Shown piece by piece: positions 1 to 64,000 of a DNA stretch of 64,000 bases. This DNA comes from Pseudomonas chlororaphis subsp. aurantiaca (GTDB lineage Bacteria; Pseudomonadota; Gammaproteobacteria; Pseudomonadales; Pseudomonadaceae). The first letter of the stretch is position 1. Each line of letters opens with the position of its first letter. The notes under the pieces are model-generated. The model was not told the DNA's origin. It saw only the letters and a list, made by a program, of their open reading frames with translations, and searched no databases. The stretch is taken from NCBI RefSeq assembly GCF_013466605.1, contig NZ_CP059162.1:682001-746000 (forward strand), written 5' to 3'. Position numbers and translations under genes: made by a program.

Positions 1-681
1 GAACCGATGGTGCTGCTGATCGAAGGCAGCTTTTTGTTGCTGATTGCGATCTACGCCTTTCTCAGCGGTATGTTCGGCATCATCAACGGTGGTCGCGAGA
101 TCGAACTGGGCCTGGTGATCCCTTTTGCGATGGTGCTTAGCGTCGTCTGTTTCGCCTATTTCTTCTACGTCCGTTATCGCAATCGCACGTTGAAATCCTC
201 GTTGATCCAGTTCGACAACGTCAGTTGGCTGGTGGACGCGATGCTCTCGGTCGGCTTGCTGGTGAGCTTTCTCATCGCGTTGCTGCTCAAGACCCAGGGT
301 TATGGCCAGTGGGCCGCTTACGTCGACCCGTCAATCCTGATTCTGCTGGCCCTGAGCATGCTCGCGCCGGCCTTCAATATTCTCAAGCCAGCGTTACGCG
401 ATGTACTGGGAATTGTCCCGGACCAACTGGATGACAAGGTTCGCCACGTGATGGACAAGGCGAAAGTCGAGCACGGCTTTGCCGACTACGTCTCGTATGT
501 GCAGAAGCACGGACGGGCGCGGTTTATCGAGATTCATATCGTGCTGCCGGCGGACTATCCGTTGCAGGGAGTGGCGACGCTGGACAAGCTGCGCGAGGAG
601 ATATCCACACAGCTCGGCAAGGCGGATGCGGCGCGCTGGCTGACCATCAGCTTCACCGGCGATCGCAAGTGGATTGCCTGA
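1..681 (+). CDS. Cation efflux (CDF) family transporter, 5' end cut by window
   Basis: Partial: the reading frame is open from base 1, so the true start lies outside the window. The visible ~226 residues contain hydrophobic membrane segments around residues 5-25, 35-55, 78-95 and 105-125, followed by a soluble C-terminal domain of about 100 residues. This fits the second half of a cation diffusion facilitator, which exports divalent metals across the inner membrane and has a cytoplasmic C-terminal domain. The two-aspartate metal site would mostly be in the missing part; the visible DN and D residues near helix 3 (FDNVSWLVDAM) fit the second HxxxD/DxxxD-like site. The metal cannot be assigned. 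Downstream lies a REP-like repeat, then a convergent gene. Confidence 0.72.
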   Translation, partial: EPMVLLIEGSFLLLIAIYAFLSGMFGIINGGREIELGLVIPFAMVLSVVCFAYFFYVRYRNRTLKSSLIQFDNVSWLVDAMLSVGLLVSFLIALLLKTQGYGQWAAYVDPSILILLALSMLAPAFNILKPALRDVLGIVPDQLDDKVRHVMDKAKVEHGFADYVSYVQKHGRARFIEIHIVLPADYPLQGVATLDKLREEISTQLGKADAARWLTISFTGDRKWIA

Positions 682-700
682 GGCCTTCCTGAGCCCAGGC

Positions 701-774
701 GCGCAATCGCGGGCAAGCTTCGCTCCTACAGAGGCCTGCTCGTTTTTCTGTAGCAGCGAAGCTCGCGATAGCGC
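701..774. repeat. REP-like inverted pair (GTAGGAGC family)
   Basis: Two short units in opposite orientation: one contains GCGGGCAAGCTTCGCTCCTAC and the other GTAGCAGCGAAGCTCGCGA, separated by about 16 bases. It fills the gap between two convergent genes, a typical place for Pseudomonas REP elements. The pair could also act as a bidirectional transcription barrier. Confidence 0.6.
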
Positions 775-781
775 TTGAAGG

Positions 782-1915
782 TCAGCCGAAGTATTCGGCC
801 AGACCGAGATAACAGGTCGCCAGGTGATAAGGCGTGGTCGACGGCATGTCCCGGCGGCTGAGTACGCCATGGGCATCCAGGCATTCGTTCCAGCCCTTGG
901 CATGCAGGAAGTGTTTTTGCAGTGCCAGCAATTGGTGCTGCAGGCGTTCGGCGCTGCCCTGGCGCAAGGTCAGGGCGCGAAGGTATTCGGCCTGGGCCCA
1001 GATGCGCTGGGTCGGGTCGAGCACATCGCCCTCGACACTCAGCATCCCGCTCACCGCACCGTTGTGGTTATCCACACCGACCTGCTCGGCATAGGCAAAG
1101 GCCCGTTCCAGCGAGGCGTGCAGCGGGCAGCCACGCAGCAGGGCCGAGGACTGCAACAGGAAGAACCATTCGAACTGATGCCCCGGCTCGAACCAGTTAT
1201 CCACAGCCCCCAGCGGTTTCTCCATCATCAGCCCATGCTGTGGCTCGATGAAGCGCTGCTGCATACCCTCGCACAGGGCCAGCAATGCGCCTTGCACGGC
1301 GGCGTCGCCACGCACGGCCAGGGTGGCGAGGAAGGCTTCGGCCAGGTGCATCAGCGGGTTCTGCAAGGGACCGGAGGCCAGGGACGACCAGTCCTCGGCG
1401 AGGACTGCCTCGTACAGGCCGGCGCCGCTGGCAAAACGCTCGGCCACCACTTTCAGCGCGGCATTGAGCACCGACTCCACCAGCGGCTCGCGAACCTTGG
1501 CCCAGTAATGGGCACAGGCAAAGATGATGAAGGCGTGGGTGTAGAGGTCCTTGCGCCTGTCCAGCGGCGTGCCCTGGGCATCGATGCTGTAGAACCAGCC
1601 ACCGTGCTCGGCGTCGTGGAAGTGCCGTTGCAGGGAACGGAACAGCGCTGCGGCGCGCGCTTCGGCAAGTGGCGTACGGCCATCGCCGATCAGGCTGGAA
1701 AACAGGTACAGCTGCCGGGCGCAGGCCATGGCCCGATAACGTTGCGGCGGCAGTGGGGCATGCCCGGCGTCCAGCGCCTCGAAGGGCAGCGCCAGCTCCG
1801 GATTCCAGCCCGGCCCCTGCCAGAGCGGCACGATCACGGTGTGGAAATGCTGCTGCATGGCCGTAAACAGGGCGGTCGATTCAGACGGGGAAGTGGGGCT
1901 GGAAACATCGGGCAT
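782..1915 (-). CDS. AGE family epimerase/isomerase (mannose isomerase-like)
   Basis: 377 residues, the usual length for the N-acylglucosamine 2-epimerase superfamily (alpha6/alpha6 barrel, cytoplasmic). Family features seen include a KDLYTHAF segment near residue 120, a DNWFEPGHQFEW segment near residue 240 carrying the conserved Glu/His pair, and RIWAQAEYLRA near residue 305. In YihS/mannose isomerase relatives the paired histidines move protons during aldose-ketose conversion, so mannose-fructose isomerisation is a reasonable guess. The substrate cannot be read from sequence. It is a single gene flanked by REP elements on both sides, with no clear operon partner. Confidence 0.8.
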   Translation of the reverse strand: MPDVSSPTSPSESTALFTAMQQHFHTVIVPLWQGPGWNPELALPFEALDAGHAPLPPQRYRAMACARQLYLFSSLIGDGRTPLAEARAAALFRSLQRHFHDAEHGGWFYSIDAQGTPLDRRKDLYTHAFIIFACAHYWAKVREPLVESVLNAALKVVAERFASGAGLYEAVLAEDWSSLASGPLQNPLMHLAEAFLATLAVRGDAAVQGALLALCEGMQQRFIEPQHGLMMEKPLGAVDNWFEPGHQFEWFFLLQSSALLRGCPLHASLERAFAYAEQVGVDNHNGAVSGMLSVEGDVLDPTQRIWAQAEYLRALTLRQGSAERLQHQLLALQKHFLHAKGWNECLDAHGVLSRRDMPSTTPYHLATCYLGLAEYFG

Positions 1916-1990
1916 TGGCTGGCGTCGTCACGGCAGGGTGGAATGCGCGACATGGTAGCAGAGAAGGCCCCGGGGATCGTGGTGTGCGGG

Positions 1991-2081
1991 GTAGGAGCGA
2001 AGCTTGCTCGCGCTCCGGGCGACGCGGTATGTCGCCAAGAACGCATCGCGGGCAATCGAGCGTCGACCGGCCGCTCCTACA
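1991..2081. repeat. REP-like inverted pair (GTAGGAGC family)
   Basis: Starts with GTAGGAGCGAAGCTTGCTCG and ends with the inverted GCCGCTCCTAC motif about 70 bases later. Lies between the epimerase gene and the urease accessory genes. Confidence 0.65.
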
Positions 2082-2090
2082 GAGGCAATT

Positions 2091-2663
2091 TCAGCCGGCC
2101 AGCAGCCACACGCCGGTGGCGGCGGATGCCGCACCCGCCAGGCGTACCAGCGGCGCAGCGGCCTGTGGCAGGACCCGTACCACGGCGTAACCGGCCGCAT
2201 GCAGTGCCGCGGTGGCGGCGACGAAGCCCGCGGCATAGCTCCAGGGGCTGGACATGTCTGGCAGTTCCAGGCCGTGGGCCACGCCGTGGAACAGGGCGAA
2301 CAGCGCGGTGGCGGCCACCGCCAGGCTCAGCGGCGGGCGCACCGCCAAAGCCACGGCCAGGCCGAGGGCCAGGACCGACGCGGCGATCCCGCTTTCCAGG
2401 GCCGGCAGGTTCAGCCCTTTAAAACCCAGCGCGCCGCCGATCAGCATGGTGCCGACGAAGGTGCAGGGCAGTGCCCAGCGCGCTGCGCCTTGCTGCTGCG
2501 CGGCCCACAGGCCGACCGCAACCATCGCCAGCAGGTGGTCGAGGCCGCCGATCGGGTGGCTGATGCCGGCCATCAGGCCGTTATCGCCGTGGCCCGGATG
2601 AGCGAAGGCCAGGGCGGGAGTCAGCAGCAGGGCGAGGGTGCCGAGAATACGTTTGAGGGTCAT
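2091..2663 (-). CDS. ureJ: HupE/UreJ family nickel permease
   Basis: 190 residues. The N-terminus is a signal-like or first membrane segment ending in FAHPGHGD, followed by the family motif HPIGGLDHLLAM near residue 36 and about five further hydrophobic helices. The HP-x5-DH motif is typical of HupE/UreJ secondary permeases, which supply Ni2+ to nickel enzymes. It is the last gene after ureE-ureF-ureG on the same strand, 36 bases after ureG, so a role in nickel supply for urease is likely. The alternative is a general HupE-type nickel/cobalt permease. The start is preceded by an AAGGAAG-type ribosome site. Confidence 0.82.
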   Translation of the reverse strand: MTLKRILGTLALLLTPALAFAHPGHGDNGLMAGISHPIGGLDHLLAMVAVGLWAAQQQGAARWALPCTFVGTMLIGGALGFKGLNLPALESGIAASVLALGLAVALAVRPPLSLAVAATALFALFHGVAHGLELPDMSSPWSYAAGFVAATAALHAAGYAVVRVLPQAAAPLVRLAGAASAATGVWLLAG

Positions 2664-2699
2664 GGACAGGCTTCCTTGTTGAGCTTTTGAAAATAACGA

Positions 2700-3314
2700 T
2701 CAGGCCGCGGCCAGCAGACCCTGGCGTTCGATAAAGGCGATGATTTCCTCCAGGCCCTGGCCGGTCTTCTGATTGCTGAAGACGAACGGCTTGTCGCCGC
2801 GCATGCGCTTGGTATCGCCGTCCATCATCTCCAGCGAAGCGCCGACCAGGGGCGCCAGGTCGATCTTGTTGATCACCAGCAGGTCTGACTTGCAGATGCC
2901 CGGGCCGCCCTTGCGCGGCAGCTTGTCGCCCGCCGACACGTCGATCACGTAGATGGTCAGGTCGGACAGCTCGGGGCTGAAGGTCGCCGACAGGTTGTCG
3001 CCGCCGGACTCCACCAGAATCAGGTCGAGGCCGGGAAAACGCCGGTTCAACTGGTCCACCGCTTCGAGGTTGATCGAAGCGTCTTCGCGAATCGCCGTGT
3101 GCGGGCAGCCGCCGGTTTCCACGCCGATGATGCGCTCGGGCGCCAGGGCCTCGTTGCGCACCAGGAAGTCGGCGTCTTCGCGGGTGTAGATATCGTTGGT
3201 CACCACCGCCAGGTTGTAGCGTTCGCGCAGGGCCAGGCACAGGGCCAGGGTCAGGGCGGTCTTGCCGGAGCCCACCGGGCCGCCGATGCCGACACGCAGA
3301 GGTTGTGCGTTCAT
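2700..3314 (-). CDS. ureG: Urease accessory GTPase UreG
   Basis: 204 residues with this start, the standard length. SIMIBI-class GTPase that drives nickel delivery to apo-urease in complex with UreF and UreD. Seen: P-loop GPVGSGKT at residues 10-17, the nickel-binding CPH motif within GGCPHTAIR near residue 70, the [11 protein letters not shown] switch region and the NKIDLAP guanine-specificity motif. The ATG at 3314 is chosen over an in-frame upstream codon at 3338 because GGAGAG lies about 6 bases before it and [12 protein letters not shown] is the usual N-terminus. It sits 53 bases after ureF in the ureE-F-G-J operon. Confidence 0.96.
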
Positions 3315-3367
3315 GTGACTCTCCAAAGTAAAAGACACCTAAGTAGAAGGCGCCGAAGTAAAAGGAC

Positions 3368-4042
3368 CTATGAACGGAACAGGCGGCTGTACTGGCGCTC
3401 ATGGGCCATGCACGCCAGGGACAGGCCGAAGGTGGCGCTGCCGTAATGTTCGGGGTCGAGGTTCGAGGCATTGCGTTGGGCCTGTTGCAACAGCGGCAAC
3501 AGTTCGCTGGTCAGGCGCTGGGCGGCCTGCTGGCCCAGGGGCAGGGTTTTCATCAGCACCGCCAGCTGGTTTTCCAGCCAGCTCCACAGCCAGGCGGCCA
3601 GGGCGTCCTGCGGGCTGATCCGCCAGGCCCGCGCGGCCAGGGCCCAGCCCAGGGCCAGGTGCGGCTCGGCGATCTGCTCGAGAAAGGCGCGGGCCGGCGC
3701 ATCCAGCTCCGGTAGGCCGTTCAGCAACTGTTGCAGGGAATAGCCCATTTGCCGGCTTTCCTGGTGCAGCTCGCGGGTTTCGCGGCTGGCGCGATGTTCC
3801 TGGCACAATTGCAACAGTTGCGCCCAGTCCTCGTCCGCGGTCGCCTGACAATGGGCCAGCAACAGCGGCGCTTCGAAGCGCGCCAGGTTGAGCAGCAACT
3901 GGTCGCCGATCCAGCGCCGGGCGCTGTGCGGGTCGTTGACCGTGGCCTGTTCCACGGCCATTTCCAGGCCCTGGGAGTAGCTGTAGCCGCCAATCGGCAG
4001 CTGCGGACTGGCCAGGCGCAGCAGGGCCCAGGCGGGATTCAT
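3368..4042 (-). CDS. ureF: Urease accessory protein UreF
   Basis: 224 residues, all-helical UreF family. Opens with MNPAWALLRLASPQLPIGGYSYSQGLE, the family signature (LASPxLPIGxYSYSxGLE). It contains the conserved HQESRQMGYSL region near residue 105 and ends with CMAHERQYSRLFRS, the typical tail that docks UreG. UreF recruits UreG to the UreD-urease complex and gates nickel insertion. The start codon overlaps the ureE stop by four bases (ATGA), so the two are translationally coupled. Confidence 0.95.
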   Translation of the reverse strand: MNPAWALLRLASPQLPIGGYSYSQGLEMAVEQATVNDPHSARRWIGDQLLLNLARFEAPLLLAHCQATADEDWAQLLQLCQEHRASRETRELHQESRQMGYSLQQLLNGLPELDAPARAFLEQIAEPHLALGWALAARAWRISPQDALAAWLWSWLENQLAVLMKTLPLGQQAAQRLTSELLPLLQQAQRNASNLDPEHYGSATFGLSLACMAHERQYSRLFRS

Positions 4043-4539
4043 GGGCGGACGCCGAATTGGTGCAGCCGCGGCGCGTAGTTGAAGTCCTCGTCGCCGTGGC
4101 GGGAATGATGGTGGCCGCCGCCGTAGGCGCCGTGTTCCGGTTGAAATGGCGCCTCGATGGTTTCGGTGCTGGCGCCGAGCTGTTCGAGCATGGCCTTGAG
4201 CACATAGTCGTCCAGCAGGCGCAGCCAGCCATCGCCGACTTGCAGGGCTACGTGGCGGTTGCCCAGGTGATAGGCGGCGCGGGTCAGTTCGAAGGCATTG
4301 CGGCAGGTGACATGCAGCAGGGTTTCCGGACGCGCGCAGACCCGCACGATCCGGCCATCCTCGGCCTGCAGGCATTCGCCGTCGTGCAGCGGCGGCTGGC
4401 CACGCTCCAGAAACAGCCCGACGTCTTCGCCGTCGGCACTAAAACAGCGCAAGCGGCTTTTGCTGCGGGCTTCGAAGGTCAGGTGCAACTCGGCGGACCA
4501 GTCGGGTTGCGGCGCGATTCTGCGATGAATCACCAGCAT
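4039..4539 (-). CDS. ureE: Urease accessory nickel metallochaperone UreE
   Basis: 166 residues. Two-domain UreE: an N-terminal peptide-binding-like domain with RSKSRLRCFSADGEDVGLFLERGQ and a C-terminal ferredoxin-like domain with the conserved nickel histidine in YHLGNRHVALQ near residue 100. The tail is rich in histidine (GHHHSRHGDEDFNYAP), which in UreE binds extra nickel. It delivers Ni2+ to UreG. First gene of the minus-strand ureE-F-G-J operon. The 266 bases upstream show no promoter I can name with confidence. Confidence 0.95.
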   Translation of the reverse strand: MLVIHRRIAPQPDWSAELHLTFEARSKSRLRCFSADGEDVGLFLERGQPPLHDGECLQAEDGRIVRVCARPETLLHVTCRNAFELTRAAYHLGNRHVALQVGDGWLRLLDDYVLKAMLEQLGASTETIEAPFQPEHGAYGGGHHHSRHGDEDFNYAPRLHQFGVRP

Positions 4540-4805
4540 TAGAAGGCTTCCAGCTATGAGCGATGCAGGGTGTAGAGCAAGTGCCTTGCCAATCGCCCGG
4601 TCTGATCGGAAACAGGTGGGAGGCGCCTGAAAATGGGGCAGGTTTCTGTTTTATTTTGTTACAAACTCAAGGGTCGAGCTGATTTATAGCACTGACTTGG
4701 TGCGTTGTGCTGTTTTTTGATGCGCGACAGAGCGCCGCTCTGGCGCAAGCCATAGCGGCAGATGAGACGATGGAGGAGGTGGTGCGATTCAGCGAAGCGG
4801 CAGGC

Positions 4806-5438
4806 CTATTCGGTGCTGCCCAGCCCTTGCCAATGCTTGAGGCCGATAAAGATGAAACGCAGCTGCTGGGTGATCTTCGCCTGGGGCGTGAGGTGCTCGG
4901 GCAGGGCTTCGGCGGGCGGGTCGATGATGTCCGGCAAGGTGGCGAACACACTTTTGACGATCAGGTCGGCCATCACCGTCAGGTCGGCGATGTTCAGGTG
5001 TTTCAGCTTGGGCATCAGGGTCAGGTCGGCCGCCAGGTCGGCGCTGATGTTTTCCCGCAGGCTGGCGATCGCCTGGCGCACCGGCAGCGAACCGCCGTAC
5101 TGCTCGCGGGCGAGAAACAGGAACTGCGAGCGGTTGGCCGCCACCACGTCGAGGAAGATCCGTACCGAGGCATCGATGATGCCGCCCATGACAAATTCGT
5201 TATGGCGCACCAGGCGGATGGTTTCACGGAAGGTCTGGCCGACTTCGCTGACCAGTTCCAGGCCGAGCTGGTCCATATCGGCGAAATGCCGGTAGAAACC
5301 GGTCGGCACAATGCCGGCGGTTTTCGCCACTTCGCGCAGGCTCAGGCTGCCGAATCCGCGGCCGCATTCCATCAGGTGGCGGGCAGCGTCCATCAGAGCG
5401 TTGCGAGTCTGTTGTTTCTGTTCGGCGCGGGGCAGCAT
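4806..5438 (-). CDS. desT: TetR family regulator, DesT/FabR-like
   Basis: 210 residues from the chosen ATG. An N-terminal TetR helix-turn-helix (SLREVAKTAGIVPTGFYRHFADMDQL, residues ~32-57) is followed by a ligand-binding domain that resembles P. aeruginosa DesT, which senses the ratio of saturated to unsaturated acyl-CoA and represses desaturase genes. DesT also lies next to ureE in P. aeruginosa. The start at 5438 gives MLPRAEQKQQTR, close to the DesT N-terminus I recall; an in-frame GTG at 5474 would add 12 residues. No desaturase gene is adjacent here, so the target is uncertain. FabR is the close alternative. Confidence 0.75.
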   Translation of the reverse strand: MLPRAEQKQQTRNALMDAARHLMECGRGFGSLSLREVAKTAGIVPTGFYRHFADMDQLGLELVSEVGQTFRETIRLVRHNEFVMGGIIDASVRIFLDVVAANRSQFLFLAREQYGGSLPVRQAIASLRENISADLAADLTLMPKLKHLNIADLTVMADLIVKSVFATLPDIIDPPAEALPEHLTPQAKITQQLRFIFIGLKHWQGLGSTE

Positions 5439-5576
5439 CGGCTGGCTGGTTTTCTGATCAAGAGAGCGGCGCACTCTAGCAAATCAACTTTGCCGGCGTC
5501 GAACCCGGTGGGGGCGGTGGGCTGAAGGCGAGGTTTGGATCGGAGCGGTGCGCGCAGAAAAAACGGCGCGGCTCAG

Positions 5577-5612
5577 GAAAAAACAAAGCCCGATCCAGGG
5601 ACCGGGCTTTTC
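5577..5612 (-). terminator. Intrinsic terminator after the small secreted repeat protein gene
   Basis: Arms AAAGCCCG (5585-5592) and CGGGCTTT (5603-5610). On the minus strand the stem is followed by a T-rich run (TTTGTTTTTT). It lies about 64 bases past the stop of the small gene and before desT, so the two minus-strand genes are probably separate transcripts. Confidence 0.8.
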
Positions 5613-5675
5613 TGTAGAGGCATCATAGGCTTGACTCACAGCTGGGTTGCGTTAGGCCAAACGGTCGTTGCCGTC

Positions 5676-5972
5676 TTAAACCAGACCTTTCTCTTCCAGG
5701 CGATCACGGCCGCCTTCAGCTACAGCTTGGCCCAGGGGTGTGCGATCGAAGCCGTCTTCAGCCAGGGTCTGGCCTTGTGGGGTGCGGTCGCTACCGTCGG
5801 AAGCCAGGGTCTGGCCTTGTGGGGTGCGGTCGCTGCCATCGGAAGCCAGGGTCTGGGTGAATACCGAGGTGCTCGCTTTGACTTGTGGGGTAGCCTGTTC
5901 AGCGGCTGGCAGGGCGAAAGCGTTGGCTGCCAGAATCGAGAGGGTCAGGCTAAGCAGTAATTGGCGTTTCAT
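5676..5972 (-). CDS. Small secreted protein with 14-residue DRTP repeats, unknown function
   Basis: 98 residues. A signal peptide (MKRQLLLSLTLSILAANAFA) with a cleavage-like AFA site is followed by a short linker and about four copies of a 14-residue unit: TLASDGSDRTPQGQ twice, TLAEDGFDRTPLGQ, and a degenerate AVAEGGRDRLEEKG. The mature part is acidic and looks disordered. The ATG at 5972 has AAGGAG about 9 bases upstream; a longer frame to 6071 lacks support. I do not recognise a named family and assign no function. Two of the repeat units are nearly identical at the DNA level, which points to recent tandem duplication. Confidence 0.8.
   Translation of the reverse strand: MKRQLLLSLTLSILAANAFALPAAEQATPQVKASTSVFTQTLASDGSDRTPQGQTLASDGSDRTPQGQTLAEDGFDRTPLGQAVAEGGRDRLEEKGLV
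5762..5845. repeat. 42-bp tandem repeat, two copies, inside the small secreted protein gene
   Basis: Copies at 5762-5803 and 5804-5845 differ at only two positions (CTACCGTC versus CTGCCATC). The start of a third copy follows at 5846. Each unit encodes one 14-residue DRTP repeat. Confidence 0.9.
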
Positions 5973-6362
5973 GATGGGTTGCTCCTTGGGAGGGCGATAA
6001 AGTGGGTACGGAGCCAATGTTACGCGCGCTAAATCGATATAAAAGTTCATAAAGACAATGGTAATAATCAACAGAATTGATTGTTCTGTCCGAGGGCTCT
6101 AGATCGGGCGTTTCCGAAGAAGGGTTTTGCACCGGGGTGGGTATTTTCGACCCATCTGCGCCTCGCAAAAGTGCGGCGGCGGTAACGCCAACCTGGCGCT
6201 TCGGTCAAAAAAGTCCGTGCTTTTGTGTCTGATTCGCGGCTTTTGGGTTAAACCTGCGGGCCGTTTGTCAGTCGTAGTTTTCATGACCGGTGGATTTCAA
6301 CCCCGGCAGTTCACAGGGGCGTCGTTATCCCGGCGCCCGCCAGTAGTCAGGAGCCCTGTGCA
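5973..6362. other. Divergent intergenic region, no gene seen
   Basis: 390 bases between the minus-strand small secreted protein gene and the plus-strand asmA-like gene. It must hold both promoters. The part near 6020-6080 is AT-rich and suits the leftward promoter. The part around 6180-6260 has several T-rich tracts, but I could not fix a -35/-10 pair or a stable hairpin. Short frames here have no ribosome site or protein character. Confidence 0.5.
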
Positions 6363-8438
6363 ATGACGCGCACTCGTAAAATTCTCGCCTGGACAGTCGG
6401 TAGCCTTTTCCTGCTGCTGGCCGTGCTGGTACTGATCATCGCGTTCTTCGATTGGAACCGGATCAAGCCGCCACTCAATGCCAAAGTCTCCGAAGAACTG
6501 CATCGCCCCTTCGCCATCAACGGCAACCTGGCGGTGATCTGGCAGCGCGAGCTCGACGAAGGCGGCTGGCGGGCCTGGGTGCCGTGGCCGCACGTGGTGG
6601 CCGAAGACCTGACCCTGGGCAACCCCGAGTGGTCCAAGGCGCCGCAGATGGTCAGCCTCAAGCGCGTCGAATTGCGTATTTCACCCCTGGCATTGCTGGC
6701 GCAGCGCGTGCGCATTCCGCGTATCGACCTCACCGAGCCGAATGCCGCCCTCGAGCGCCTGGCCGACGGCCGCGCCAACTGGACTTTCCAGTTCGACCCG
6801 AAAGACCCGAACGCCGAACCCTCCAACTGGGTGGTGGACATCGGCGCCATCGGCTTCGACAAAGGGCATGTCATCCTCAATGACCAAAGCCTGAAAACCC
6901 GCCTCGACCTGTTGATCGACCCGCTGGGCAAGCCGATTCCGTTCAGCGACATCGTCGGCGACAAGGCGGCGAAGAAAGCCGAGGAGAAGGGTGCAGCTCC
7001 CCAGTCCTACGCCTTTGCCTTCAAGGCCAAGGGGCAATATCACGGCCAGGCCCTGGCCGGCTCCGGCAAGATCGGCGGCCTGCTGGCGCTGCAGGACGCG
7101 AGCAAGCCGTTCCCGCTGCAGGTGCAGGCAACGATCGGCGATACCCGCGTCGAACTGGCCGGCACCCTGACCGATCCGCTCAACCTCGGCGCGCTGGATC
7201 TGCGCATGAAGCTCGCCGGCACCAGCCTGAGCAACCTGTACCCGCTGACCGGCGTGACCCTGCCGGACTCGCCGGCCTATGCCACCGATGGCCACCTGAG
7301 CGCGCAGTTACGCGAAGCGGCCGGGGCGAAGTTCCAGTACCAAGACTTCAACGGCAAGATCGGCGACAGCGACATTCACGGCAACCTGACCTACGTCGCC
7401 AGCCAGCCGCGGCCCAAGCTGACCGGCACGCTGGTGTCCAATAAGTTGCTGTTCAGCGACCTGGCGCCGCTGATCGGTGCCGACTCCAACGCCGAGCAGA
7501 AGGCCCGTGGCGGCGACAGCAAGCAGCCGGCGGACAAGGTGCTGCCGGTGGAAGAGTTCCGCACCGAGCGCTGGCGCGACATGGACGCCGATGTCGAATT
7601 CACCGGCAAGCGCATCGTCCAAAGCGCCGATTTGCCCTTCACCGACCTGTACACCCACCTGGTGCTCGACGACGGCCACTTGAGCCTGGAGCCCCTGCGT
7701 TTCGGCGTGGCCGGCGGCAAGCTGGATGCGCAGATTCGCCTCAACGGCCAGGCTACGCCGCTGGAAGGCCGGGCCAAATTGACGGCGCGCAACTTCAAGC
7801 TCAAGCAGCTGTTCCCGACCTTCGAGTTGATGAAAACCAGTTTCGGCGAACTCAACGGCGATGCCGATCTCGCCGGGCGCGGCAACTCGGTGGCGGCCCT
7901 GCTCGGCAGCGCCAACGGCGATCTGAAGATGTTGATCAACGACGGTGCCATCAGCCGCAGCCTGATGGAAATCGCCGGGCTCAACGTCGGCAACTATGTG
8001 ATCGGCAAGATGTTTGGCGACAAGGAAGTGAAGATCAATTGCGCCGCCGCCGACTTCGGTATCAAGACCGGCCTGGCCACCACTCGCCTGTTCGTGTTCG
8101 ATACCGAGAACGCGATCGTCTACATCGACGGCACCGCGAACATGGCCAGCGAGCAGCTGGACCTGACCATCACTCCGGAATCCAAGGGCCTGCGCCTGTT
8201 CTCCCTGCGCTCGCCGCTCTATGTGCGAGGCAAGTTCATCAAGCCGGAGGCCGGGGTCGAGGCGGTGCCGCTGATGTTGCGCGGCGCCGGCATGGTGGCG
8301 CTGGGGGTGGTCGCCGGGCCGGCGGCCGGGTTGCTGGCGCTGGTGGCGCCGAGCGGCGGCGAGCCGAACCAGTGCGCGCCGCTGCTCGAGCAGATGCGTT
8401 CGGGCAAGGCGCCGGTGGCGGTCAAGCCGACACGCTAA
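6363..8438 (+). CDS. AsmA family protein
   Basis: 691 residues. One N-terminal membrane anchor (ILAWTVGSLFLLLAVLVLIIAFFDW, residues ~8-32), then a long beta-rich periplasmic region and an AsmA C-terminal domain near residues 430-640 (FGELNGDADLAGRGNS, TENAIVYIDGTANMASEQLDLTI). AsmA-like proteins resemble bridge-like lipid transfer proteins and affect outer-membrane lipid composition. Length and layout match the smaller AsmA group (about 600-700 residues) rather than TamB or YhdP. It is a single gene flanked by an REP pair downstream. Confidence 0.88.
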   Translation: MTRTRKILAWTVGSLFLLLAVLVLIIAFFDWNRIKPPLNAKVSEELHRPFAINGNLAVIWQRELDEGGWRAWVPWPHVVAEDLTLGNPEWSKAPQMVSLKRVELRISPLALLAQRVRIPRIDLTEPNAALERLADGRANWTFQFDPKDPNAEPSNWVVDIGAIGFDKGHVILNDQSLKTRLDLLIDPLGKPIPFSDIVGDKAAKKAEEKGAAPQSYAFAFKAKGQYHGQALAGSGKIGGLLALQDASKPFPLQVQATIGDTRVELAGTLTDPLNLGALDLRMKLAGTSLSNLYPLTGVTLPDSPAYATDGHLSAQLREAAGAKFQYQDFNGKIGDSDIHGNLTYVASQPRPKLTGTLVSNKLLFSDLAPLIGADSNAEQKARGGDSKQPADKVLPVEEFRTERWRDMDADVEFTGKRIVQSADLPFTDLYTHLVLDDGHLSLEPLRFGVAGGKLDAQIRLNGQATPLEGRAKLTARNFKLKQLFPTFELMKTSFGELNGDADLAGRGNSVAALLGSANGDLKMLINDGAISRSLMEIAGLNVGNYVIGKMFGDKEVKINCAAADFGIKTGLATTRLFVFDTENAIVYIDGTANMASEQLDLTITPESKGLRLFSLRSPLYVRGKFIKPEAGVEAVPLMLRGAGMVALGVVAGPAAGLLALVAPSGGEPNQCAPLLEQMRSGKAPVAVKPTR

Positions 8439-8450
8439 GGCTCGCTTTTC

Positions 8451-8550
8451 TGTAGGAGCAGCCGGTCGACGCTCGATTGCTCGCGATGAACGATAACGCG
8501 GTACTACAGATATTCCGCGGTGCCTGGATCGCGGGCAAGCCTCGCTCCTG
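8451..8550. repeat. REP-like inverted pair (GTAGGAGC family)
   Basis: TGTAGGAGCAGCCGGTCGAC at the left and GCGGGCAAGCCTCGCTCCTG at the right, in opposite orientation. Fills the space between the convergent asmA-like and LysR genes. Confidence 0.6.
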
Positions 8551-8564
8551 CCTGCCAAGGGCAA

Positions 8565-9476
8565 TCAGCCGGCGGCGAGCATCGGATGCCCGGCCGCCTG
8601 GGCCTCTTCGCGCAGCCACTGGAAAAACGCCCGTACCGGCGGATGCCGTTCACGCCCAGGCACGCACAAGGCGCTGTAGCCTGCGCCGTCGACATAGATC
8701 TGCGGGCGATACGGCACCAGCAAGCCGCTGGCCACGCTCTCCGACACCAGGATATTGCTGGCCAGCACCAGGCCCTGGCCGGCAATGGCCGCCTGCAGGG
8801 CGTAGTGTTCCTCGTCGTATTCGCGAAACACCGGGCGATCCTGCATCCAGCTTTCCTGCGCCTTGTCGCACCAGGCCTCCCAGCCATGGGCATAGAGCTT
8901 GGAGTTGTGCCAGCGCACGCTGATCAGTGTCGGCGTTTGCTCGCGGGCCTGGACCACCTGCTCCGGCGAGCCGTAGACCGCGAAGCACTCGTCGAACAGG
9001 CACAACCCATAGAGACTGGGGTAGTCGTCCAGGCTGTAGCGGATCACCAGGTCGACGCTCGCGTCCTGCTGCAGGTCGATGACCTCGCAGTTGGTGTCCA
9101 GGCGCAGGTTGATGTTCGGGTGCCGGGCATAAAAACGGCCCAGGCGCGGCACCAGCCACAACGCAGCGAAGGCCGGCGTGGTGGAGATCATCAGGTTCGC
9201 GCCGCTGCGTTGCGGACGCAGGCTGTCGACGCTCTGCGCCACTTCCAGCAAGGCGCCGTGCAGGCTGTGGAACAGGCGCTCGCCGCATTCGGTCAGGCGC
9301 ACCTGGCGTGGCAGGCGCTGGAACAGCGGCACGCCCAGCCAGCTTTCCAGGGAGCGGATCTGGTGGGAAATCGCCGTGGGCGTGACCGACAGTTCCTCGG
9401 CGGCGGCCTTGAAACTCAGGAGTCGGGACGCCGATTCGAAGGCGCGCAAAGCGGTCAGCGGCAGGTTGGCAAACAT
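8565..9476 (-). CDS. LysR family transcriptional regulator (GcvA-like)
   Basis: 303 residues. The N-terminal winged helix-turn-helix (LPLTALRAFESASRLLSFKAAAEELSV... TAISHQIRSLESWLGVPLF, residues ~5-55) is followed by a periplasmic-binding-like effector domain. The N-terminal sequence is of the GcvA/AmpR subgroup type. It is transcribed away from the azoreductase and SMR genes across a 143-base gap, the classic LysR arrangement, so control of azoR is the first hypothesis. The effector is unknown. Confidence 0.85.
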   Translation of the reverse strand: MFANLPLTALRAFESASRLLSFKAAAEELSVTPTAISHQIRSLESWLGVPLFQRLPRQVRLTECGERLFHSLHGALLEVAQSVDSLRPQRSGANLMISTTPAFAALWLVPRLGRFYARHPNINLRLDTNCEVIDLQQDASVDLVIRYSLDDYPSLYGLCLFDECFAVYGSPEQVVQAREQTPTLISVRWHNSKLYAHGWEAWCDKAQESWMQDRPVFREYDEEHYALQAAIAGQGLVLASNILVSESVASGLLVPYRPQIYVDGAGYSALCVPGRERHPPVRAFFQWLREEAQAAGHPMLAAG

Positions 9477-9619
9477 AAAGGGTCACCTTATGGATGAGAT
9501 GGATTCATCCTGATCAACTATTGCTCATTTGTTCCGGGGAGTCGGCATCAATAGCTTTACTCCTCGCCCAGGAAGGCTTTTTACGGTCTTCCAGAATGAT
9601 CCAGGATGAGGAATGACAG

Positions 9620-10258
9620 ATGAGCAGAATTCTAGCAGTACATGGCAGCCCCCGTGGCGAACGCTCCCATTCGCGGCGGCTGACGGAACGCTTTCTCCAG
9701 GCCTGGCTCGAGGCCCATCCCCAGGGCCAACTGACCCGTCGGGAAGTCGGCCGCGCTTCGCTGCCCCATGTCAGCGAGGCCTTCGTCGCCGCGGCGTTTT
9801 ATCCCGAGCCGCAGGCGCGGCCCTTGTCGATGCAGGCTGACCTGGCCCTGAGCGACGAGCTGGTGACGGAGTTGCTGGAGCATGAGCTGCTGGTGATCTC
9901 GGCGCCGATGTACAACTTCAGCGTGCCCAGCGGCCTCAAGGCCTGGGTCGACCAGATCGTGCGCCTGGGCCTGACCTTCAATACCGTCCAGGACAATGGC
10001 ATCGCCCAGTACGAGCCGCTGGTGCGGGGTAAGAAAGCGCTGATCGTCACCAGCCGCGGCGGCTTCGGCTTCGGCCCGGGTAGCGAGCTGGAAGCCATGA
10101 ACCACGCCGATCCGTGGTTGCGCACCGCGCTGGGCTTTATCGGGATCGAGGACGTCACGGTGGTCGCGGCCGAAGGCGAGGAGTCGGCCGAGCGCACGTT
10201 CCAGGTGTCCTGCGCCGAAGCCGAGCAACGCCTGCTGGCGCTGGCGCGGACCTTCTGA
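9620..10258 (+). CDS. azoR: FMN-dependent NADH-azoreductase
   Basis: 212 residues, flavodoxin-like fold. It has the N-terminal phosphate-binding loop [14 protein letters not shown], the segment [19 protein letters not shown] near residues 95-113 that is diagnostic of AzoR/acyl-carrier phosphodiesterase-type quinone reductases, and the [11 protein letters not shown] loop near residue 140. These enzymes reduce quinones and azo compounds with NADH in the cytoplasm. The gene is divergent from a LysR regulator and is followed after 9 bases by an SMR efflux gene, which suggests a small detoxification operon. Confidence 0.88.
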
Positions 10259-10267
10259 GGAGGCGAC

Positions 10268-10573
10268 ATGGCCTGGCTGTTCTTGCTGATCGCCGCCGCC
10301 TTCGAAGTCACCTTCGCCATGGGTATGAAGTACGCCGAGGGCTTCACCCGGCTCTGGCCGTCGCTGCTGACGGTGGCCGCCGCGCTGGGCGGCATCTACT
10401 TCCTGACCCTGGCGATGCGTGAACTGCCGGTGAGCATCGCCTACCCGATCTGGACCGCCATCGGCTCCCTGGGCACGGTGTTCCTCGGTTTTGCCTTGCT
10501 GGGGGAGAGCCTGACGCTGGTCAAGCTGCTGTCGGTGGGGCTGATCGTGGCCGGGGTGGTGGGGCTGAAGTAG
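10268..10573 (+). CDS. SMR family efflux protein, SugE/Gdx-like
   Basis: 101 residues, four transmembrane helices. The essential membrane glutamate is in helix 1 (AAAFEVTFAMGMKYAEGF, E near residue 13). The helix 3 motif PVSIAYPIWTAIGSLGTVFLG carries the conserved Trp. The EV-x4-GxKY pattern is closer to SugE/Gdx guanidinium exporters than to EmrE multidrug exporters, but substrate choice is only inferred. It follows azoR by 9 bases with AGGAGG upstream of the start and is probably co-transcribed. Confidence 0.85.
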   Translation: MAWLFLLIAAAFEVTFAMGMKYAEGFTRLWPSLLTVAAALGGIYFLTLAMRELPVSIAYPIWTAIGSLGTVFLGFALLGESLTLVKLLSVGLIVAGVVGLK

Positions 10574-10710
10574 AAGGGGGATGGATCCCGGGGAATGTCA
10601 TACAGTGGTCGTGAAGCTGTCATCTTGGCTGTCGATGCTCTTGGCTGCTGTCTGCATCCAGCCTCGGGCGCCGCGGTCCCTGATACAAGTCCGATCACAA
10701 GGATGTTCCC

Positions 10711-11601
10711 ATGTCCCAAGAGCTTGCCACGCGCTACCCGCTGGTCCTGGTCCCCGGCATGCTGGGGTTTATCCGGCTGGTGCTGTACTCCTACTGGTTC
10801 GGCATCGAGTCGGCGTTGCGTCGCGGCGGGGCCACGGTGATTGCGGTGCAGGTTTCGCCGCTGCATAGCACCGAGGTGCGCGGCGAGCAGTTGCTGGAGC
10901 GGATCGAGGAGATCCGCCGCGAAACCGGCGCCGACAAGGTCAACCTGATCGGCCACAGCCAGGGGGCGCTCACCGCCCGCTATGCCGCGGCCAAGCGACC
11001 GGATTGGGTGGCCTCGGTGACCTCGGTGGCCGGGCCCAATCATGGCTCGGAGCTGGCCGACTACATCGAGCGCCACCATTCCATCGACACCCTGCGCGGG
11101 CGGGTGCTGAGTTTTATCCTGCGGGTGATTGCCGTGTTGATGTGCTGGCTGGACACCGGCTATCGCGGGCCGAAGCTGCCGGCGGATATCCACGCCTCGC
11201 ACCGCTCGCTGACCAGCGAGGGCGTGGCGCTGTTCAACCGCCAGTATCCCCAGGGGCTGCCGGAAACCTGGGGCGGGCAGGGGCCGGAAGAGGTCAACGG
11301 GGTGCGCTACTACTCCTGGTCCGGCACCTTGCAGCCGGGCAAGACCAATCGTGGGCGCAACCTGTTCGACGGCACCAATCGCAGTTGCCGGCTGTTCGCC
11401 AGGACCTTCGTCCGCGAAGCCGGGCAGTGCGATGGCATGGTCGGCCGCTACAGCTCGCACCTGGGCACGGTGATTGGCGACGATTACCCCCTGGACCACT
11501 TCGATATCGTCAACCAGTCGCTGGGGCTGGTGGGCCGGGGCGCCGAGCCGATCCGGCTGTTCGTCGAGCATGCGCAGCGGTTGAAGGCGGCGGGGGTGTG
11601 A
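10711..11601 (+). CDS. Family I triacylglycerol lipase, P. fragi-type
   Basis: 296 residues, alpha/beta hydrolase. The nucleophile elbow GHSQG is near residues 81-85. A segment QCDGMVGRYSSHLGTVIGDDYPLDHFD near residues 238-264 holds the catalytic Asp (DGMV) and His (DHFD) as in family I.1 lipases. ASVTSVAGPNHGSELADYI and FNRQYPQGLP also match that family. There is no signal peptide, as I recall for the P. fragi enzyme, and no lipase foldase gene nearby. Oddity: the N-terminal strand reads LVLVPGMLGF, so the His of the usual VHG oxyanion motif is replaced by Pro. Lipase activity is likely but not certain. Confidence 0.85.
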   Translation: MSQELATRYPLVLVPGMLGFIRLVLYSYWFGIESALRRGGATVIAVQVSPLHSTEVRGEQLLERIEEIRRETGADKVNLIGHSQGALTARYAAAKRPDWVASVTSVAGPNHGSELADYIERHHSIDTLRGRVLSFILRVIAVLMCWLDTGYRGPKLPADIHASHRSLTSEGVALFNRQYPQGLPETWGGQGPEEVNGVRYYSWSGTLQPGKTNRGRNLFDGTNRSCRLFARTFVREAGQCDGMVGRYSSHLGTVIGDDYPLDHFDIVNQSLGLVGRGAEPIRLFVEHAQRLKAAGV

Positions 11602-11619
11602 GGCTTGCGATAGCGCCGC

Positions 11620-12507
11620 TCAGGCAACGCTGACCTTGCGCCCCAGCACCGTGGTCCAGCGTTCCGACAGGATCACCCCGCCCAGGGTCAGCACTCCGCC
11701 CACCAGGTGATACAGCGCCAGCTGTTCATGCAGCACCACGGCGGCAATCAGCGCGGTAATCAGCGGCAGCAGGTTGAAGAACAGCGTGGTGCGGCTCGGC
11801 CCCAGGCGTACCACCGCCTGCATCCAGGCCAGCGGCGCGAGCATCGAGGCCAGCAGGCAGGCGTAGAGCACCAGGGGAATGTTGTGCAGGGTCAGGCCGG
11901 TTTTCGGCGAGGCCAAAAACAGCGGAAACAGCACCACCACGGCCACCAGCACCTGCAGGTACAGCAGTACCAGCGGCGGCAGGCGCAACTGCCATTTTTT
12001 CAGCAGGGTGCTGTAGATCGCGTAGGCCAGGGTGGCGATCAGCATCATCGCGTCGCCCAGGTTCACGCCGTGTTCCAGCAGCACGTCGAGGCTGCCGGAC
12101 GACACCACCACCAGCACCCCGGCAAACGACAGCACCGCACCGACCAGGGCGCCGGCCGTCAGGCGCTGGCCGAGGCTGGCGATCGCCATGGCCAGCGACA
12201 TCAGCGGCATCAGCGAAAGAATGATGCCCATGTTGGTGGCCGAGGTCAGTGTCGCGGCGAAGTAGGCGAGGCTCTGGTACACCGCCATGCCCAGCACGCC
12301 GAGGATGAAGATCTTGCCCAGGTTCGGGCGAATCACCGCCCAATGGGCGACCACCGCCTTGAGCATGAACGGCGTGAACAGCAGGCCGGCCAGCAGCCAG
12401 CGATAGAAACCGATCTCCGCGGGGAAGATCGCCCCGACCGCCAGCTTGTTGATGACGGTATTGCCGGCCCAGATAAAGACGGCCAGTAACGGATAGGCGT
12501 ATTGCAT
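11620..12507 (-). CDS. EamA/DMT family transporter
   Basis: 295 residues, about ten hydrophobic helices in two EamA repeats (residues ~5-135 and ~145-280). Opens with MQYAYPLLAVFIWAGNTVINKLA, a typical DMT helix 1. These inner-membrane proteins export metabolites, often amino acids or their analogues; the substrate is unknown. Divergent from the AraC-type gene at 12604 with a palindromic candidate operator between them. Confidence 0.87.
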   Translation of the reverse strand: MQYAYPLLAVFIWAGNTVINKLAVGAIFPAEIGFYRWLLAGLLFTPFMLKAVVAHWAVIRPNLGKIFILGVLGMAVYQSLAYFAATLTSATNMGIILSLMPLMSLAMAIASLGQRLTAGALVGAVLSFAGVLVVVSSGSLDVLLEHGVNLGDAMMLIATLAYAIYSTLLKKWQLRLPPLVLLYLQVLVAVVVLFPLFLASPKTGLTLHNIPLVLYACLLASMLAPLAWMQAVVRLGPSRTTLFFNLLPLITALIAAVVLHEQLALYHLVGGVLTLGGVILSERWTTVLGRKVSVA

Positions 12508-12546
12508 GAGGAAAACCAGAACGTTGATGAAGGGTGATTATCCATC

Positions 12547-12580
12547 TGTCTGGATCCAAGCCTATACTTCGATCCAGACA
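12547..12580. promoter_or_regulatory. Inverted repeat, candidate operator for the AraC-type regulator
   Basis: Perfect 10-base arms TGTCTGGATC (12547-12556) and GATCCAGACA (12571-12580) separated by 14 bases, centre to centre 24 bases. It lies in the 96-base gap between the divergent EamA transporter and AraC regulator genes. The placement suits a dimer site that controls one or both genes. Confidence 0.65.
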
Positions 12581-12603
12581 ATCCGCCCTTGAATCCGGAC
12601 AGC

Positions 12604-13392
12604 ATGAGCAAAAAACACATCGACCTGCTGCCTTTCAGCGGTCTGCCGGCCCCGGTGTACTTCCGCTACGCCGATTTCGACGCCCACAGCCATGCGCTGG
12701 AACATCGCCACCCCTGGGGCTGCCTGGAGTATTCGGCCCACGGCGTGATGCACATGGAGATCGCCGGCCAGCGCTTCATGTCGCCGCCGCAGTACGCCAT
12801 CTGGATTCCGCCAGGCACCGAGCACAGCTTCTACAGCCCACAGCCGATCGTGTACCGCGCCGTGTACCTGGCCCCGGAGCTGTGCCGGGTGCTGCCGCAG
12901 CAGGCCTGCACCCTGGCCATCAGCGACATTCTCAAGGCGATCCTCAAGGACTTCGCCGCGCGCGACGTACAGATCCCCGAGCAGGAAGCGGACAGCCGCC
13001 TGGCCCAGGTAATGCTCGATCAGTTGCAGCAGGCGCCGGTGCATGACGGTTACCTGCCTTATGCCAGTAGCCCGGCCTTGCTCGGTGTGCTGGAGGCATT
13101 GCAGGCCGCCCCGGGGGATAACCGCGCGCTGGCCGATTGGGCGCGGCAGATCCATGTCAGCGAACGCACCCTGGCCCGGCAATTCGTGCGCGAACTGGGC
13201 ATGAGTTTTGGCGAGTGGCGCCAGCGCCTGCGCTTCCTGGCGTCCATCGAGGCGCTGGACAGTGCGTGCAGTGTCCAGGAGGTGGCGTTCGACATGGGCT
13301 ACAGCACCGCCTCGGCGTTTATCGCGATGTTCCAGCGCCAGGCTGGCTGCACGCCCGAGCAGTACCGGCGCACCAGCCTACAGAACAGGTGA
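12604..13392 (+). CDS. AraC family regulator with cupin sensor domain
   Basis: 262 residues. An N-terminal cupin-like domain (HSHALEHRHPWGCLEY near residues 25-45, IWIPPGTEHSFYS near 70) is followed by a C-terminal AraC DNA-binding domain with two helix-turn-helix motifs (LADWARQIHVSERTLARQF; VQEVAFDMGYSTASAFIAMF ... CTPEQYRR). The ATG at 12604 is preferred to an upstream TTG at 12589. It is divergent from the EamA transporter, which it probably regulates through the inverted repeat between them. Confidence 0.88.
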   Translation: MSKKHIDLLPFSGLPAPVYFRYADFDAHSHALEHRHPWGCLEYSAHGVMHMEIAGQRFMSPPQYAIWIPPGTEHSFYSPQPIVYRAVYLAPELCRVLPQQACTLAISDILKAILKDFAARDVQIPEQEADSRLAQVMLDQLQQAPVHDGYLPYASSPALLGVLEALQAAPGDNRALADWARQIHVSERTLARQFVRELGMSFGEWRQRLRFLASIEALDSACSVQEVAFDMGYSTASAFIAMFQRQAGCTPEQYRRTSLQNR

Positions 13393-13463
13393 ACCTGTAA
13401 CAGGGTTTGTCTACACTGCGCTGGAGGCCGCGCCCGTCGGTGCGGTAACAAGGAGAAAACTCC

Positions 13464-13763
13464 ATGAAGATGCTGCGTATCCCTTTGTTGATGGTTGGTC
13501 TGTTGCTCTGTTCCCAAGGATTTGCCGCCACCGCCCAGCAGAACAAGATGACCACTTGCAACGCCGATGCCACCGCAAAAGCCCTCAAGGGCGATGAACG
13601 CAAAGCCTTTATGAGCACCTGCCTGAAAGCCACCCCGGCTGCCGCGGCAACCCCATCCACCCCGCAGGAACGGATGAAGACCTGCAACGCCGACGCCACC
13701 GCCAAAGCCCTCAAGGGCGATGAGCGCAAGACCTTCATGAGCACCTGCCTGAAGAAGCAATAA
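13464..13763 (+). CDS. PsiF repeat protein
   Basis: 99 residues. The signal peptide MKMLRIPLLMVGLLLCSQGFAA is followed by two PsiF repeats of about 33 residues (MTTCNADATAKALKGDERKA and MKTCNADATAKALKGDERKT), each with two cysteines that could form disulfides in the periplasm. The repeats are joined by an Ala/Pro/Thr linker. E. coli PsiF is phosphate-starvation inducible; its function is not known. AAGGAG lies 9 bases before the ATG. I looked for a Pho box upstream and found only a poor match. Confidence 0.9.
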   Translation: MKMLRIPLLMVGLLLCSQGFAATAQQNKMTTCNADATAKALKGDERKAFMSTCLKATPAAAATPSTPQERMKTCNADATAKALKGDERKTFMSTCLKKQ

Positions 13764-13936
13764 CTTTCTCCCACTCTGGCGCGAGCTTGTTCACGATCCG
13801 GTCGCGGCGGTTTGCCTGACACACCCTGTATCGTTGATCGCCAGCAAACCCGCGCCTGTCGGCCCCGGCGCCTCTCGCATCGTCAGTGCAACGCTGGCAG
13901 ACTGCCAATCCTTTCACGCTGTTTGTTTGAGGCTGT

Positions 13937-14947
13937 ATGCCAACGTTTTCTCAGCGTCATCTGTTGTTGTTCAGTTGGGTGATCATCTTCGGCGGCCTGT
14001 TGCTGGTAATACCATTGCGGCTGTTACCGAGCCTGCTGGCGGGCCTGCTGGTGTTCGAACTGGTCAACATGCTCACCCCGCAACTGCAACGGCTGATCGA
14101 AGGTCGGCGGGCGCGCTGGTTGGCGGTGGCCCTGCTCGGCACCCTGGTGGTCAGCGTGCTGACGCTGCTGTTCGCCGGCGCTATCAGCTTCCTGCTGCAC
14201 GAAGCGGAGAACCCGGGGGCTTCCCTGGACAAATTCATGACGGTGGTGGACAAGGCGCGCGGCCAGCTGCCGCCGTTCCTCGACTCCTATCTGCCGGCCA
14301 GCGCGGCGGAGTTCCAGGTGGCCATCGGCGCCTGGGCCAGCAAGCACTTGAGCGAGCTGCAACTGGTGGGCAAGGACGCGGCGCACATGTTCGTGACCTT
14401 GCTGATCGGCATGGTGCTGGGGGCGATCATCGCCTTGCAGCGCGTGCCTGACCTGACCAAACGCAAGCCGCTGGCGGCCGCGCTGTTCGACCGTCTGCAC
14501 CTGCTGGTCCAGGCCTTTCGCAACATCGTGTTCGCGCAGATCAAGATTTCCCTGCTCAACACCTTCTTCACCGGGATCTTCCTCGCGCTGATCCTGCCGA
14601 TGTTCGGCGTCAAACTGCCGCTGACCAAGACGCTGATCGTGCTGACCTTCCTGCTGGGGCTGTTGCCGGTGATCGGCAACCTGATCTCCAACACCCTGAT
14701 CACCATCGTCGGCATGTCGCTGTCGATCTGGGTGGCCGCGGCGGCGCTGGGCTACCTGATTTTTATCCACAAGCTGGAATACTTCCTCAACGCGCGGATC
14801 GTCGGCGGGCAGATCAGTGCCAAGTCCTGGGAGCTGCTGTTGGCGATGCTGGTGTTCGAGGCGGCGTTCGGCTTGCCGGGGGTAGTGGCCGGGCCGATCT
14901 ATTACGCCTACTTGAAGAGCGAATTGAAGCAGGCGGGGTTGGTTTGA
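13937..14947 (+). CDS. AI-2E family (PerM/YdiK-like) membrane permease
   Basis: 336 residues, multi-pass inner-membrane protein of the AI-2E transporter family. It has two N-terminal helices, a soluble loop region (residues ~90-150), and a C-terminal bundle with PLTKTLIVLTFLLGLLPVIGNLI and ELLLAMLVFEAAFGLPGVVAGPI, the family's conserved stretches. Despite the name most members are not shown to carry autoinducer-2; some are Na+/H+ antiporters or uncharacterised exporters. Single gene, closed off by a compact REP hairpin. Confidence 0.85.
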   Translation: MPTFSQRHLLLFSWVIIFGGLLLVIPLRLLPSLLAGLLVFELVNMLTPQLQRLIEGRRARWLAVALLGTLVVSVLTLLFAGAISFLLHEAENPGASLDKFMTVVDKARGQLPPFLDSYLPASAAEFQVAIGAWASKHLSELQLVGKDAAHMFVTLLIGMVLGAIIALQRVPDLTKRKPLAAALFDRLHLLVQAFRNIVFAQIKISLLNTFFTGIFLALILPMFGVKLPLTKTLIVLTFLLGLLPVIGNLISNTLITIVGMSLSIWVAAAALGYLIFIHKLEYFLNARIVGGQISAKSWELLLAMLVFEAAFGLPGVVAGPIYYAYLKSELKQAGLV

Positions 14948-14960
14948 GCTGACGCTATCC

Positions 14961-14990
14961 CTGTAGCCGCAGCCTGCGGCAGCGGCTACA
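14961..14990. repeat. Single REP palindrome (GTAGCCGC family)
   Basis: CTGTAGCCGCAGCCTGCGGC runs into AGCGGCTACAG, forming one compact hairpin between two convergent genes. It may also serve as a transcription end point. Confidence 0.7.
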
Positions 14991-15001
14991 GGGGAGGGCG
15001 T

Positions 15002-16267
15002 TTAGCCGTAGCGTTTCTTCGCTTCGATGGCCAGGCCGCTGCCGATGCTGCCGAAGATGTTGCCTTCGACGTGGCGTGCGTTGGGCAGCATGTCCGCGAC
15101 GCTCTGGCGCAGGGCCGGGATGCCGCTGGAGCCGCCGGTGAAGAACACCGTATCGACCTGGCCGACACCGACATTGGCATCGCCCAGCAGCTGCGTGACG
15201 CTGCCGCGGATGCGTTCCAGAAGGCTGTCGATGGACGACTCGAACAGCGCCCGGTTCAGGTCCACGCTCAGGCCGGCCTCGATGCGGTCCAGAGGCACCA
15301 CGCGGTTATCGGCGTGGGTCAGCTGGATCTTGGTCTCTTCCACTTCCATGGCCAGCCAGTGTCCGGCACGCTGCTCGATCAGCTTGAACAGGCGGTCGAT
15401 GCCGCCGGTGTCTTCGATGTCGTAGCGCATGCTGCCCAGGGCCAGTTGGGACTTCTGCGAATACACCGAGTTGATGGTGTGCCAGGTCGCCAGGTTCATG
15501 TGGGTGCTGGTGGGCATGTAGGCGCCGCTCTTCATCCGGCTGCCGTAGCCGAACAGCGGCATCAGGCCGGCCAGTGAAAGCTGCTTGTCGAAATCGGTCC
15601 CGCCGATGTGCACGCCGCCGGTGGCGAGGATGTCCTCGTGGCGGTTGTCCAGGCCACGGCGCTCGGGCGACAGGCGCACCAGGGAGAAGTCGGAAGTACC
15701 ACCGCCGATGTCGACGATCAGCACCAGCTCTTCGCGTTCGATGGTCGACTCGTAGTCGAAGGCCGCGGCAATCGGCTCGTACTGGAAGGAGACTTCCTTG
15801 AAGCCCAGCTTGCGCGCCACTTCCACCAGGGTGTCCTGGGCCTCCTGGTCGGCGGCGGCGTCGTCATCGACGAAAAACACCGGGCGGCCCAGCACCACTT
15901 CCTCGAACTCCCGGCCGGCGGCGGCTTCGGCGCGGCTCTTGAGCTGGCCGATGAACAGGCCCAGCAGGTCCTTGAACGGCATCGCCGTGCCCAGCACGCT
16001 GGTGTCGTGCTTGATCAGCTTGGAGCCCAGCAGGCTCTTCAGCGAGCGCATCAGCCGACCTTCGTAGCCTTCCAGGTACTCGTGCAGCGCCAGGCGGCCA
16101 TACACCGGACGGCGTTCTTCGATGTTGAAGAAGACCACCGACGGCAGGGTGATCTTGTCGTCTTCCAGTGCAATCAGCGTTTCCATGCCGGGGCGCAGCC
16201 AGCCGACCGTGGAGTTGGACGTGCCGAAGTCGATACCGCAGGCACGGGCCGCAGATGCGTTTTTCAT
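15002..16267 (-). CDS. yegD: Hsp70 family chaperone (YegD-like)
   Basis: 421 residues. Actin-like ATPase domain: phosphate 1 motif GIDFGTSNSTVGW at residues ~10-22, phosphate 2 motif LIVDIGGGTSDFSLV near residue 195, adenosine motif FFTGGSSGIPAL near residue 380. It lacks the full substrate-binding domain of DnaK, as in YegD. The ATG at 16267 gives MKNASAARACGIDFG; the frame upstream has no ribosome site. It is divergent from the J-protein gene cbpA, so a functional link is plausible but unproven. Symbol by family resemblance only. Confidence 0.82.
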   Translation of the reverse strand: MKNASAARACGIDFGTSNSTVGWLRPGMETLIALEDDKITLPSVVFFNIEERRPVYGRLALHEYLEGYEGRLMRSLKSLLGSKLIKHDTSVLGTAMPFKDLLGLFIGQLKSRAEAAAGREFEEVVLGRPVFFVDDDAAADQEAQDTLVEVARKLGFKEVSFQYEPIAAAFDYESTIEREELVLIVDIGGGTSDFSLVRLSPERRGLDNRHEDILATGGVHIGGTDFDKQLSLAGLMPLFGYGSRMKSGAYMPTSTHMNLATWHTINSVYSQKSQLALGSMRYDIEDTGGIDRLFKLIEQRAGHWLAMEVEETKIQLTHADNRVVPLDRIEAGLSVDLNRALFESSIDSLLERIRGSVTQLLGDANVGVGQVDTVFFTGGSSGIPALRQSVADMLPNARHVEGNIFGSIGSGLAIEAKKRYG

Positions 16268-16566
16268 GTCTTTCGAGTTCCGGTTGGAAAAAACGGCCGC
16301 GCAGTGTATGCCAGTCGTTCGCAGAATCGAAGGCCGACTATCCGCTAAATCGAAACCCGCAAGCCTTGAAAGACTATTCTTCACCCCAAACTTGCAGGCA
16401 TGGGCCGGGCAGCCATCGGGCGGTCGCAAGAACCGCCGCCAACTGCCGATAAACTTCTGCTGCGCCGCGTGAGTCACAGTATTGAGATCGATCAGCCTTG
16501 ACGCTGTTCAAGAGTGCATGCTGTACGTCCCGCCGCGCCACATTGATAACGGATGGTGATCCTTAG
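16268..16566. other. Divergent promoter region of yegD-like and cbpA genes
   Basis: 299 bases with no gene. Holds a sigma-32-like promoter aimed at cbpA (separate entry). No equally good promoter was found for the leftward Hsp70 gene. Confidence 0.6.
16365..16390 (+). promoter_or_regulatory. Sigma-32 (RpoH)-like promoter of cbpA
   Basis: CTTGAAA (16365-16371) and CCCCAAA (16384-16390) with a 12-base spacer match the heat-shock consensus CTTGAAA / CCCCATnT well. Transcription would start near 16400, leaving a leader of about 165 bases before the cbpA ATG, which is long. Heat-shock control of the CbpA/CbpM pair would make biological sense. Confidence 0.6.
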
Positions 16567-17505
16567 ATGGACTTCAAAGACTATTACAAGATTCTCGGGG
16601 TGGAGCCGACGGCGGACGACAAGGCGATCAAGGCCGCCTATCGCAAGCTGGCGCGCAAATACCACCCCGATGTCAGCAAGGAAAAAGACGCCGAAGCCAA
16701 GTTCAAGGATGCGTCGGAAGCCTATGAAGCGCTGAAAAGCGCGGACAAGCGGGCCGAATACGACGATCTGCGGCGTTATGGCCAGCACGGCCAGCCGTTC
16801 CAGGGCCCACCGGGCTGGAAAGGCCGCGCGGATGCGGGCGGCTTCGGTGATGGCGGGGATTTTTCGGACTTCTTCAGTTCGATCTTTGGCAACCGCGGGC
16901 CGGGTTTCGGCGGTGGACAATCGCGTAGCGCCGGGCGCAGGGGGCAAGACGTGGAAATGGAATTACCGATCTTCCTGGAAGAAACCCTGTCGGCCGAGTC
17001 GAAGAAAGTCAGCTTCAAGGTGCCGCAGTACAACGCCGCCGGCCAGCACGTCAGCAACACCAGCAAGAGCCTGAACGTGAAGATCCCGGCCGGTGTCGCC
17101 GACGGCGAGCGTATCCGCCTCAAGGGCCAGGGCGCGCCGGGTGTCGGCGGCGGGGCCAATGGCGACCTGTACCTGACCATTCGTTTCGCGCCCCATCCGA
17201 AGTTCGATATCGAGGGCGAGAATCTGATCATCACCTTGCCGCTGGCCCCCTGGGAGCTGGCGCTGGGGACCGAGGTCGCGGTGCCGACCCTGACCGGCAA
17301 GATCAACCTCAAGGTTCCGGCCGGCAGCCAGAACGGCCAGCGCATGCGCGCCAAGGGCCATGGCCTGCTGAACAAGGCCGGGCATCGCGGTTATCTGTTC
17401 GTGCAGCTCAAGGCAGTGATGCCCAAGGCTTCCGGCGACGACGTCAAGGCGTTGTGGCAGGAGCTGGCGAAGAAGGCCGCCTTCAACCCGCGGGAGCATT
17501 TCTGA
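16567..17505 (+). CDS. cbpA: DnaJ-class co-chaperone CbpA
   Basis: 312 residues. J domain at residues 4-70 with the HPD motif (KYHPDVSKE near residue 36), a Gly/Phe-rich linker (residues ~75-125: [21 protein letters not shown]) and two C-terminal beta-sandwich domains ([42 protein letters not shown]). No zinc-finger domain, so it is CbpA rather than DnaJ. It stimulates Hsp70 ATPase and can bind curved DNA. The modulator gene cbpM follows 41 bases later. Confidence 0.94.
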
Positions 17506-17546
17506 TCTGCAACCCATTCTGATCTGGAACATAGGAGTCGCTGGCC

Positions 17547-17849
17547 ATGAGCACCCTGATCGTTCAGCTGGATATGGAAGAGTTCTGCGAGGTGGCCGAT
17601 CTGCCGGCCGCCTATGTGATTGAAATCGTCGAGCACGGGATCCTCGATCCCCATGGCTCGGCGCCCCGCGACTGGCGTTTCACCGACTATGAACTGGCGG
17701 TCGCCAAGCGCGCCGCCAAGTTGCGGCGCGATCTGGAGCTGGAGTGGGAAGGCGTCGCCCTGGCGCTGGAACTGCTCGACGAAGTCCGCGAGTTGCGCAC
17801 GGAAAACCAGATGCTCAAGCAGCGCCTGGGGCGCCTGCTCAGCGACTGA
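17547..17849 (+). CDS. cbpM: Chaperone modulator CbpM
   Basis: 100 residues. N-terminal MerR-like helical fold (EEFCEVADLPAAYVIEIVEHGILDP) and a C-terminal coiled coil (LDEVRELRTENQMLKQRLGRLL). CbpM binds the J domain of CbpA and blocks its co-chaperone and DNA-binding activity. Directly after cbpA with AGGAGTC upstream, hence one operon. Confidence 0.92.
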   Translation: MSTLIVQLDMEEFCEVADLPAAYVIEIVEHGILDPHGSAPRDWRFTDYELAVAKRAAKLRRDLELEWEGVALALELLDEVRELRTENQMLKQRLGRLLSD

Positions 17850-17856
17850 CGAGTGT

Positions 17857-18004
17857 CTGTAGCCGCTGCGGAGCTCGCGAGCCTGCGTTCGAGGATGCAG
17901 TCCTCGCAAAACCTGCATAAGCGGTTTGCCTGAAGAAAAGCAGTGCCCGGTTTACGACCGCTTCGCGATCGAGCGCAGCCTCGCAGGCTTGGCAGCGGCT
18001 ACAG
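17857..18004. repeat. REP pair (GTAGCCGC family), long spacer
   Basis: CTGTAGCCGCTGCGGAGCTCGC on the left and GCAGCGGCTACAG on the right, inverted, about 148 bases overall, with an internal inverted stretch (GAGGATGCAGTCCTC). Separates convergent cbpM and the sensor kinase. Confidence 0.6.
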
Positions 18005-18031
18005 GGGCTTCTGGATCAGCGATTTTCGTGC

Positions 18032-19174
18032 CTACAACGATTCGTTGTGGGACACCCGCGGCAGGGTCACGGTGAAGGTGGTGCCATCGGTCTCGTTGGA
18101 GCTGACGTCGATGCTGCCCTGGTGGGCGGTGACCACTTCCTTGACGATGAACAGGCCCAGGCCGAGGCTGGTGGAAGGACTGCCGAGTGCTTCGTTGGCG
18201 TTACGCACCAGAGGATCGAAGAGGGTGCTCAGTGCGTCCTTGGGAATCGGCGGGCCGTAGTTGTGGATGGTCAGCAGCACCTGCTCGGCGCCGCCAGTGA
18301 AGGTGACGGTCACGGTGCGGTTGCCGTTGCCGTGCTGCAGGGCATTGCCGATCAGGTTCTGCAGCATCTGTTCGATACGCCCGCGATCCCAGATGCCATG
18401 GCTGTCGCCATGGAAGTTCAGCGCTGGCGTGCAGTCCGGCTGGCCGGCGCAGGCTTCGTCCATGGCTGCCTTGATGGCACTGGCCATGTCCATGGGCGCG
18501 GGCTCGATGGGCAGGCTGCTGCCCAGGCGGCTGCGGACGAACTCCAGCAGATCGCCGACCATCGCCGCCATGTGCCTGGTGCCACTCTTGATCCGTGACA
18601 CATAGGCCAGCGCATCGGCATCCAGCGCGACTTTGCGCGCCAGCATCTCGGTGGACATGCTCACCGCCTGCAAGGGCGCGCGCAGGTCGTGGCCGAGAAT
18701 CGCCAGGAAGATATCCCGCGAGCGGTTGACCTGTTCGGCATAGGCCGTGGTGGATTCGGCCAACGCCTCGTCGATGGCTTCGTTGAAACGGATCATGTCC
18801 TGGAAATAGGCCAGTTGCGGCGACTCCAGACTGGCGACCCAGAGGCGAATCACGCAGGCGCGCAGGTGGCGGAATTCCGAGGTCATCTGCACCAGGTCGA
18901 AGCCCACGTTGTGCCGCAACTCGCCATGGCTGGCGGCGGCCTCGTCGAGGCTTGGGGTCTTTTCCGGGCCTTCGCCCCTGGCCTTGGCCGCCTGTTCGCT
19001 GGCAGTCTGGGCGGTGCGCATGTCGCGAGCGGCGGCCAGCAGGATGGACTTGGCATGGTCGCGCAATTGCAGGCGGGTCAGGGAGTCGGTTTCGGGGGCG
19101 ATGGATCGGGCGAATTGCTCCCACTCATCAACGATTCGATCAACGTGTTGCACGATGAAGTCGGGTAGACGCAT
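18032..19174 (-). CDS. Orphan sensor histidine kinase with RsbRD-type N-terminal domain
   Basis: 380 residues, no membrane segment, so cytoplasmic. The N-terminal ~150 residues are helical and look like the RsbRD N-terminal sensor (MRLPDFIVQHVDRIVDEWEQFARS). Then comes a dimerisation/phosphoacceptor region with H in FLAILGHDLRAPLQAV near residue 165, and an ATPase domain with N box LQNLIGNALQHG, a G1-like box HNYGPPIP, and G2 GLGLFIVKEVV. The G1 box is DxGxG-like but with N in place of D, as in many kinases with relaxed boxes. No response regulator is adjacent, so partner and signal are unknown. Confidence 0.85.
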   Translation of the reverse strand: MRLPDFIVQHVDRIVDEWEQFARSIAPETDSLTRLQLRDHAKSILLAAARDMRTAQTASEQAAKARGEGPEKTPSLDEAAASHGELRHNVGFDLVQMTSEFRHLRACVIRLWVASLESPQLAYFQDMIRFNEAIDEALAESTTAYAEQVNRSRDIFLAILGHDLRAPLQAVSMSTEMLARKVALDADALAYVSRIKSGTRHMAAMVGDLLEFVRSRLGSSLPIEPAPMDMASAIKAAMDEACAGQPDCTPALNFHGDSHGIWDRGRIEQMLQNLIGNALQHGNGNRTVTVTFTGGAEQVLLTIHNYGPPIPKDALSTLFDPLVRNANEALGSPSTSLGLGLFIVKEVVTAHQGSIDVSSNETDGTTFTVTLPRVSHNESL

Positions 19175-19312
19175 GGCCGGGAACCTTGTCAGGCAGCAAG
19201 AGTGAGGACGGCGTGTCGAATTCTAGCCGCGATTGAGCCGTTCAACACGGCAAGACGTCCGGCTTTGCTGACCGTTGGGCGGCCCGCATGGGCGCCCGTT
19301 GGATCCAGGTTT

Positions 19313-21013
19313 CTAGAACAGAAAGTAGCGCTGGGCCATCGGCAACACGTCCGCCGGCTCGCACCATAGCAGCACGCCGTCGGCCTTGACCTGATAGGTC
19401 TGCGGGTCGACCTCGATATCCGGCAGGTAGTCGTTGTGGATCAGGTCGGTCTTTTGCACGTCGCGGCAGCCCTTGACCACCGCGATGTGCTTTTTCAGCC
19501 CCAGTTGCTGCGGTACCCCGGCCTCCAGCGCAGCCTGGCTGATAAAGGTCAGGCTGGTGGCGTGCCGGCTGCCGCCGTAACTGGCGAACATCGGCCGGTA
19601 ATGCACCGGCTGCGGGGTCGGGATCGAGGCGTTGGCGTCGCCCATCAGGCTGGCGGCGATGGCCCCGCCCTTGAGGATCAGCGTCGGCTTGACCCCGAAG
19701 AACGCCGGGCGCCAGAGCACCAGGTCGGCCCATTTGCCGATTTCGATGGAGCCCACTTCGTGACTGATGCCGTGGGTGATCGCCGGGTTGATGGTGTATT
19801 TGGCGATGTAGCGCTTGACCCGGAAGTTGCTGTTGCCGGCACCGTCGCCCGGCAGCGGGCCGCGCTGGCGGTGCATCTTGTCGGCGGTCTGCCAGGTGCG
19901 GGTGATGACCTCGCCGACCCGGCCCATGGCCTGACTGTCGGAGCTGATCATCGAGAAGGCGCCCAGGTCGTGGAGGATGTCTTCGGCGGCGATGGTTTCG
20001 CGGCGGATGCGGCTTTCGGCGAAGGCCACGTCCTCGGCGATGCTCGGGTCGAGGTGGTGGCAGACCATCAACATGTCCAGATGCTCGTCGATGGTGTTGC
20101 GGGTGAACGGCCGGGTCGGGTTGGTCGAACTCGGCAGCACGTTGGGGAAACCACAGGCCTTGATGATGTCCGGTGCGTGGCCGCCGCCGGCGCCTTCGGT
20201 GTGATAGGTGTGGATGGTGCGGCCCTTTAACGCGCCGAGGGTGGTTTCGACGAAGCCCGACTCGTTGAGGGTGTCGGTATGGATCGCCACCTGCACGTCG
20301 TACTGGTCGGCGACGCTCAGGCAGTTGTCGATGCTGGCCGGGGTGGTGCCCCAGTCTTCGTGGAGCTTGAGGCCGATGGCCCCGGCCTTGACCTGTTCGA
20401 TCAAGGGCTCCGGCAGGCTGGCGTTGCCCTTGCCGGTGAAGCCGATGTTCATCGGGAACGAGTCCGCCGCCTGGAGCATGCGCGCCATGTGCCAGGGCCC
20501 CGAGGTGCAGGTGGTGGCGTTGGTGCCGGTGGCCGGCCCGGTGCCGCCGCCGATCATGGTGGTGACGCCGCTCATCAGCGCCTCTTCGATCTGCTGCGGG
20601 CAGATGAAGTGGATATGGGTGTCGATGCCGCCGGCGGTGAGGATCATGCCCTCGCCAGCGATCACTTCGGTGCTGGCGCCGACGGCGATGGTCACGTCGG
20701 GCTGGATATCCGGGTTGCCGGCCTTGCCGATGGCGGCGATGCGCCCGTCCTTGAGGCCGACGTCGGCCTTGACGATGCCCCAGTGATCGATGATCAGTGC
20801 GTTGGTGATCAGGGTGTCGACCACTTCGGCCGCCAGCAACTGGCCCTGGCCCATGCCGTCGCGGATCACCTTGCCACCGCCGAACTTCACTTCTTCGCCG
20901 TAGGTGGTGAAGTCCTTCTCGACTTCGATCCACAGCTCGGTATCGGCCAGGCGCACCTTGTCACCGACGGTGGGGCCGAACATGTCGGCGTAGGCTAGGC
21001 GGGAAATCTTCAT
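19313..21013 (-). CDS. ureC: Urease alpha subunit UreC
   Basis: 566 residues, full length. Catalytic subunit of the nickel enzyme that hydrolyses urea to ammonia and carbamate. Seen: the HIHF metal-ligand pair near residue 135, the carbamylated lysine in [14 protein letters not shown] near residue 217, [11 protein letters not shown] and [16 protein letters not shown] with further ligands, and the mobile flap [12 protein letters not shown] with its Cys-His near residue 320. GGAAGGTG precedes the start. It follows ureB after 142 bases that hold an REP element, unusual spacing for ureB-ureC. Confidence 0.97.
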
Positions 21014-21042
21014 TGCACCTTCCTAAGAATTGAGTCGGGCAC

Positions 21043-21146
21043 CTGTAGTCGCTGCCGAAGGCTGCGCTAAGGGCCGAAGGACCTTCGTTCGCTTTGAAAT
21101 GCAGGGGCCGCTTCGCAGCCATCGCAGCCTGCGGCAGCGGCTACAG
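21043..21146. repeat. REP pair (GTAGCCGC family) inside the urease operon
   Basis: CTGTAGTCGCTGCCGAAGGC and CGCAGCCTGCGGCAGCGGCTAC in inverted orientation between ureB and ureC, with an inner inverted stretch around GAAGGACCTTC. The ribosome site of ureC lies outside the element. Confidence 0.75.
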
Positions 21147-21155
21147 GGATTGCAT

Positions 21156-22000
<845 letters not shown>

Positions 22001-22534
22001 TCACTCCTTGTGGATAGTGGGCGGCAGCGCCCCCGGATCGAGGGTCAGCTGCATGAACGTCAGGTCCAGCCAGCGCCCGAACTTGGTGCCCACTTGCGGC
22101 ATCTGTCCGGTGGTGACGAAGCCCAGGCGTTCGTGCAGGCGGATCGAGGCGGCGTTGCCGCTTTCGATGGCCGCGACCATCACGTGCTTGTCGCAGGTCC
22201 TGGCGCGTTCGATCAGCGCTTGCATCAGGCGCGGGCCGAGGCCGTTGCCGCGCTGGTCGTTGCGCACATAGACCGAGTGCTCGACGGTATGGCGGAAACC
22301 GTCGAAGGGCCGCCAGTCGCCGAACGAGGCATAACCGAGCACGCTGTCGTCGGCGTCGACCGCCACCAGGACCGGATAACCCTGGGCCTGGCGGGCACTG
22401 AACCAGGCCTGGCGATTGCCCAGGTCCACGGCCTGCTCGTTCCAGATTGCCGTGGTGTTGAGCACGGCGTCGTTATAAATGTCGCGGATCGCCGGCAGGT
22501 CGGCATGCACGGCATCGCGGATGGAATACGTCAT
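22001..22534 (-). CDS. GNAT acetyltransferase, methionine sulfoximine/phosphinothricin type
   Basis: 177 residues, Pat/MddA-like. Seen: IRDAVHADLPAIRDIYNDAV and NTTAIWNEQ at the N-terminus, EHSVYVRNDQRGNGLGPRLMQALIE for acetyl-CoA binding (residues ~85-110), and an NAASIRLHERLGFVTTGQMP motif near residue 130. The related P. aeruginosa PA4866 N-acetylates methionine sulfoximine and sulfone and also sits between ureA and ureB. It protects glutamine synthetase from these inhibitors, a fitting neighbour for a nitrogen operon. Assignment by family and synteny. Confidence 0.88.
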   Translation of the reverse strand: MTYSIRDAVHADLPAIRDIYNDAVLNTTAIWNEQAVDLGNRQAWFSARQAQGYPVLVAVDADDSVLGYASFGDWRPFDGFRHTVEHSVYVRNDQRGNGLGPRLMQALIERARTCDKHVMVAAIESGNAASIRLHERLGFVTTGQMPQVGTKFGRWLDLTFMQLTLDPGALPPTIHKE

Positions 22535-22543
22535 GGCGCAGCC

Positions 22544-22846
<303 letters not shown>

Positions 22847-22898
22847 CGTTGGAAATCCGTTGTCGAGCAGTTGAAAAGATAAGCCGGTGACCGGGTGT

Positions 22899-23738
22899 TC
22901 ATGTGCTCCAGATCCTCGGCGGCAGCGCCTCGCGGCCCAGCAGGGCGGGGCGCAACAGGCGCCACAGGTCGATCAGCCAGGCACGGGCCAGCAGCGCTTC
23001 GCTGGCCAGGCAGCGGGCCACCAGCAGGCCGGGCAGTTGCGTCAGGTCGCCGCGCACGGCATGAGGCAGTGCGCGGCAGCGTTCCAGCAACGGGCTGTCG
23101 ATCTCCCCGGTGACCAGCAAGGTGGCGAAGACCGGCTGGCCGTCCAGGCCGATCGGTGAGTCGAGCAAACCGTCGCCGCCGACAATGCGCTGGCGTTCGT
23201 GCCAGAGCAACTGGCCATCGCGGCGGATGTCCAGGTGCGACTGGAAATGCCCGAGGTCGAAACGTTCGTCGCTGGCAGGGCGACCGAGGGCCACCAGGTC
23301 CCAGTAGAACAGCCGGGCGTCGCCTTGCAGTTCGATGCGGGTGCTCAGCTCGGCCTGGGCGGCGCTGAACACGATGGTTTCCTGGGGCAGCCATTCCAGG
23401 GTGGCACCGGCGGCGACGCTCAAGTCCAGGGTCTGATAGGCCGGCCCGGTGGCGCGATACCACTTGGCGGCGCCGGGGCTGGTCAGTTGCGCCCAGGCAT
23501 CGCGCTCGACGCTGGCGCGGATCTGCAGGCGGTCGCCGCCGGCAATCCCGCCGGGCGGATGCACGATGATGTGCTGGCAGACTTCGGGGCCTTCGGCGTA
23601 CAGGTGCTTCTGCACCCGCAGCGGGCCCTTGTGCCGGCGCTGCACCGGGCGCGTGCTGTCGCCAAAGCGGGCGTAGCCGAGTTCCAGCTCGGCATGCCAG
23701 CTGGGGGTGAACAGGGCGGTCTGGGCAGGCAGATTCAT
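22899..23738 (-). CDS. ureD: Urease accessory protein UreD
   Basis: 279 residues. Beta-rich scaffold that binds apo-urease and, with UreF-UreG, forms the nickel-insertion complex. Seen: [38 protein letters not shown] near the N-terminus and the very conserved [14 protein letters not shown] near residue 63, plus [11 protein letters not shown]. It begins 30 bases after the urtE stop, so the urea transport and urease genes may be one long transcript. Confidence 0.95.
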
Positions 23739-23768
23739 GATTCGTGCTTAATGTCGGGACGTTACAGG

Positions 23769-24467
23769 TTAGATCGTAACCAGTCCGCGTACACCCTCGG
23801 CTTCCATATTTTCACCGCGGCCCTGCTGGACGATTTCGCCCCGGGACATCACCAGGTACTGATCGGCCAGTTCGGCGGCGAAGTCGTAGAACTGTTCCAC
23901 CAGCAGGATCGCCATGTCGCCGCGTGCCGCGAGTTTCTTGATCACCGCGCCGATCTCCTTGATCACCGACGGCTGGATGCCCTCGGTGGGCTCGTCGAGG
24001 ATCAACAGCCGTGGCCGGCTGGCCAGGGCGCGGCCGATGGCCAGCTGCTGTTGCTGGCCGCCGGACAGGTCGCCGCCGCGCCGCTGTTTCATTTGCAGCA
24101 GCACCGGGAACAGCTCGTAGATAAAGGCCGGCACTTCCCTGGCCTCCTTCGCGCCAAAACGAGAAAGCCCCATCAACAGGTTTTCTTCCACGGTCAGGCG
24201 GCCGAAGATCTCCCGGCCCTGGGGCACGTAGGCGATGCCGGCGTGCACCCGCTGATGGGGCTTGTAGGCGGTGATGGCCTGGCCTTCCCAGTTCACCGCG
24301 CCTTCCTTGGCCGGCAGCAGGCCCATCAGGCATTTGAGCAGGGTGGTCTTGCCCACCCCGTTGCGCCCGAGCAGGCAGGTGACTTCGCCGACTTTCGCCT
24401 CGAAGCTCAGGCCTCGCAGGATGTGGCTACCGCCGTAGTACTGGTGCAGCTTGTCGACTTGCAGCAT
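23769..24467 (-). CDS. urtE: Urea ABC transporter ATPase UrtE
   Basis: 232 residues, LivF-type ATPase. Walker A GRNGVGKTT near residue 36, Q-loop region AYVPQGREIFGRLTVEENL, signature LSGGQQQQLAIGRAL near residue 135, Walker B LLILDEPTEGIQP. The ATG at 24467 gives MLQVDKLHQYYGGSHIL, the usual start; upstream frame runs into an REP element. Works with UrtD to power urea import. Last urt gene, just before ureD. Confidence 0.95.
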   Translation of the reverse strand: MLQVDKLHQYYGGSHILRGLSFEAKVGEVTCLLGRNGVGKTTLLKCLMGLLPAKEGAVNWEGQAITAYKPHQRVHAGIAYVPQGREIFGRLTVEENLLMGLSRFGAKEAREVPAFIYELFPVLLQMKQRRGGDLSGGQQQQLAIGRALASRPRLLILDEPTEGIQPSVIKEIGAVIKKLAARGDMAILLVEQFYDFAAELADQYLVMSRGEIVQQGRGENMEAEGVRGLVTI

Positions 24468-24496
24468 TTCCGGTTCCTTCTGGCTTGCGCCGATCG

Positions 24497-24598
24497 CTGT
24501 AGCCGCTGCCGAAGGCTGCGATCGGCCTCGAAGAGGATGTGCTCTTGGGGGCCTCAAGGTCCTGCGGACCTTATCGCAGCCTGCGGCAGCGGCTACAG
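24497..24598. repeat. REP pair (GTAGCCGC family) between urtD and urtE
   Basis: CTGTAGCCGCTGCCGAAGGC and GCAGCCTGCGGCAGCGGCTA in inverted orientation, with an inner inverted stretch AAGGTCC/GGACCTT. It separates two genes of one operon by about 150 bases. Confidence 0.78.
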
Positions 24599-24619
24599 GA
24601 TCATGTGGCGTTCGTGGGA

Positions 24620-25480
24620 TCAGCGGCCGAGATAGACCTCGATCACCCGTTCGTTTTCCTGCACCTGTTCCAGCGACCCTTCGGCCAGCACGCTGCCCTG
24701 GTGCAGCACGGTGACGTGGTCGGCGATCGAGCCGACGAAGCCCATGTCGTGCTCCACCACCATCAGCGAATGCTTGACCGCCAGGCGCTTGAACAGCTCG
24801 GCGGTGAACTCGGTCTCGGCGTCGGTCATGCCCGCCACCGGCTCGTCGAGCAGCAGCAGTTGCGGGTCCTGCATCAGCAGCATGCCGATTTCCAGGAACT
24901 GCTTCTGGCCGTGGGACAGCAGGCCGGCCTGGCGCTCCACCGAGGCCGTCAGGCGAATGGTTTCCAGCACTTCGTCGATGCGGTCTTTCTGCTCGCCGGA
25001 GAGTTTCGCCCGCAGGCTGGCCCAGACCGACTTGTCGGTCTTCTGCGCCAGCTCCAGGTTTTCGAACACGCTCAGGGCTTCGAACACCGTGGGTTTCTGG
25101 AACTTGCGGCCGATGCCGGCCTGGGCGATCTGCACCTCGCTCATCTGCGTCAGGTCCAGGGTTTCGCCGAACCAGGCCTTGCCGTGGGTGGGCCGGGTCT
25201 TGCCGGTGATCACGTCCATCAGAGTGGTCTTGCCCGCGCCATTGGGGCCGATGATGCAGCGCAGCTCGCCGACGCCGATGTACAGGTTGAGGTCGTTGAG
25301 CGCCTTGAAACCGTCGAAGCTGACGCTGATGTCTTCCAGGGTCAGGATGGTGCCGTGGCGGGTGTTCAGGCCCTTGCCGGCGGCCTGGCCGAGGCCGATG
25401 GCGTCGCGGCTGGCGCCGGCATCTTTGTTGGGCTCCAGAATGGGTTCGAGCATGAAGTCGGCCGTCGGTGTGATTCTCAT
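24620..25480 (-). CDS. urtD: Urea ABC transporter ATPase UrtD
   Basis: 286 residues, LivG-type ATPase with an extra N-terminal segment of about 40 residues before the ABC domain. Walker A GPNGAGKTT near residue 77, signature-like LSHGQKQFLEIGMLL, Walker B LLLLDEPVAGM, switch His in VVEHDMGFV. The start codon overlaps the urtC stop (ATGA). Downstream is an REP element before urtE. Confidence 0.95.
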   Translation of the reverse strand: MRITPTADFMLEPILEPNKDAGASRDAIGLGQAAGKGLNTRHGTILTLEDISVSFDGFKALNDLNLYIGVGELRCIIGPNGAGKTTLMDVITGKTRPTHGKAWFGETLDLTQMSEVQIAQAGIGRKFQKPTVFEALSVFENLELAQKTDKSVWASLRAKLSGEQKDRIDEVLETIRLTASVERQAGLLSHGQKQFLEIGMLLMQDPQLLLLDEPVAGMTDAETEFTAELFKRLAVKHSLMVVEHDMGFVGSIADHVTVLHQGSVLAEGSLEQVQENERVIEVYLGR

Positions 25481-26556
25481 GATTCGCCCCTTTTCTTCAG
25501 CAAGCCGATCACGCCCTTGGGCAGGTACAGGGTCACGACGATAAACAGCGCGCCGAGGAAGAACAGCCAGTACTCCGGGAAGGCCACGGTGAACCAGCTC
25601 TTCATGCCGTTGACCACGCCGGCGCCGAGCAGTGGGCCGATCAGTGTGCCGCGACCGCCCAGGGCGACCCACACGGCGGCCTCGATGGAGTTGGTCGGCG
25701 ACATTTCGCTGGGGTTGATGATGCCCACCTGCGGCACGTACAAGGCGCCAGCCAGGCCGCAGAGCACCGCGCTCAACACCCAGACGAACAACTTGAAGCC
25801 GCGTGGGTCGTAGCCGCAGAACATCAGGCGGCTCTCGGCATCGCGCAGCGCGGTCAGCACCCGGCCGAACTTGCTCCGGGCCAGGCGCCAGCCGATATAC
25901 AGGCTGGCCACCAGCAACAGCACGGTGGCCAGGAACAGCACCGCGCGGGTCCCAGGCTCGGTGATGCCGAAGCCGAGGATGGTGCGGAAGTTGGTGAAGC
26001 CGTTGTTGCCGCCAAAGCCGGTCTCGTTGCGAAAGAACAGGAGCATGCCGGCGAAGGTCAGGGCCTGGGTCATGATCGAGAAATACACGCCCTTGATCCG
26101 CGAGCGGAAGGCGAAGAAGCCGAACACCAGCGCCAGCAAGCCCGGCGCCAGTACCACCAGGCACAGGGCCCAGAGGAAGCTGCTGGTGCCGCTCCAGTAC
26201 CAGGGCAACTCGGTCCACGAAAGGAAGGTCATGAATGCCGGCAGGCTGTCCCCCGCGGCCTGTCGCATCAGGTACATGCCCATGGCGTAGCCGCCGAGGG
26301 CGAAGAACAGGCCATGGCCCAGGGACAGCAGCCCGGCATACCCCCAGACCAGGTCCAGGGCCAGGGCGACTATGGCGTAGCAGAGGATCTTGCCCACCAG
26401 GGTCAGGGTGTAGGCCGAAACGTGCAGCGGGTTGTCCGGCGCCAGCAGCGAGAGCAGCGGCAGGGCCAGCAGCACCACCAGGATCAGCGCGCCGACGGCG
26501 ACGGAAACCTTGGGCCCGGCCTTTTGCGTAGCGGTTACTAGTAGAGGCTGGTTCAT
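25477..26556 (-). CDS. urtC: Urea ABC transporter permease UrtC
   Basis: 359 residues, LivM-type permease with about ten hydrophobic segments. Contains LDLVWGYAGLLSLGHGLFFALGGYAMGMYL near residues 65-95, the hallmark of branched-chain/urea permeases, and VALGGRGTLIGPLLGAGVVNG near residue 290 that faces the ATPase. Overlaps urtB by one base (TGATG) and urtD by four. Confidence 0.95.
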   Translation of the reverse strand: MNQPLLVTATQKAGPKVSVAVGALILVVLLALPLLSLLAPDNPLHVSAYTLTLVGKILCYAIVALALDLVWGYAGLLSLGHGLFFALGGYAMGMYLMRQAAGDSLPAFMTFLSWTELPWYWSGTSSFLWALCLVVLAPGLLALVFGFFAFRSRIKGVYFSIMTQALTFAGMLLFFRNETGFGGNNGFTNFRTILGFGITEPGTRAVLFLATVLLLVASLYIGWRLARSKFGRVLTALRDAESRLMFCGYDPRGFKLFVWVLSAVLCGLAGALYVPQVGIINPSEMSPTNSIEAAVWVALGGRGTLIGPLLGAGVVNGMKSWFTVAFPEYWLFFLGALFIVVTLYLPKGVIGLLKKRGES

Positions 26557-28058
26557 CAGTCGATTACCCGTCCCTTGAGTGCGAAGAGGCCTTGCGGACG
26601 TTTCTGGATAAACAGAATGATCAGCGCGAGGATCAGGATCTTGCCGAGCACGGCGCCGATCTGCGGTTCGAGAATCTTGTTGGCTATCCCCAGGCCGAAC
26701 GCGGCGAACACGCTACCGGCCAGTTGGCCGACGCCGCCGAGCACCACCACCAGGAACGAGTCGATGATGTAGCTCTGGCCCAGGTCCGGGCCGACGTTGC
26801 CGATCTGGCTCAGGGCCACGCCACCGAGGCCGGCGATGCCGGAGCCGAGGCCGAAGGCGAGCATGTCGACTCGTCCTGTCGGCACGCCGCAGCAGGCGGC
26901 CATGTTGCGGTTCTGGGTGACCGCGCGCACGTTCAGGCCCAGGCGGGTCTTGTTCAGCAGCAGCCAAGTGAGGACGACGACAAACAGCGCGAAGGCGATG
27001 ATCACGATGCGGTTGTAGGGCAGCACCAGGTTGGGCAGCACCTGGATCCCGCCGGACAGCCAGGCCGGGTTCGACACCTCGACGTTCTGCGCGCCGAACA
27101 CCAGGCGCACCAGCTGGATCAGCATCAGGCTGATGCCCCAGGTGGCGAGCAGGGTTTCCAGCGGCCGGCCGTAGAGATGACGGATCACCATGCGTTCCAG
27201 GGCCATGCCGATGCCGGCGGTGACGAAGAACGCCACCGGCAGGGCGATCAGCGGGTAGAACTCGATGGCCTGCGGGGCGTAGCGCTGGAACAGCAACTGC
27301 ACCATGTAGGTGGAGTAGGCGCCGAGCATCAGCATCTCGCCGTGGGCCATGTTGATCACCCCGAGCAGGCCGAAGGTGATCGCCAGGCCCAGGGCAGCCA
27401 GCAGCAGGATCGAACCCAGGGACATGCCGCTGAAGGCCTGGCCGAGCACTTCGCCCACCAGCAGCTTGCGCTTGACCTGGGCCAGGCTGGTTTCGGCGGC
27501 GGTGCGCACGCCGATATCGGCTTCCACCCCGGGTTCGAGCAGGCCTTCGAGGCGGGTGCGGGCCAGCGGGTCGCCGGTTTCACCCAGCAGGCGTACCGCG
27601 GCCAGGCGCACGGCCGGGTCGCTGTCCACCAGTTGCAGGTTGGCCAGGGCCAGGCTCAGGGCGTCATGCACAGCCTGGTCCTGTTCGGCGGCCAGGCTGG
27701 CATCGAGGAATTTCAACTGCGCCGGCTTGGCGCTTTTCTGCAACTGCTGCGCGGCGGCCAGACGGATGTTGGCATCGCTGGCGAGCAATTGGTGGCTGGC
27801 CATGGCGGTGTCGATCAGGCCGCGCAGGCGATTGTTCAGGCGCAAGGTCTTGGCTTGCCCATCGACGGTCAGCTGGCCTTGCTGCAAGGCGCCGAGCAGT
27901 TCGAGGCGCGCCGGGTCGGGCTGCGCGGCCCAGCTTTCCAGGAGCCTGGCCTGCTGCGTGGCGTTGGCCGCGACGAAGTCTTCGGCGTCGCCGGCCCTGG
28001 CGGCCAATGGCAGCAATAGCAGGCAGGCGAGGATAAAACGGTAGAGGGCAGTGGGCAT
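26556..28058 (-). CDS. urtB: Urea ABC transporter permease UrtB with HEAT-like N-terminal extension
   Basis: 500 residues. A signal peptide (MPTALYRFILACLLLLPLAARA) and about 190 residues of helical repeat sequence (for example SDANIRLAAAQQLQKSA, SDPAVRLAAVRLLGETGDPLAR) precede a LivH-type permease domain starting near residue 210 (FGLLGVINMAHGEMLMLGAYSTYMV). The extension is thus likely periplasmic. The ATG at 28058 is preferred because the sequence further upstream enters an REP element. UrtB and UrtC form the channel for urea. Confidence 0.93.
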   Translation of the reverse strand: MPTALYRFILACLLLLPLAARAGDAEDFVAANATQQARLLESWAAQPDPARLELLGALQQGQLTVDGQAKTLRLNNRLRGLIDTAMASHQLLASDANIRLAAAQQLQKSAKPAQLKFLDASLAAEQDQAVHDALSLALANLQLVDSDPAVRLAAVRLLGETGDPLARTRLEGLLEPGVEADIGVRTAAETSLAQVKRKLLVGEVLGQAFSGMSLGSILLLAALGLAITFGLLGVINMAHGEMLMLGAYSTYMVQLLFQRYAPQAIEFYPLIALPVAFFVTAGIGMALERMVIRHLYGRPLETLLATWGISLMLIQLVRLVFGAQNVEVSNPAWLSGGIQVLPNLVLPYNRIVIIAFALFVVVLTWLLLNKTRLGLNVRAVTQNRNMAACCGVPTGRVDMLAFGLGSGIAGLGGVALSQIGNVGPDLGQSYIIDSFLVVVLGGVGQLAGSVFAAFGLGIANKILEPQIGAVLGKILILALIILFIQKRPQGLFALKGRVID

Positions 28059-28085
28059 ATCAATGGCCTTGCGCGGGGCGTGGGT

Positions 28086-28122
28086 CTGGAGCCGCTGCCG
28101 CAGCCTGCGGCAGCGGCTACAG
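28086..28122. repeat. Single REP palindrome between urtA and urtB
   Basis: GAGCCGCTGCCGCAGC directly followed by its inverted copy CTGCGGCAGCGGCTAC, one tight hairpin. It lies 28 bases upstream of the urtB start. In comparable transporter operons such hairpins stabilise the binding-protein mRNA; that is an inference here. Confidence 0.75.
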
Positions 28123-28167
28123 AGGTTGTGCCGGACGCGGGAGCGGCGGCCGGCATCCATCCGTTGC

Positions 28168-29433
28168 TTAGTTGCTCTTCACCGCGTAATCCGGCTTCTT
28201 GTCGTTGCCCGGGATGAACGGGCTCCACGGCTGGGCGCGGATCGGGCCTTCGGTCTGCCAGACCACGTTGAACTGACCGTCGGGCTGGATCTCGCCGATC
28301 ATCACCGGCTTGTGCAGGTGGTGGTTGGTCTTGTCCATGGTCAGGGTGTAGCCCGACGGCGCGGCGAAGGTCTGGCCGGCCAGGGCTTCGCGGACCTTGT
28401 CGACGTCGGTGGACTTGGCTTTCTCCACCGCCTGGGCCCACATGTGGATGCCGACGTAGGTGGCTTCCATCGGGTCGTTGGTCACGGCTTTATCCGCGCC
28501 CGGCAGCTTCTTGGCCTTGGCGTAGGCTTTCCAGTCGGCGACGAACTTCTGGTTCACCGGGTTCTCCACGGACTCGAAGTAGTTCCAGGCCGCGAGGTTG
28601 CCCACCAGCGGCTTGGTGTCGATGCCGCGCAGTTCTTCCTCGCCCACGGAGAAGGCCACCACCGGTACGTCGGTGGCTTTCAGGCCCTGGTTGGCCAGCT
28701 CCTTGTAGAACGGCACGTTGGAGTCGCCGTTGACGGTGGAGATGACCGCGGTCTTGCCGCCGGCGGAGAACTTCTTGATGTTGGCGACAATGGTCTGGTA
28801 GTCGCTGTGGCCGAACGGCGTGTAGACCTCTTCGATGTCCTTGTCGGCCACGCCTTTGGAATGCAGGAACGAGCGCAGGATCTTGTTGGTGGTGCGCGGG
28901 TAGACATAGTCGGTACCGAGCAGGAAGAAGCGCTTGGCGCTGCCGCCGTCTTCGCTCATCAGGTATTCCACCGCCGGGATCGCCTGCTGGTTAGGCGCCG
29001 CGCCGGTGTAGAACACGTTCGGCGACATCTCTTCGCCCTCGTATTGCACCGGGTAGAACAGCAGGCCGTTGAGTTCTTCGAACACCGGCAGCACCGATTT
29101 GCGCGACACCGAGGTCCAGCAGCCGAACACCACGGCGACCTTGTCCTGGGTCAGCAGCTGCCGGCCTTTCTCGGCGAACAGCGGCCAGTTCGACGCCGGG
29201 TCGACCACCACCGCCTCGAGCTTTTTACCGTTGACGCCGCCCTTGGCGTTGATCTCGTCAATGGTCATCAGCGCCATGTCCTTGAGCGAGGTTTCGGAGA
29301 TCGCCATGGTCCCCGACAGCGAATGCAGGATGCCGACCTTGATGGTCTCGGCGGCCTGGACGGTCCAGGTCATGCCCATCGCGGCAATGCTTGCCGTGAG
29401 TGTGAAAGCCTTGATCAAGCTGCGACGCTTCAT
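28168..29433 (-). CDS. urtA: Urea ABC transporter substrate-binding protein UrtA
   Basis: 421 residues. Signal peptide MKRRSLIKAFTLTASIAAMG... ending in VQAAE, then a periplasmic type I binding fold. Conserved family stretches: IKVGILHSLSGTMAISETSLKDM, CWTSVSRKSVLPVFEELNGLLFYPVQYEGEE and FLLGTDYVYPRTTNKI. It captures urea for UrtBC. First gene of the urtABCDE-ure cluster, behind a sigma-54 promoter. Confidence 0.96.
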   Translation of the reverse strand: MKRRSLIKAFTLTASIAAMGMTWTVQAAETIKVGILHSLSGTMAISETSLKDMALMTIDEINAKGGVNGKKLEAVVVDPASNWPLFAEKGRQLLTQDKVAVVFGCWTSVSRKSVLPVFEELNGLLFYPVQYEGEEMSPNVFYTGAAPNQQAIPAVEYLMSEDGGSAKRFFLLGTDYVYPRTTNKILRSFLHSKGVADKDIEEVYTPFGHSDYQTIVANIKKFSAGGKTAVISTVNGDSNVPFYKELANQGLKATDVPVVAFSVGEEELRGIDTKPLVGNLAAWNYFESVENPVNQKFVADWKAYAKAKKLPGADKAVTNDPMEATYVGIHMWAQAVEKAKSTDVDKVREALAGQTFAAPSGYTLTMDKTNHHLHKPVMIGEIQPDGQFNVVWQTEGPIRAQPWSPFIPGNDKKPDYAVKSN

Positions 29434-29498
29434 TGTGCGATCTCCATGAACTTGTGAGTTTTCTTGGTTGGCAGATGCGGACTACTGAAGGGCTGTTT

Positions 29499-29514
29499 TG
29501 CAAGGGGTGTGCCT
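29499..29514 (-). promoter_or_regulatory. Sigma-54 (RpoN) promoter of urtA
   Basis: On the minus strand the sequence reads AGGCAC-ACCCC-TTGCA, matching the consensus TGGCAC-N5-TTGCW with GG at -24 and GC at -12. Transcription would begin near 29488, about 55 bases before the urtA ATG. This implies activation by an enhancer-binding protein, most likely NtrC under nitrogen limitation. Confidence 0.8.
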
Positions 29515-29568
29515 AGTCGGCACAGGGCATGAAAACGTCGCTTTTACGGAGCAGGGGAGAGGGCTGGC

Positions 29569-29625
29569 GCACCAATGCGGGGCCATCAGGCGTCTTTGGT
29601 GCGGGCGAATGCGCTTCGTTGGTGC
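29569..29625. promoter_or_regulatory. Candidate NtrC half-sites upstream of the urtA promoter
   Basis: GCACCAA at 29569-29575 and TTGGTGC at 29596-29602 are exact inverted copies; a second TTGGTGC is at 29619-29625. They resemble halves of the NtrC site (GCACC...GGTGC) but the spacing is wider than the usual compact dyad, so this is tentative. The distance from the promoter (about 60-120 bases) fits an enhancer. Confidence 0.4.
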
Positions 29626-29640
29626 TGGTGGCGACCGCCC

Positions 29641-29737
29641 TTGTAGCCACTGCCGCAGGCTGCGATCGCGACCGAAGGGGCGCGCAAGGCTTCAAGATCG
29701 CCGAAGGCCTTATCGCAGCCTGCGGCAGCGGCTACAG
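29641..29737. repeat. REP pair (GTAGCCGC family)
   Basis: TTGTAGCCACTGCCGCAGGC and CAGCCTGCGGCAGCGGCTAC in inverted orientation, just upstream of the urtA control region. A related GTAGGAGCGAGCGGG unit follows at about 29773. Confidence 0.75.
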
Positions 29738-29835
29738 GGCGTTGTCCGCGAAACCGTGTATGTTGTTCTTCTGTAGGAGCGAGCGGGCGGCGATCCGACT
29801 TGCCCGCGATGGCGGCGCATCAGGCACACCGCTTT

Positions 29836-30846
29836 TCAACGGCGGCGCATCAGGCCGATGAAAAACAACCCGCCAATGGCCGCCGTGGCCACGCCTATGG
29901 GCAGGTCCTCGGGGGCGATCAGGGTGCGGGCGGCGACATCGACCCAGACCAGGAACACGCTGCCCAGCAGCACGCACACCGGCAACAGCCGACGATGCTC
30001 GGCACCGACCAGACGCCGGGCGATATGCGGCACCATCAGCCCGACGAAGCCGATGGAACCGCTGATGGACACCAGCATCCCGGTCATCAGCGAAGCGATC
30101 AGGAACACCCGCAGCCGCACATTGCGGGCATTCAAACCGAGGGTCACGGCGGTCTGCTCGCCGGCCATCAGCGCGTTCAACGGCCGCGCCATGCCCAGCA
30201 GCAGGCCCAGCCCGAGCAGTACGCTGGCCGCCGGCACCGCGAGCAGTTCCCAGCGCGCCAGGCCCAGCCCGCCGAGCATCCAGAACATCACCGCCGAGCT
30301 GGCGCGGTGGTCGCCCATGAACAGCAGCAGGTTGGCCACCGCCATCATCACGAAGGACACCGCCACCCCGCACAACAGCAGGCGGTCGCTGTCGAGCCGG
30401 CCATGGCGCGCGGCGATGCCGAGCACCAGCAGCATGCTCGCCAGGGCACCGATAAAGGCGGCGATGGGCAGGGTCAGCAGGCCGACGATTTCACCCACAT
30501 GCAGCACCACGATCACTGCGCCCAGGGTGGCGCCAGAAGTCACGCCGAGCAGGTGCGGATCGGCCAGCGGATTGCGCGTCACCGCTTGCAGCACCGCACC
30601 GATCAACGCCAGCCCGGCGCCGACCAGGGCGCCGAGCAGCATGCGCGGCACGCGGATCAGCCAGACGATATGTTCCTGCCCGGCGCTCCAGTCCACCTCG
30701 CCCAGGCCGAGGGTCTTGTGCAGCAGGATGCGCCAGACCACGTCCACCGGCACCCGCGCCGAGCCGAAGCCCAGGGACAGTACGCAGGACGCCAGCAGCA
30801 AGGCGCCGAGGGCAGTCAGCAGCAAGGCATAACGACGATCGATCAT
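29836..30846 (-). CDS. FecCD-type ABC permease (probable metal-chelate importer)
   Basis: 336 residues with about ten helices, of the BtuC/FecCD type. Signature stretches: GALVGAGLALIGAVLQAVTRNPLADPHLLGVTSGA near residues 55-90, GSIGFVGLMVPHIARRLVGAEHRRLLP near 270 and the C-terminal ..IAPEDLPIGVATAAIGGLFF. Last gene of a four-gene minus-strand operon (TonB receptor, ATPase, binding protein, permease); overlaps the binding-protein gene by four bases. The same four-gene set beside cob genes is PA2911-PA2914 in P. aeruginosa, as I recall. Confidence 0.9.
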   Translation of the reverse strand: MIDRRYALLLTALGALLLASCVLSLGFGSARVPVDVVWRILLHKTLGLGEVDWSAGQEHIVWLIRVPRMLLGALVGAGLALIGAVLQAVTRNPLADPHLLGVTSGATLGAVIVVLHVGEIVGLLTLPIAAFIGALASMLLVLGIAARHGRLDSDRLLLCGVAVSFVMMAVANLLLFMGDHRASSAVMFWMLGGLGLARWELLAVPAASVLLGLGLLLGMARPLNALMAGEQTAVTLGLNARNVRLRVFLIASLMTGMLVSISGSIGFVGLMVPHIARRLVGAEHRRLLPVCVLLGSVFLVWVDVAARTLIAPEDLPIGVATAAIGGLFFIGLMRRR

Positions 30847-31814
30847 GCGCCGTGGAAACCCTTGGCCAGGGTTTGCACCGCTTCGACGTTATCGATGCCC
30901 GGCGTGGCTTGCACGTAGGGGATCACGATAAAGCGCTGGTTGCGGATCGCGTCCACCGATTGCAGCGCCTTGTTGTCCAGCAGGAACTGCTGCTTCTGTT
31001 CGGCGCTGATTTCGCTGTAGTCGACGATCACGATCACCTGCGGATTGCGCTCGACCACGGTTTCCCAGTTGACCCGGGTCCAGCTGGCCTCCACGTCGTC
31101 GAGGATGTTGCGTCCGCCGGCGGCGTCGATCAGCGCTTGCGGCATGCCCAGGCGGCCGGAGGTCATGGCGCGGTCTTCGCCGCTGTCGTAGAGGAACACC
31201 CGCGGTTTCTCCGTGGGCAGGTCCTGCCGGATCGCGGCGACCTGTTGCTGCATATCGGCGATCAACTGGTTGGCGCGGTCCTGCACATCGAAGATCCGCC
31301 CCAGGTTGCGCAGGTCGTTGTAGGTGTCGTCGAGGCTGGCCGGCGGGCGCTTCATCACGAAGGCGCAGGACTCGGTCAGTTCCAGCACATTGATGCCCAG
31401 CGGCGTCAGGGTCTGCGGGGTCAGGTCGCCGCCGACACGCATGCCGTAGTCCCAGCCGGCGAAGAAGAAATCGACATTGGCGTCGAGCAGGGTTTCCACC
31501 GACGGGTACTTGGCCGCCAGCTCCGGCAGGCCGTCGAGGATGGTCCGCATCTCGGGCGTCACCGCCTTCCAGCCGCTGATGCCGCTGTAGCCGACCATGC
31601 GCGACTTGAGGCCGAGGGCGAGCATCATCTGGGTCATGTTGATGTCGTGGCTCAGGGCATGTTTCGGCGCCTCCTTGAAGGTCACCTCGCGGTTGCAACT
31701 GTGAATGGTCAGCGGGTAACGAGTGGCTTCGGCGCAGGCCTGGCCGGCGAGCAGCGACAGGGCCAGGCCAAGGCTGGAGCGAAACAGGCGGTTGAGTGAG
31801 ACGCGCGGGGTCAT
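30843..31814 (-). CDS. Periplasmic metal-chelate binding protein (FecB/BtuF fold)
   Basis: 323 residues. Signal peptide ending near GQACAEA (residue ~29), then a helical-backbone binding protein fold with the opening HSCNREVTFKEAPKHAL, and LDANVDFFFAGWDYGMRVGGDLTPQTL. It would pass a metal or metal complex from the TonB receptor to the permease. The ligand cannot be read from sequence: zinc complex, other metallophore and corrinoid are all possible. Overlaps the ATPase gene (ATGA). Confidence 0.87.
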   Translation of the reverse strand: MTPRVSLNRLFRSSLGLALSLLAGQACAEATRYPLTIHSCNREVTFKEAPKHALSHDINMTQMMLALGLKSRMVGYSGISGWKAVTPEMRTILDGLPELAAKYPSVETLLDANVDFFFAGWDYGMRVGGDLTPQTLTPLGINVLELTESCAFVMKRPPASLDDTYNDLRNLGRIFDVQDRANQLIADMQQQVAAIRQDLPTEKPRVFLYDSGEDRAMTSGRLGMPQALIDAAGGRNILDDVEASWTRVNWETVVERNPQVIVIVDYSEISAEQKQQFLLDNKALQSVDAIRNQRFIVIPYVQATPGIDNVEAVQTLAKGFHGA

Positions 31815-32599
31815 GGTTGGGTTATCCAGGTGATTCGTGGGTAGCCGGACAGCGGGTGTCGGTCGACCAGGGCCTGGACGCCGAATACCTGCTGCAGCAG
31901 GTCGCGGGTCAGCACTTCGGCCGGTGTGCCGCTGGCGACGATGCGCCCGTGATCGATCACATACAGGCGGTCGCAGAAGGCGGCGGCCAGGTTCAGGTCA
32001 TGGATGCTGGCGAGGGTGCCGATGCCCAGGCGCTTGACCCGTTGCAGCAGCTCCAGTTGATAGCGCGGATCGAGGTGGTTGGTCGGCTCGTCGAGGATCA
32101 GCAGTTGCGGTTGCTGGGCCAGGGCGCGGGCCAGGATGACGCGCTGCTTTTCCCCGCCGGACAAGGTAGCGAAGGCATGCGCCTCGAAACCCAGCAGGCC
32201 CACCGACTCCAGCGCCTGGCGGGCGATGATGCGGTCTTCGGCGCTGTCGCCGTCGAACAGACCCTTGTGCGGCGTGCGTCCCATGGCGACCACCTCTTCG
32301 ACGGTCAGGCCGAAGGCCTCGGGAAACTCCTGCAATACCACGGCGATGCGTTGGGCGCACCAGCGCGGCGTCTGCCTCCAGACGTTGTAGTGATCGAGCC
32401 GGACTTCGCCCTGGTCCGGCCGGCTGAAGCGATAGCTGCAACGCAACAGGCTGGTCTTGCCGCTGCCGTTGGGACCGATCAGCCCGACGAACTCCCCCGG
32501 CGCCACGCGCAGGCTGGCCTCACGCAGCTGGAACTGGTGATGACAGTGGCCCTGGCCCAGGGGCGTCCAGGCCAGGTTGGTGAGGTTCAGCGAGGTCAT
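31811..32599 (-). CDS. ABC transporter ATPase (FepC/BtuD type)
   Basis: 262 residues from the ATG at 32599; the frame upstream runs into an REP element. Walker A GPNGSGKTSLLR near residue 38, signature LSGGEKQRVILARAL near 140, Walker B LLILDEPTNHLDP, switch His in ASIHDLNLAA. Partner of the adjacent FecCD permease and binding protein. Separated from the receptor gene by 144 bases carrying an REP pair. Confidence 0.92.
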   Translation of the reverse strand: MTSLNLTNLAWTPLGQGHCHHQFQLREASLRVAPGEFVGLIGPNGSGKTSLLRCSYRFSRPDQGEVRLDHYNVWRQTPRWCAQRIAVVLQEFPEAFGLTVEEVVAMGRTPHKGLFDGDSAEDRIIARQALESVGLLGFEAHAFATLSGGEKQRVILARALAQQPQLLILDEPTNHLDPRYQLELLQRVKRLGIGTLASIHDLNLAAAFCDRLYVIDHGRIVASGTPAEVLTRDLLQQVFGVQALVDRHPLSGYPRITWITQP

Positions 32600-32618
32600 G
32601 CGGTGTCCGTGTGATTCC

Positions 32619-32736
32619 CTGTAGCCGCTGCCGAAGGCTGTGAAAAGGTCCGCAGGACCTTCCGAGGACTTCAAGAGCGCGTCCGCTACGTCGGAATGCC
32701 GCCCAGGCCGATCGCAGCCTTCGGCAGCGGCTACAG
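32619..32736. repeat. REP pair (GTAGCCGC family) between receptor and ATPase genes
   Basis: CTGTAGCCGCTGCCGAAGGC and GCAGCCTTCGGCAGCGGCTA in inverted orientation, with inner AAGGTCC/GGACCTT stretch. It interrupts the spacing of the metal-uptake operon. Confidence 0.78.
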
Positions 32737-32743
32737 GTATTGG

Positions 32744-34885
32744 TTAAAAGGCGTAATCGGTGGTCACGAAAAACGACCGCGGTTCGCCGAGGATCCATTG
32801 CTGGCCCTCATTGTATTGGCTTTGCGCGTACTGCCGGTCGAACAGATTGTTCAGCTGCAAACCGAAGGTGGTGTTGCGCAGGGCTTTCCACGACAGCACC
32901 GCATCGACCACGGTGTAGCTGGGCAGCTCGTTGCGGTTGGCCAGGTCGGCGTAACGGGCATCGACATAACGCACCCCGGCGCCGGCCCGCAGGTTATCGG
33001 TCACCGCCTTGTTCAGCCACAGGTTGGCGGTGCGCCGTGGCACGTCCACCGGGCGATTGCCACTGCGCGAGACGAACCGGTTGCCGACCTGCTCTTCGAA
33101 GTCGTCGTACTGGGCCTTGACGATGGCGGCGTTGGCCTGCAGTTGCCAGGCGTGCGGCAGTTGCAGGTCGAGGCTGGCTTCCAGGCCACGGGACGACTGC
33201 TGGCCGACCTGTTGCTTGAGCGTCGGGTTGCCCGGGTCGTCGGTCAGCAGCTTCTTCTTGACGATGTGATAGGCCGCCAGGGTCCATTCGCCGCGCTGGT
33301 CCCAGAACATCTGCTTGAGGCCGATCTCGCTCTGCCGGGCGCGGGCCAGGTCGTATTGCTGCTGGCTCGGGCTTAGGGAAATCAGGCCGCCGACGCCGTC
33401 GGTGCTGGTGGCGTACTGGCCGTAGAACGAAGTGTCCGGCGTCAGCGCGAACACCAGCCCGGCCTTCCAGTTGTTGCCGGTCAGGGTCTTGTCGCTCTGG
33501 CTGCCGTCCACCAGGTTGTCGCGATCCACCTGCACGTAGTCGCGGCGCACGCCGGTCACCAGCGACCAGCGCTCGCTCAGCTGGGTACGGTTTTCGGCGA
33601 AGGCCGACATCTGCTTGGTGGTGCTCTGGAACTGCGGACGATAGGCCGAGGTGCTGTCGAAACGGCCCTTGTCCGGGTGTTGCAGATCCAGCGGTTGGCC
33701 ATCCGGCAGCGCATCGTTGAACGGCGAGTTGCTGTTGAGCTGGAAGCGGATGCGGTTGTAATCGACCCCGGCCAGGGTCTGGCTGTCGAGGCCGAACAGG
33801 CTGTGCTTGAAGGTGAAGGTCTGGCGATCGCCGACCTGTTCCTGCTGGTGCTTGATGGCGAAGTTACCGCTGCGCAGAAGCTGCTGGCCGGCGGTGTCCC
33901 AGTTATAGTTTTCGGCGTTCTGCCAGCGGCGTTGGGCCTTGAGGTAATACAGCTCGTTGCTGGCGCTGAGGCTGTCGGAGAGCTGCCACTCGCTGGTCAG
34001 GCGCGTCCACTGATCGTTGTAGTGCTGCTTGTCGTTGCCGATGTTGTAGTTCTTGTCCCGCAGGCCCTCATGGAAGCGGCCATTGACCAGCGGGGTGCCG
34101 AAGTAATTCATCGGCTGCTGGTCGCCGTAGTCGTGGGCGAGGGTGAAGGCCAGGTCGTCCGTGGCCTGCCAGCGCAGCGCCGCGCTGATAAAGTCGCTGG
34201 CGCTGTCGCCGTGATCGATCCAGCCGTTGCTGCGCAGGCGGTTGAGGTTCAGGCGATAGCTCAGGGTGTCGCTCAGCGAACCGCCGCTGTCGAGGGCCTG
34301 CTGCTGGCTGTCGTAGGAACCGTAGCCGAGGCGCAGGTGGTTTTCGATCTCGCCGGCGAAGGGTTTCTTCGGGATCACGTTGACCACCGCGCCGGTGGCG
34401 CCTTCGCCATACAGCACCGAGGCCGGGCCGCGCAGCACATCCACCCGTTCCACCGACCAGGTGTCCACCGGGAAGGTCACGGTGCCCATGCCGCTGTACA
34501 GGCGATTGCCGTCATACAACTGCATCACTGAACCCTGGCCGGTAAAGCCACGTGCCGACAACGAAGTGCCGCCGTCGCCCGGGGTGCCAGTGCGGCTGAT
34601 CCCGGTGCCGCGCGACACCGCGTCCTGCACGTTGCGGTCGCCACGCTGGCGAATGCGCTCGCCACTCAGGCTCTCGGTGCTGGCCGGGGTTTCCAGGGCG
34701 CTCAGGCCCAGGCGCGAGCCGGCGGTGGTCGGGGTTTGCAGGCTGATGTCCTGGGCGTCGATGGCGGGCGCGCTGATGGTGCCGGTGGGTAGCGTCAGCG
34801 GCGCTTCGTCGGCCTGGGCAGAGTGATTCAGGGCCAGCAGGCAGAGGCTGGACGCAAGGTACTTATTTATTGAGGGGCAGTTCAT
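32744..34885 (-). CDS. TonB-dependent receptor, probable metallophore/zinc uptake
   Basis: 713 residues. Signal peptide MNCPSINKYLASSLCLLALNHSAQA, then a plug domain (LSARGFTGQGSVMQLYDGNRLYSG; VDVLRGPASVLYGEGATGAVVNVI near residue 150) and a 22-strand barrel ending in aromatic Phe (SFFVTTDYAF). The plug pattern is of the siderophore-receptor type. A Zur-like operator lies 75 bases upstream, so zinc starvation control is likely. No extra N-terminal signalling domain is seen. Probably co-transcribed with the ABC genes that follow. Confidence 0.9.
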   Translation of the reverse strand: MNCPSINKYLASSLCLLALNHSAQADEAPLTLPTGTISAPAIDAQDISLQTPTTAGSRLGLSALETPASTESLSGERIRQRGDRNVQDAVSRGTGISRTGTPGDGGTSLSARGFTGQGSVMQLYDGNRLYSGMGTVTFPVDTWSVERVDVLRGPASVLYGEGATGAVVNVIPKKPFAGEIENHLRLGYGSYDSQQQALDSGGSLSDTLSYRLNLNRLRSNGWIDHGDSASDFISAALRWQATDDLAFTLAHDYGDQQPMNYFGTPLVNGRFHEGLRDKNYNIGNDKQHYNDQWTRLTSEWQLSDSLSASNELYYLKAQRRWQNAENYNWDTAGQQLLRSGNFAIKHQQEQVGDRQTFTFKHSLFGLDSQTLAGVDYNRIRFQLNSNSPFNDALPDGQPLDLQHPDKGRFDSTSAYRPQFQSTTKQMSAFAENRTQLSERWSLVTGVRRDYVQVDRDNLVDGSQSDKTLTGNNWKAGLVFALTPDTSFYGQYATSTDGVGGLISLSPSQQQYDLARARQSEIGLKQMFWDQRGEWTLAAYHIVKKKLLTDDPGNPTLKQQVGQQSSRGLEASLDLQLPHAWQLQANAAIVKAQYDDFEEQVGNRFVSRSGNRPVDVPRRTANLWLNKAVTDNLRAGAGVRYVDARYADLANRNELPSYTVVDAVLSWKALRNTTFGLQLNNLFDRQYAQSQYNEGQQWILGEPRSFFVTTDYAF

Positions 34886-34916
34886 TGGGGCGGTTGAATC
34901 GCTTCTTCGAAAGGAA

Positions 34917-34942
34917 TACCCGCAGCCTTGGCGCTGCGGGTA
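34917..34942. other. Perfect stem-loop in the leader of the TonB receptor gene
   Basis: Arms TACCCGCAGC (34917-34926) and GCTGCGGGTA (34933-34942), six-base loop. It lies between the Zur-like box and the receptor ATG. There is no strong T-run on either strand. It could be a weak terminator for the PepSY gene upstream or a leader structure of the receptor mRNA. Confidence 0.6.
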
Positions 34943-34959
34943 GGGATCTTACATGAAAG

Positions 34960-34976
34960 TGTTATAAGGTAACATT
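34960..34976. promoter_or_regulatory. Zur-like operator upstream of the TonB receptor operon
   Basis: TGTTATAAGGTAACATT agrees at 15 of 17 positions with the gammaproteobacterial Zur-type sequence TGTTATAATATAACATT that I recall. A minus-strand -10-like CATAAT adjoins it (34976-34981) with CTGTCG 17 bases further up, so a bound repressor would block the promoter. Confidence 0.7.
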
Positions 34977-35041
34977 ATGCGTGTCGGAAATTGAAGCGAC
35001 AGCAGTCTACAGATCCCTCTAAACCGCGCATCTCGCCTGAT

Positions 35042-36424
35042 TCATGATGAAGATGAGGCCGATTCAGTCGAGCGGTTCCAGCGCGACAGCAGCAAGCGAT
35101 CCAGCAGCCACACGGCCACCAGCGAGGCGCCGACCAGGGGAAAGGCCACGGCCAGCGCCAGCATGATCGCCATCGCGGTTTTCCATTTCGGCAGGTCGTG
35201 GCGCAGCGGCGGTACGCCAAGGCGTCCCTGGGGACGGCGCTTCCACCAGATCACCAGGCCACTGACGGCGCTCAGCAAAATCATCAGGCAGATCAGCAGC
35301 ACCAGGATCTGGTTGAACGGGCCGAACATCTTGCCTTCGTGCAGCATCACCCCGACTTCGGTGGCGCGGGCCACATTGCTGTACTGCTGCCAGCGCACAT
35401 CGGCCAGGACCTTGCCGGTGTACTGGTCGACATGCAGGGTGGCGTCGTTGCGCGGGTCGTCGGCGAACACGGCAATGGTGAACACGCCGCTGGCGGTGGT
35501 CGGCAAGGTGATGCTGTAACCGGCTTCGACCTGGCGCTGGGTGGCGATGTCCTGCACCTGCTGCAGGCTGATCACGGGCGCCGCCGGGCCTTCGTGCGCG
35601 GCGCCGTGGGCCATGTGTTCGGCGTGGTCGCCGGACATCGGCATCGGCGTGTTCTCCATGGCCCAGGGCACGGTCTGGCGGCTGGCGGTGTTGAGTTCGC
35701 CGGCCTGCTGGTCGGACTTGGGTACGTCATTCCACATCGCCGCCGGAAAGCGGTTCCACAGCTCGGCGTATTGCTTGCCCCAGAAGCCGGTCCAGGTCAT
35801 GCCGCTGAGCAGCATCAGCAGCAGGAACGCCGCGCCCCAGAAGCCGACCACGGCATGCAGGTCGCGCCACAGCACGCGGCCGCGGCTACCCAGGCGCGGC
35901 CACAACACCCCGGCCGACGACTTGCCGCGCGGCCACCACAGGTACAGCCCGGACGCCACCAGGACGATGCCCCAGCCCGCCGCCAGCTCCACCAGGCGGT
36001 CGCCGAGGGTGCCAATCATCAGTTCGCCATGAGTGGCCCGGGCGATGGCTTGCAGATTGTTCTTGGCGTCCTGCTCGCCAAGGATATTGCCGTGGCAAGG
36101 GTCGACGAACACATTGAGCTCGCCGCCCTCCTTCTGCACCACGAACTGCGCGCTGCGCCCGGCTTCGAGCGGCGGCAGGTACTGCTTGACGTGGCCCTGG
36201 GGATACGCGGCCTGGACCCGCTGGAGCTGCGCGTCGGCGCTGAGAATGTGGTGTCCCGCCGGCACCTGCAGCAGGTGGCTATACATCAGTTGGTCGAGCT
36301 GGGGTTTGAACAGGTAGATGATCCCGGTCAGGGACAGCATCACCATGAAAGGGGCTACGAACAGCCCGGCGTAGAAATGCCAGCGCCAGGCCAGGTTGTA
36401 GAACGACACTTTGGGTTGGCTCAT
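35042..36424 (-). CDS. PepSY-associated membrane protein
   Basis: 460 residues. Four main membrane helices (near residues 20-40, 150-175, 200-220, 380-405) separated by large periplasmic loops; opens with LAWRWHFYAGLFVAPFMVMLSLTG, the PepSY_TM hallmark, and has GLVIWWKRRPQGRLGVPP near the end. A His/Met-rich loop (PMPMSGDHAEHMAHGAAHEG near residue 260) could bind copper. Members often accompany TonB receptors and may reduce or carry metals. Follows the OprC-type gene, separated by an REP pair. Confidence 0.85.
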   Translation of the reverse strand: MSQPKVSFYNLAWRWHFYAGLFVAPFMVMLSLTGIIYLFKPQLDQLMYSHLLQVPAGHHILSADAQLQRVQAAYPQGHVKQYLPPLEAGRSAQFVVQKEGGELNVFVDPCHGNILGEQDAKNNLQAIARATHGELMIGTLGDRLVELAAGWGIVLVASGLYLWWPRGKSSAGVLWPRLGSRGRVLWRDLHAVVGFWGAAFLLLMLLSGMTWTGFWGKQYAELWNRFPAAMWNDVPKSDQQAGELNTASRQTVPWAMENTPMPMSGDHAEHMAHGAAHEGPAAPVISLQQVQDIATQRQVEAGYSITLPTTASGVFTIAVFADDPRNDATLHVDQYTGKVLADVRWQQYSNVARATEVGVMLHEGKMFGPFNQILVLLICLMILLSAVSGLVIWWKRRPQGRLGVPPLRHDLPKWKTAMAIMLALAVAFPLVGASLVAVWLLDRLLLSRWNRSTESASSSS

Positions 36425-36453
36425 CAGGGAATGCTCCGCATGGGCAATTGTCT

Positions 36454-36548
36454 CTGGAGCCGCTGCCGATAGGTTGCGATCGGCCCCAACGGCCGCAGCG
36501 TACTCAATATCGCTGAAGGCCTTATCGTAGCCTTCGGTAGCGGCTCCA
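36454..36548. repeat. REP-like pair (diverged GTAGCCGC family)
   Basis: CTGGAGCCGCTGCCGATAGG and GTAGCCTTCGGTAGCGGCTC in inverted orientation, with several changes from the other copies. Lies between the OprC-type receptor and the PepSY gene. Confidence 0.65.
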
Positions 36549-36561
36549 TTTCTTGTTGTGT

Positions 36562-38697
36562 TTAGAAGCTCAGGTCCACCTTGGTCCAGAGCGTGCGCCC
36601 TGGTTCGTTGATGGCTTGCGGGTCATTGGCCGGGTAGCCGAACCCGGCGTTGCCGGCCAGGTTCAGGTGCTCGGCGTAAGCCTTGCCGAACAGGTTGTCG
36701 ACGCCGGTGCTGACCTTCAGGTTCTTGTTGATCCGATAGGCGCCGTTGAGCGAGAACACGCCGAAGCCGCCGCTCTTGCCGAAGTCCTTGCCGACCACGT
36801 TGCCCTTGTTTTCGTCGATGCGGTTCTGCGCCGCCACCACCCGCCACAGGGCGCCGGCACTCCAGTTGTCCTCGCTGTAGGTCAGGCCGAAGCGCGCGTC
36901 CAGCGGCGGCATCTGCGGCAGTGGCGTACCGTCGCTGCTGTTCTTGCCCCAGGCATAGGCCAGGGTGGCGTCGGCCTTCCAGTTGTCGTTCAGCTTGTAG
37001 GCCGCGCCGAGTTCGCCGCCCATGATGCGCGCGTCGATGTTCTCGGCTTGCGAGGTCATGCCCATCATCCCCGGGCGGTAGTTGAACAGGATGTAGTCGC
37101 GTACCTGGCCGATGTAGCCCGAGGCCCAGGCTTCCAGAACGGCGGTCTTGTATTGCAGGCCGAAGTCGAGCTGGGTGGTCTTTTCCGGCTTGATCGAGTC
37201 GAAGGCGTTGAGGGATCCGGCCGGGCCCATCTTCGGCGAGAACAGCTCCCAGTAGTCCGGGAAGCGTTGCGCGTGGCCGAGGCCGACATAGACCGTGGTC
37301 GGGCTGTCGGCCAGGTCATGCTCGTAGCGGATGAAACCGCTGGGCAGGGTGTCGGCGCGGGTATCGCCGGCGGTCGGGTTGGGCCGGCTCATCATTGCGG
37401 AGCCGATGCGCTGGCGGTAATCCTTGGCCGAGGCGCGGTCCACCCGGGCGCCGCCGATCAGCCGGTCGCGGTCGGCGGCGTACCAGGTCAGCTCGCCGAA
37501 CGCGCCGTAGTTGTGGAAGTCGGCGTCCTTGGTGCGCGGCTGGTCCTTGTAGGTGTCGATGCCCATGGCGCTGCGCTGGCGGTGTTCGTTGGTCTGCGCA
37601 TCGATACCACCGATCAACTGCACATCGGCCCAGCGCCAGGTGGCCTTGATCCGCGCGCCGAGGGTGCGACGGTCGACGTTGCTGGCCATGGGTCCGGCCA
37701 TCATCCCGGTACCGGACGGCGTGCGCAGGGTGTAGTTGTCCATCACATGGTCGGCGTAGTTGTAGTAGACCTGCGCCTCGACCTTATCCAGCACCTCGCC
37801 GATGTTGGAGCGCTCGAAACGCAGCCCCAGGCTTTCGCGCTTGAACTGCGAGCCATCCATGCCACGCCCGGCGTAACGCGCTTCGCCGTCGCCCTTGCCG
37901 GCGGTGAGTTCCAGCAGGGTGTCGGCGTCCGGGGTCCAGCCGACGGCGACGTCACCGTTCCACTTCTCGTAGCGCGACGGCACGGTGTCGTTGTTGCCGT
38001 CCTTGTAGTCGTCGGAATGGGCCTGGTTGCCGATCACCCGCACGTAGCCCAGCGGTCCGCCGGCGGCGGCATCCACCACCTTGTCGAAGCGGCCGTTGGA
38101 GCCGGCCAGGACGCTGGCGTTGACCCGGGTGCCCAGCTCGCCGAAATTTTCCGGCTCGCGGTCGAAGAGGATGGTCCCGGCCGAAGCGCCCGGGCCCCAG
38201 AGCACGGTTTGCGGGCCCTTGATCACCGTCAGCTTGTCGTAGGTTTCCGGCGAGATGTAGGAGGTCGGTGCGTCCATGCGGCCGGGGCAGGCGCCGAGCA
38301 TCATGCTGCCGTTGGTGAGGATGTTCAGGCGCGAGCCGAACATGCCGCGCAGCACCGGGTCACCGTTGGTGCCGCCATTGCGCACCAGGGCGAAGCCGGG
38401 GATGGTCTTGAGGTAGTCGCCGCCATCGCTGGCCGGGACCGGTTGGCGCGGATCCTTGGGGTTGGTGACCACGGTCAGCGGCGAGCTGGGGGCGATGGCG
38501 GTGATCACCGTCGGGCTCAATTCTTCGCCGTGCTGGCTGTGATCGACCGGTTGTTCGGCCGCCAGGGCCAGCGGCGTGAGCAGGGCGCCGCACAGTACGG
38601 CGATGGCATGGCTGAAACGTACGCGAGGTTCGTTCAGGGCAACGGTAGCGGGGGCCTGGGCAGAGCACAGGCGAGTGTCAGCAGAAAACCTGGACAT
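36562..38697 (-). CDS. oprC: TonB-dependent copper receptor, OprC-type
   Basis: 711 residues from the ATG at 38697; an in-frame ATG at 38715 adds six. Long signal region ending LALAAEQP, then a His-containing stretch (VDHSQHGEE), plug and barrel. The copper ligands reported for P. aeruginosa OprC appear: a C-x3-M motif in LGACPGRMDAPT and an H-x-M motif in YADHVMDNY. Counted from the 38715 start they fall at 143/147 and 323/325, the numbers I recall for OprC. Imports copper across the outer membrane. Part of a copper operon with DUF2946 and PCu(A)C genes. Confidence 0.93.
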   Translation of the reverse strand: MSRFSADTRLCSAQAPATVALNEPRVRFSHAIAVLCGALLTPLALAAEQPVDHSQHGEELSPTVITAIAPSSPLTVVTNPKDPRQPVPASDGGDYLKTIPGFALVRNGGTNGDPVLRGMFGSRLNILTNGSMMLGACPGRMDAPTSYISPETYDKLTVIKGPQTVLWGPGASAGTILFDREPENFGELGTRVNASVLAGSNGRFDKVVDAAAGGPLGYVRVIGNQAHSDDYKDGNNDTVPSRYEKWNGDVAVGWTPDADTLLELTAGKGDGEARYAGRGMDGSQFKRESLGLRFERSNIGEVLDKVEAQVYYNYADHVMDNYTLRTPSGTGMMAGPMASNVDRRTLGARIKATWRWADVQLIGGIDAQTNEHRQRSAMGIDTYKDQPRTKDADFHNYGAFGELTWYAADRDRLIGGARVDRASAKDYRQRIGSAMMSRPNPTAGDTRADTLPSGFIRYEHDLADSPTTVYVGLGHAQRFPDYWELFSPKMGPAGSLNAFDSIKPEKTTQLDFGLQYKTAVLEAWASGYIGQVRDYILFNYRPGMMGMTSQAENIDARIMGGELGAAYKLNDNWKADATLAYAWGKNSSDGTPLPQMPPLDARFGLTYSEDNWSAGALWRVVAAQNRIDENKGNVVGKDFGKSGGFGVFSLNGAYRINKNLKVSTGVDNLFGKAYAEHLNLAGNAGFGYPANDPQAINEPGRTLWTKVDLSF

Positions 38698-38788
38698 AAA
38701 GGTTCCATCAATCATTTCGTAAACAACACGGCCAGCAGCCTGCGGCTGTCTTTTCTACAGTCGGCCGGGTGAAGTGCGGTTGAGGGGT

Positions 38789-39229
38789 TTACGCAATGAC
38801 TGGCGGGGCGCGGGTCCGGGCGCCGGGGAACACCGTCTGCCGGGCATGGCCCAGGCGCGGCGAAGGGGTGAGGAAGTGGCTGGACGGCGAACTGTCGAGC
38901 GCCGTGAACGACAGGCTGCCAGGCAGTGCCGGGCAGTTGAACAGCAGGCTGCAATAACCGCACTTTTCCCAGAGCGCATGGTGTTCGCCCTGGGCCTTGC
39001 CGTGCTCTGCGCCGTGCGGGGTTTCACCGTGGCAGCCGGGCTCGCCCATGTTCATGTCCGTCGACATGGACAGGTTCATCGGCATGGCCTGATCCATCGG
39101 CATCGACTGGGAAATCAGCGGGCCGATAAAGATCATCAGCATGGCGAACAGGCTGATCCAGCTGCCGCGCCGTACTTTCAGGGGCGTGCGCACGGATCGC
39201 CGGGTGCCAGGCGAGCGCGGGGAGTTCAC
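38789..39229 (-). CDS. DUF2946 protein in copper operon
   Basis: 146 residues. One N-terminal hydrophobic segment (ISLFAMLMIFIGPLISQSM), a Met/His-rich stretch (MPMDQAMPMNLSMSTDMNMG, then HGETPHGAEHG) and a CGYC motif near residue 90, all suited to copper binding. DUF2946 proteins are common beside OprC-type receptors; biochemical function is unknown. Lies 18 bases after the PCu(A)C gene. Confidence 0.82.
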   Translation of the reverse strand: MNSPRSPGTRRSVRTPLKVRRGSWISLFAMLMIFIGPLISQSMPMDQAMPMNLSMSTDMNMGEPGCHGETPHGAEHGKAQGEHHALWEKCGYCSLLFNCPALPGSLSFTALDSSPSSHFLTPSPRLGHARQTVFPGARTRAPPVIA

Positions 39230-39247
39230 GGTAATGACGGCCGGCGC

Positions 39248-39742
39248 TTATTGGGCGTGCATGTGTTCCTGGGGGCCCGCGGGCGCCTGCTTCTGCACCG
39301 CCACCTCGACCGTGACGTCGCCGGACTTCTCGAAGTGCAGGGTCAGCGGGAAGCGCTTGCCGTCGCCGAGCTGGCTGCGGTCTTTGAGTTCCAGCAGCAT
39401 CACGTGATAGGCCATGGGCGCGAAGGTGACGGTATCGCCCGGGGCAATCGCCACGTTGGGCACCTGCTGCATCTTCATCAGGTCGCCCTGCTGCACATGC
39501 TCATGCAGCTCGGCCTTGCCCGCGATCGGCGAGTCGACGCCGAGCAGGCGGTCGGCATTCTTGCCGGTGTTGTGAATGACGAAATAGGCCGCCACCGTCG
39601 GTGCATTGGGCGGCAGCTCCTGCGACCAGGGGTGGGCGATCTGCAACTCGCCAGCCTTGTATTCATGGGCGGCGGCAAAACCAGCAGGCAACAGCAGGGC
39701 GGCCAGCAGCAGGGCTTGCTTGACCAGGGTGGATTTCAACAT
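39248..39742 (-). CDS. Periplasmic copper chaperone PCu(A)C
   Basis: 164 residues. Signal peptide ending LPAGFAAAHE, then the cupredoxin-like PCu(A)C domain with the copper motif: H-x-H (LHEHVQQGD), MKM about 10 residues later, and H-x-M (AYHVMLLEL). A His/Met tail (GPQEHMHAQ) adds possible ligands. Such proteins carry Cu(I) to cytochrome oxidase assembly or buffer periplasmic copper. Central gene of the copper operon. Confidence 0.9.
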   Translation of the reverse strand: MLKSTLVKQALLLAALLLPAGFAAAHEYKAGELQIAHPWSQELPPNAPTVAAYFVIHNTGKNADRLLGVDSPIAGKAELHEHVQQGDLMKMQQVPNVAIAPGDTVTFAPMAYHVMLLELKDRSQLGDGKRFPLTLHFEKSGDVTVEVAVQKQAPAGPQEHMHAQ

Positions 39743-39790
39743 GGCAGTTCTCCAGAACGATTCGACACGCAGATCAATTGCGAGGTGGAG

Positions 39791-40189
39791 TCAGACCAGA
39801 GGTGAGGCGCGGGGATTGAGGCTTGGCCATTGTTGGCGCGGCGTGGGCATGATCAGCGCGGGTGGGGCGACGCTGCGGTTGGACTCGAAACGGGCGAAAT
39901 ACAACTGCGGCGCATGGCCTGGCAGGGCAACCAGGGGCGCCGAGCCGGAACAGCACCAGCAGTGCTGCATCGTGGAATGATCGTCGTTCTGCGGGGCTTG
40001 CTGCTCCAGCTTGCCCAAGGAGATCGCCACCAGCTTGGTGCCGCTGGAGGAACAGAAACTGCCCCACAACAGTTGCTCGGCGGGCGCTCGATCGGTCTGC
40101 TGCATGGCTCCCGAAAGCGGCATGGCAAGCATGTTGAACAGCACTGCGAAGCAGGCGATCCAGGCAAATGCGAGCCGTTGTCGGGACAT
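39791..40189 (-). CDS. DUF2946 protein, first gene of copper operon
   Basis: 132 residues. N-terminal hydrophobic segment (FAWIACFAVLFNMLAMPLSGAM), and a Cys/His cluster MQHCWCCSG near residue 78, with an earlier FCSS. Second DUF2946 protein of the cluster, likely membrane-anchored and metal-binding; function unknown. Its upstream 60 bases probably hold the operon promoter, but I could not identify a CueR or CopR site. Confidence 0.8.
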   Translation of the reverse strand: MSRQRLAFAWIACFAVLFNMLAMPLSGAMQQTDRAPAEQLLWGSFCSSSGTKLVAISLGKLEQQAPQNDDHSTMQHCWCCSGSAPLVALPGHAPQLYFARFESNRSVAPPALIMPTPRQQWPSLNPRASPLV

Positions 40190-40250
40190 GGTGACGATCC
40201 GTCAGGTTGAGCGAACAGGGAGGTATTTAGCCTGATCGCTGTGGATAAGT

Positions 40251-40284
40251 AAAAAGGCGCCGTGCGGTGTGGTGTCGCAGCGCC
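40251..40284 (-). terminator. Intrinsic terminator after the antitoxin gene
   Basis: On the minus strand GGCGCTGCG pairs with CGCACGGCGCC around a nine-base loop with a small bulge, followed by TTTTTA. It separates the toxin-antitoxin operon from the copper operon. Confidence 0.7.
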
Positions 40285-40302
40285 ACCTGGACTTGCCGTT
40301 CC

Positions 40303-40626
40303 TCAGTGAGCCGGTACCGCGCGGACCTCGATGGCAACGCCGAGCTTGGCGCGGATGGCGGCAAAGATCGCGGCCAGGTTGTCCATGCTCGGGTTGCCGC
40401 TGGCGGACAGCATGCGATGCAGGCTCTTGCTCGGCTTGGCGGTCTCCCGGGCCAGCGCTTCGAAGCCGACGGTGGCGTTGATCAGATCGCGCAGAATGAT
40501 CCGCGACATCTCCGGTTCGCCATTGAGAAACAGCGTAGCCGCCTCGTCCAGCAGCGCCTGGGAAAACGCCGGGTCGCGCTCGGCGCGTTCGGCAATGCTG
40601 TGCTTGAAGCTTCGAGTCAGTGCCAT
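40303..40626 (-). CDS. Antitoxin of type II TA pair (HTH, HigA/COG3636-like)
   Basis: 107 residues. The C-terminal helix-turn-helix (FEALARETAKPSKSLHRMLSASGNPSMDNLAAIFAAIRAKLG) is the addiction-module antidote pattern. The N-terminal half would wrap the toxin. Begins 5 bases after the toxin stop, so it is the second gene. Binds the toxin and, with it, represses the operon through the operator at 40982-40997. Confidence 0.88.
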   Translation of the reverse strand: MALTRSFKHSIAERAERDPAFSQALLDEAATLFLNGEPEMSRIILRDLINATVGFEALARETAKPSKSLHRMLSASGNPSMDNLAAIFAAIRAKLGVAIEVRAVPAH

Positions 40627-40631
40627 GGGTG

Positions 40632-40967
40632 TCACCTCGTTTTCAGTTCGGCCTTCTTGCGGTGATGGAATTCGGCGATCAGTTTTTTCGCCTGCCTGAT
40701 GTCTGCCTGCTGGGTGGACTTGTCGCCACCGCCAAACAGGATCACCAAGTACCGGCCTTCCTGGATCAGGTAGATCCTGTAGCCCGGGCCCCAGTCGATG
40801 CGGTATTCGCCAAGCCCGTCGAACCACTTGATGTTGGACGTGTTGCCCATTTCCAGGCGTAGCAGCGCGGTGGAAACCTTGACGGCTGCCTGGGTATCCA
40901 GCGTTTCGAACCTGCGACCGAAGGGGCTGCGCTGGTTCTCTTGCTGGTATTCCTCGACTGTGATCAT
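40632..40967 (-). CDS. Toxin of type II TA pair (RelE/ParE superfamily, COG3657-like)
   Basis: 111 residues. Contains the killer-protein stretches GNTSNIKWFDGLGEYRIDWGPGYRIYLIQEGRYLVILFGGGDKSTQQADIRQAKKLI, which fit the RelE/ParE-fold putative addiction module killer family. Likely an mRNA-cleaving ribosome-dependent toxin, but a gyrase-type action cannot be excluded. First gene of the pair; its 5' end overlaps a palindromic operator. Confidence 0.86.
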   Translation of the reverse strand: MITVEEYQQENQRSPFGRRFETLDTQAAVKVSTALLRLEMGNTSNIKWFDGLGEYRIDWGPGYRIYLIQEGRYLVILFGGGDKSTQQADIRQAKKLIAEFHHRKKAELKTR

Positions 40968-40981
40968 CTCCGACCTTAAAG

Positions 40982-40997
40982 GTAACAAATAAGTTAC
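40982..40997. promoter_or_regulatory. Palindromic operator of the toxin-antitoxin operon
   Basis: GTAAC (40982-40986) and GTTAC (40993-40997) flank AAATAA, about 15 bases upstream of the toxin ATG. The AT-rich centre may include the -10 region. A typical position for autoregulation by the TA complex. Confidence 0.6.
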
Positions 40998-41174
40998 TAT
41001 GTGGATAGGCCTTTGATCGTGACGCAAAGCCTGTTCGTGGCCAACGGCGCAAGTGTTTCTGCGATCTTCAATCCGCGAAGGTCCCGTGGCGCGGTGGCCA
41101 GGGCTGCGTCTTGCCGTTCGGCGGGGAGACTTGGTAACTCGATGTATTGGCCGCGCTTTTGCGCGACCAGGAGG

Positions 41175-41888
41175 TCAGCGCAGGGCCTGGAGCAACTCGC
41201 CCAGGTCATGGAATTCCCGATCGACCGCTGGCAACGGCGGCCGCTGCAGGATCAGCACCGGCACCCCACGCTCGCGCGCCACTTCCAGCTTGGGTTCGGT
41301 GGCGCTGCTGCCGCTGTTCTTGCTGATCAGCACGTCGATGCGGCAGCGTTCGAACAGTTCGCGTTCGCTGTCGATCAGGAAGGGGCCGCGTGCGCCTATC
41401 ACTTCGCAGCGGTCATTGCCGGGGTACGGGTCGAGGGCGCGCAGGGTCCAGAACTGCCCGGCGGGGATCTCATGCAGGTGCTGCAAGGGCTCGCGGCCCA
41501 GGGTGAACAGCGGGCGCTTGAAGGGTTTGAGTGCGTGGACCAGCTCGGCCCAGTCGCGGACTTCGCGCCAATCGTCACCGGCCTGTGCTTGCCAGGCCGG
41601 TCGGCGCAGGGCCCAGCAGGGGATGCCACACAGTTGCGCGGCCGTGGCGGCGTTCTGGCTGATCTGTGCGGCATAGGGGTGAGTGGCGTCCAGCAGCAGC
41701 TCGATGCCTTGCTCGCGGATGAACCGGGCCAGGCCCTCGGCGCCGCCGTATCCGCCGACCCGCACCTGGCAGTTCAGGTCAGCGGGCACGCGCCCTATAC
41801 CCGCCAGGCTATAGATGTGCTCCGGCCCCAGAGTGCGGGCGATGGCCAGGGCCTCGGTCACGCCGCCCAGCAGCAGTATGGGTTTCAT
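41175..41888 (-). CDS. cobK: Precorrin-6A reductase CobK
   Basis: 237 residues. Rossmann-like N-terminus [20 protein letters not shown], the family motif [17 protein letters not shown] near residue 65, and [19 protein letters not shown] near 200, which binds the tetrapyrrole. NADPH-dependent reduction of precorrin-6A in the aerobic cobalamin route. The start overlaps the cbiD stop (ATGA). Confidence 0.94.
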
Positions 41889-42982
41889 CGAAAAGCTCCG
41901 GCATGGCCGACGATGCCGCCCTGGCGGTCGATGGCGAAGACTTCGACCTGGACCTGCGGCGGCACCACGCTGCGCGCAAAGTCCAGGGCGTGCTGGCACA
42001 CCGCGTCGCCCAGGGCGATGCCGGCGGCGCTGGCCATGGCCAGGGCCTGCTGGCTGGTGTTGGCGCCACGGATGGCGTCTTGCAGCGCCTGGTCGGCGCC
42101 GACCGCCGCGGCCCATTCGGCCAGTTGCGGCAGGTCGATGCTGGAATGGCGGCTGTGCAGGTCCATGTGCCCGGCCGCGAGCTTGCTGATCTTGCCGAAA
42201 CCGCCGCACAGGCTGAGCTTGTCCACCGGCACTTTGCGCAGGTGCTTGAGCACGGCGCCGACAAAGTCGCCCATCTCGATCAGGGCGATTTCCGGCAGGT
42301 CGTAGACGCGGCGCATGGTGTCTTCGCTGGCGTTGCCGGTACAGGCGGCGATGTGCAGGTAGCCGTTGGTCTTGGCGACGTCGATGCCCTGGTGGATCGA
42401 GGCGATATAGGCCGCGCAGGAAAACGGCCGCACGATGCCGCTGGTGCCGAGGATCGACAGGCCGCCGAGAATGCCCAGGCGCGGGTTCATGGTTTTCAGT
42501 GCCAGGGCTTCGCCGTCCTCGACGTTGACCGTGACCTCGAAGCCGCCCTGGTAGCCGAGTTCCCGGGCCAGCGTCGTCAGGTGCTCGCTGATCATCCGGC
42601 GCGGCACCGGATTGATCGCCGGCTCGCCGACACCCAGCACCAGGCCGGGGCGGGTCACGGTGCCTACGCCTTGCCCGGCGATGAAACGAATGCCGCTGTC
42701 CGGGCTCAGGCATACCTGGGAATAGAGCAGGGCGCCGTGGGTCACGTCGGGGTCGTCGCCGGCATCCTTGATGGTGCCGGCTTCGGCACCGTTGTCGGTA
42801 AGGCGGCAGAATTCCAGGCGCATCTGTACCTGCTTGCCCTTGGGCAGGACGATCTGCACGGCGTCGCTGCTGGTGCCTTCGAGCAACAGGCGCGCCGCCG
42901 CCAGGCTGGTGGCGGTGGCGCAGCTGCCGGTGGTCAGGCCGCTGCGCAGCGGGGCGGGTTGTTCCGCCGTTTCTTCACGCAT
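41885..42982 (-). CDS. cbiD: Cobalt-precorrin-5B C1-methyltransferase CbiD
   Basis: 365 residues. N-terminal [23 protein letters not shown] is the family signature; also [26 protein letters not shown] stretch near 130, [16 protein letters not shown] near 185 and [27 protein letters not shown] near 265. CbiD replaces CobF for C-1 methylation/deacylation and is best known from the anaerobic route, yet the gene lies with aerobic-route cobG, cobK and cobL. Overlaps cobK. Confidence 0.93.
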
Positions 42983-43027
42983 GCTGCGCGGCCTTGTACA
43001 GGCGCATGTTCGCTCTTGCAGGGGTGT

Positions 43028-44233
43028 TCATAGCGGTTTGACGAGGTCGAGCAAGGTAATGGGCAGCGCCTGGCGCCAGGTGTCGAAGTCCCCCAGCGGC
43101 AGGGCCTGGGCGACATGGAGGCGGGTCAGCTCGCCGCCATGCCGTTCGCGCCAGGCCATCAGGGTCGTTTCGCTTTGCAGGGTCACGGCGTTGGCCACCA
43201 GCCGGCCACCGGGCTTGAGCCGGGCCCAGCAGGTGTCGAGCACGCCGGGGCGGGTCACGCCGCCGCCTATGAAGATCGCGTCCGGGGCTTCCAGGCCATC
43301 CAGCGCTTGCGGCGCGCTGCCGCGAATCAGCTGCAGGCCGGGCACGCCGAGGGCGTCGCGATTATGTTCGATCAGTTGCTGGCGGCCTGGGTCGGCTTCG
43401 ATGGCCAGGGCCCGGCAACTGGGGTGCGCGCGCATCCATTCGATGCCGATCGAGCCGCTGCCGGCGCCAACATCCCACAGCAGTTCGCCCGGGACAGGTG
43501 CCAGGCGGGCCAGGGTAATGGCGCGGACATCGCGCTTGGTCAGCTGGCCGTCGTGCTGGAAGGTCGAGTCCGGCAAGCCGGCCAGGCGCGACAGCCGCGG
43601 CGTATCGGGTTCGGCCAGGCATTCGATGGCCACCAGATTGAGATCGGCGATGGCCGGGTCGCTCCAGTCGTTGGCGGTGCCGTCGGTCCGTCGCTCGGCC
43701 TCGCCGCCCAGATGCTCGAGCACGCTGATACGGCTCGGGCCGAAGCCGCGTTCGCGCAACAGCGCGGCGATGGCCGAGGGGCTGAGGCCGTCATTGCTCA
43801 GGACCAGCAGGCGCACTCCGCTGAACAACTGGGCGCTGAGGGCTGCCACGGGGCGGGCGACCACCGAGAGCGTCACCACCTCTTGCAGCGGCCAGCCCAG
43901 GCGCGCGGCCGCCAGTGAATAAGAGGAAGGCGCGGGCAGTACGTGCATTTCCTCCTGGGCCACCTGGCGCGCCAGGCTGGCGCCGACGCCGAACAGCATA
44001 GGGTCGCCGCTGGCCAGCACGCACACCGGCTCGCCGCGCTTGGCCAGCACCGGTTCCAGGGAGAAGGGGCTCGGCCACAGCTGCCGTTCGCCACGGATGC
44101 ACACTGGCAACAGGTCCAGTTGCCGCTGGCCGCCGACGATCCGCGAAGCGCCCATCAGGGCGCGCCGGGCGTTCTTGCCCAGGCCCTTGAAGCCGTCTTC
44201 ACCGATTCCCACTACTGTCAGCCAGGGCGACAT
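43028..44233 (-). CDS. cobL: Precorrin-6Y C5,15-methyltransferase (decarboxylating) CobL
   Basis: 401 residues, a fusion of CbiE-type and CbiT-type methyltransferase domains. The N-terminal domain has [20 protein letters not shown] and [16 protein letters not shown]; the C-terminal domain (from ~residue 215) has the SAM motif [21 protein letters not shown] and [14 protein letters not shown]. Methylates C5 and C15 and decarboxylates C12. Divergent from cobG with 138 bases between; 45 bases upstream of cbiD. Confidence 0.94.
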
Positions 44234-44371
44234 CGCTATTCCTCGAGGGTAAAACCTGTTCTTCCGACAGGCAGGCTTTTCATGCCTTCGGACAAAGCAG
44301 GCATAATACCGCGCCTTCGCCCGCGAAGCGCCTTTCCCACACAGCTGGTCACCCCCTTGAACGAACGTCCG

Positions 44372-45679
44372 ATGTCCACCGCCTTACGCCCCTCGGCCTG
44401 TCCGGGGTTGCTGCGTATCGTGCCGGCGCTGGATGGCGGTATCTGCCGGATCAAGCTGGCCGGCGGCGCGATCAGCGCCGCCCAGGCCCGCGCGGTGGCC
44501 GATGCGGCCGAGCGTTATGCCGGCGGGGTGATCGAGGCGACCAACCGCGCCAACCTGCAGATCCGCGGGATTGGCGCCGAGCATCAGGCGCTGATCGCCG
44601 ATCTGCTGGCTGCCGGCCTGGGGCCGACCACCGCGGCCGGCGATGATGTGCGCAACCTGATGCTCAGCCCCACGGCCGGAGTTGACCGGACGCTGATCGT
44701 CGATACCCGGCCTCTGGCCGCGCAGATTCTCGCCACCTTGCAGAGCCATCCGCGTTTTCATGAGTTGTCGCCCAAGTTTGCCGTGCAGCTCGACGGTGGA
44801 GAAGCCCTGGCCATGCTGGAGCATCCCCATGACCTGTGGCTCTCGGCGTTCGAGGGCGCGGGCGAGCCCTGGCTGGCCTTCGGCCTGGCCGGTTGCCCCG
44901 GGGACCGGCCCCTGGCCAGCGTGGCGCTGGAGGATGGGCTTGCCCTGGTGGTGGCGATGCTGGAGCTGTTCCTCGACCTGGCCCGCCCCGAACAGACCCG
45001 CATGCGCCAGCTGTTGGCGGAACACTCGGCGGCTGAACTGCTGGTGCAGGTATCCGCGCGCTTGCCGGGGCCGGTGATCCGGGTAGGCGATTGGCAGCGC
45101 GTGACCCCATCCGAGCCGCTGCATATCGGTACTTATCCACAGCGGCAACCGGGCCGGGTCTATGTTGGTGCAGTCACGCCCCTGGGGCGGCTGGACCCGC
45201 CGATGCTGCGCGGCGCGGTGCAGCTGGCCGAGCAATGGGGCGACGGCAGCCTGAGGTTCACCCCCTGGCAGAGCCTGTTGCTGCCGAACCTGCGGGCCGA
45301 GGACGCCGCTGAAGTTACGCGCCGCCTGCAACGGCTGGGTTTTCTCTGCTCGCCAGAGCAGACCCTGGCCCATCTGATTGCCTGTGCCGGTTCCAGCGGC
45401 TGCGGCAAGGCCCTGGCCGATACCAAGGGCGACGCGGTGAAGCTGGCCGCCTTGCTCCAGCGCCACGGCCTGGACGTACACCTGTCCGGCTGCTCGCGTT
45501 CCTGCGCCGCCGCCCATGTGGCGCGGGCCACCTTGCTGGCCGTCGCCCCCGGTCGTTACGACCTCTATTTTCGCGATGCAGCGCAGCCGGGTTTCGGCAC
45601 GCTGCACGCCCGCAACCTTTCCCTTGAAGCGGCCGGCGCATTGCTCGATGCCCGCCCACGGAGCACCCTTGATGATTGA
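44372..45679 (+). CDS. cobG: Precorrin-3B synthase CobG
   Basis: 435 residues, nitrite/sulfite reductase-like. Two ferredoxin-like repeats and a Fe-S binding pattern, C-x5-C (CAGSSGC) and C-x3-C (GCSRSC), near residues 338-378. CobG is the oxygen-dependent monooxygenase that prepares ring contraction in the aerobic route. The ATG at 44372 ([14 protein letters not shown]) is used; an in-frame TTG at 44357 is a possible alternative. No ribosome site is clear for either. Overlaps cobH by eight bases. Confidence 0.92.
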
Positions 45680-46298
45680 TTACATCCGCGACGGTCAGGA
45701 GATCTATCGCAACTCCTTCGCGATCATTCGCGAGGAGGCCAGGCTCGATCGCATCCCCGCGGACCTGGAAAAACTCGCGGTGCGGGTGATCCATGCCTGC
45801 GGCATGGTCGATGCCATCGACGGCCTGCAATTCTCCGAAGGCGCGGGCCAGGCCGGGCGTGCCGCCCTGGCCGCCGGTGCGCCGATCCTTTGCGATGCGC
45901 GCATGGTGGCCGAAGGCATCACCCGCGCCCGTCTGCCTGCGAACAATCAGGTGATCTGTACCCTGCGCGACGAGCGCGTGCCGGAGCTGGCCCGCGAACT
46001 GGGCAACACCCGCTCGGCGGTGGCCCTGGAACTGTGGCGGCCGTACCTGGAAGGTAGCGTGGTGGTGATCGGCAACGCCCCGACCGCGCTGTTCTACCTG
46101 CTGGAAATGCTCGACGCCGGCGCGCCGAAACCGGCGCTGATCCTCGGCTTCCCGGTAGGCTTCGTCGGCGCGGCCGAGTCCAAGGCGATGCTCGCCGCCG
46201 ACAGCCGCGGCGTGCCTTTTGTGATCATGCAAGGTCGCCTGGGCGGCAGCGCCATGGCCGCCGCCGCCGTCAATGCCCTGGCCACGGAGATCGAATGA
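45672..46298 (+). CDS. cobH: Precorrin-8X methylmutase CobH
   Basis: 208 residues. Begins [25 protein letters not shown] and contains [10 protein letters not shown] (the catalytic His) near residue 42, [14 protein letters not shown] near 75, and [14 protein letters not shown] near 160. Moves the C11 methyl to C12 to form hydrogenobyrinate. Translationally coupled on both sides (8-base overlap with cobG, 4-base with cobI). Confidence 0.95.
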
Positions 46299-47029
46299 TG
46301 CAGCAACCTGGACGTTTGATCGGCCTGGGCGTCGGCCCCGGTGATCCGGAACTGATTACGGTCAAGGCCCTGCGCCTGCTGCGCGAGTCGCCGGTGGTGG
46401 CGTACTTCGTCGCCAAGGGTAAAAAGGGCAATGCCTTCGGCATCATCGAAGCGCATTTGCAGGACGCGCAGACCCTGTTGCCGCTGGTCTACCCGGTGAC
46501 CACCGAAGTGCTGCCGGCGCCGCTGTCCTACGAGCAAGTGATCAGCGACTTCTACGACAGCGCCGCCGAAGACTTGGCCAGGCAGCTGGACGCCGGCCGC
46601 GACGTGGCGGTTATCTGCGAAGGTGACCCGTTCTTCTATGGCTCCTACATGTACCTGCACGACCGCCTGGCCGAGCGTTATAAGGCCGAAGTGGTGCCGG
46701 GCGTGTGCTCGATGCTCGGTGGCGCCTCGGTGCTGGGCGCGCCGCTGGTGTATCGCAACCAGAGCCTGTCGGTGCTGTCCGGCGTACTGCCTCATGACGA
46801 ACTCAAGCGCCGCCTGGCCGATGCCGACGCGGCGGTGGTGATGAAGCTGGGGCGCAACTTCCCCAAGGTGCGCCAGGTGCTCGAGGAGCTGGGCCTGGCC
46901 GAGCGCGCGCTGTACGTCGAACGGGCGACCATGGCCAACCAGAAGATTGTGCCGCTGGATGAAGTGCAGCCGATGTCTTCGCCGTATTTCTCGCTGATCA
47001 TCGTGCCCGGTGAAAGGTGGCAAGGTTGA
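46295..47029 (+). CDS. cobI: Precorrin-2 C20-methyltransferase CobI
   Basis: 244 residues, SAM-dependent tetrapyrrole methylase. Opens [24 protein letters not shown], the SAM-site signature, and has [20 protein letters not shown] near residue 105 and [19 protein letters not shown] near 135. Converts precorrin-2 to precorrin-3A. Its stop overlaps the cobJ start (TGATG). Confidence 0.95.
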
Positions 47030-48726
47030 TGGCCTGTTCCGCGCCGGCCATCGTCATCCTTGGCCAAGGCAGCCTGGCGACTGCGCGCAAACTTCAGCAG
47101 CTGTACCCGGACGCGCTGATCCACGGCCTGGCCGAACGGGTCGAAGGCGCCGACCGCCCGTACCAGGAGTTCGGCGCGACCCTGCGCCAGTTGTACCAGC
47201 AGGACACGCCAATCATAGCCCTGTGCGCCGCGGGCATCGTCATCCGGACCCTGGCGCCGCTGCTGCTGGAGAAGGGCGCGGAGCCGCCGGTGCTGGCCGT
47301 GGCCGAAGACGGCAGCGCAGTGGTGCCGTTGCTCGGTGGCCTGGGCGGGGTGAACGTCATGGCCCGGGAAATCGCCGCCGGCCTGGGCGTGGCGGCGGCC
47401 ATTACCACCAGCGGCGAGTTGCGCTTCGGTACCTGCCTGCTCAACCCGCCCAGCGGCTATGCCCTGGGCGATCTGGAGCTGGGTAAGCGTTTCGTCTCCG
47501 ACCTGCTGGGTGGGGAAAGCGTGCGCATCGAAGGCGCCGCGCCCTGGCTGGCCGAGGCCCGCTTGCCGCAAGACCAGCAGGCCCGGCTGACCATCCGCGT
47601 CGGCTCGGCCGAGCGCGAGCCGGCCGCCAACGAGCTGCTGATCTATCCGCGCAGTGTGCTGATCGCCTGCAACGGCAAGATCGCGGGCGCCGCAGCGCTG
47701 CGGGAGGCCTTGCACCAGAAGAAGATCGCCGCGCAATCCGTCGCCTGCCTGCTGGCCGCCGACTGCGACATGGCCAGCCCGGCCCTGCGCGAGGCCGCCG
47801 CCGACCTGGGTGTGCCCCTGCGTTTCGCCCCGGCGGCCAGCAGCGTCGCCGAGCTGGCGCAACAGGCCGTGCCGCAACTGCTGCCGCCGCTGAGCGTGGG
47901 TGAAGACATCGCCATTGCCGTGGCCAGCCAGCCGCTGGACCCGCAGCAGATCGGCCGCCCTCGTGGCCGCCTGGCGGTGATTGGCCTGGGTCCTGGCGCC
48001 GCCGAACTGATGGTACCGGCGGTGAAAGCCGAACTGGCGCGGGCCAACGATATCCTCGGCTACGAAACTTATGTGCGCATGGCCGGCCCGTTCCGTGCCG
48101 ACCAGGTCATGCACTGCACCGACAACCGTGAAGAAATGCAGCGTGCCCGCCACGCCTTCGAACTTGCCGCCCAAGGCCGTTCGGTGGTGGTGGTGTCTTC
48201 CGGCGACCCGGGTGTCTTCGCCATGGCCGCGGCGGTGCTGGAAGCGCTGCACGAATCCGGCGAGCCGGGCTGGCATCAGGTCGAGCTGGAAATCCTTCCC
48301 GGGGTTTCCGCTTCCCTGGCCACCGCCGCACAGGCCGGCGCGCCGCTGGGCCACGACTTCTGTGTGCTGTCGCTGTCGGACAACCTCAAGCCCTGGGCGA
48401 TCATCGAGAAGCGCCTGGACCTGGCGTCCCAGGCCGACCTGGCCCTGGCATTCTACAACCCGATCTCGCGCTCGCGCCCTTGGCAGCTGGGGCGCGCGCT
48501 GGAGATCGTGCGCCAGCACCGCACCGCGGATACGCCTGTAGTGCTGGGGCGGGATATCGGCCGTCCGGGGCAGACCTTGCGGGTCACCACCCTTGGCGAC
48601 CTGACTCCGGAGCAGGTGGATATGCGCACCATGGTGTTGGTGGGTTCTTCCACTACCTGCGTATTCCCCAAGGCTGGAGGTGGGGAGTGGGTGTATACGC
48701 CGAGGTGGTACGGCGAGCAGCCATAG
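47029..48726 (+). CDS. cobJ: CbiG-CobJ fusion: precorrin-3B C17-methyltransferase
   Basis: 565 residues, roughly twice a single CobJ. The N-terminal ~310 residues resemble CbiG (ALCAAGIVIRTLAPLL near residue 65; C-terminal CobE-like part with IACNGKIAGAAALREAL). The C-terminal ~250 residues are the CobJ methylase (LAVIGLGPGAAELMVPAVKAEL; VVSSGDPGVFAMAAAVLEAL; EILPGVSASLATAAQAGAPLGHDF). CobJ methylates C17 with ring contraction. The ATG at 47029 has AAGGTGG upstream; a GTG 12 bases earlier is less likely. Confidence 0.94.
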   Translation: MACSAPAIVILGQGSLATARKLQQLYPDALIHGLAERVEGADRPYQEFGATLRQLYQQDTPIIALCAAGIVIRTLAPLLLEKGAEPPVLAVAEDGSAVVPLLGGLGGVNVMAREIAAGLGVAAAITTSGELRFGTCLLNPPSGYALGDLELGKRFVSDLLGGESVRIEGAAPWLAEARLPQDQQARLTIRVGSAEREPAANELLIYPRSVLIACNGKIAGAAALREALHQKKIAAQSVACLLAADCDMASPALREAAADLGVPLRFAPAASSVAELAQQAVPQLLPPLSVGEDIAIAVASQPLDPQQIGRPRGRLAVIGLGPGAAELMVPAVKAELARANDILGYETYVRMAGPFRADQVMHCTDNREEMQRARHAFELAAQGRSVVVVSSGDPGVFAMAAAVLEALHESGEPGWHQVELEILPGVSASLATAAQAGAPLGHDFCVLSLSDNLKPWAIIEKRLDLASQADLALAFYNPISRSRPWQLGRALEIVRQHRTADTPVVLGRDIGRPGQTLRVTTLGDLTPEQVDMRTMVLVGSSTTCVFPKAGGGEWVYTPRWYGEQP

Positions 48727-49273
48727 GCCTGCCTTTGTGGCCGGGGCGCGCGTTTTGCAGGCTTCTGTAGGAGCGAAGCTTGCTCGCGATGGCGGTGGTG
48801 GCTGCGCTGGTGATGCTGGACGGTGTACATATCCGTTTCTGCGGTAACGGCCACTTAGGGTTCCGCCCTTACGGCGGGTCACTTTTACCAAGCGCCGTAA
48901 AAGTAACCAAAAGGGCTTGCCCCTGCGTACGGCCTTCGCTGCGCTCAGGTTCCCTCGCTCCGGTGTCCATCAGGGGGCATCGACTCCGGTCGGCTTCGCT
49001 TCGACCTCCATACGATGTCCTCGACTGCGTCGAGGGGCGCCGCGCGCCTGTCCCCTGATGAACACCTCCGCTCGGCCTCCCGATGGGGCGGGTGGATCAA
49101 AAGCCAAAGCCCGGCGCGACCTACCGGTCGGCGGCTACAGGCGTGGAGTGTCAGGGAGGCAAGTCTGGTTCTGCGGAAGGTAATGGCAACACTTTGACGG
49201 TTGCCGCTGATTTTTTGCGAAGCCATAGTTGCCCGGCCGCCGACGCATCGGCGGTCGATCTTAGCCGGTCGAA
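48727..49273. other. Non-coding stretch with repeat-like Pseudomonas sequence
   Basis: 547 bases without a convincing gene. It has a GTAGGAGC-type REP unit (48766-48789), then a block near 48840-49110 with several short inverted pieces (CCGCCCTTACGGCGG, ACTTTTACC...GTAAAAGT) that looks like a dispersed, non-coding repeat. A minus-strand frame (48945-49337) has no ribosome site and a protein composition typical of chance frames. Confidence 0.55.
48766..48789. repeat. REP unit (GTAGGAGC family)
   Basis: TGTAGGAGCGAAGCTTGCTC followed by GCGA; a single unit about 40 bases after the cobJ stop. Confidence 0.65.
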
Positions 49274-49474
49274 ATGTGGGGCTATGAACGCTTAAGCGCC
49301 ATCCATTACCATGCTGGCGCTTTTTGCTGCGCGGCATCCTTTATGGTGGCTGTGCGCGGGACACCTTCGGGTGTGCCGGGGAATGTTCATAGCTCCATCT
49401 CCGGTCGGCTAACCCTCGCACAGCTGCCTCCCATTTGTTTAGCCGCAAAGAGTGGCAGCTCTTTATGTAACTAA
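49274..49474 (+). CDS. Ash-like small leader ORF upstream of the DUF3077 gene
   Basis: 66 codons. Contains FMVAVRGTPSGVPG, which resembles the short conserved stretch of phage Ash-family proteins as I recall it. The stop codon TAA (49472-49474) overlaps the start of the next gene's ribosome site (AAGGAG), which suggests translational coupling. The frame lacks its own clear ribosome site and overlaps three RNA hairpins, so it may be an RNA element read as an ORF. An internal ATG at 49343 is an alternative start. Confidence 0.45.
   Translation: MWGYERLSAIHYHAGAFCCAASFMVAVRGTPSGVPGNVHSSISGRLTLAQLPPICLAAKSGSSLCN
49295..49325 (+). terminator. Terminator-like hairpin inside the DUF3077 leader
   Basis: AGCGCCA (49295-49301) and TGGCGCT (49315-49321) with a 13-base loop, followed by TTTTT. 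Because it lies between any upstream promoter and the DUF3077 gene, it could act as an attenuator or simply end upstream transcription. Confidence 0.65.
49345..49428 (+). ncRNA. Candidate structured leader RNA
   Basis: A 15-position helix pairs 49345-49359 (GGTGGCTGTGCGCGG) with 49414-49428 (CCTCGCACAGCTGCC), with two G-U pairs and one mismatch. Inside it is a stem ACACC/GGTGT closed by a TTCG tetraloop (49361-49374). A third hairpin AAAGAG/CTCTTT (49447-49464) follows just before the ribosome site. Strong fold potential; not assigned to a known RNA family. Confidence 0.5.
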
Positions 49475-49486
49475 GGAGCTATGACC

Positions 49487-49747
49487 ATGACGGACTTCAT
49501 CCCCCTACAAAGCAATCTCACCCCCACCCCGGTGTTCCACCTCAACCGCAACGCGCCTGCAGCCGATCTGCATGGCGGCGCGGTACAGCGCATCAAGGCC
49601 TCGCGCGATCTGATGCATAGCCTCAACTGCCTGAGCCTCAAAGGCGTGAGCGAGCGCGACCTGAGCCACTTCGTCAACGCCGCCCACCTGTTGCTGCAAG
49701 ACGGCTGCGACGCCCTGGATGCCTCGCAGTGGCGTCTGGACGCTTAA
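49487..49747 (+). CDS. DUF3077 family small protein
   Basis: 86 residues (start at the second ATG, 49487, which is 8 bases after AAGGAG; the ATG at 49481 is too close). Sequence MTDFIPLQSNLTPTPVFHLNRNAPAAD then a helical half (ASRDLMHSLNCLSLKGVSERDLSHFVNAAHLLLQDGCDALDA). DUF3077 proteins are frequent in Pseudomonas; no function is known to me. No signal peptide or membrane segment. Preceded by the structured leader. Confidence 0.8.
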   Translation: MTDFIPLQSNLTPTPVFHLNRNAPAADLHGGAVQRIKASRDLMHSLNCLSLKGVSERDLSHFVNAAHLLLQDGCDALDASQWRLDA

Positions 49748-49772
49748 AAATCCCTACCCCAGAAACAGCACA

Positions 49773-49794
49773 GGCTCACTGTCCCCAGTGAGCC
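49773..49794. terminator. Hairpin between DUF3077 gene and marC
   Basis: GGCTCACT and AGTGAGCC around GTCCCC, a perfect 8-base stem between two convergent genes. Only weak T content follows on either strand, so it is a likely but not certain bidirectional terminator. Confidence 0.6.
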
Positions 49795-49836
49795 CGCTCG
49801 TTCTTGCCGCTTAAAGCTTGCCGCTTGCAGCTGCCC

Positions 49837-50430
49837 CTAACCCAGGTAGCCCTTGACCCCGGTAAAGATGATCTGCGCCGCCAGGGCGCAGACGAACAGG
49901 CCCATCAGCCGGCTGACGATCTGCAAGCCTTGCTCGCCCAGGATCCGCTCGATGCGGTTGGACAGGTAGAGCACCACGCCGACCGTGAAGCTGGCCAGGG
50001 CGATGCTGAGGATCGCGGTGAGTTTGTCGTCCCAGTGCGGCTGGCCGACGCCCATCACCAGCAGGGCGCCGATGGTGCCGGGGCCGACGGTCAGGGGGAT
50101 GGTCAGCGGCACTATGGTCACATCCTGCTGCACGTTGTCGGTCTGGATCGCCGACTTGCCCTGGGCCATGCCCAGCGCCGAGATGAATAGCACGCTGCCC
50201 GCGCCGATGCGGAAGGCATCCACGGTGATGCCGAACACATTGAAGATCACCCGTCCGAACAGGTACAGCAGCACGCTGGAGGCCAGGGTCGCCAGGGCGA
50301 CGTTCCACGCCAGGCGCCGACGCTCCTTGCTGGAGTAGCCGCGAGTCAGGCTGATGAAGCAGGACAGGACGAAGAAGGGGCTGTAGAGCACCAGCATCTT
50401 CAGGTACACGCTGAACAGCACATGGAGCAT
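49837..50430 (-). CDS. MarC family membrane protein
   Basis: 197 residues with six hydrophobic helices. Conserved stretches: RIGAGSVLFISALGMAQG near residue 77, and VPLTIPLTVGPGTIGALLVMG near 107, both typical of MarC/UPF0056. Inner-membrane protein of unknown function; the once-proposed link to multiple antibiotic resistance was not upheld. Lies 62 bases downstream of retS on the same strand. Confidence 0.87.
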   Translation of the reverse strand: MLHVLFSVYLKMLVLYSPFFVLSCFISLTRGYSSKERRRLAWNVALATLASSVLLYLFGRVIFNVFGITVDAFRIGAGSVLFISALGMAQGKSAIQTDNVQQDVTIVPLTIPLTVGPGTIGALLVMGVGQPHWDDKLTAILSIALASFTVGVVLYLSNRIERILGEQGLQIVSRLMGLFVCALAAQIIFTGVKGYLG

Positions 50431-50492
50431 GGCGCAAACTCACAGCGAGGGAGGGCGAGCGGAGTTTAACAGGCGTTTGCCGTGCTGTCGGC

Positions 50493-53276
50493 TCAGGACG
50501 GTTGCGCCGTGGTGCGGTTCTGCAGGTCGCGCTGCGCCACCCAGTGCTCGATCAGTTCGCGCAGTTGCGACAGCTCCACCGGCTTGGCCATGTGCCCGTC
50601 CATGCCGGCCTGCCGCGCGCGTTCCTTGTGCTCGGTGAGGATGTGCGCGGTCAGCGCCACCACCGGCGTGCGCACCCGCTGGTTGCCGACTTCCCAGGCC
50701 CGCAGCTGCTGGGTGGCGGAGAAGCCGTCGAGGATCGGCATTTCGCAGTCCATCAGCACCAGGTCGTAGCGCTGGGCCTTCATCGCTTGCAGGGCTTCTT
50801 CGCCGTTGCTCGCGGTATCGGGCTGCAGGTTGAGCTTGCCGAGCATGCCGCGAATCACCTTGGTGGAAATACTGTTGTCCTCGGCCACCAGGATGCGGAA
50901 GTCGCTCGGTACCTTGACCGGCACCGGAACCCCGCTCAGCGCATGTGGCTGATGCGGCACGAACTGACCCTTGTTGCGCTGGGTCAGCTCGTCGGCCAGG
51001 GTGGTCTTGAGGGTATAGCCGGCCACCGGCTTGGCGAGGATGCGCTTGACCCCGGCGTTACGCGCGATGACCTTGCTCGGCGCGTTGCTGATGCCGGTGA
51101 GCATGATCAGCAGGATGTCGTGGTTCAGGCTCGGGTCTTCCTTGATCTTGGCCGCCAGTTGCATGCCGGTCATGCCGGGCATGTTCTGGTCGAGCAGCAC
51201 CACGTCGAAGTAGTCGCGCAGGTGCGCCTTGGTGCGCAGCAGGGCCAGGGCTTCCTTGCCCGAAGGCACGGCGCTGACGTTAAGGCCCCAGGCGCTGCAT
51301 TGCTGCACCAGGACCTTGCGGCAGGTGTCGTTGTCGTCCACCACCAGCACCCGCGCCCCTTGCAGCGGGCCATCCAGGTCGGAGGTCGGATGCTCCAGGC
51401 GCTCAGGGTCCAGCGGCAGGGTCAGCCACAGGGTGCTGCCCTGGTTGGCGCTGGTCTTGATCCCGAACTCGCCGTGCATCAGCAGGATCAGCTGGCGAGC
51501 GATGACCAGGCCGAGATTGCCGCCCAGGCGGGTGCTGGCGAGGAAGTTCTTGCTGTGCAGTTCCGAGTGCAGCAGGGCATCGCGCTCTTCGGCTTCCATC
51601 GGCTGGCCGCTGTCCTGCACGGCGATGCGCAGGCGCGGTTTGCTGGTGCGCTCGTCCAGCGCGACCATCACCAGGACCTCGCCTTCGTCGGTCTTCTTCA
51701 GGGCGTTTTCCAGCAGGCTGAGCATGGCCTGGCGCAAGCGGGTCGGGTCACCGCTGATCACGCGCGGCACCTGCGGCTGGATGAAACTGATCAGCTCGAC
51801 GTTCTGTTGCTCGGCCTTGGCGCGGAAAATACTCAGGCAGTCTTCGATCAGTGCATTGAGGTCGAATTGCACATCGTCCAGCTCGATCTGCCCGGACTCG
51901 AGCTTGGAGATGTCGAGGATCTCGTTGATCAGGGTCAGCAGCTCGTTGCCGGCGCTGTGGATGGTCTGCACGTAGTCGCGTTGCTTGACCGACAGCGGCG
52001 TGCCCAGCAGCAGTTCGGTCATGCCCAGCACGCCGTTCATCGGTGTGCGGATCTCGTGGCTGATCTTCGCCAGGAACTCGGCCTTGGCATTGACCTCGGC
52101 GTTGCTGGCGGCGAGGTCGCGGCTGACGCTGAACTCATTCTCGGTGATGCTGCGCTGGCGCTCGCCCAGGGCGATGCTCATCGCCCACCCGCTCAGGCAC
52201 ATGGTCACCAGCAGGGTGACGATCAGCCCCTGGGGCGCGACCATGGTCAGCCCCAGCAGCGCCGGCAGCACGATCAGCGCGCCGATGTTGAAGATGCCCA
52301 TGCCGACCACGAAGTAGCGCGCCGGGCGGTAGCCTTTGTGCCAGTGATAACCGGCGATGAACAGCATGCTCAGGCCGACCAGAGCCACCAGGCCGTAGGT
52401 GATGAGATTCAGCGGAAGCGAATCGACGAACAGCAGCAACAGGCTGCACAGGCCAACCATCAGGATGTCGACCAGCAGCAGCTTGTTCAGCGGATGCGGG
52501 CCCAGCGGGGCGAAAAAGCGATAGACGAACATCAGCCCGCAAGGGGTGGTCAGCAACAGCGCCAGGTAGGCGCCAGGGGTCTGTATCGCATGCCAGTCCG
52601 GCAGCCAGGGGCCGAACAGGTTGAGCATCAGCGCCAGGCTGAGCATCACCAATGCTTCGCAGGACGCCAGCCACAGGCTGCTGCGCGAACGGGTGTAGGC
52701 GTAGCGCACCAGGTTGTGCAGCATCAGCATGCCCATGCAACCAAACAGCAGGCCATAGAGCACGCTCTGGCCCTGATTGGCCGCGGTCATGACCGCCGGT
52801 TGCAGGGTGATGTAAGGGCGCAACTGATGGTCGGAGACCAGGCGCAGATAGACATCGAGGGTCTTCTGGTTCTGCGGCAGCGGCAGCATGAAGTCGCTGC
52901 TGGGCAACGGCCGTTCGGCCTGGGGTTGCTGGGTGCCGGAGGTCAGTTGTTCGATCAGGTTGTCGCCGTCCAGCACATACATGTCCAGGCGCGACAGGTC
53001 GGGCGCGAAGATCCGCAGCAGTTGTTCGTGCTTGCCCGGTTGCAGTTTGAAACGCAGCCATAACGCGCCTCCGGGTTCGGCGGCGGTGATGCGTTCCAGT
53101 TCGATCGGGCTGAATTGATTGGTGTAGCGCGGGGAGCGGATGTCGCTCAGTTGCAGGTCGGCCTGTTCATCGAGCAAAACGGCCCAGTTACTGCCTTGTG
53201 CGGCCTGGGCCGGGATCAAGCAGAGCAGGGTCAGCAGAGTGACGGTGAAACCTATGGCAGTCCTGAGCCAGCGCAC
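50493..53276 (-). CDS. retS: Hybrid sensor kinase RetS
   Basis: 927 residues. Signal peptide (ending PAQAAQ), periplasmic 7TMR-DISMED2 domain (~residues 40-165), 7TMR-DISM seven-helix region (~180-385), phosphoacceptor domain with ISHEIRTPMNGVLGM (~425), ATPase domain, and two receiver domains (D in VVLLDQNMPG near 715; D in LVLMDCEMPI near 855). RetS binds GacS and blocks its autophosphorylation, keeping small RNAs RsmY/Z low. Identified by architecture and by its place before purD-purH. The ATPase G1 box reads DSGQP, not DxGxG, consistent with a weak kinase. Confidence 0.93.
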   Translation of the reverse strand: MRWLRTAIGFTVTLLTLLCLIPAQAAQGSNWAVLLDEQADLQLSDIRSPRYTNQFSPIELERITAAEPGGALWLRFKLQPGKHEQLLRIFAPDLSRLDMYVLDGDNLIEQLTSGTQQPQAERPLPSSDFMLPLPQNQKTLDVYLRLVSDHQLRPYITLQPAVMTAANQGQSVLYGLLFGCMGMLMLHNLVRYAYTRSRSSLWLASCEALVMLSLALMLNLFGPWLPDWHAIQTPGAYLALLLTTPCGLMFVYRFFAPLGPHPLNKLLLVDILMVGLCSLLLLFVDSLPLNLITYGLVALVGLSMLFIAGYHWHKGYRPARYFVVGMGIFNIGALIVLPALLGLTMVAPQGLIVTLLVTMCLSGWAMSIALGERQRSITENEFSVSRDLAASNAEVNAKAEFLAKISHEIRTPMNGVLGMTELLLGTPLSVKQRDYVQTIHSAGNELLTLINEILDISKLESGQIELDDVQFDLNALIEDCLSIFRAKAEQQNVELISFIQPQVPRVISGDPTRLRQAMLSLLENALKKTDEGEVLVMVALDERTSKPRLRIAVQDSGQPMEAEERDALLHSELHSKNFLASTRLGGNLGLVIARQLILLMHGEFGIKTSANQGSTLWLTLPLDPERLEHPTSDLDGPLQGARVLVVDDNDTCRKVLVQQCSAWGLNVSAVPSGKEALALLRTKAHLRDYFDVVLLDQNMPGMTGMQLAAKIKEDPSLNHDILLIMLTGISNAPSKVIARNAGVKRILAKPVAGYTLKTTLADELTQRNKGQFVPHQPHALSGVPVPVKVPSDFRILVAEDNSISTKVIRGMLGKLNLQPDTASNGEEALQAMKAQRYDLVLMDCEMPILDGFSATQQLRAWEVGNQRVRTPVVALTAHILTEHKERARQAGMDGHMAKPVELSQLRELIEHWVAQRDLQNRTTAQPS

Positions 53277-53375
53277 GGCGAAATCCCTTCGTAGGTTGAT
53301 GCCAGATTGTAACTATGCGCGGCGCTGGAGCCGTCCGGCAAGGGCCTGGGGCGCCTGCCGGACGGGAAGACAGGA

Positions 53376-54671
53376 TTACTCCTGATTTTCGCCACGCTCG
53401 CGGGCAATGGCCCGGTAACCGATATCTTTGCGGTAGAAGCAGCCTTGCCAATCGATCTTAGCTGCCAGTTGGTAAGCCTGCTGCTGCGCGGCACTTACGC
53501 TGTCGCCCAGGGCGGTGGCGCAGAGCACGCGGCCGCCGGAGGTTACCACTTGACCGTCCTTGAGTGCGGTACCGGCGTGGAAGACTTTGCCTTCCAGTTT
53601 GGCGGCCGCGTCCAGGCCTTCGATCACCGCGCCCTTGGCGTAGTCACCAGGATAGCCGCCGGCGGCCAGGACGATGCCCAGGCTCGGACGTGGATCCCAT
53701 TGCGCTTCGACCTTGTCCAGCGCCTGGGCCAGGGCGGCCTCGACCAGCAGCACCAGGCTCGACTGCAGGCGCAGCATCACCGGTTGGGTTTCCGGGTCGC
53801 CGAAGCGGCAGTTGAACTCGATGACCTTCGGGTTGCCGGCCTTGTCGATCATCAGACCGGCGTACAGGAAGCCGGTGTAGACATTGCCTTCGTCGGCCAT
53901 GCCGCGCACGGTCGGCCAGATCACCTGGTCCATCACGCGCTGGTGCACGTCGGCGGTGACCACCGGGGCAGGGGAGTAGGCACCCATGCCGCCAGTGTTC
54001 GGACCGCTGTCGCCGTCGCCGACGCGTTTGTGGTCCTGGCTGGTGGCCATGGGCAGGACGTTCTTGCCGTCGACCATGACGATGAAGCTGGCTTCCTCGC
54101 CGTCGAGGAACTCTTCGATCACCACACGCGAACCGGCGTCGCCGAAGGCATTGCCGGCCAGCATGTCGCGCACGGCGTCTTCGGCCTCGGCCAGGGTCAT
54201 GGCGACGATCACGCCTTTACCGGCGGCCAGGCCGTCGGCCTTGATCACGATCGGCGCGCCTTTTTCCCGCAGATAAGCCAGGGCCGGCTCGATCTCGGTG
54301 AAGTTCTGGTAGTCGGCGGTCGGGATCTTGTGGCGAGCCAGGAAGTCCTTGGTGAAGGCTTTCGAACCTTCCAGCTGGGCCGCGCCAGCGGTCGGACCGA
54401 AGCAGTCCAGGCCGCGGGAGCGGAACAGGTCGACCACACCGGCGACCAGCGGGACTTCCGGACCGACGATGGTCAGGGAAACGTTCTTCTCGGCGAAGTC
54501 GGCCAGTTGCTCGAGGGCCAATACGTCGATGGCCACGTTCTCGCACTTGGCTTCGATGGCGGTGCCGGCGTTGCCCGGGGCAACGAAGACTTTCTCGACC
54601 CGTGGGTCTTGAGCGACTTTCCAGGCCAGGGCGTGTTCACGACCGCCGCTACCAATGATCAGTACATTCAT
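53376..54671 (-). CDS. purD: Phosphoribosylamine-glycine ligase PurD
   Basis: 431 residues, ATP-grasp enzyme of purine synthesis (GAR synthetase). Seen: VLIIGSGGREHALAWKVAQ at the N-terminus, the ATP-grasp region VIKADGLAAGKGVIVA near residue 145, GDGDSGPNTGGMGAYSPAP near 218 and VIEFNCRFGDPETQPVM near 280, all hallmarks. Follows purH after 178 bases that include an REP pair. Confidence 0.97.
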   Translation of the reverse strand: MNVLIIGSGGREHALAWKVAQDPRVEKVFVAPGNAGTAIEAKCENVAIDVLALEQLADFAEKNVSLTIVGPEVPLVAGVVDLFRSRGLDCFGPTAGAAQLEGSKAFTKDFLARHKIPTADYQNFTEIEPALAYLREKGAPIVIKADGLAAGKGVIVAMTLAEAEDAVRDMLAGNAFGDAGSRVVIEEFLDGEEASFIVMVDGKNVLPMATSQDHKRVGDGDSGPNTGGMGAYSPAPVVTADVHQRVMDQVIWPTVRGMADEGNVYTGFLYAGLMIDKAGNPKVIEFNCRFGDPETQPVMLRLQSSLVLLVEAALAQALDKVEAQWDPRPSLGIVLAAGGYPGDYAKGAVIEGLDAAAKLEGKVFHAGTALKDGQVVTSGGRVLCATALGDSVSAAQQQAYQLAAKIDWQGCFYRKDIGYRAIARERGENQE

Positions 54672-54721
54672 TTCAAAAACCTCGGATGACGCTAATTCGG
54701 GGAAGCGCGCAAGCCTGACCT

Positions 54722-54825
54722 TGTAGCCGCTGCCACCAGGCTGCGATCAACCGCGAAGCGGTTGCAGGATTTCAGATCGCTGAAGACCCTTCGGGTCTTA
54801 TCGCAGCCTTCGGCAGCGGCTACAG
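54722..54825. repeat. REP pair (GTAGCCGC family) between purH and purD
   Basis: TGTAGCCGCTGCCACCAGGC and GCAGCCTTCGGCAGCGGCTA in inverted orientation, with inner inverted pieces AACCGC/GCGGTT and AAGACCC/GGGTCTT. Confidence 0.75.
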
Positions 54826-54849
54826 GGGAGGGTGGCGCCCCAGTAATAC

Positions 54850-56457
54850 TTAGTGGCGGAAGTGGCGCATTCCAGTAAAGACCATCGCGATTCCAGCCTC
54901 GTCGGCGGCGGCGATCACTTCGTTGTCGCGCATCGAGCCGCCTGGCTGGATCACCGCGGTGATGCCAACCTTGGCTGCGTTGTCGATACCGTCGCGGAAC
55001 GGGAAGAACGCATCGGACGCCATGACCGCGCCCTGCACTTGCAGGCCGGCGTGTTCAGCCTTGATGGCGGCGATACGGGCGGAGTTCACGCGGCTCATCT
55101 GGCCGGCGCCGACGCCGATGGTCTGACGGTTCTTGGCGTAGACGATGGCGTTGGATTTGACGAACTTGGCCACTTTCCAGGCGAAGATCAGGTCGTGGAC
55201 TTCCTGTTCGGTCGGGGCGCGCTTGGTCACCACTTTCAGGTCGTCGGCGCCGATCATGCCGATGTCGCGGCTCTGTACCAGCAGGCCACCGTTGACGCGC
55301 TTGTAGTCCCAGGCCGGAACACGGTCCGCCGACCATTGGCCGCAGGCCAGCAGGCGCACGTTGGCCTTGGCGGCAACGATGGCGCGGGCTTCCTCGCTGA
55401 CTGAAGGGGCGATGATCACTTCGACGAACTGACGCTCGACGATGGCCTTGGCGGTCTCGGCGTCCAGTTCGCGGTTGAAGGCGATGATGCCGCCGAAGGC
55501 CGACTCGGTGTCGGTGGCGTAGGCCAGTTCGTAGGCCTGGCGGATACCGCCTTCAGCGTCCGGGCTTACGGCCACGCCGCACGGGTTGGCGTGCTTGACG
55601 ATGACGCAGGCCGGCTTGACGAAGCTCTTCACGCATTCCAGCGCTGCGTCGGTGTCGGCCACGTTGTTATACGACAGTTCCTTGCCTTGCAGCTGGGTGG
55701 CGGTGGCGATGCCGACTTCGGCGGGTTTGGCTTCCACGTAGAACGCCGCGCTCTGGTGCGGGTTCTCGCCGTAGCGCATTTCCTGGGCCTTGATGAACTG
55801 GCTGTTGAAGGTGCGCGGGAATTCGCTGCGGCCTTCGGTGGTCAGGGTTTCGGCCGCCTGGTTCACGGTGCCCATGTAGTTGGCGATCATGCCGTCATAG
55901 GCCGCGGTGTGTTCGAAGGCCTTGAGCATCAGGTCGAAACGCTGGGCGTAGGTCAGGCCGCCGGCCTTCAGGCTTTCCAGCACCTGGCCGTAGTCGCTGG
56001 CGTTGACCACGATGGCCACGTCTTTGTGGTTCTTGGCCGCCGAGCGGACCATGGTCGGGCCGCCGATATCGATGTTCTCGATGGCGGTCGGCAGGTCGCA
56101 GCCCGGCTTGGAGATGGTGGCTTCGAACGGGTAGAGGTTGACCGCTACCAGGTCGATCGGCTTGATGCCGTGCTCGTTCATGATGGCGTCGTCGATACCG
56201 CGACGGCCGAGGATACCGCCGTGGATTTTCGGGTGCAGGGTCTTCACCCGGCCGTCCATCATTTCCGCGAAACCGGTGTAATCCGCGACTTCTACTGCGG
56301 CCACGCCGTTGTCCTGCAGCAGTTTGAAGGTCCCGCCGGTGGAGAGGATCTCCACGCCCAGGGCTTCCAGCTCCTTGGCGAATTCGAGGATCCCGGTCTT
56401 GTCGGAAACACTGATCAAGGCGCGGCGGATCGGCAGGCGGGTAGTCTGGTCGGTCAT
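54850..56457 (-). CDS. purH: Bifunctional AICAR transformylase/IMP cyclohydrolase PurH
   Basis: 535 residues, the usual length. N-terminal IMP cyclohydrolase ([50 protein letters not shown]) and C-terminal transformylase with [21 protein letters not shown] and the catalytic Lys-His. Catalyses the last two steps of IMP synthesis. The ATG at 56457 ([13 protein letters not shown]) is preferred to two upstream in-frame codons. Expected promoter lies between it and the fis terminator. Confidence 0.97.
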
Positions 56458-56485
56458 CTCAATTTCCATCAAAAGCAAAGGAGTC

Positions 56486-56521
56486 AGCAAAAAAGGCGAC
56501 CGGTTTTATGCGGGCGCCTTT
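56486..56521 (-). terminator. Intrinsic terminator after fis
   Basis: On the minus strand AAAGGCG (from 56521 down) pairs with CGCCTTT around a 16-base loop, followed by TTTTG. It starts 17 bases past the fis stop, so dusB-fis and purH-purD are largely separate transcripts. Confidence 0.78.
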
Positions 56522-56538
56522 CTGGTTTGATTGAATGC

Positions 56539-56859
56539 TTACAGCAAATCGTACTGCTTGAGTTTCTTGCGCAGGGTGCCGCGGTTCAGACCGAGCAGCT
56601 CGCTGGCCTTGGTCTGGTTGCCCTTGACGTAGTTCATCACGCTTTCGAGCAACGGAGCCTCGACTTCGGAGAGCACCAGGTTGTACACGTCCGTGACGGC
56701 CGCGCCCTCAAGGTGGGCGAAATAATTGTGCAGCGCCTTCTCGACACTCCCGCGAAGGGTCTGGCCTTCTTCGCTCGGTGTATTGAGGTGCTGTTTCAAA
56801 TTCACGTTGTCGCTCACGGGTGCTGTTCCACTCACTAAAGTCTCGGTCATCATCGTCAT
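56539..56859 (-). CDS. fis: DNA-binding protein Fis
   Basis: 106 residues. C-terminal helix-turn-helix [25 protein letters not shown] is the Fis signature; the N-terminal part mediates dimer formation ([36 protein letters not shown]). Nucleoid protein and global regulator. Follows dusB with a 4-base overlap, the ancient dusB-fis arrangement. Confidence 0.96.
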
Positions 56860-57869
56860 GCGGCCACCCCCTCTCCGTCCCCTGTCACCAGGCTCTTGTA
56901 ACGCTCGGCAAAGAACTCACGAACGTTGGCGCACTGTGCTTCCGTATCTTCCAAACGATTGAAGTGGGCGCGAAACTCCCTGGCGCCCGGCAGGGTTGCG
57001 AGATACCAGCCCACATGCTTGCGAGCAATGCGTACGCCCATGACATCGCCATAGAAGGCATGCAGCGCGGCCAGATGCTCAAGCAGAATACGTTCCACCT
57101 CGAACAGCTCAGGTGCCGGCAGGGGTTGACCGGTACGCAGAAAATGTTCGATCTCACGAAAAATCCATGGCCGCCCCTGAGCGGCCCGGCCGATCAACAG
57201 CCCGTCGGCACCGGTAGCGTCGAGGACGTAGCGGGCCTTCTCGGGCGAGTCGATATCGCCGTTGGCGAAGACCGGGATCGACACCGCCTGCTTGATCGCC
57301 GCGATGGTGTCGTACTCGGCTTCACCGGTGTACAGGTCGGCCCGGGTCCGGCCATGGACCGCCAATGCCGTGATACCTGCCTGTTCGGCGATCTTCGCCA
57401 CCGTCAGGCCGTTCTTGTTCGCCCGGTCCCAGCCGGTACGGATCTTCAGGGTGACCGGCACATCGACAGCGGCCACCACGGCCTGCAGGATCTCGTTCAC
57501 CAGATCTTCATCTTTCAGTAACGCGGAGCCGGCGGCCTTGTTGCAGACCTTCTTCGCCGGGCAACCCATGTTGATATCAATAATCTGTGCGCCCAACTCG
57601 ACGTTGGCGCGGGCGGCATCCGCCAGCATCTGTGCATCGCCACCGGCGATCTGTACCGAGCGCGGCTCGGGATCACCCTCGTGGATCATGCGCAGACGCG
57701 ATTTGCGACTGTTCCACAAGCTCATGTCGCTGGTGACCATTTCCGAGACTACAAGGCCTGCACCCAACCGCTTGCAAAGCTGACGAAAGGGCTGGTCGGT
57801 GACTCCCGCCATGGGGGCGAGAATCAAGCCGTTGTGCAATGTATATGGGCCGATGCGTACCGCCGACAT
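56856..57869 (-). CDS. dusB: tRNA-dihydrouridine synthase DusB
   Basis: 337 residues, FMN TIM barrel. Seen: [28 protein letters not shown], the catalytic Cys in [21 protein letters not shown] near residue 100, [32 protein letters not shown] near 165 and [18 protein letters not shown] near 225. Reduces specific uridines in tRNA. First gene of the dusB-fis operon. The 196 bases upstream contain no further gene. Confidence 0.95.
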
Positions 57870-58065
57870 AGGACTTCCCTGTTGTGGGGCCGGATCATGA
57901 GAGTTCGAAAAAGGGTTGGCATGATACCCGCTCTCGATGACCGGATAAAGGCTGAATTGGATAAAATCTGAACAGTTATTCTGTTATCGCCAACGGTTTG
58001 GTCCGCTGGGCAGCAGTCAGAAAACCGTCGTCAATCCAGCGCGGCCTTTGCTCGGATGGCAGGTC

Positions 58066-59307
58066 TTACTCGGGCGAGTGAAAGCTTAGGCTGTAGTTGA
58101 CGGCCTTGGGGCCCGGATCGAGGATGTCCAGCGCGATATGGATCGGCGTCTGCGGCGGCATCTCCGACACGCCTTCGAGTTCGCCCTTGACGTATTCGCC
58201 GGGCTTGAAGCGACGACTGGCGATCAGGTGGCCGTTGAGGTCGGCGAAACGCAGCTCCAGCAGCGGGAAGGGTTGGGAGAACGGCGCGCGATTGTAGATG
58301 ATCGCATCCACTACCAGCGCGCCGCTGAAGTCCGGGTGGCTGCGCACCACCAGGTTGCTGCTTTTGATGCGGCCGATATCGACCTTCGAGGGCACGGTGC
58401 AACCCAGTTCCGGGCACAGTTGCTGGAACCAGGGGCGGTACTGGTCCTGGCGCGCCAGTTCGTCGAAGTGATAGGCAATGTACTGGCCCGCCAGGCCGGC
58501 GGCGGCCAGCAGGATCAACAGGCTCCAGAGCAGGCGGCGACCCCAGGGCGAACGGCGCTTTTGCCAGTCCAGCTGGATCGGGTCGTCTTCCAGGTCCAGT
58601 AGCATGGCGTCCGGTGCCTCGGGCTCGGCGCGGCCACGCTTGTTGCGTCGTGGCGCCGGGCTGGCTGGCGGCTCGATCTCATCGGGCTCGTCGGCCTTGA
58701 GGGAGCTGTGCGCTGGCATGGGCTCCAGGTCGTCGTCCGGGAGCAGGGAGGGCGCCTTGGGTTCGTCTTCCAGATCGTCCAGGTTGAAGGACAGCGACGG
58801 TTCGGTACGCCCGGACCGGCCGGCGTCGACGGCTGGCGGCTCGGTTTTTTGGTCGAGATCGTCGCTGCTGCCGGGTGGCTGGCTGAACAGGCTGTCGGGC
58901 CAGTGTTCCTCTTCGGCATCCGGCTGGTCGCGGCGGGCGCTGAGGGTGTCCTCCCTGGAAGCGCGCTCCTGGCCGAAGGCCTTGGTCGGCTGGATTTCCC
59001 GCTGTTCGAGCTTGGCCAGCTCCTCGTCCAGGTCGAGGCTGTCCAGGTCGAGTTCGGTGGCGCTCCACTGCTTCTGGCTGATGGCGCGCGGTGGCGGCGG
59101 GGTCAGCGGTTCGGCAGGGATGGCCGGTGTGGAAGGTGCAGCGACAGCGTCCTTGCCAGCGCGTTGCTCAAGCAACTGCCGTGCGGCGTTGAACACCTGC
59201 AGGCACGAGCCGCAGCGCACCACGCCCCGGGCCACGCTCAACTGAGCGTGGCTGACGCGGAAGCTGGTCTGGCAATGCGGGCACTGGGTGACGAAACTGT
59301 CGGTCAT
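58066..59307 (-). CDS. Zinc-ribbon/DUF3426 membrane protein
   Basis: 413 residues. MJ0042-type zinc ribbon at the N-terminus (C9-x2-C12 and C32-x2-C35), a long acidic low-complexity middle (residues ~60-230), one membrane helix (RRLLWSLLILLAAAGLAGQYIAYH near residue 255) and a C-terminal DUF3426 domain (SNLVVRSHPDFSGALVVDAIIYNRA; PQTPIHIALDILDPG). Function unknown; conserved next to prmA in pseudomonads, where it is often annotated as a zinc-ribbon protein. Follows prmA after 30 bases. Confidence 0.88.
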   Translation of the reverse strand: MTDSFVTQCPHCQTSFRVSHAQLSVARGVVRCGSCLQVFNAARQLLEQRAGKDAVAAPSTPAIPAEPLTPPPPRAISQKQWSATELDLDSLDLDEELAKLEQREIQPTKAFGQERASREDTLSARRDQPDAEEEHWPDSLFSQPPGSSDDLDQKTEPPAVDAGRSGRTEPSLSFNLDDLEDEPKAPSLLPDDDLEPMPAHSSLKADEPDEIEPPASPAPRRNKRGRAEPEAPDAMLLDLEDDPIQLDWQKRRSPWGRRLLWSLLILLAAAGLAGQYIAYHFDELARQDQYRPWFQQLCPELGCTVPSKVDIGRIKSSNLVVRSHPDFSGALVVDAIIYNRAPFSQPFPLLELRFADLNGHLIASRRFKPGEYVKGELEGVSEMPPQTPIHIALDILDPGPKAVNYSLSFHSPE

Positions 59308-59337
59308 GCGGCGATCCGGTTCATGCAGGCGGCCATT

Positions 59338-60216
59338 CTAGCGCCGACGGCCGGTGATGCGTACCCAGCCATCGAGGTTGGCGATTGGATCCAGGTCGAA
59401 GTCCTGGGCGTAGGCGGCCGCGACTTCTTCACCCTGTTCGGCGAGGATGCCCGACAGCGCCAGGCGTCCGCCGCTCTTGACCAGGCGGGACAATTGCGGC
59501 GCCAGGGAAACCAGCGGGCCGGCGAGGATATTGGCGACCAGCACGTCCGCCTGGACCTGCGGCAGGTCTTCCGGCAGATAGAGCGGGAACAGCTCTTCGG
59601 CGATGTTGTTGCGCCCGGCGTTGTCGCGGGAGGCTTCCAGGGCCTGCACGTCGATGTCGGTGCCCACCGCCTGCTTGGCGCCCAGCAGCAGGGCGGCGAT
59701 CGCCAGGATCCCCGAGCCGCAACCGAAGTCCAGCACGTTGCAGCCTTTCAGGTCCTGGCCGTCGAGCCATTCCAGGCACAGCGCGGTGGTCGGGTGCGTG
59801 CCGGTGCCGAAGGCTAGGCCCGGATCGAGCAGCAGGTTGACTGCGTTCGGCTCGGGAGCGGCGTGCCAGCTCGGGACGATCCACAGACGCTGGCCGAAAC
59901 GCATCGGCTGGAAGTTGTCCATCCAGCTGCGTTCCCAGTCCTGGTCCTCGATCACTTCGCTGTGATGTTCGGGCAGCGGGCTGCCGGTCAGCAGCTCAAG
60001 GTGGGCCAGCACGCTGGCGGCCTCGGTGCCGCCTTCGAACAGGGCCAGCAGGTGAGTGTGATTCCACAGCGGGGTGGTGTTGAGTTCCGGCTCGAAGATC
60101 GGCTGATCCTCGGCGTCCATGAAGGTCACCGAAACGGCGCCGACTTCGAGAAAAGCGTCTTCGTAGGTTTCGGCTTGTTCTGGGCTGATGGCGAGACGGA
60201 CTTGCAGCCAAGGCAT
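59338..60216 (-). CDS. prmA: Ribosomal protein L11 methyltransferase PrmA
   Basis: 292 residues. N-terminal L11-recognition domain ([32 protein letters not shown]) and a SAM methyltransferase domain with [24 protein letters not shown] and [20 protein letters not shown] (residues ~150-190), then [14 protein letters not shown]. Trimethylates L11. The ATG at 60216 has AAAGGTG upstream; the longer frame has no support. Confidence 0.96.
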
Positions 60217-60362
60217 GGCGGGCACCTTTGAAATATGTAATGTGCAGCCTAGCGGGCTGCGAGAAGCGCGCAAGTTTACGCGAGCGAGGCGCAGAAGACG
60301 ACACGCCAGGCGCCATTTCCACGCGCCGATATCGCCCCTGCAAAGTCAGGAAACCGCAGAAA

Positions 60363-60392
60363 CGACAAGGCCGCTCGAAAGCGGCCTTGTCG
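60363..60392 (-). terminator. Intrinsic terminator after accC
   Basis: A perfect 13-base stem CGACAAGGCCGCT/AGCGGCCTTGTCG closed by a CGAA loop, followed on the minus strand by TTTCTG. Begins about 18 bases past the accC stop and ends the aroQ-accB-accC operon. Confidence 0.8.
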
Positions 60393-60409
60393 GTCTGGTG
60401 CGGTGTCGA

Positions 60410-61765
60410 TCAGTGTTGACCGGCCAGCTTGTGCTCCAGGTAGTGAATGTTCACACCACCTTTGCAGAAGCCTTCGTCACGGGTCAGGTCGCGGTGCAGC
60501 GGGATGTTGGTCTTGATCCCGTCGACCACGATTTCGTCCAGCGCATTGCGCATGCGCGCCATGGCCTCTTCACGGGTTGCCCCGTAAGTGATCAGCTTGC
60601 CGATCAACGAATCGTAGTTCGGTGGAACCGCGTAACCGCTGTACAGGTGCGAGTCGACGCGTACGCCATTGCCGCCCGGAGCATGGAAATGCTTGACCGT
60701 GCCTGGGCTTGGCATGAAGGTTTTCGGGTCTTCGGCGTTGATCCGGCATTCCAGGGCGTGGCCACGAATGACTACGTCCTTCTGGGAGATCGACAGCTTG
60801 TTGCCAGCGGCGATGCTCAGCATCTCCTTGACGATGTCGACGCCAGTGACCATTTCCGATACCGGGTGCTCTACCTGCACACGAGTGTTCATCTCGATGA
60901 AGTAGAAACGACCGTTCTCGTACAGGAACTCGAAGGTACCGGCACCGCGGTAGCCGATGTCGATGCACGCCTTGACGCAGCGCGCGAAGACTTCCTGGCG
61001 AGCGGTTTCGTCGATGCCCGGGGCCGGCGCTTCTTCAAGCACCTTCTGGTGACGACGCTGCAGGGAGCAGTCGCGGTCGCCCAGGTGGATCGCGTTGCCC
61101 TGGCCGTCGGACAGCACCTGGACTTCCACGTGGCGTGGGTTGGTCAGGAACTTCTCCAGGTAGACCATCGGGTTGCCGAACGCCGCGCCCGCTTCGGAGC
61201 GGGTCAGCTTGGCCGAGGAGATCAGGTCTTCTTCTTTATGTACCACGCGCATGCCGCGACCACCGCCGCCGCCAGCGGCCTTGATGATCACCGGGTAGCC
61301 GACTTCACGGCCGATGCGCAACGCGGTTTCTTCGTCTTCCGGCAGCGGGCCGTCGGAACCGGGAACGGTCGGTACGCCGGCAGCGATCATCGCGTGCTTG
61401 GCCGACACCTTGTCGCCCATCAGGCGAATGGTCTCGGCTTTCGGGCCGATGAAGGCGAAGCCGGAGTTCTCGACCTGCTCGGCGAAGTCGGCGTTTTCCG
61501 CGAGGAAGCCGTAGCCTGGGTGAATGGCGGTGGCGCCAGTCACTTCGGCGGCCGCGATGATCGCCGGAATGTGCAGGTAAGAGTGCGCGGCGGAGGCCGG
61601 GCCGATGCAGACGGATTCGTCTGCCAGACCCAGGTGCATCAGTTCCTTGTCGGCCTTGGAGTAAACGGCGACGGTCTTGATACCCATCTCTTTGCAGGCA
61701 CGCAGGATCCGCAGGGCGATTTCACCGCGGTTGGCGATCAGAACTTTTTCCAACTTCGCAGACAT
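60410..61765 (-). CDS. accC: Acetyl-CoA carboxylase, biotin carboxylase subunit AccC
   Basis: 451 residues. N-terminal [27 protein letters not shown]-grasp glycine loop [14 protein letters not shown] near residue 160, and catalytic region [20 protein letters not shown] near 290. Carboxylates biotin on AccB for fatty acid synthesis. The ATG at 61765 is used; a TTG at 61786 overlaps the accB stop and is unlikely. 17 bases after accB. Confidence 0.97.
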
Positions 61766-61782
61766 CGTTGGCTCTCCGCGGT

Positions 61783-62247
61783 TCAAACGATGGTGAACAG
61801 CGGTTGGTCGTACTCAACCGGCTGGCCGTCTTCGACGAGGATGGATTCGATCACACCGCTGGTTTCAGCTTCGATGTGGTTCATCATCTTCATGGCTTCG
61901 ACGATGCACAGGGTGTCGCCTTTCTTCACGCTCTGGCCGACTTCAACGAAGGCTGGCGAGGTTGGCGAGGATTTGCGGTAGAAGGTGCCGACCATCGGCG
62001 AACGGGCAACGGCGCCGTTCAGCGCTGGGGCAGCTGGAGCTGCTGGTGCGACAGCGGCGGCGGCCGGAGCGGCAGCGGCAGGTGCGGCGGCTGGAGCAGC
62101 CATTGGTGCCGGTGCGTAGTACTGCTGGGCTGGAGTCTTGCTGTGGCGGCTGATGCGTACGGACTCTTCGCCTTCCTTGATCTCCAGCTCGTCGATGCCG
62201 GACTCTTCCAGCAGTTCGATCAGTTTCTTAACTTTACGGATATCCAT
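61783..62247 (-). CDS. accB: Biotin carboxyl carrier protein AccB
   Basis: 154 residues. N-terminal [32 protein letters not shown], a central Ala/Pro-rich flexible linker (residues ~45-75), and a C-terminal biotinyl domain with the biotinylation motif VEAMKMMN (Lys near residue 120). Carries CO2-biotin between AccC and the carboxyltransferase. Middle gene of aroQ-accB-accC. Confidence 0.97.
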
Positions 62248-62271
62248 GAATCATCAACTCCCAAGGGTCGG

Positions 62272-62727
62272 TCAGGGGCGTTTAGCTTGTTGTTCAAGCT
62301 GCTCTAGTGCGGCCTCCAGGGCCAGTCGGTAACCGCTGGCGCCAAGGCCGCAGATCACTCCCACCGCAACGTCGGAGAAGTAGGAGTGATGGCGGAAAGG
62401 TTCGCGTTTGTGCACGTTAGACAAATGCACTTCGATGAATGGGATGCTCACCGCCAGCAGCGCGTCACGTAATGCGACACTTGTATGCGTAAAAGCTGCT
62501 GGATTGATCAGAATGAAGTCCACGCCTTCATCGCGGGCAGCGTGGATACGGTCGATCAATTCATACTCGGCGTTGCTTTGCAGGTAGAGCAAATGGTGGC
62601 CGGCCTCGCGAGCCCGGCGTTCCAGGTCCTGGTTGATCTCAGCCAGGGTGACTGCACCGTAGACCCCCGGTTCACGGGTGCCGAGCAGGTTCAGGTTGGG
62701 TCCGTGAAGCACCAGTAGGGTCGCCAT
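62272..62727 (-). CDS. aroQ: Type II 3-dehydroquinate dehydratase AroQ
   Basis: 151 residues. [20 protein letters not shown] at the N-terminus (catalytic Tyr near residue 23), [17 protein letters not shown] near 76 and [31 protein letters not shown] near 100, all family hallmarks. Dehydrates 3-dehydroquinate in the shikimate pathway. First gene of an operon with accB and accC. Confidence 0.97.
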
Positions 62728-62861
62728 CTGCCGTTCCTTGTTTTATCTGTGGGCCATTATTCAGAACCCGGCGACTATGCCGCAAAGCCTTTGTGACTGT
62801 CCAGTTCTCTGCAATAGGCAGCACGATGACCGATATTTACGCGAAATATGTGACCAACTGA

Positions 62862-64000
62862 CTAAATCCGGTCATTCGCTGCGGCAATGCGTTCGGCGAA
62901 GTCCGCGGCGCTGATTTCGCCGACTACGCGCACATCGGCACGTTCGACGCCATCTTTGCCGAAGAACATCAGCGCCGGCGGGCCGAACAGTTGGTAGCGA
63001 TCCAGCAGGGCGCGCTGTTCGCGGTTGCTGGCGGTGATATCGAAGCGGACCAGGCGATAGCCCTGCAGGCGTTCGACGACCTGGCGGTCGCTGAGCACCT
63101 CGCGTTCGATGACTTTGCAACTGATGCACCAGTCGGCGTACCAGTCGAGGAGCAGTGGGACACCCGCGTTTCGGGCATCGGCCAGGGCCTGGTCCAGCTC
63201 GCCGGGAGTGGTGACGGTCTGCCACTGGCCGGCGCTGGTTTTCTCAGGGCTGTTGCTGGTGGTCGCGACCGGTGCACGGGCGAGCGGGCTGAACGGATCG
63301 GTCTGGCCGCTGAAGGCGCCGTACCAGCAGGCCAGGGCATACACCAGCAGGAACAGCCCGCACAGCTGCGCCAGGCGCGCGCGGGGCGCCTTGTAGACAA
63401 ATTCCAAGGCACCGAGAAACAGGCCGACGCCGGCCGCCAGAGCACCAATCAGCAACAGGCTGACCTGGCCCGGCAAGACCCGGCTCAGCAGGCCGATCGC
63501 CAGGCCGAGCAGCAGCACGCCAATGGCGTTTTTCACGTAGACCAGCCATGGCCCGCTTTTCGGCAGCCAGGCTGCGCCACCGGTGGCTACCAGCAACAGC
63601 GGCGCGCCCATGCCCAGGCCCAGGGCGAACAGTTTCAGGGCGCCGCCCAGGGCGTCGCCGCTGGCGCTGATATACAGCAGGGCGCCTGCCAGCGGCGCCG
63701 AAACGCAGGGCGATACCAGCAGGCTGGACACGACCCCGAGAACCGCCGCGCCCCATAGCGAGCCACCTTCGGTGCGCCCGGCAATGCGTTCCAGGCGCTG
63801 GCTGACAAAACGCGGCAGCTTGAGTTCGAAGACATCGAACATCGCCAGAGCGAACACGACGAAGAACAGTGCAAAGGGCACCAGCACCCAGGCCGATTGC
63901 AGGCGCGCCTGCAAATTGAGCTGGGCGCCGAACAGCCCCATCAAGGCGCCGAGCAGGGCGAAACAGGCGGCCATTGGCAACACATAGGCCAGCGACAGAT
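62862..64000 (-). CDS. dsbD: Thiol:disulfide interchange protein DsbD, 5' end cut by window
   Basis: Partial: the frame is open to the window edge, so the N-terminal domain is missing. The visible ~379 residues include about seven membrane helices of the central domain (with the Cys in LLVSPCVSAPLAGAL) and a C-terminal thioredoxin-like domain with CxxC in DWYADWCISCKVIE. DsbD passes electrons from cytoplasmic thioredoxin to periplasmic DsbC/DsbG and cytochrome maturation proteins. Located upstream of aroQ as in P. aeruginosa (dipZ). Confidence 0.92.
   Translation of the reverse strand, partial: LSLAYVLPMAACFALLGALMGLFGAQLNLQARLQSAWVLVPFALFFVVFALAMFDVFELKLPRFVSQRLERIAGRTEGGSLWGAAVLGVVSSLLVSPCVSAPLAGALLYISASGDALGGALKLFALGLGMGAPLLLVATGGAAWLPKSGPWLVYVKNAIGVLLLGLAIGLLSRVLPGQVSLLLIGALAAGVGLFLGALEFVYKAPRARLAQLCGLFLLVYALACWYGAFSGQTDPFSPLARAPVATTSNSPEKTSAGQWQTVTTPGELDQALADARNAGVPLLLDWYADWCISCKVIEREVLSDRQVVERLQGYRLVRFDITASNREQRALLDRYQLFGPPALMFFGKDGVERADVRVVGEISAADFAERIAAANDRI

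Follow-up and report, generated by a model that had tools for sequence, protein, structure and literature searches.

The window analyzed here, a stretch of 64,000 nucleotides from Pseudomonas chlororaphis subsp. aurantiaca, contains on its forward strand an RNA cassette followed by a gene for a small protein of 86 amino acids. The two direct neighbors tested are ordinary chromosomal genes of the CbiG/CobJ and MarC types. The cassette has the order promoter, b1, a1, terminator hairpin, C4 antisense RNA, b2, a2, and 86-aa gene, and its features are as follows.

49201..49229, + strand, predicted sigma-70-like promoter, TTGCCG-17-CATAGT, from the sequence letters
49223..49275, + strand, c4-a1b1-like target region (RF03163, 26.2 bits, below the cut-off of 46.7)
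49261..49267, + strand, target b1, TTAGCCG, 7-nt exact complement of b'
49274..49474, + strand, 66-codon Ash-like frame, judged not coding
49281..49289, + strand, target a1, GCTATGAAC, 9-nt exact complement of a'
49294..49325, + strand, intrinsic-terminator-like hairpin with T5, between the targets and C4 (arms 49294-49301/49315-49322)
49339..49434, + strand, C4 antisense RNA (RF01695), 66 bits versus the curated cut-off of 45 (Rfam scan)
49385..49396, + strand, a' segment of C4, complementary to a1 and a2
49406..49412, + strand, b' segment of C4, CGGCTAA
49439..49445, + strand, target b2, TTAGCCG, 7-nt exact complement of b'
49457..49480, + strand, hairpin pairing the Shine-Dalgarno sequence AAGGAG at 49473-49478 (arms 49457-49465/49472-49480)
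49475..49484, + strand, target a2, GGAGCTATGA, exactly complementary to a' over 10 nt and lying across the ribosome site
49487..49747, + strand, gene for the 86-aa protein (a start at 49481 is also possible)

The central element was assigned to family RF01695 on the basis of a covariance score above the curated cut-off, and its a' and b' segments have complements of 7 to 10 nt on both sides of C4, one of them at the ribosome site. The RF03163 match upstream of C4 had an E value of 2e-4 in a 701-base search, and phage P4 itself, with 44.1 bits, likewise scores below 46.7. Both target sets and C4 would lie on one transcript. The range of the original prediction (49274 to 49747) misses the promoter and b1, and the segment that holds them (49201 to 49273) did not by itself fold clearly better than shuffled sequence (z score, -1.6; 11 of 200 shuffles as stable). 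Target b1 can be placed by hand in the loop of a hairpin (CGATC/GGTCG) that is absent from the minimum-free-energy fold. The promoter placement is shared by 81 of 97 genus cassettes under the rule TTGnnn-N16-18-nAnnnT, with the -10 box 28 to 46 nt 5' of b1, versus 4.0 of 97 when the letters were shuffled. Rfam also matched the 5' ureB sRNA (RF02514) in the window, at 20581 to 20864 on the + strand (118.7 bits).

The three RNA structures of the original prediction were all found, the last of them in a different relation to the ribosome site. The terminator-like hairpin with T5 (-13.3 kcal/mol; z score, -3.0) and the long helix with its UUCG hairpin at 49339 to 49434 (-45.8 kcal/mol; z score, -4.3), which is the C4 RNA of Rfam, were each more stable than all of 200 shuffled sequences. 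The third hairpin exists (56-nt segment; z score, -3.0; 2 of 200 shuffles as stable), but it contains the ribosome site rather than lying just before it. Among the Pseudomonas cassettes, the Shine-Dalgarno sequence was paired in the predicted fold in 63 of 89, versus 27.0 expected from shuffled upstream sequence. A terminator-like hairpin with a T run was found under a strict rule in only 30 of 97 cassettes (2 of 97 shuffled), and this part is therefore less constant. Six loci outside the genus were left out of the terminator, promoter, and Shine-Dalgarno counts, and the last of these also excludes loci 6411091 and 6118604 and six loci lacking a clear start or Shine-Dalgarno sequence.

Compensatory change was set against codon conservation, as the original prediction had proposed, and the outcome was that of an RNA. 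In an alignment of 40 genus C4 RNAs, hand-picked for spread out of 106 collected, 99.0% of the base-pair cells were paired, and 17 of the 27 C4 base pairs showed two-sided change (83 such cells). None of 500 shuffles reached these values, and sliding the partners by 1 to 3 columns left at most eight pairs with two-sided change.

The small gene had been taken for a DUF3077 gene. However, no Pfam match was obtained for its product at an E value of ≤1, so that it is not DUF3077 by Pfam, and a comparison of the wider-family profile with five DUF3077 (PF11275) proteins gave a probability of 1%. The likely start is 49487 rather than 49481, as in the P. chlororaphis PCL1601 locus L124 and most close relatives; among the 29 relatives listed, most of the closest are 86 aa long. 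The wider family comprises 987 database relatives, and every named relative of the window protein comes from Pseudomonas, except for one metagenomic phage record (35% identity). The protein is predicted to fold into two short strands and a long helical hairpin (pLDDT, 85.6); the structure model matched nothing specific, and PADLOC, like Pfam, gave no match. Several window-family relatives, including P0041, P0049, and P0054, carry the UniRef name "Short-chain dehydrogenase," although they are of ~90 aa with no Pfam domain listed, and this naming is probably an annotation error that has spread.

C4 RNAs are numerous in this genome, where 17 matches were found, 16 of them over the cut-off; a second genome, G049, searched alone, had 55 (52 over the cut-off). 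In a genus sample of 59 genomes, including that of the window, 54 had a match and 53 a match over the cut-off; the number per genome ranged from 0 to 54. Only 7 genomes of a class sample of 185, again including that of the window, had a match, and the six apart from the window's carried one to three each. The filters used for these two samples were stricter and lose weak matches. Matches occur in 54 of 59 genus genomes versus 6 of 184 other genomes of the class, and the C4 expansion appears to be a feature of the genus Pseudomonas. The original prediction had spoken of a regulatory cassette like the RNA-based control region of P4, and a complete C4-type RNA cassette that recurs is indeed what was found. 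It had also spoken of a repeated, undescribed element; the element is repeated, with 16 copies over the cut-off in this genome, but the RNA itself is described both in Rfam and in the parts seen of PMC2864571. In the open-access literature, as far as its text was accessible, C4 RNA was not found linked to DUF3077, to DUF6124, or to multiplication in Pseudomonas, and a prior description is possible; nor was C4 found among the intergenic repeat families in the accessible part of PMC2718517. On one viral contig (L300), C4 is accompanied by an integrase gene, a gene for a 52-aa protein, and primase-like and capsid genes, which, judged by gene content, points to a phage or phage satellite. We infer that the chromosomal cassettes derive from such elements.

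Several kinds of genes follow the other C4 copies. As the original prediction had stated, similar leaders precede true DUF3077 genes: C4 lies no more than ~520 nt upstream of four of the seven in the genome of the window (at 879962, 4198118, 4740143, and 5750979) and precedes five of the six in G049. In G049, 35 of 41 DUF6124 matches had a same-strand C4 within 600 nt upstream, for which the chance expectation is ~0.0025 each. Judged by position, C4 precedes 10 of the 15 matches that the wider window family has in the genome of the window. Further followers are the 52-aa protein and Bro-N antirepressor-like proteins (two Pseudomonas cases were tested, and both match). By eye, an N-terminal TPNPP/PDPP motif is common to DUF6124 proteins, one Bro-N protein, and some window-family proteins, and cassettes look as if the leader and the first codons had been exchanged between them. 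Three loci in the genome of the window (G000, contig C1) are of a different kind. At 233286 to 233674, C4 and its targets are intact and the gene is split over two frames. At 6118604 to 6118690, C4 is present together with a b1 target and a shortened b2 match, with no DUF3077 or window-family gene behind it. At 3614785 to 3614870, a C4-like RNA (43.5 bits) has no complementary targets and is followed by what appears by eye to be a transporter gene.

The complementarity between C4 and its targets is mostly specific to the locus. In the genome of the window, cognate exact matches of at least 7 nt were found for b'-b1 in 16 of 16 loci, for b'-b2 in 15, for a'-a2 in 12, and for a'-a1 in 11, whereas non-cognate pairs reached this length in 13.8%, 7.5%, 4.2%, and 2.1%, respectively. 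The corresponding cognate counts in G049 were 48, 47, 36, and 25 of 55, versus 10.3%, 3.8%, 2.9%, and 2.8% of non-cognate pairs. The counts for the genome of the window cover 16 of its 17 loci, locus 3614785, with no match of more than 4 nt at any site, being left out. Loci 187623 and 2688820 of G049 were kept in the complementarity counts and the energy ranking and dropped from the frame, promoter, terminator, Shine-Dalgarno, code, and viral-contig counts. When duplex energies of all four sites, centered for row and column, were used for ranking, the C4 of the locus itself was the best for 15 of 16 targets in the genome of the window and for 42 of 55 in G049; another C4 ranked first at locus 233286 and at 13 of 55 loci in G049. 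Single sites were less discriminating (own C4 best, after centering, for 7 to 9 targets of 16 in the genome of the window and for 9 to 21 of 55 in G049), and raw energies per site were likewise weaker than the centered four-site ranking (own C4 best for 4 to 7 of the 16 targets and for 6 to 19 of the 55). The antisense loops are all distinct (16 of 16 and 55 of 55, respectively), while the b part alone is shared between loci (29 forms in 53).

Within the family of the window protein, b is nearly fixed, with b2 reading TTAGCCG in 31 of 33 loci, and a' and a2 change together: among the 20 of these 33 loci with distinct a-loops, a'-a2 matches of at least 7 nt were seen in 14, versus 9.7% of non-cognate pairs. 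Codes were also compared within and between five genomes with 116 cassettes (2 of 55 loci in G049 and 1 of 17 in the genome of the window being dropped). For unrelated genes, full four-site cross-matches were found in 0 of 3,336 within-genome pairs versus 11 of 9,178 pairs between genomes, and a looser rule gave 9 within-genome pairs versus 20.6 with permuted genome labels (P = 0.0025). The b sites alone did not differ within and between genomes (3.03% versus 3.16%), and shared descent may contribute to the difference seen for the full codes. The collected C4 RNAs were further compared with the targets of 31 of 33 viral-contig loci, on contigs that may include host flanks. Full matches (7 of 4,650) were no more common than non-cognate matches among the collected C4 RNAs themselves (56 of 22,350), and there is thus no sign of C4 RNAs aimed at those contigs.

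C4 does not accompany every relative of the window gene. Locus L124 of P. chlororaphis PCL1601 is the same chromosomal place, with a CobJ-type neighbor and MarC that are 95% and 98% identical, respectively, and represents a natural deletion in which the promoter, the b1 hairpin, and the gene are kept and C4 and its surroundings are absent. In ten other genus genomes (L257 to L266; MarC identity, 81% to 95%), neither C4 nor the gene was found in the 1.5-kb flanks. Of 51 relatives of the window gene, 32 have C4 directly upstream and 19 have no C4 at an E value of ≤0.01; at these 19 loci, TTAGCC with a -10-like box is present in 18, exact TTAGCCG in 16, and the hairpin in 17. The persistence of the gene at C4-less loci indicates that it can live without its antisense RNA. 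Loci L124, L133, L144 to L146, L150, L151, and L155 are among those that have the b1 core and the -10-like box. Control of such copies in trans was considered and is not generally supported, a fitting C4 being found in one of three genomes tested. In PCL1601, the C4 at L232 has fits of 7 and 8 nt to the orphan L124 and comes second in the energy ranking, and no fitting C4 was found for the orphans L150 and L151 among the 15 and 23 collected, respectively. No second exact b1 hairpin was found in the genome of the window.

C4-type RNAs are known from phages and satellites, where they act as single immunity switches, and the c4 RNA of P1 and P7 has two target sets, a1b1/a2b2. A close likeness is to the CI immunity region of P4 (seqA-CI-seqC), which, by the P4 record, has the same RNA family, the same order of target, C4, and target, and a2 at the ribosome site. 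The same comparison with wider search ranges gave b1 = b2 = GTGAGAA, a1 TTCACAGG, and, at the ribosome site, a2 TTCACAGGA in P4, and a model built from the Pseudomonas C4 RNAs found the P4 RNA with 53.5 bits (E value, 2.4e-10). In P4, pairing with seqA and seqC is described to cause premature termination (PMC4825925, in the part seen). However, P4 has one copy, located before replication genes inside a mobile element, whereas here 16 and 52 chromosomal copies over the cut-off lie before small genes; the distance from the b1 start to C4 is 40 to 80 nt in 97 Pseudomonas cassettes and 160 nt in P4. The c4 (ant) system of P1 and P7 shares an antisense RNA that blocks translation around the ribosome site (PMC12197685, in the part seen) and differs in that the window gene is not an antirepressor gene, although Bro-N genes stand behind some other Pseudomonas copies. 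No C4 match was obtained in the first 48 kb of P1. In the portions seen of the report by Weinberg in 2010, c4 is listed in a table for Proteobacteria and phages, and chromosomal multiplication, codes, and DUF3077 or DUF6124 genes are not mentioned there (PMC2864571). The IsrK-orf45-anrP locus of Gifsy-1 also has a SeqA-like RNA before an antirepressor-like gene and RNA pairing at the ribosome site, but there, according to the accessible text, the RNA activates in trans and orf45 is translated (PMC4825925), unlike the Pseudomonas leader, which has no conserved ORF.

On these grounds, we consider it likely that the leader in the window constitutes a C4/CI-type antisense switch, complete in itself, which probably keeps the small 86-aa protein off. 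The parts of this switch, their complementarity, their locus-to-locus co-variation, and their recurrence are read directly from the sequences. Processing, action in trans, termination, and repression would follow the pattern of P4 and P1. The upstream promoter would give a single transcript carrying b1-a1, C4, and b2-a2, and C4 would be cut out of earlier transcripts. It could then act in trans on the next transcript, pairing with b2-a2, where it would mask the ribosome site, and with b1-a1, close to the terminator hairpin, which would lead to an early transcript end. With early termination and a masked ribosome site, the small protein would not be made, and the hairpin hiding the Shine-Dalgarno sequence would act as a second lock. 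Because the codes are mostly separate in the genomes examined, silencing by a given C4 should be confined mainly to its own gene.

It was also considered that the leader acts through translation, an Ash-like or other ORF that includes the C4 fold being coupled to the downstream gene. The 66-codon ORF predicted from the sequence does exist, and its end on the AAGGAG of the next gene, with which its stop codon TAA shares two bases, suits coupling. A precedent for linking leader translation to the next gene is offered by the related orf45-anrP locus of Gifsy-1, where translational coupling of orf45 to anrP is described in the part seen of PMC4825925. Against this stands the lack of a conserved frame. 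The length of C4 modulo 3 is distributed as 59/21/23 over 103 loci (not a multiple of 3 in 44), a stop interrupts the frame within C4 in 28 of 98 loci, the synonymous share of changed codons is 37 of 167 (22%) versus 31% expected, and the codon positions are equally conserved. By eye, no obvious ribosome site precedes the ATG at 49274. The proposed Ash-like protein fared no better, scoring 13.5 bits with Phage_ASH (PF10554) versus a cut-off of 26. In P4, a coding sequence at 8168 to 8584 on the minus strand, over the C4/CI RNA, matches Phage_ASH with 59.7 bits. As this strongly matching sequence overlaps a C4 RNA, the Ash resemblance is, by this comparison, one C4 RNA resembling another when read as protein, and Phage_ASH may, at least partly, be translated C4 RNA. 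We regard control through leader translation as very unlikely.

Two further explanations accept the C4 RNA and differ on its role, and both are judged improbable. The cassettes could be decayed remnants of the immunity regions that P4-like satellites or phages carry, persisting by chance and now functionless, which would agree with C4 on the viral contig L300, with the Bro-N antirepressor-like genes behind some copies, and with broken copies such as 6118604 (no DUF3077 or window-family gene) and 233286 (split gene). However, decay would not maintain the complementarity that is kept and co-varies in most copies, also for a' and a2 in one protein family, and the 987 relatives of the wider window family and the ordinary chromosomal nature of the two neighbors tested speak against it as well. 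Alternatively, the cassette could be a guard resembling a type I toxin-antitoxin module, with C4 as the RNA antitoxin and the protein as a toxin freed when RNA processing, Rho, or translation is disturbed, for example, by a phage. C4-type RNAs in P1 and P4 control small killing or cell-division proteins, and numerous single-gene copies, dispersed and with separate codes, are in keeping with such modules, but PADLOC and Pfam gave no match, and the gene is kept in 18 C4-less loci, a persistence not easily reconciled with a strong toxin.

Beyond the single antisense switch of the C4/CI type, it is conceivable, as a tentative suggestion that we hold to be rather doubtful, that the copies together form a multi-code antisense system, in which tens of nearly private two-part codes are kept apart in each genome. 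Such a system might serve immunity against phages and satellites with the same code or might guard small proteins whose joint release follows once RNA processing or Rho is disturbed by an invader. The lack of full cross-matches within genomes and the result of the looser rule speak for this idea; the b sites alone, possible shared descent between genomes, and the viral-contig matches, no more frequent than non-cognate ones, speak against it.

Here, a known kind of RNA is unusually multiplied on chromosomes, where its copies have mostly separate codes and stand before genes of unknown function. The 16 and 52 copies on single chromosomes are a natural set of near-orthogonal antisense regulators, and they tie DUF6124, DUF3077, and the wider window family to one control mechanism. 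If these genes look silent, their silence would be explained, and whether C4-type RNAs act against mobile elements becomes a testable question.
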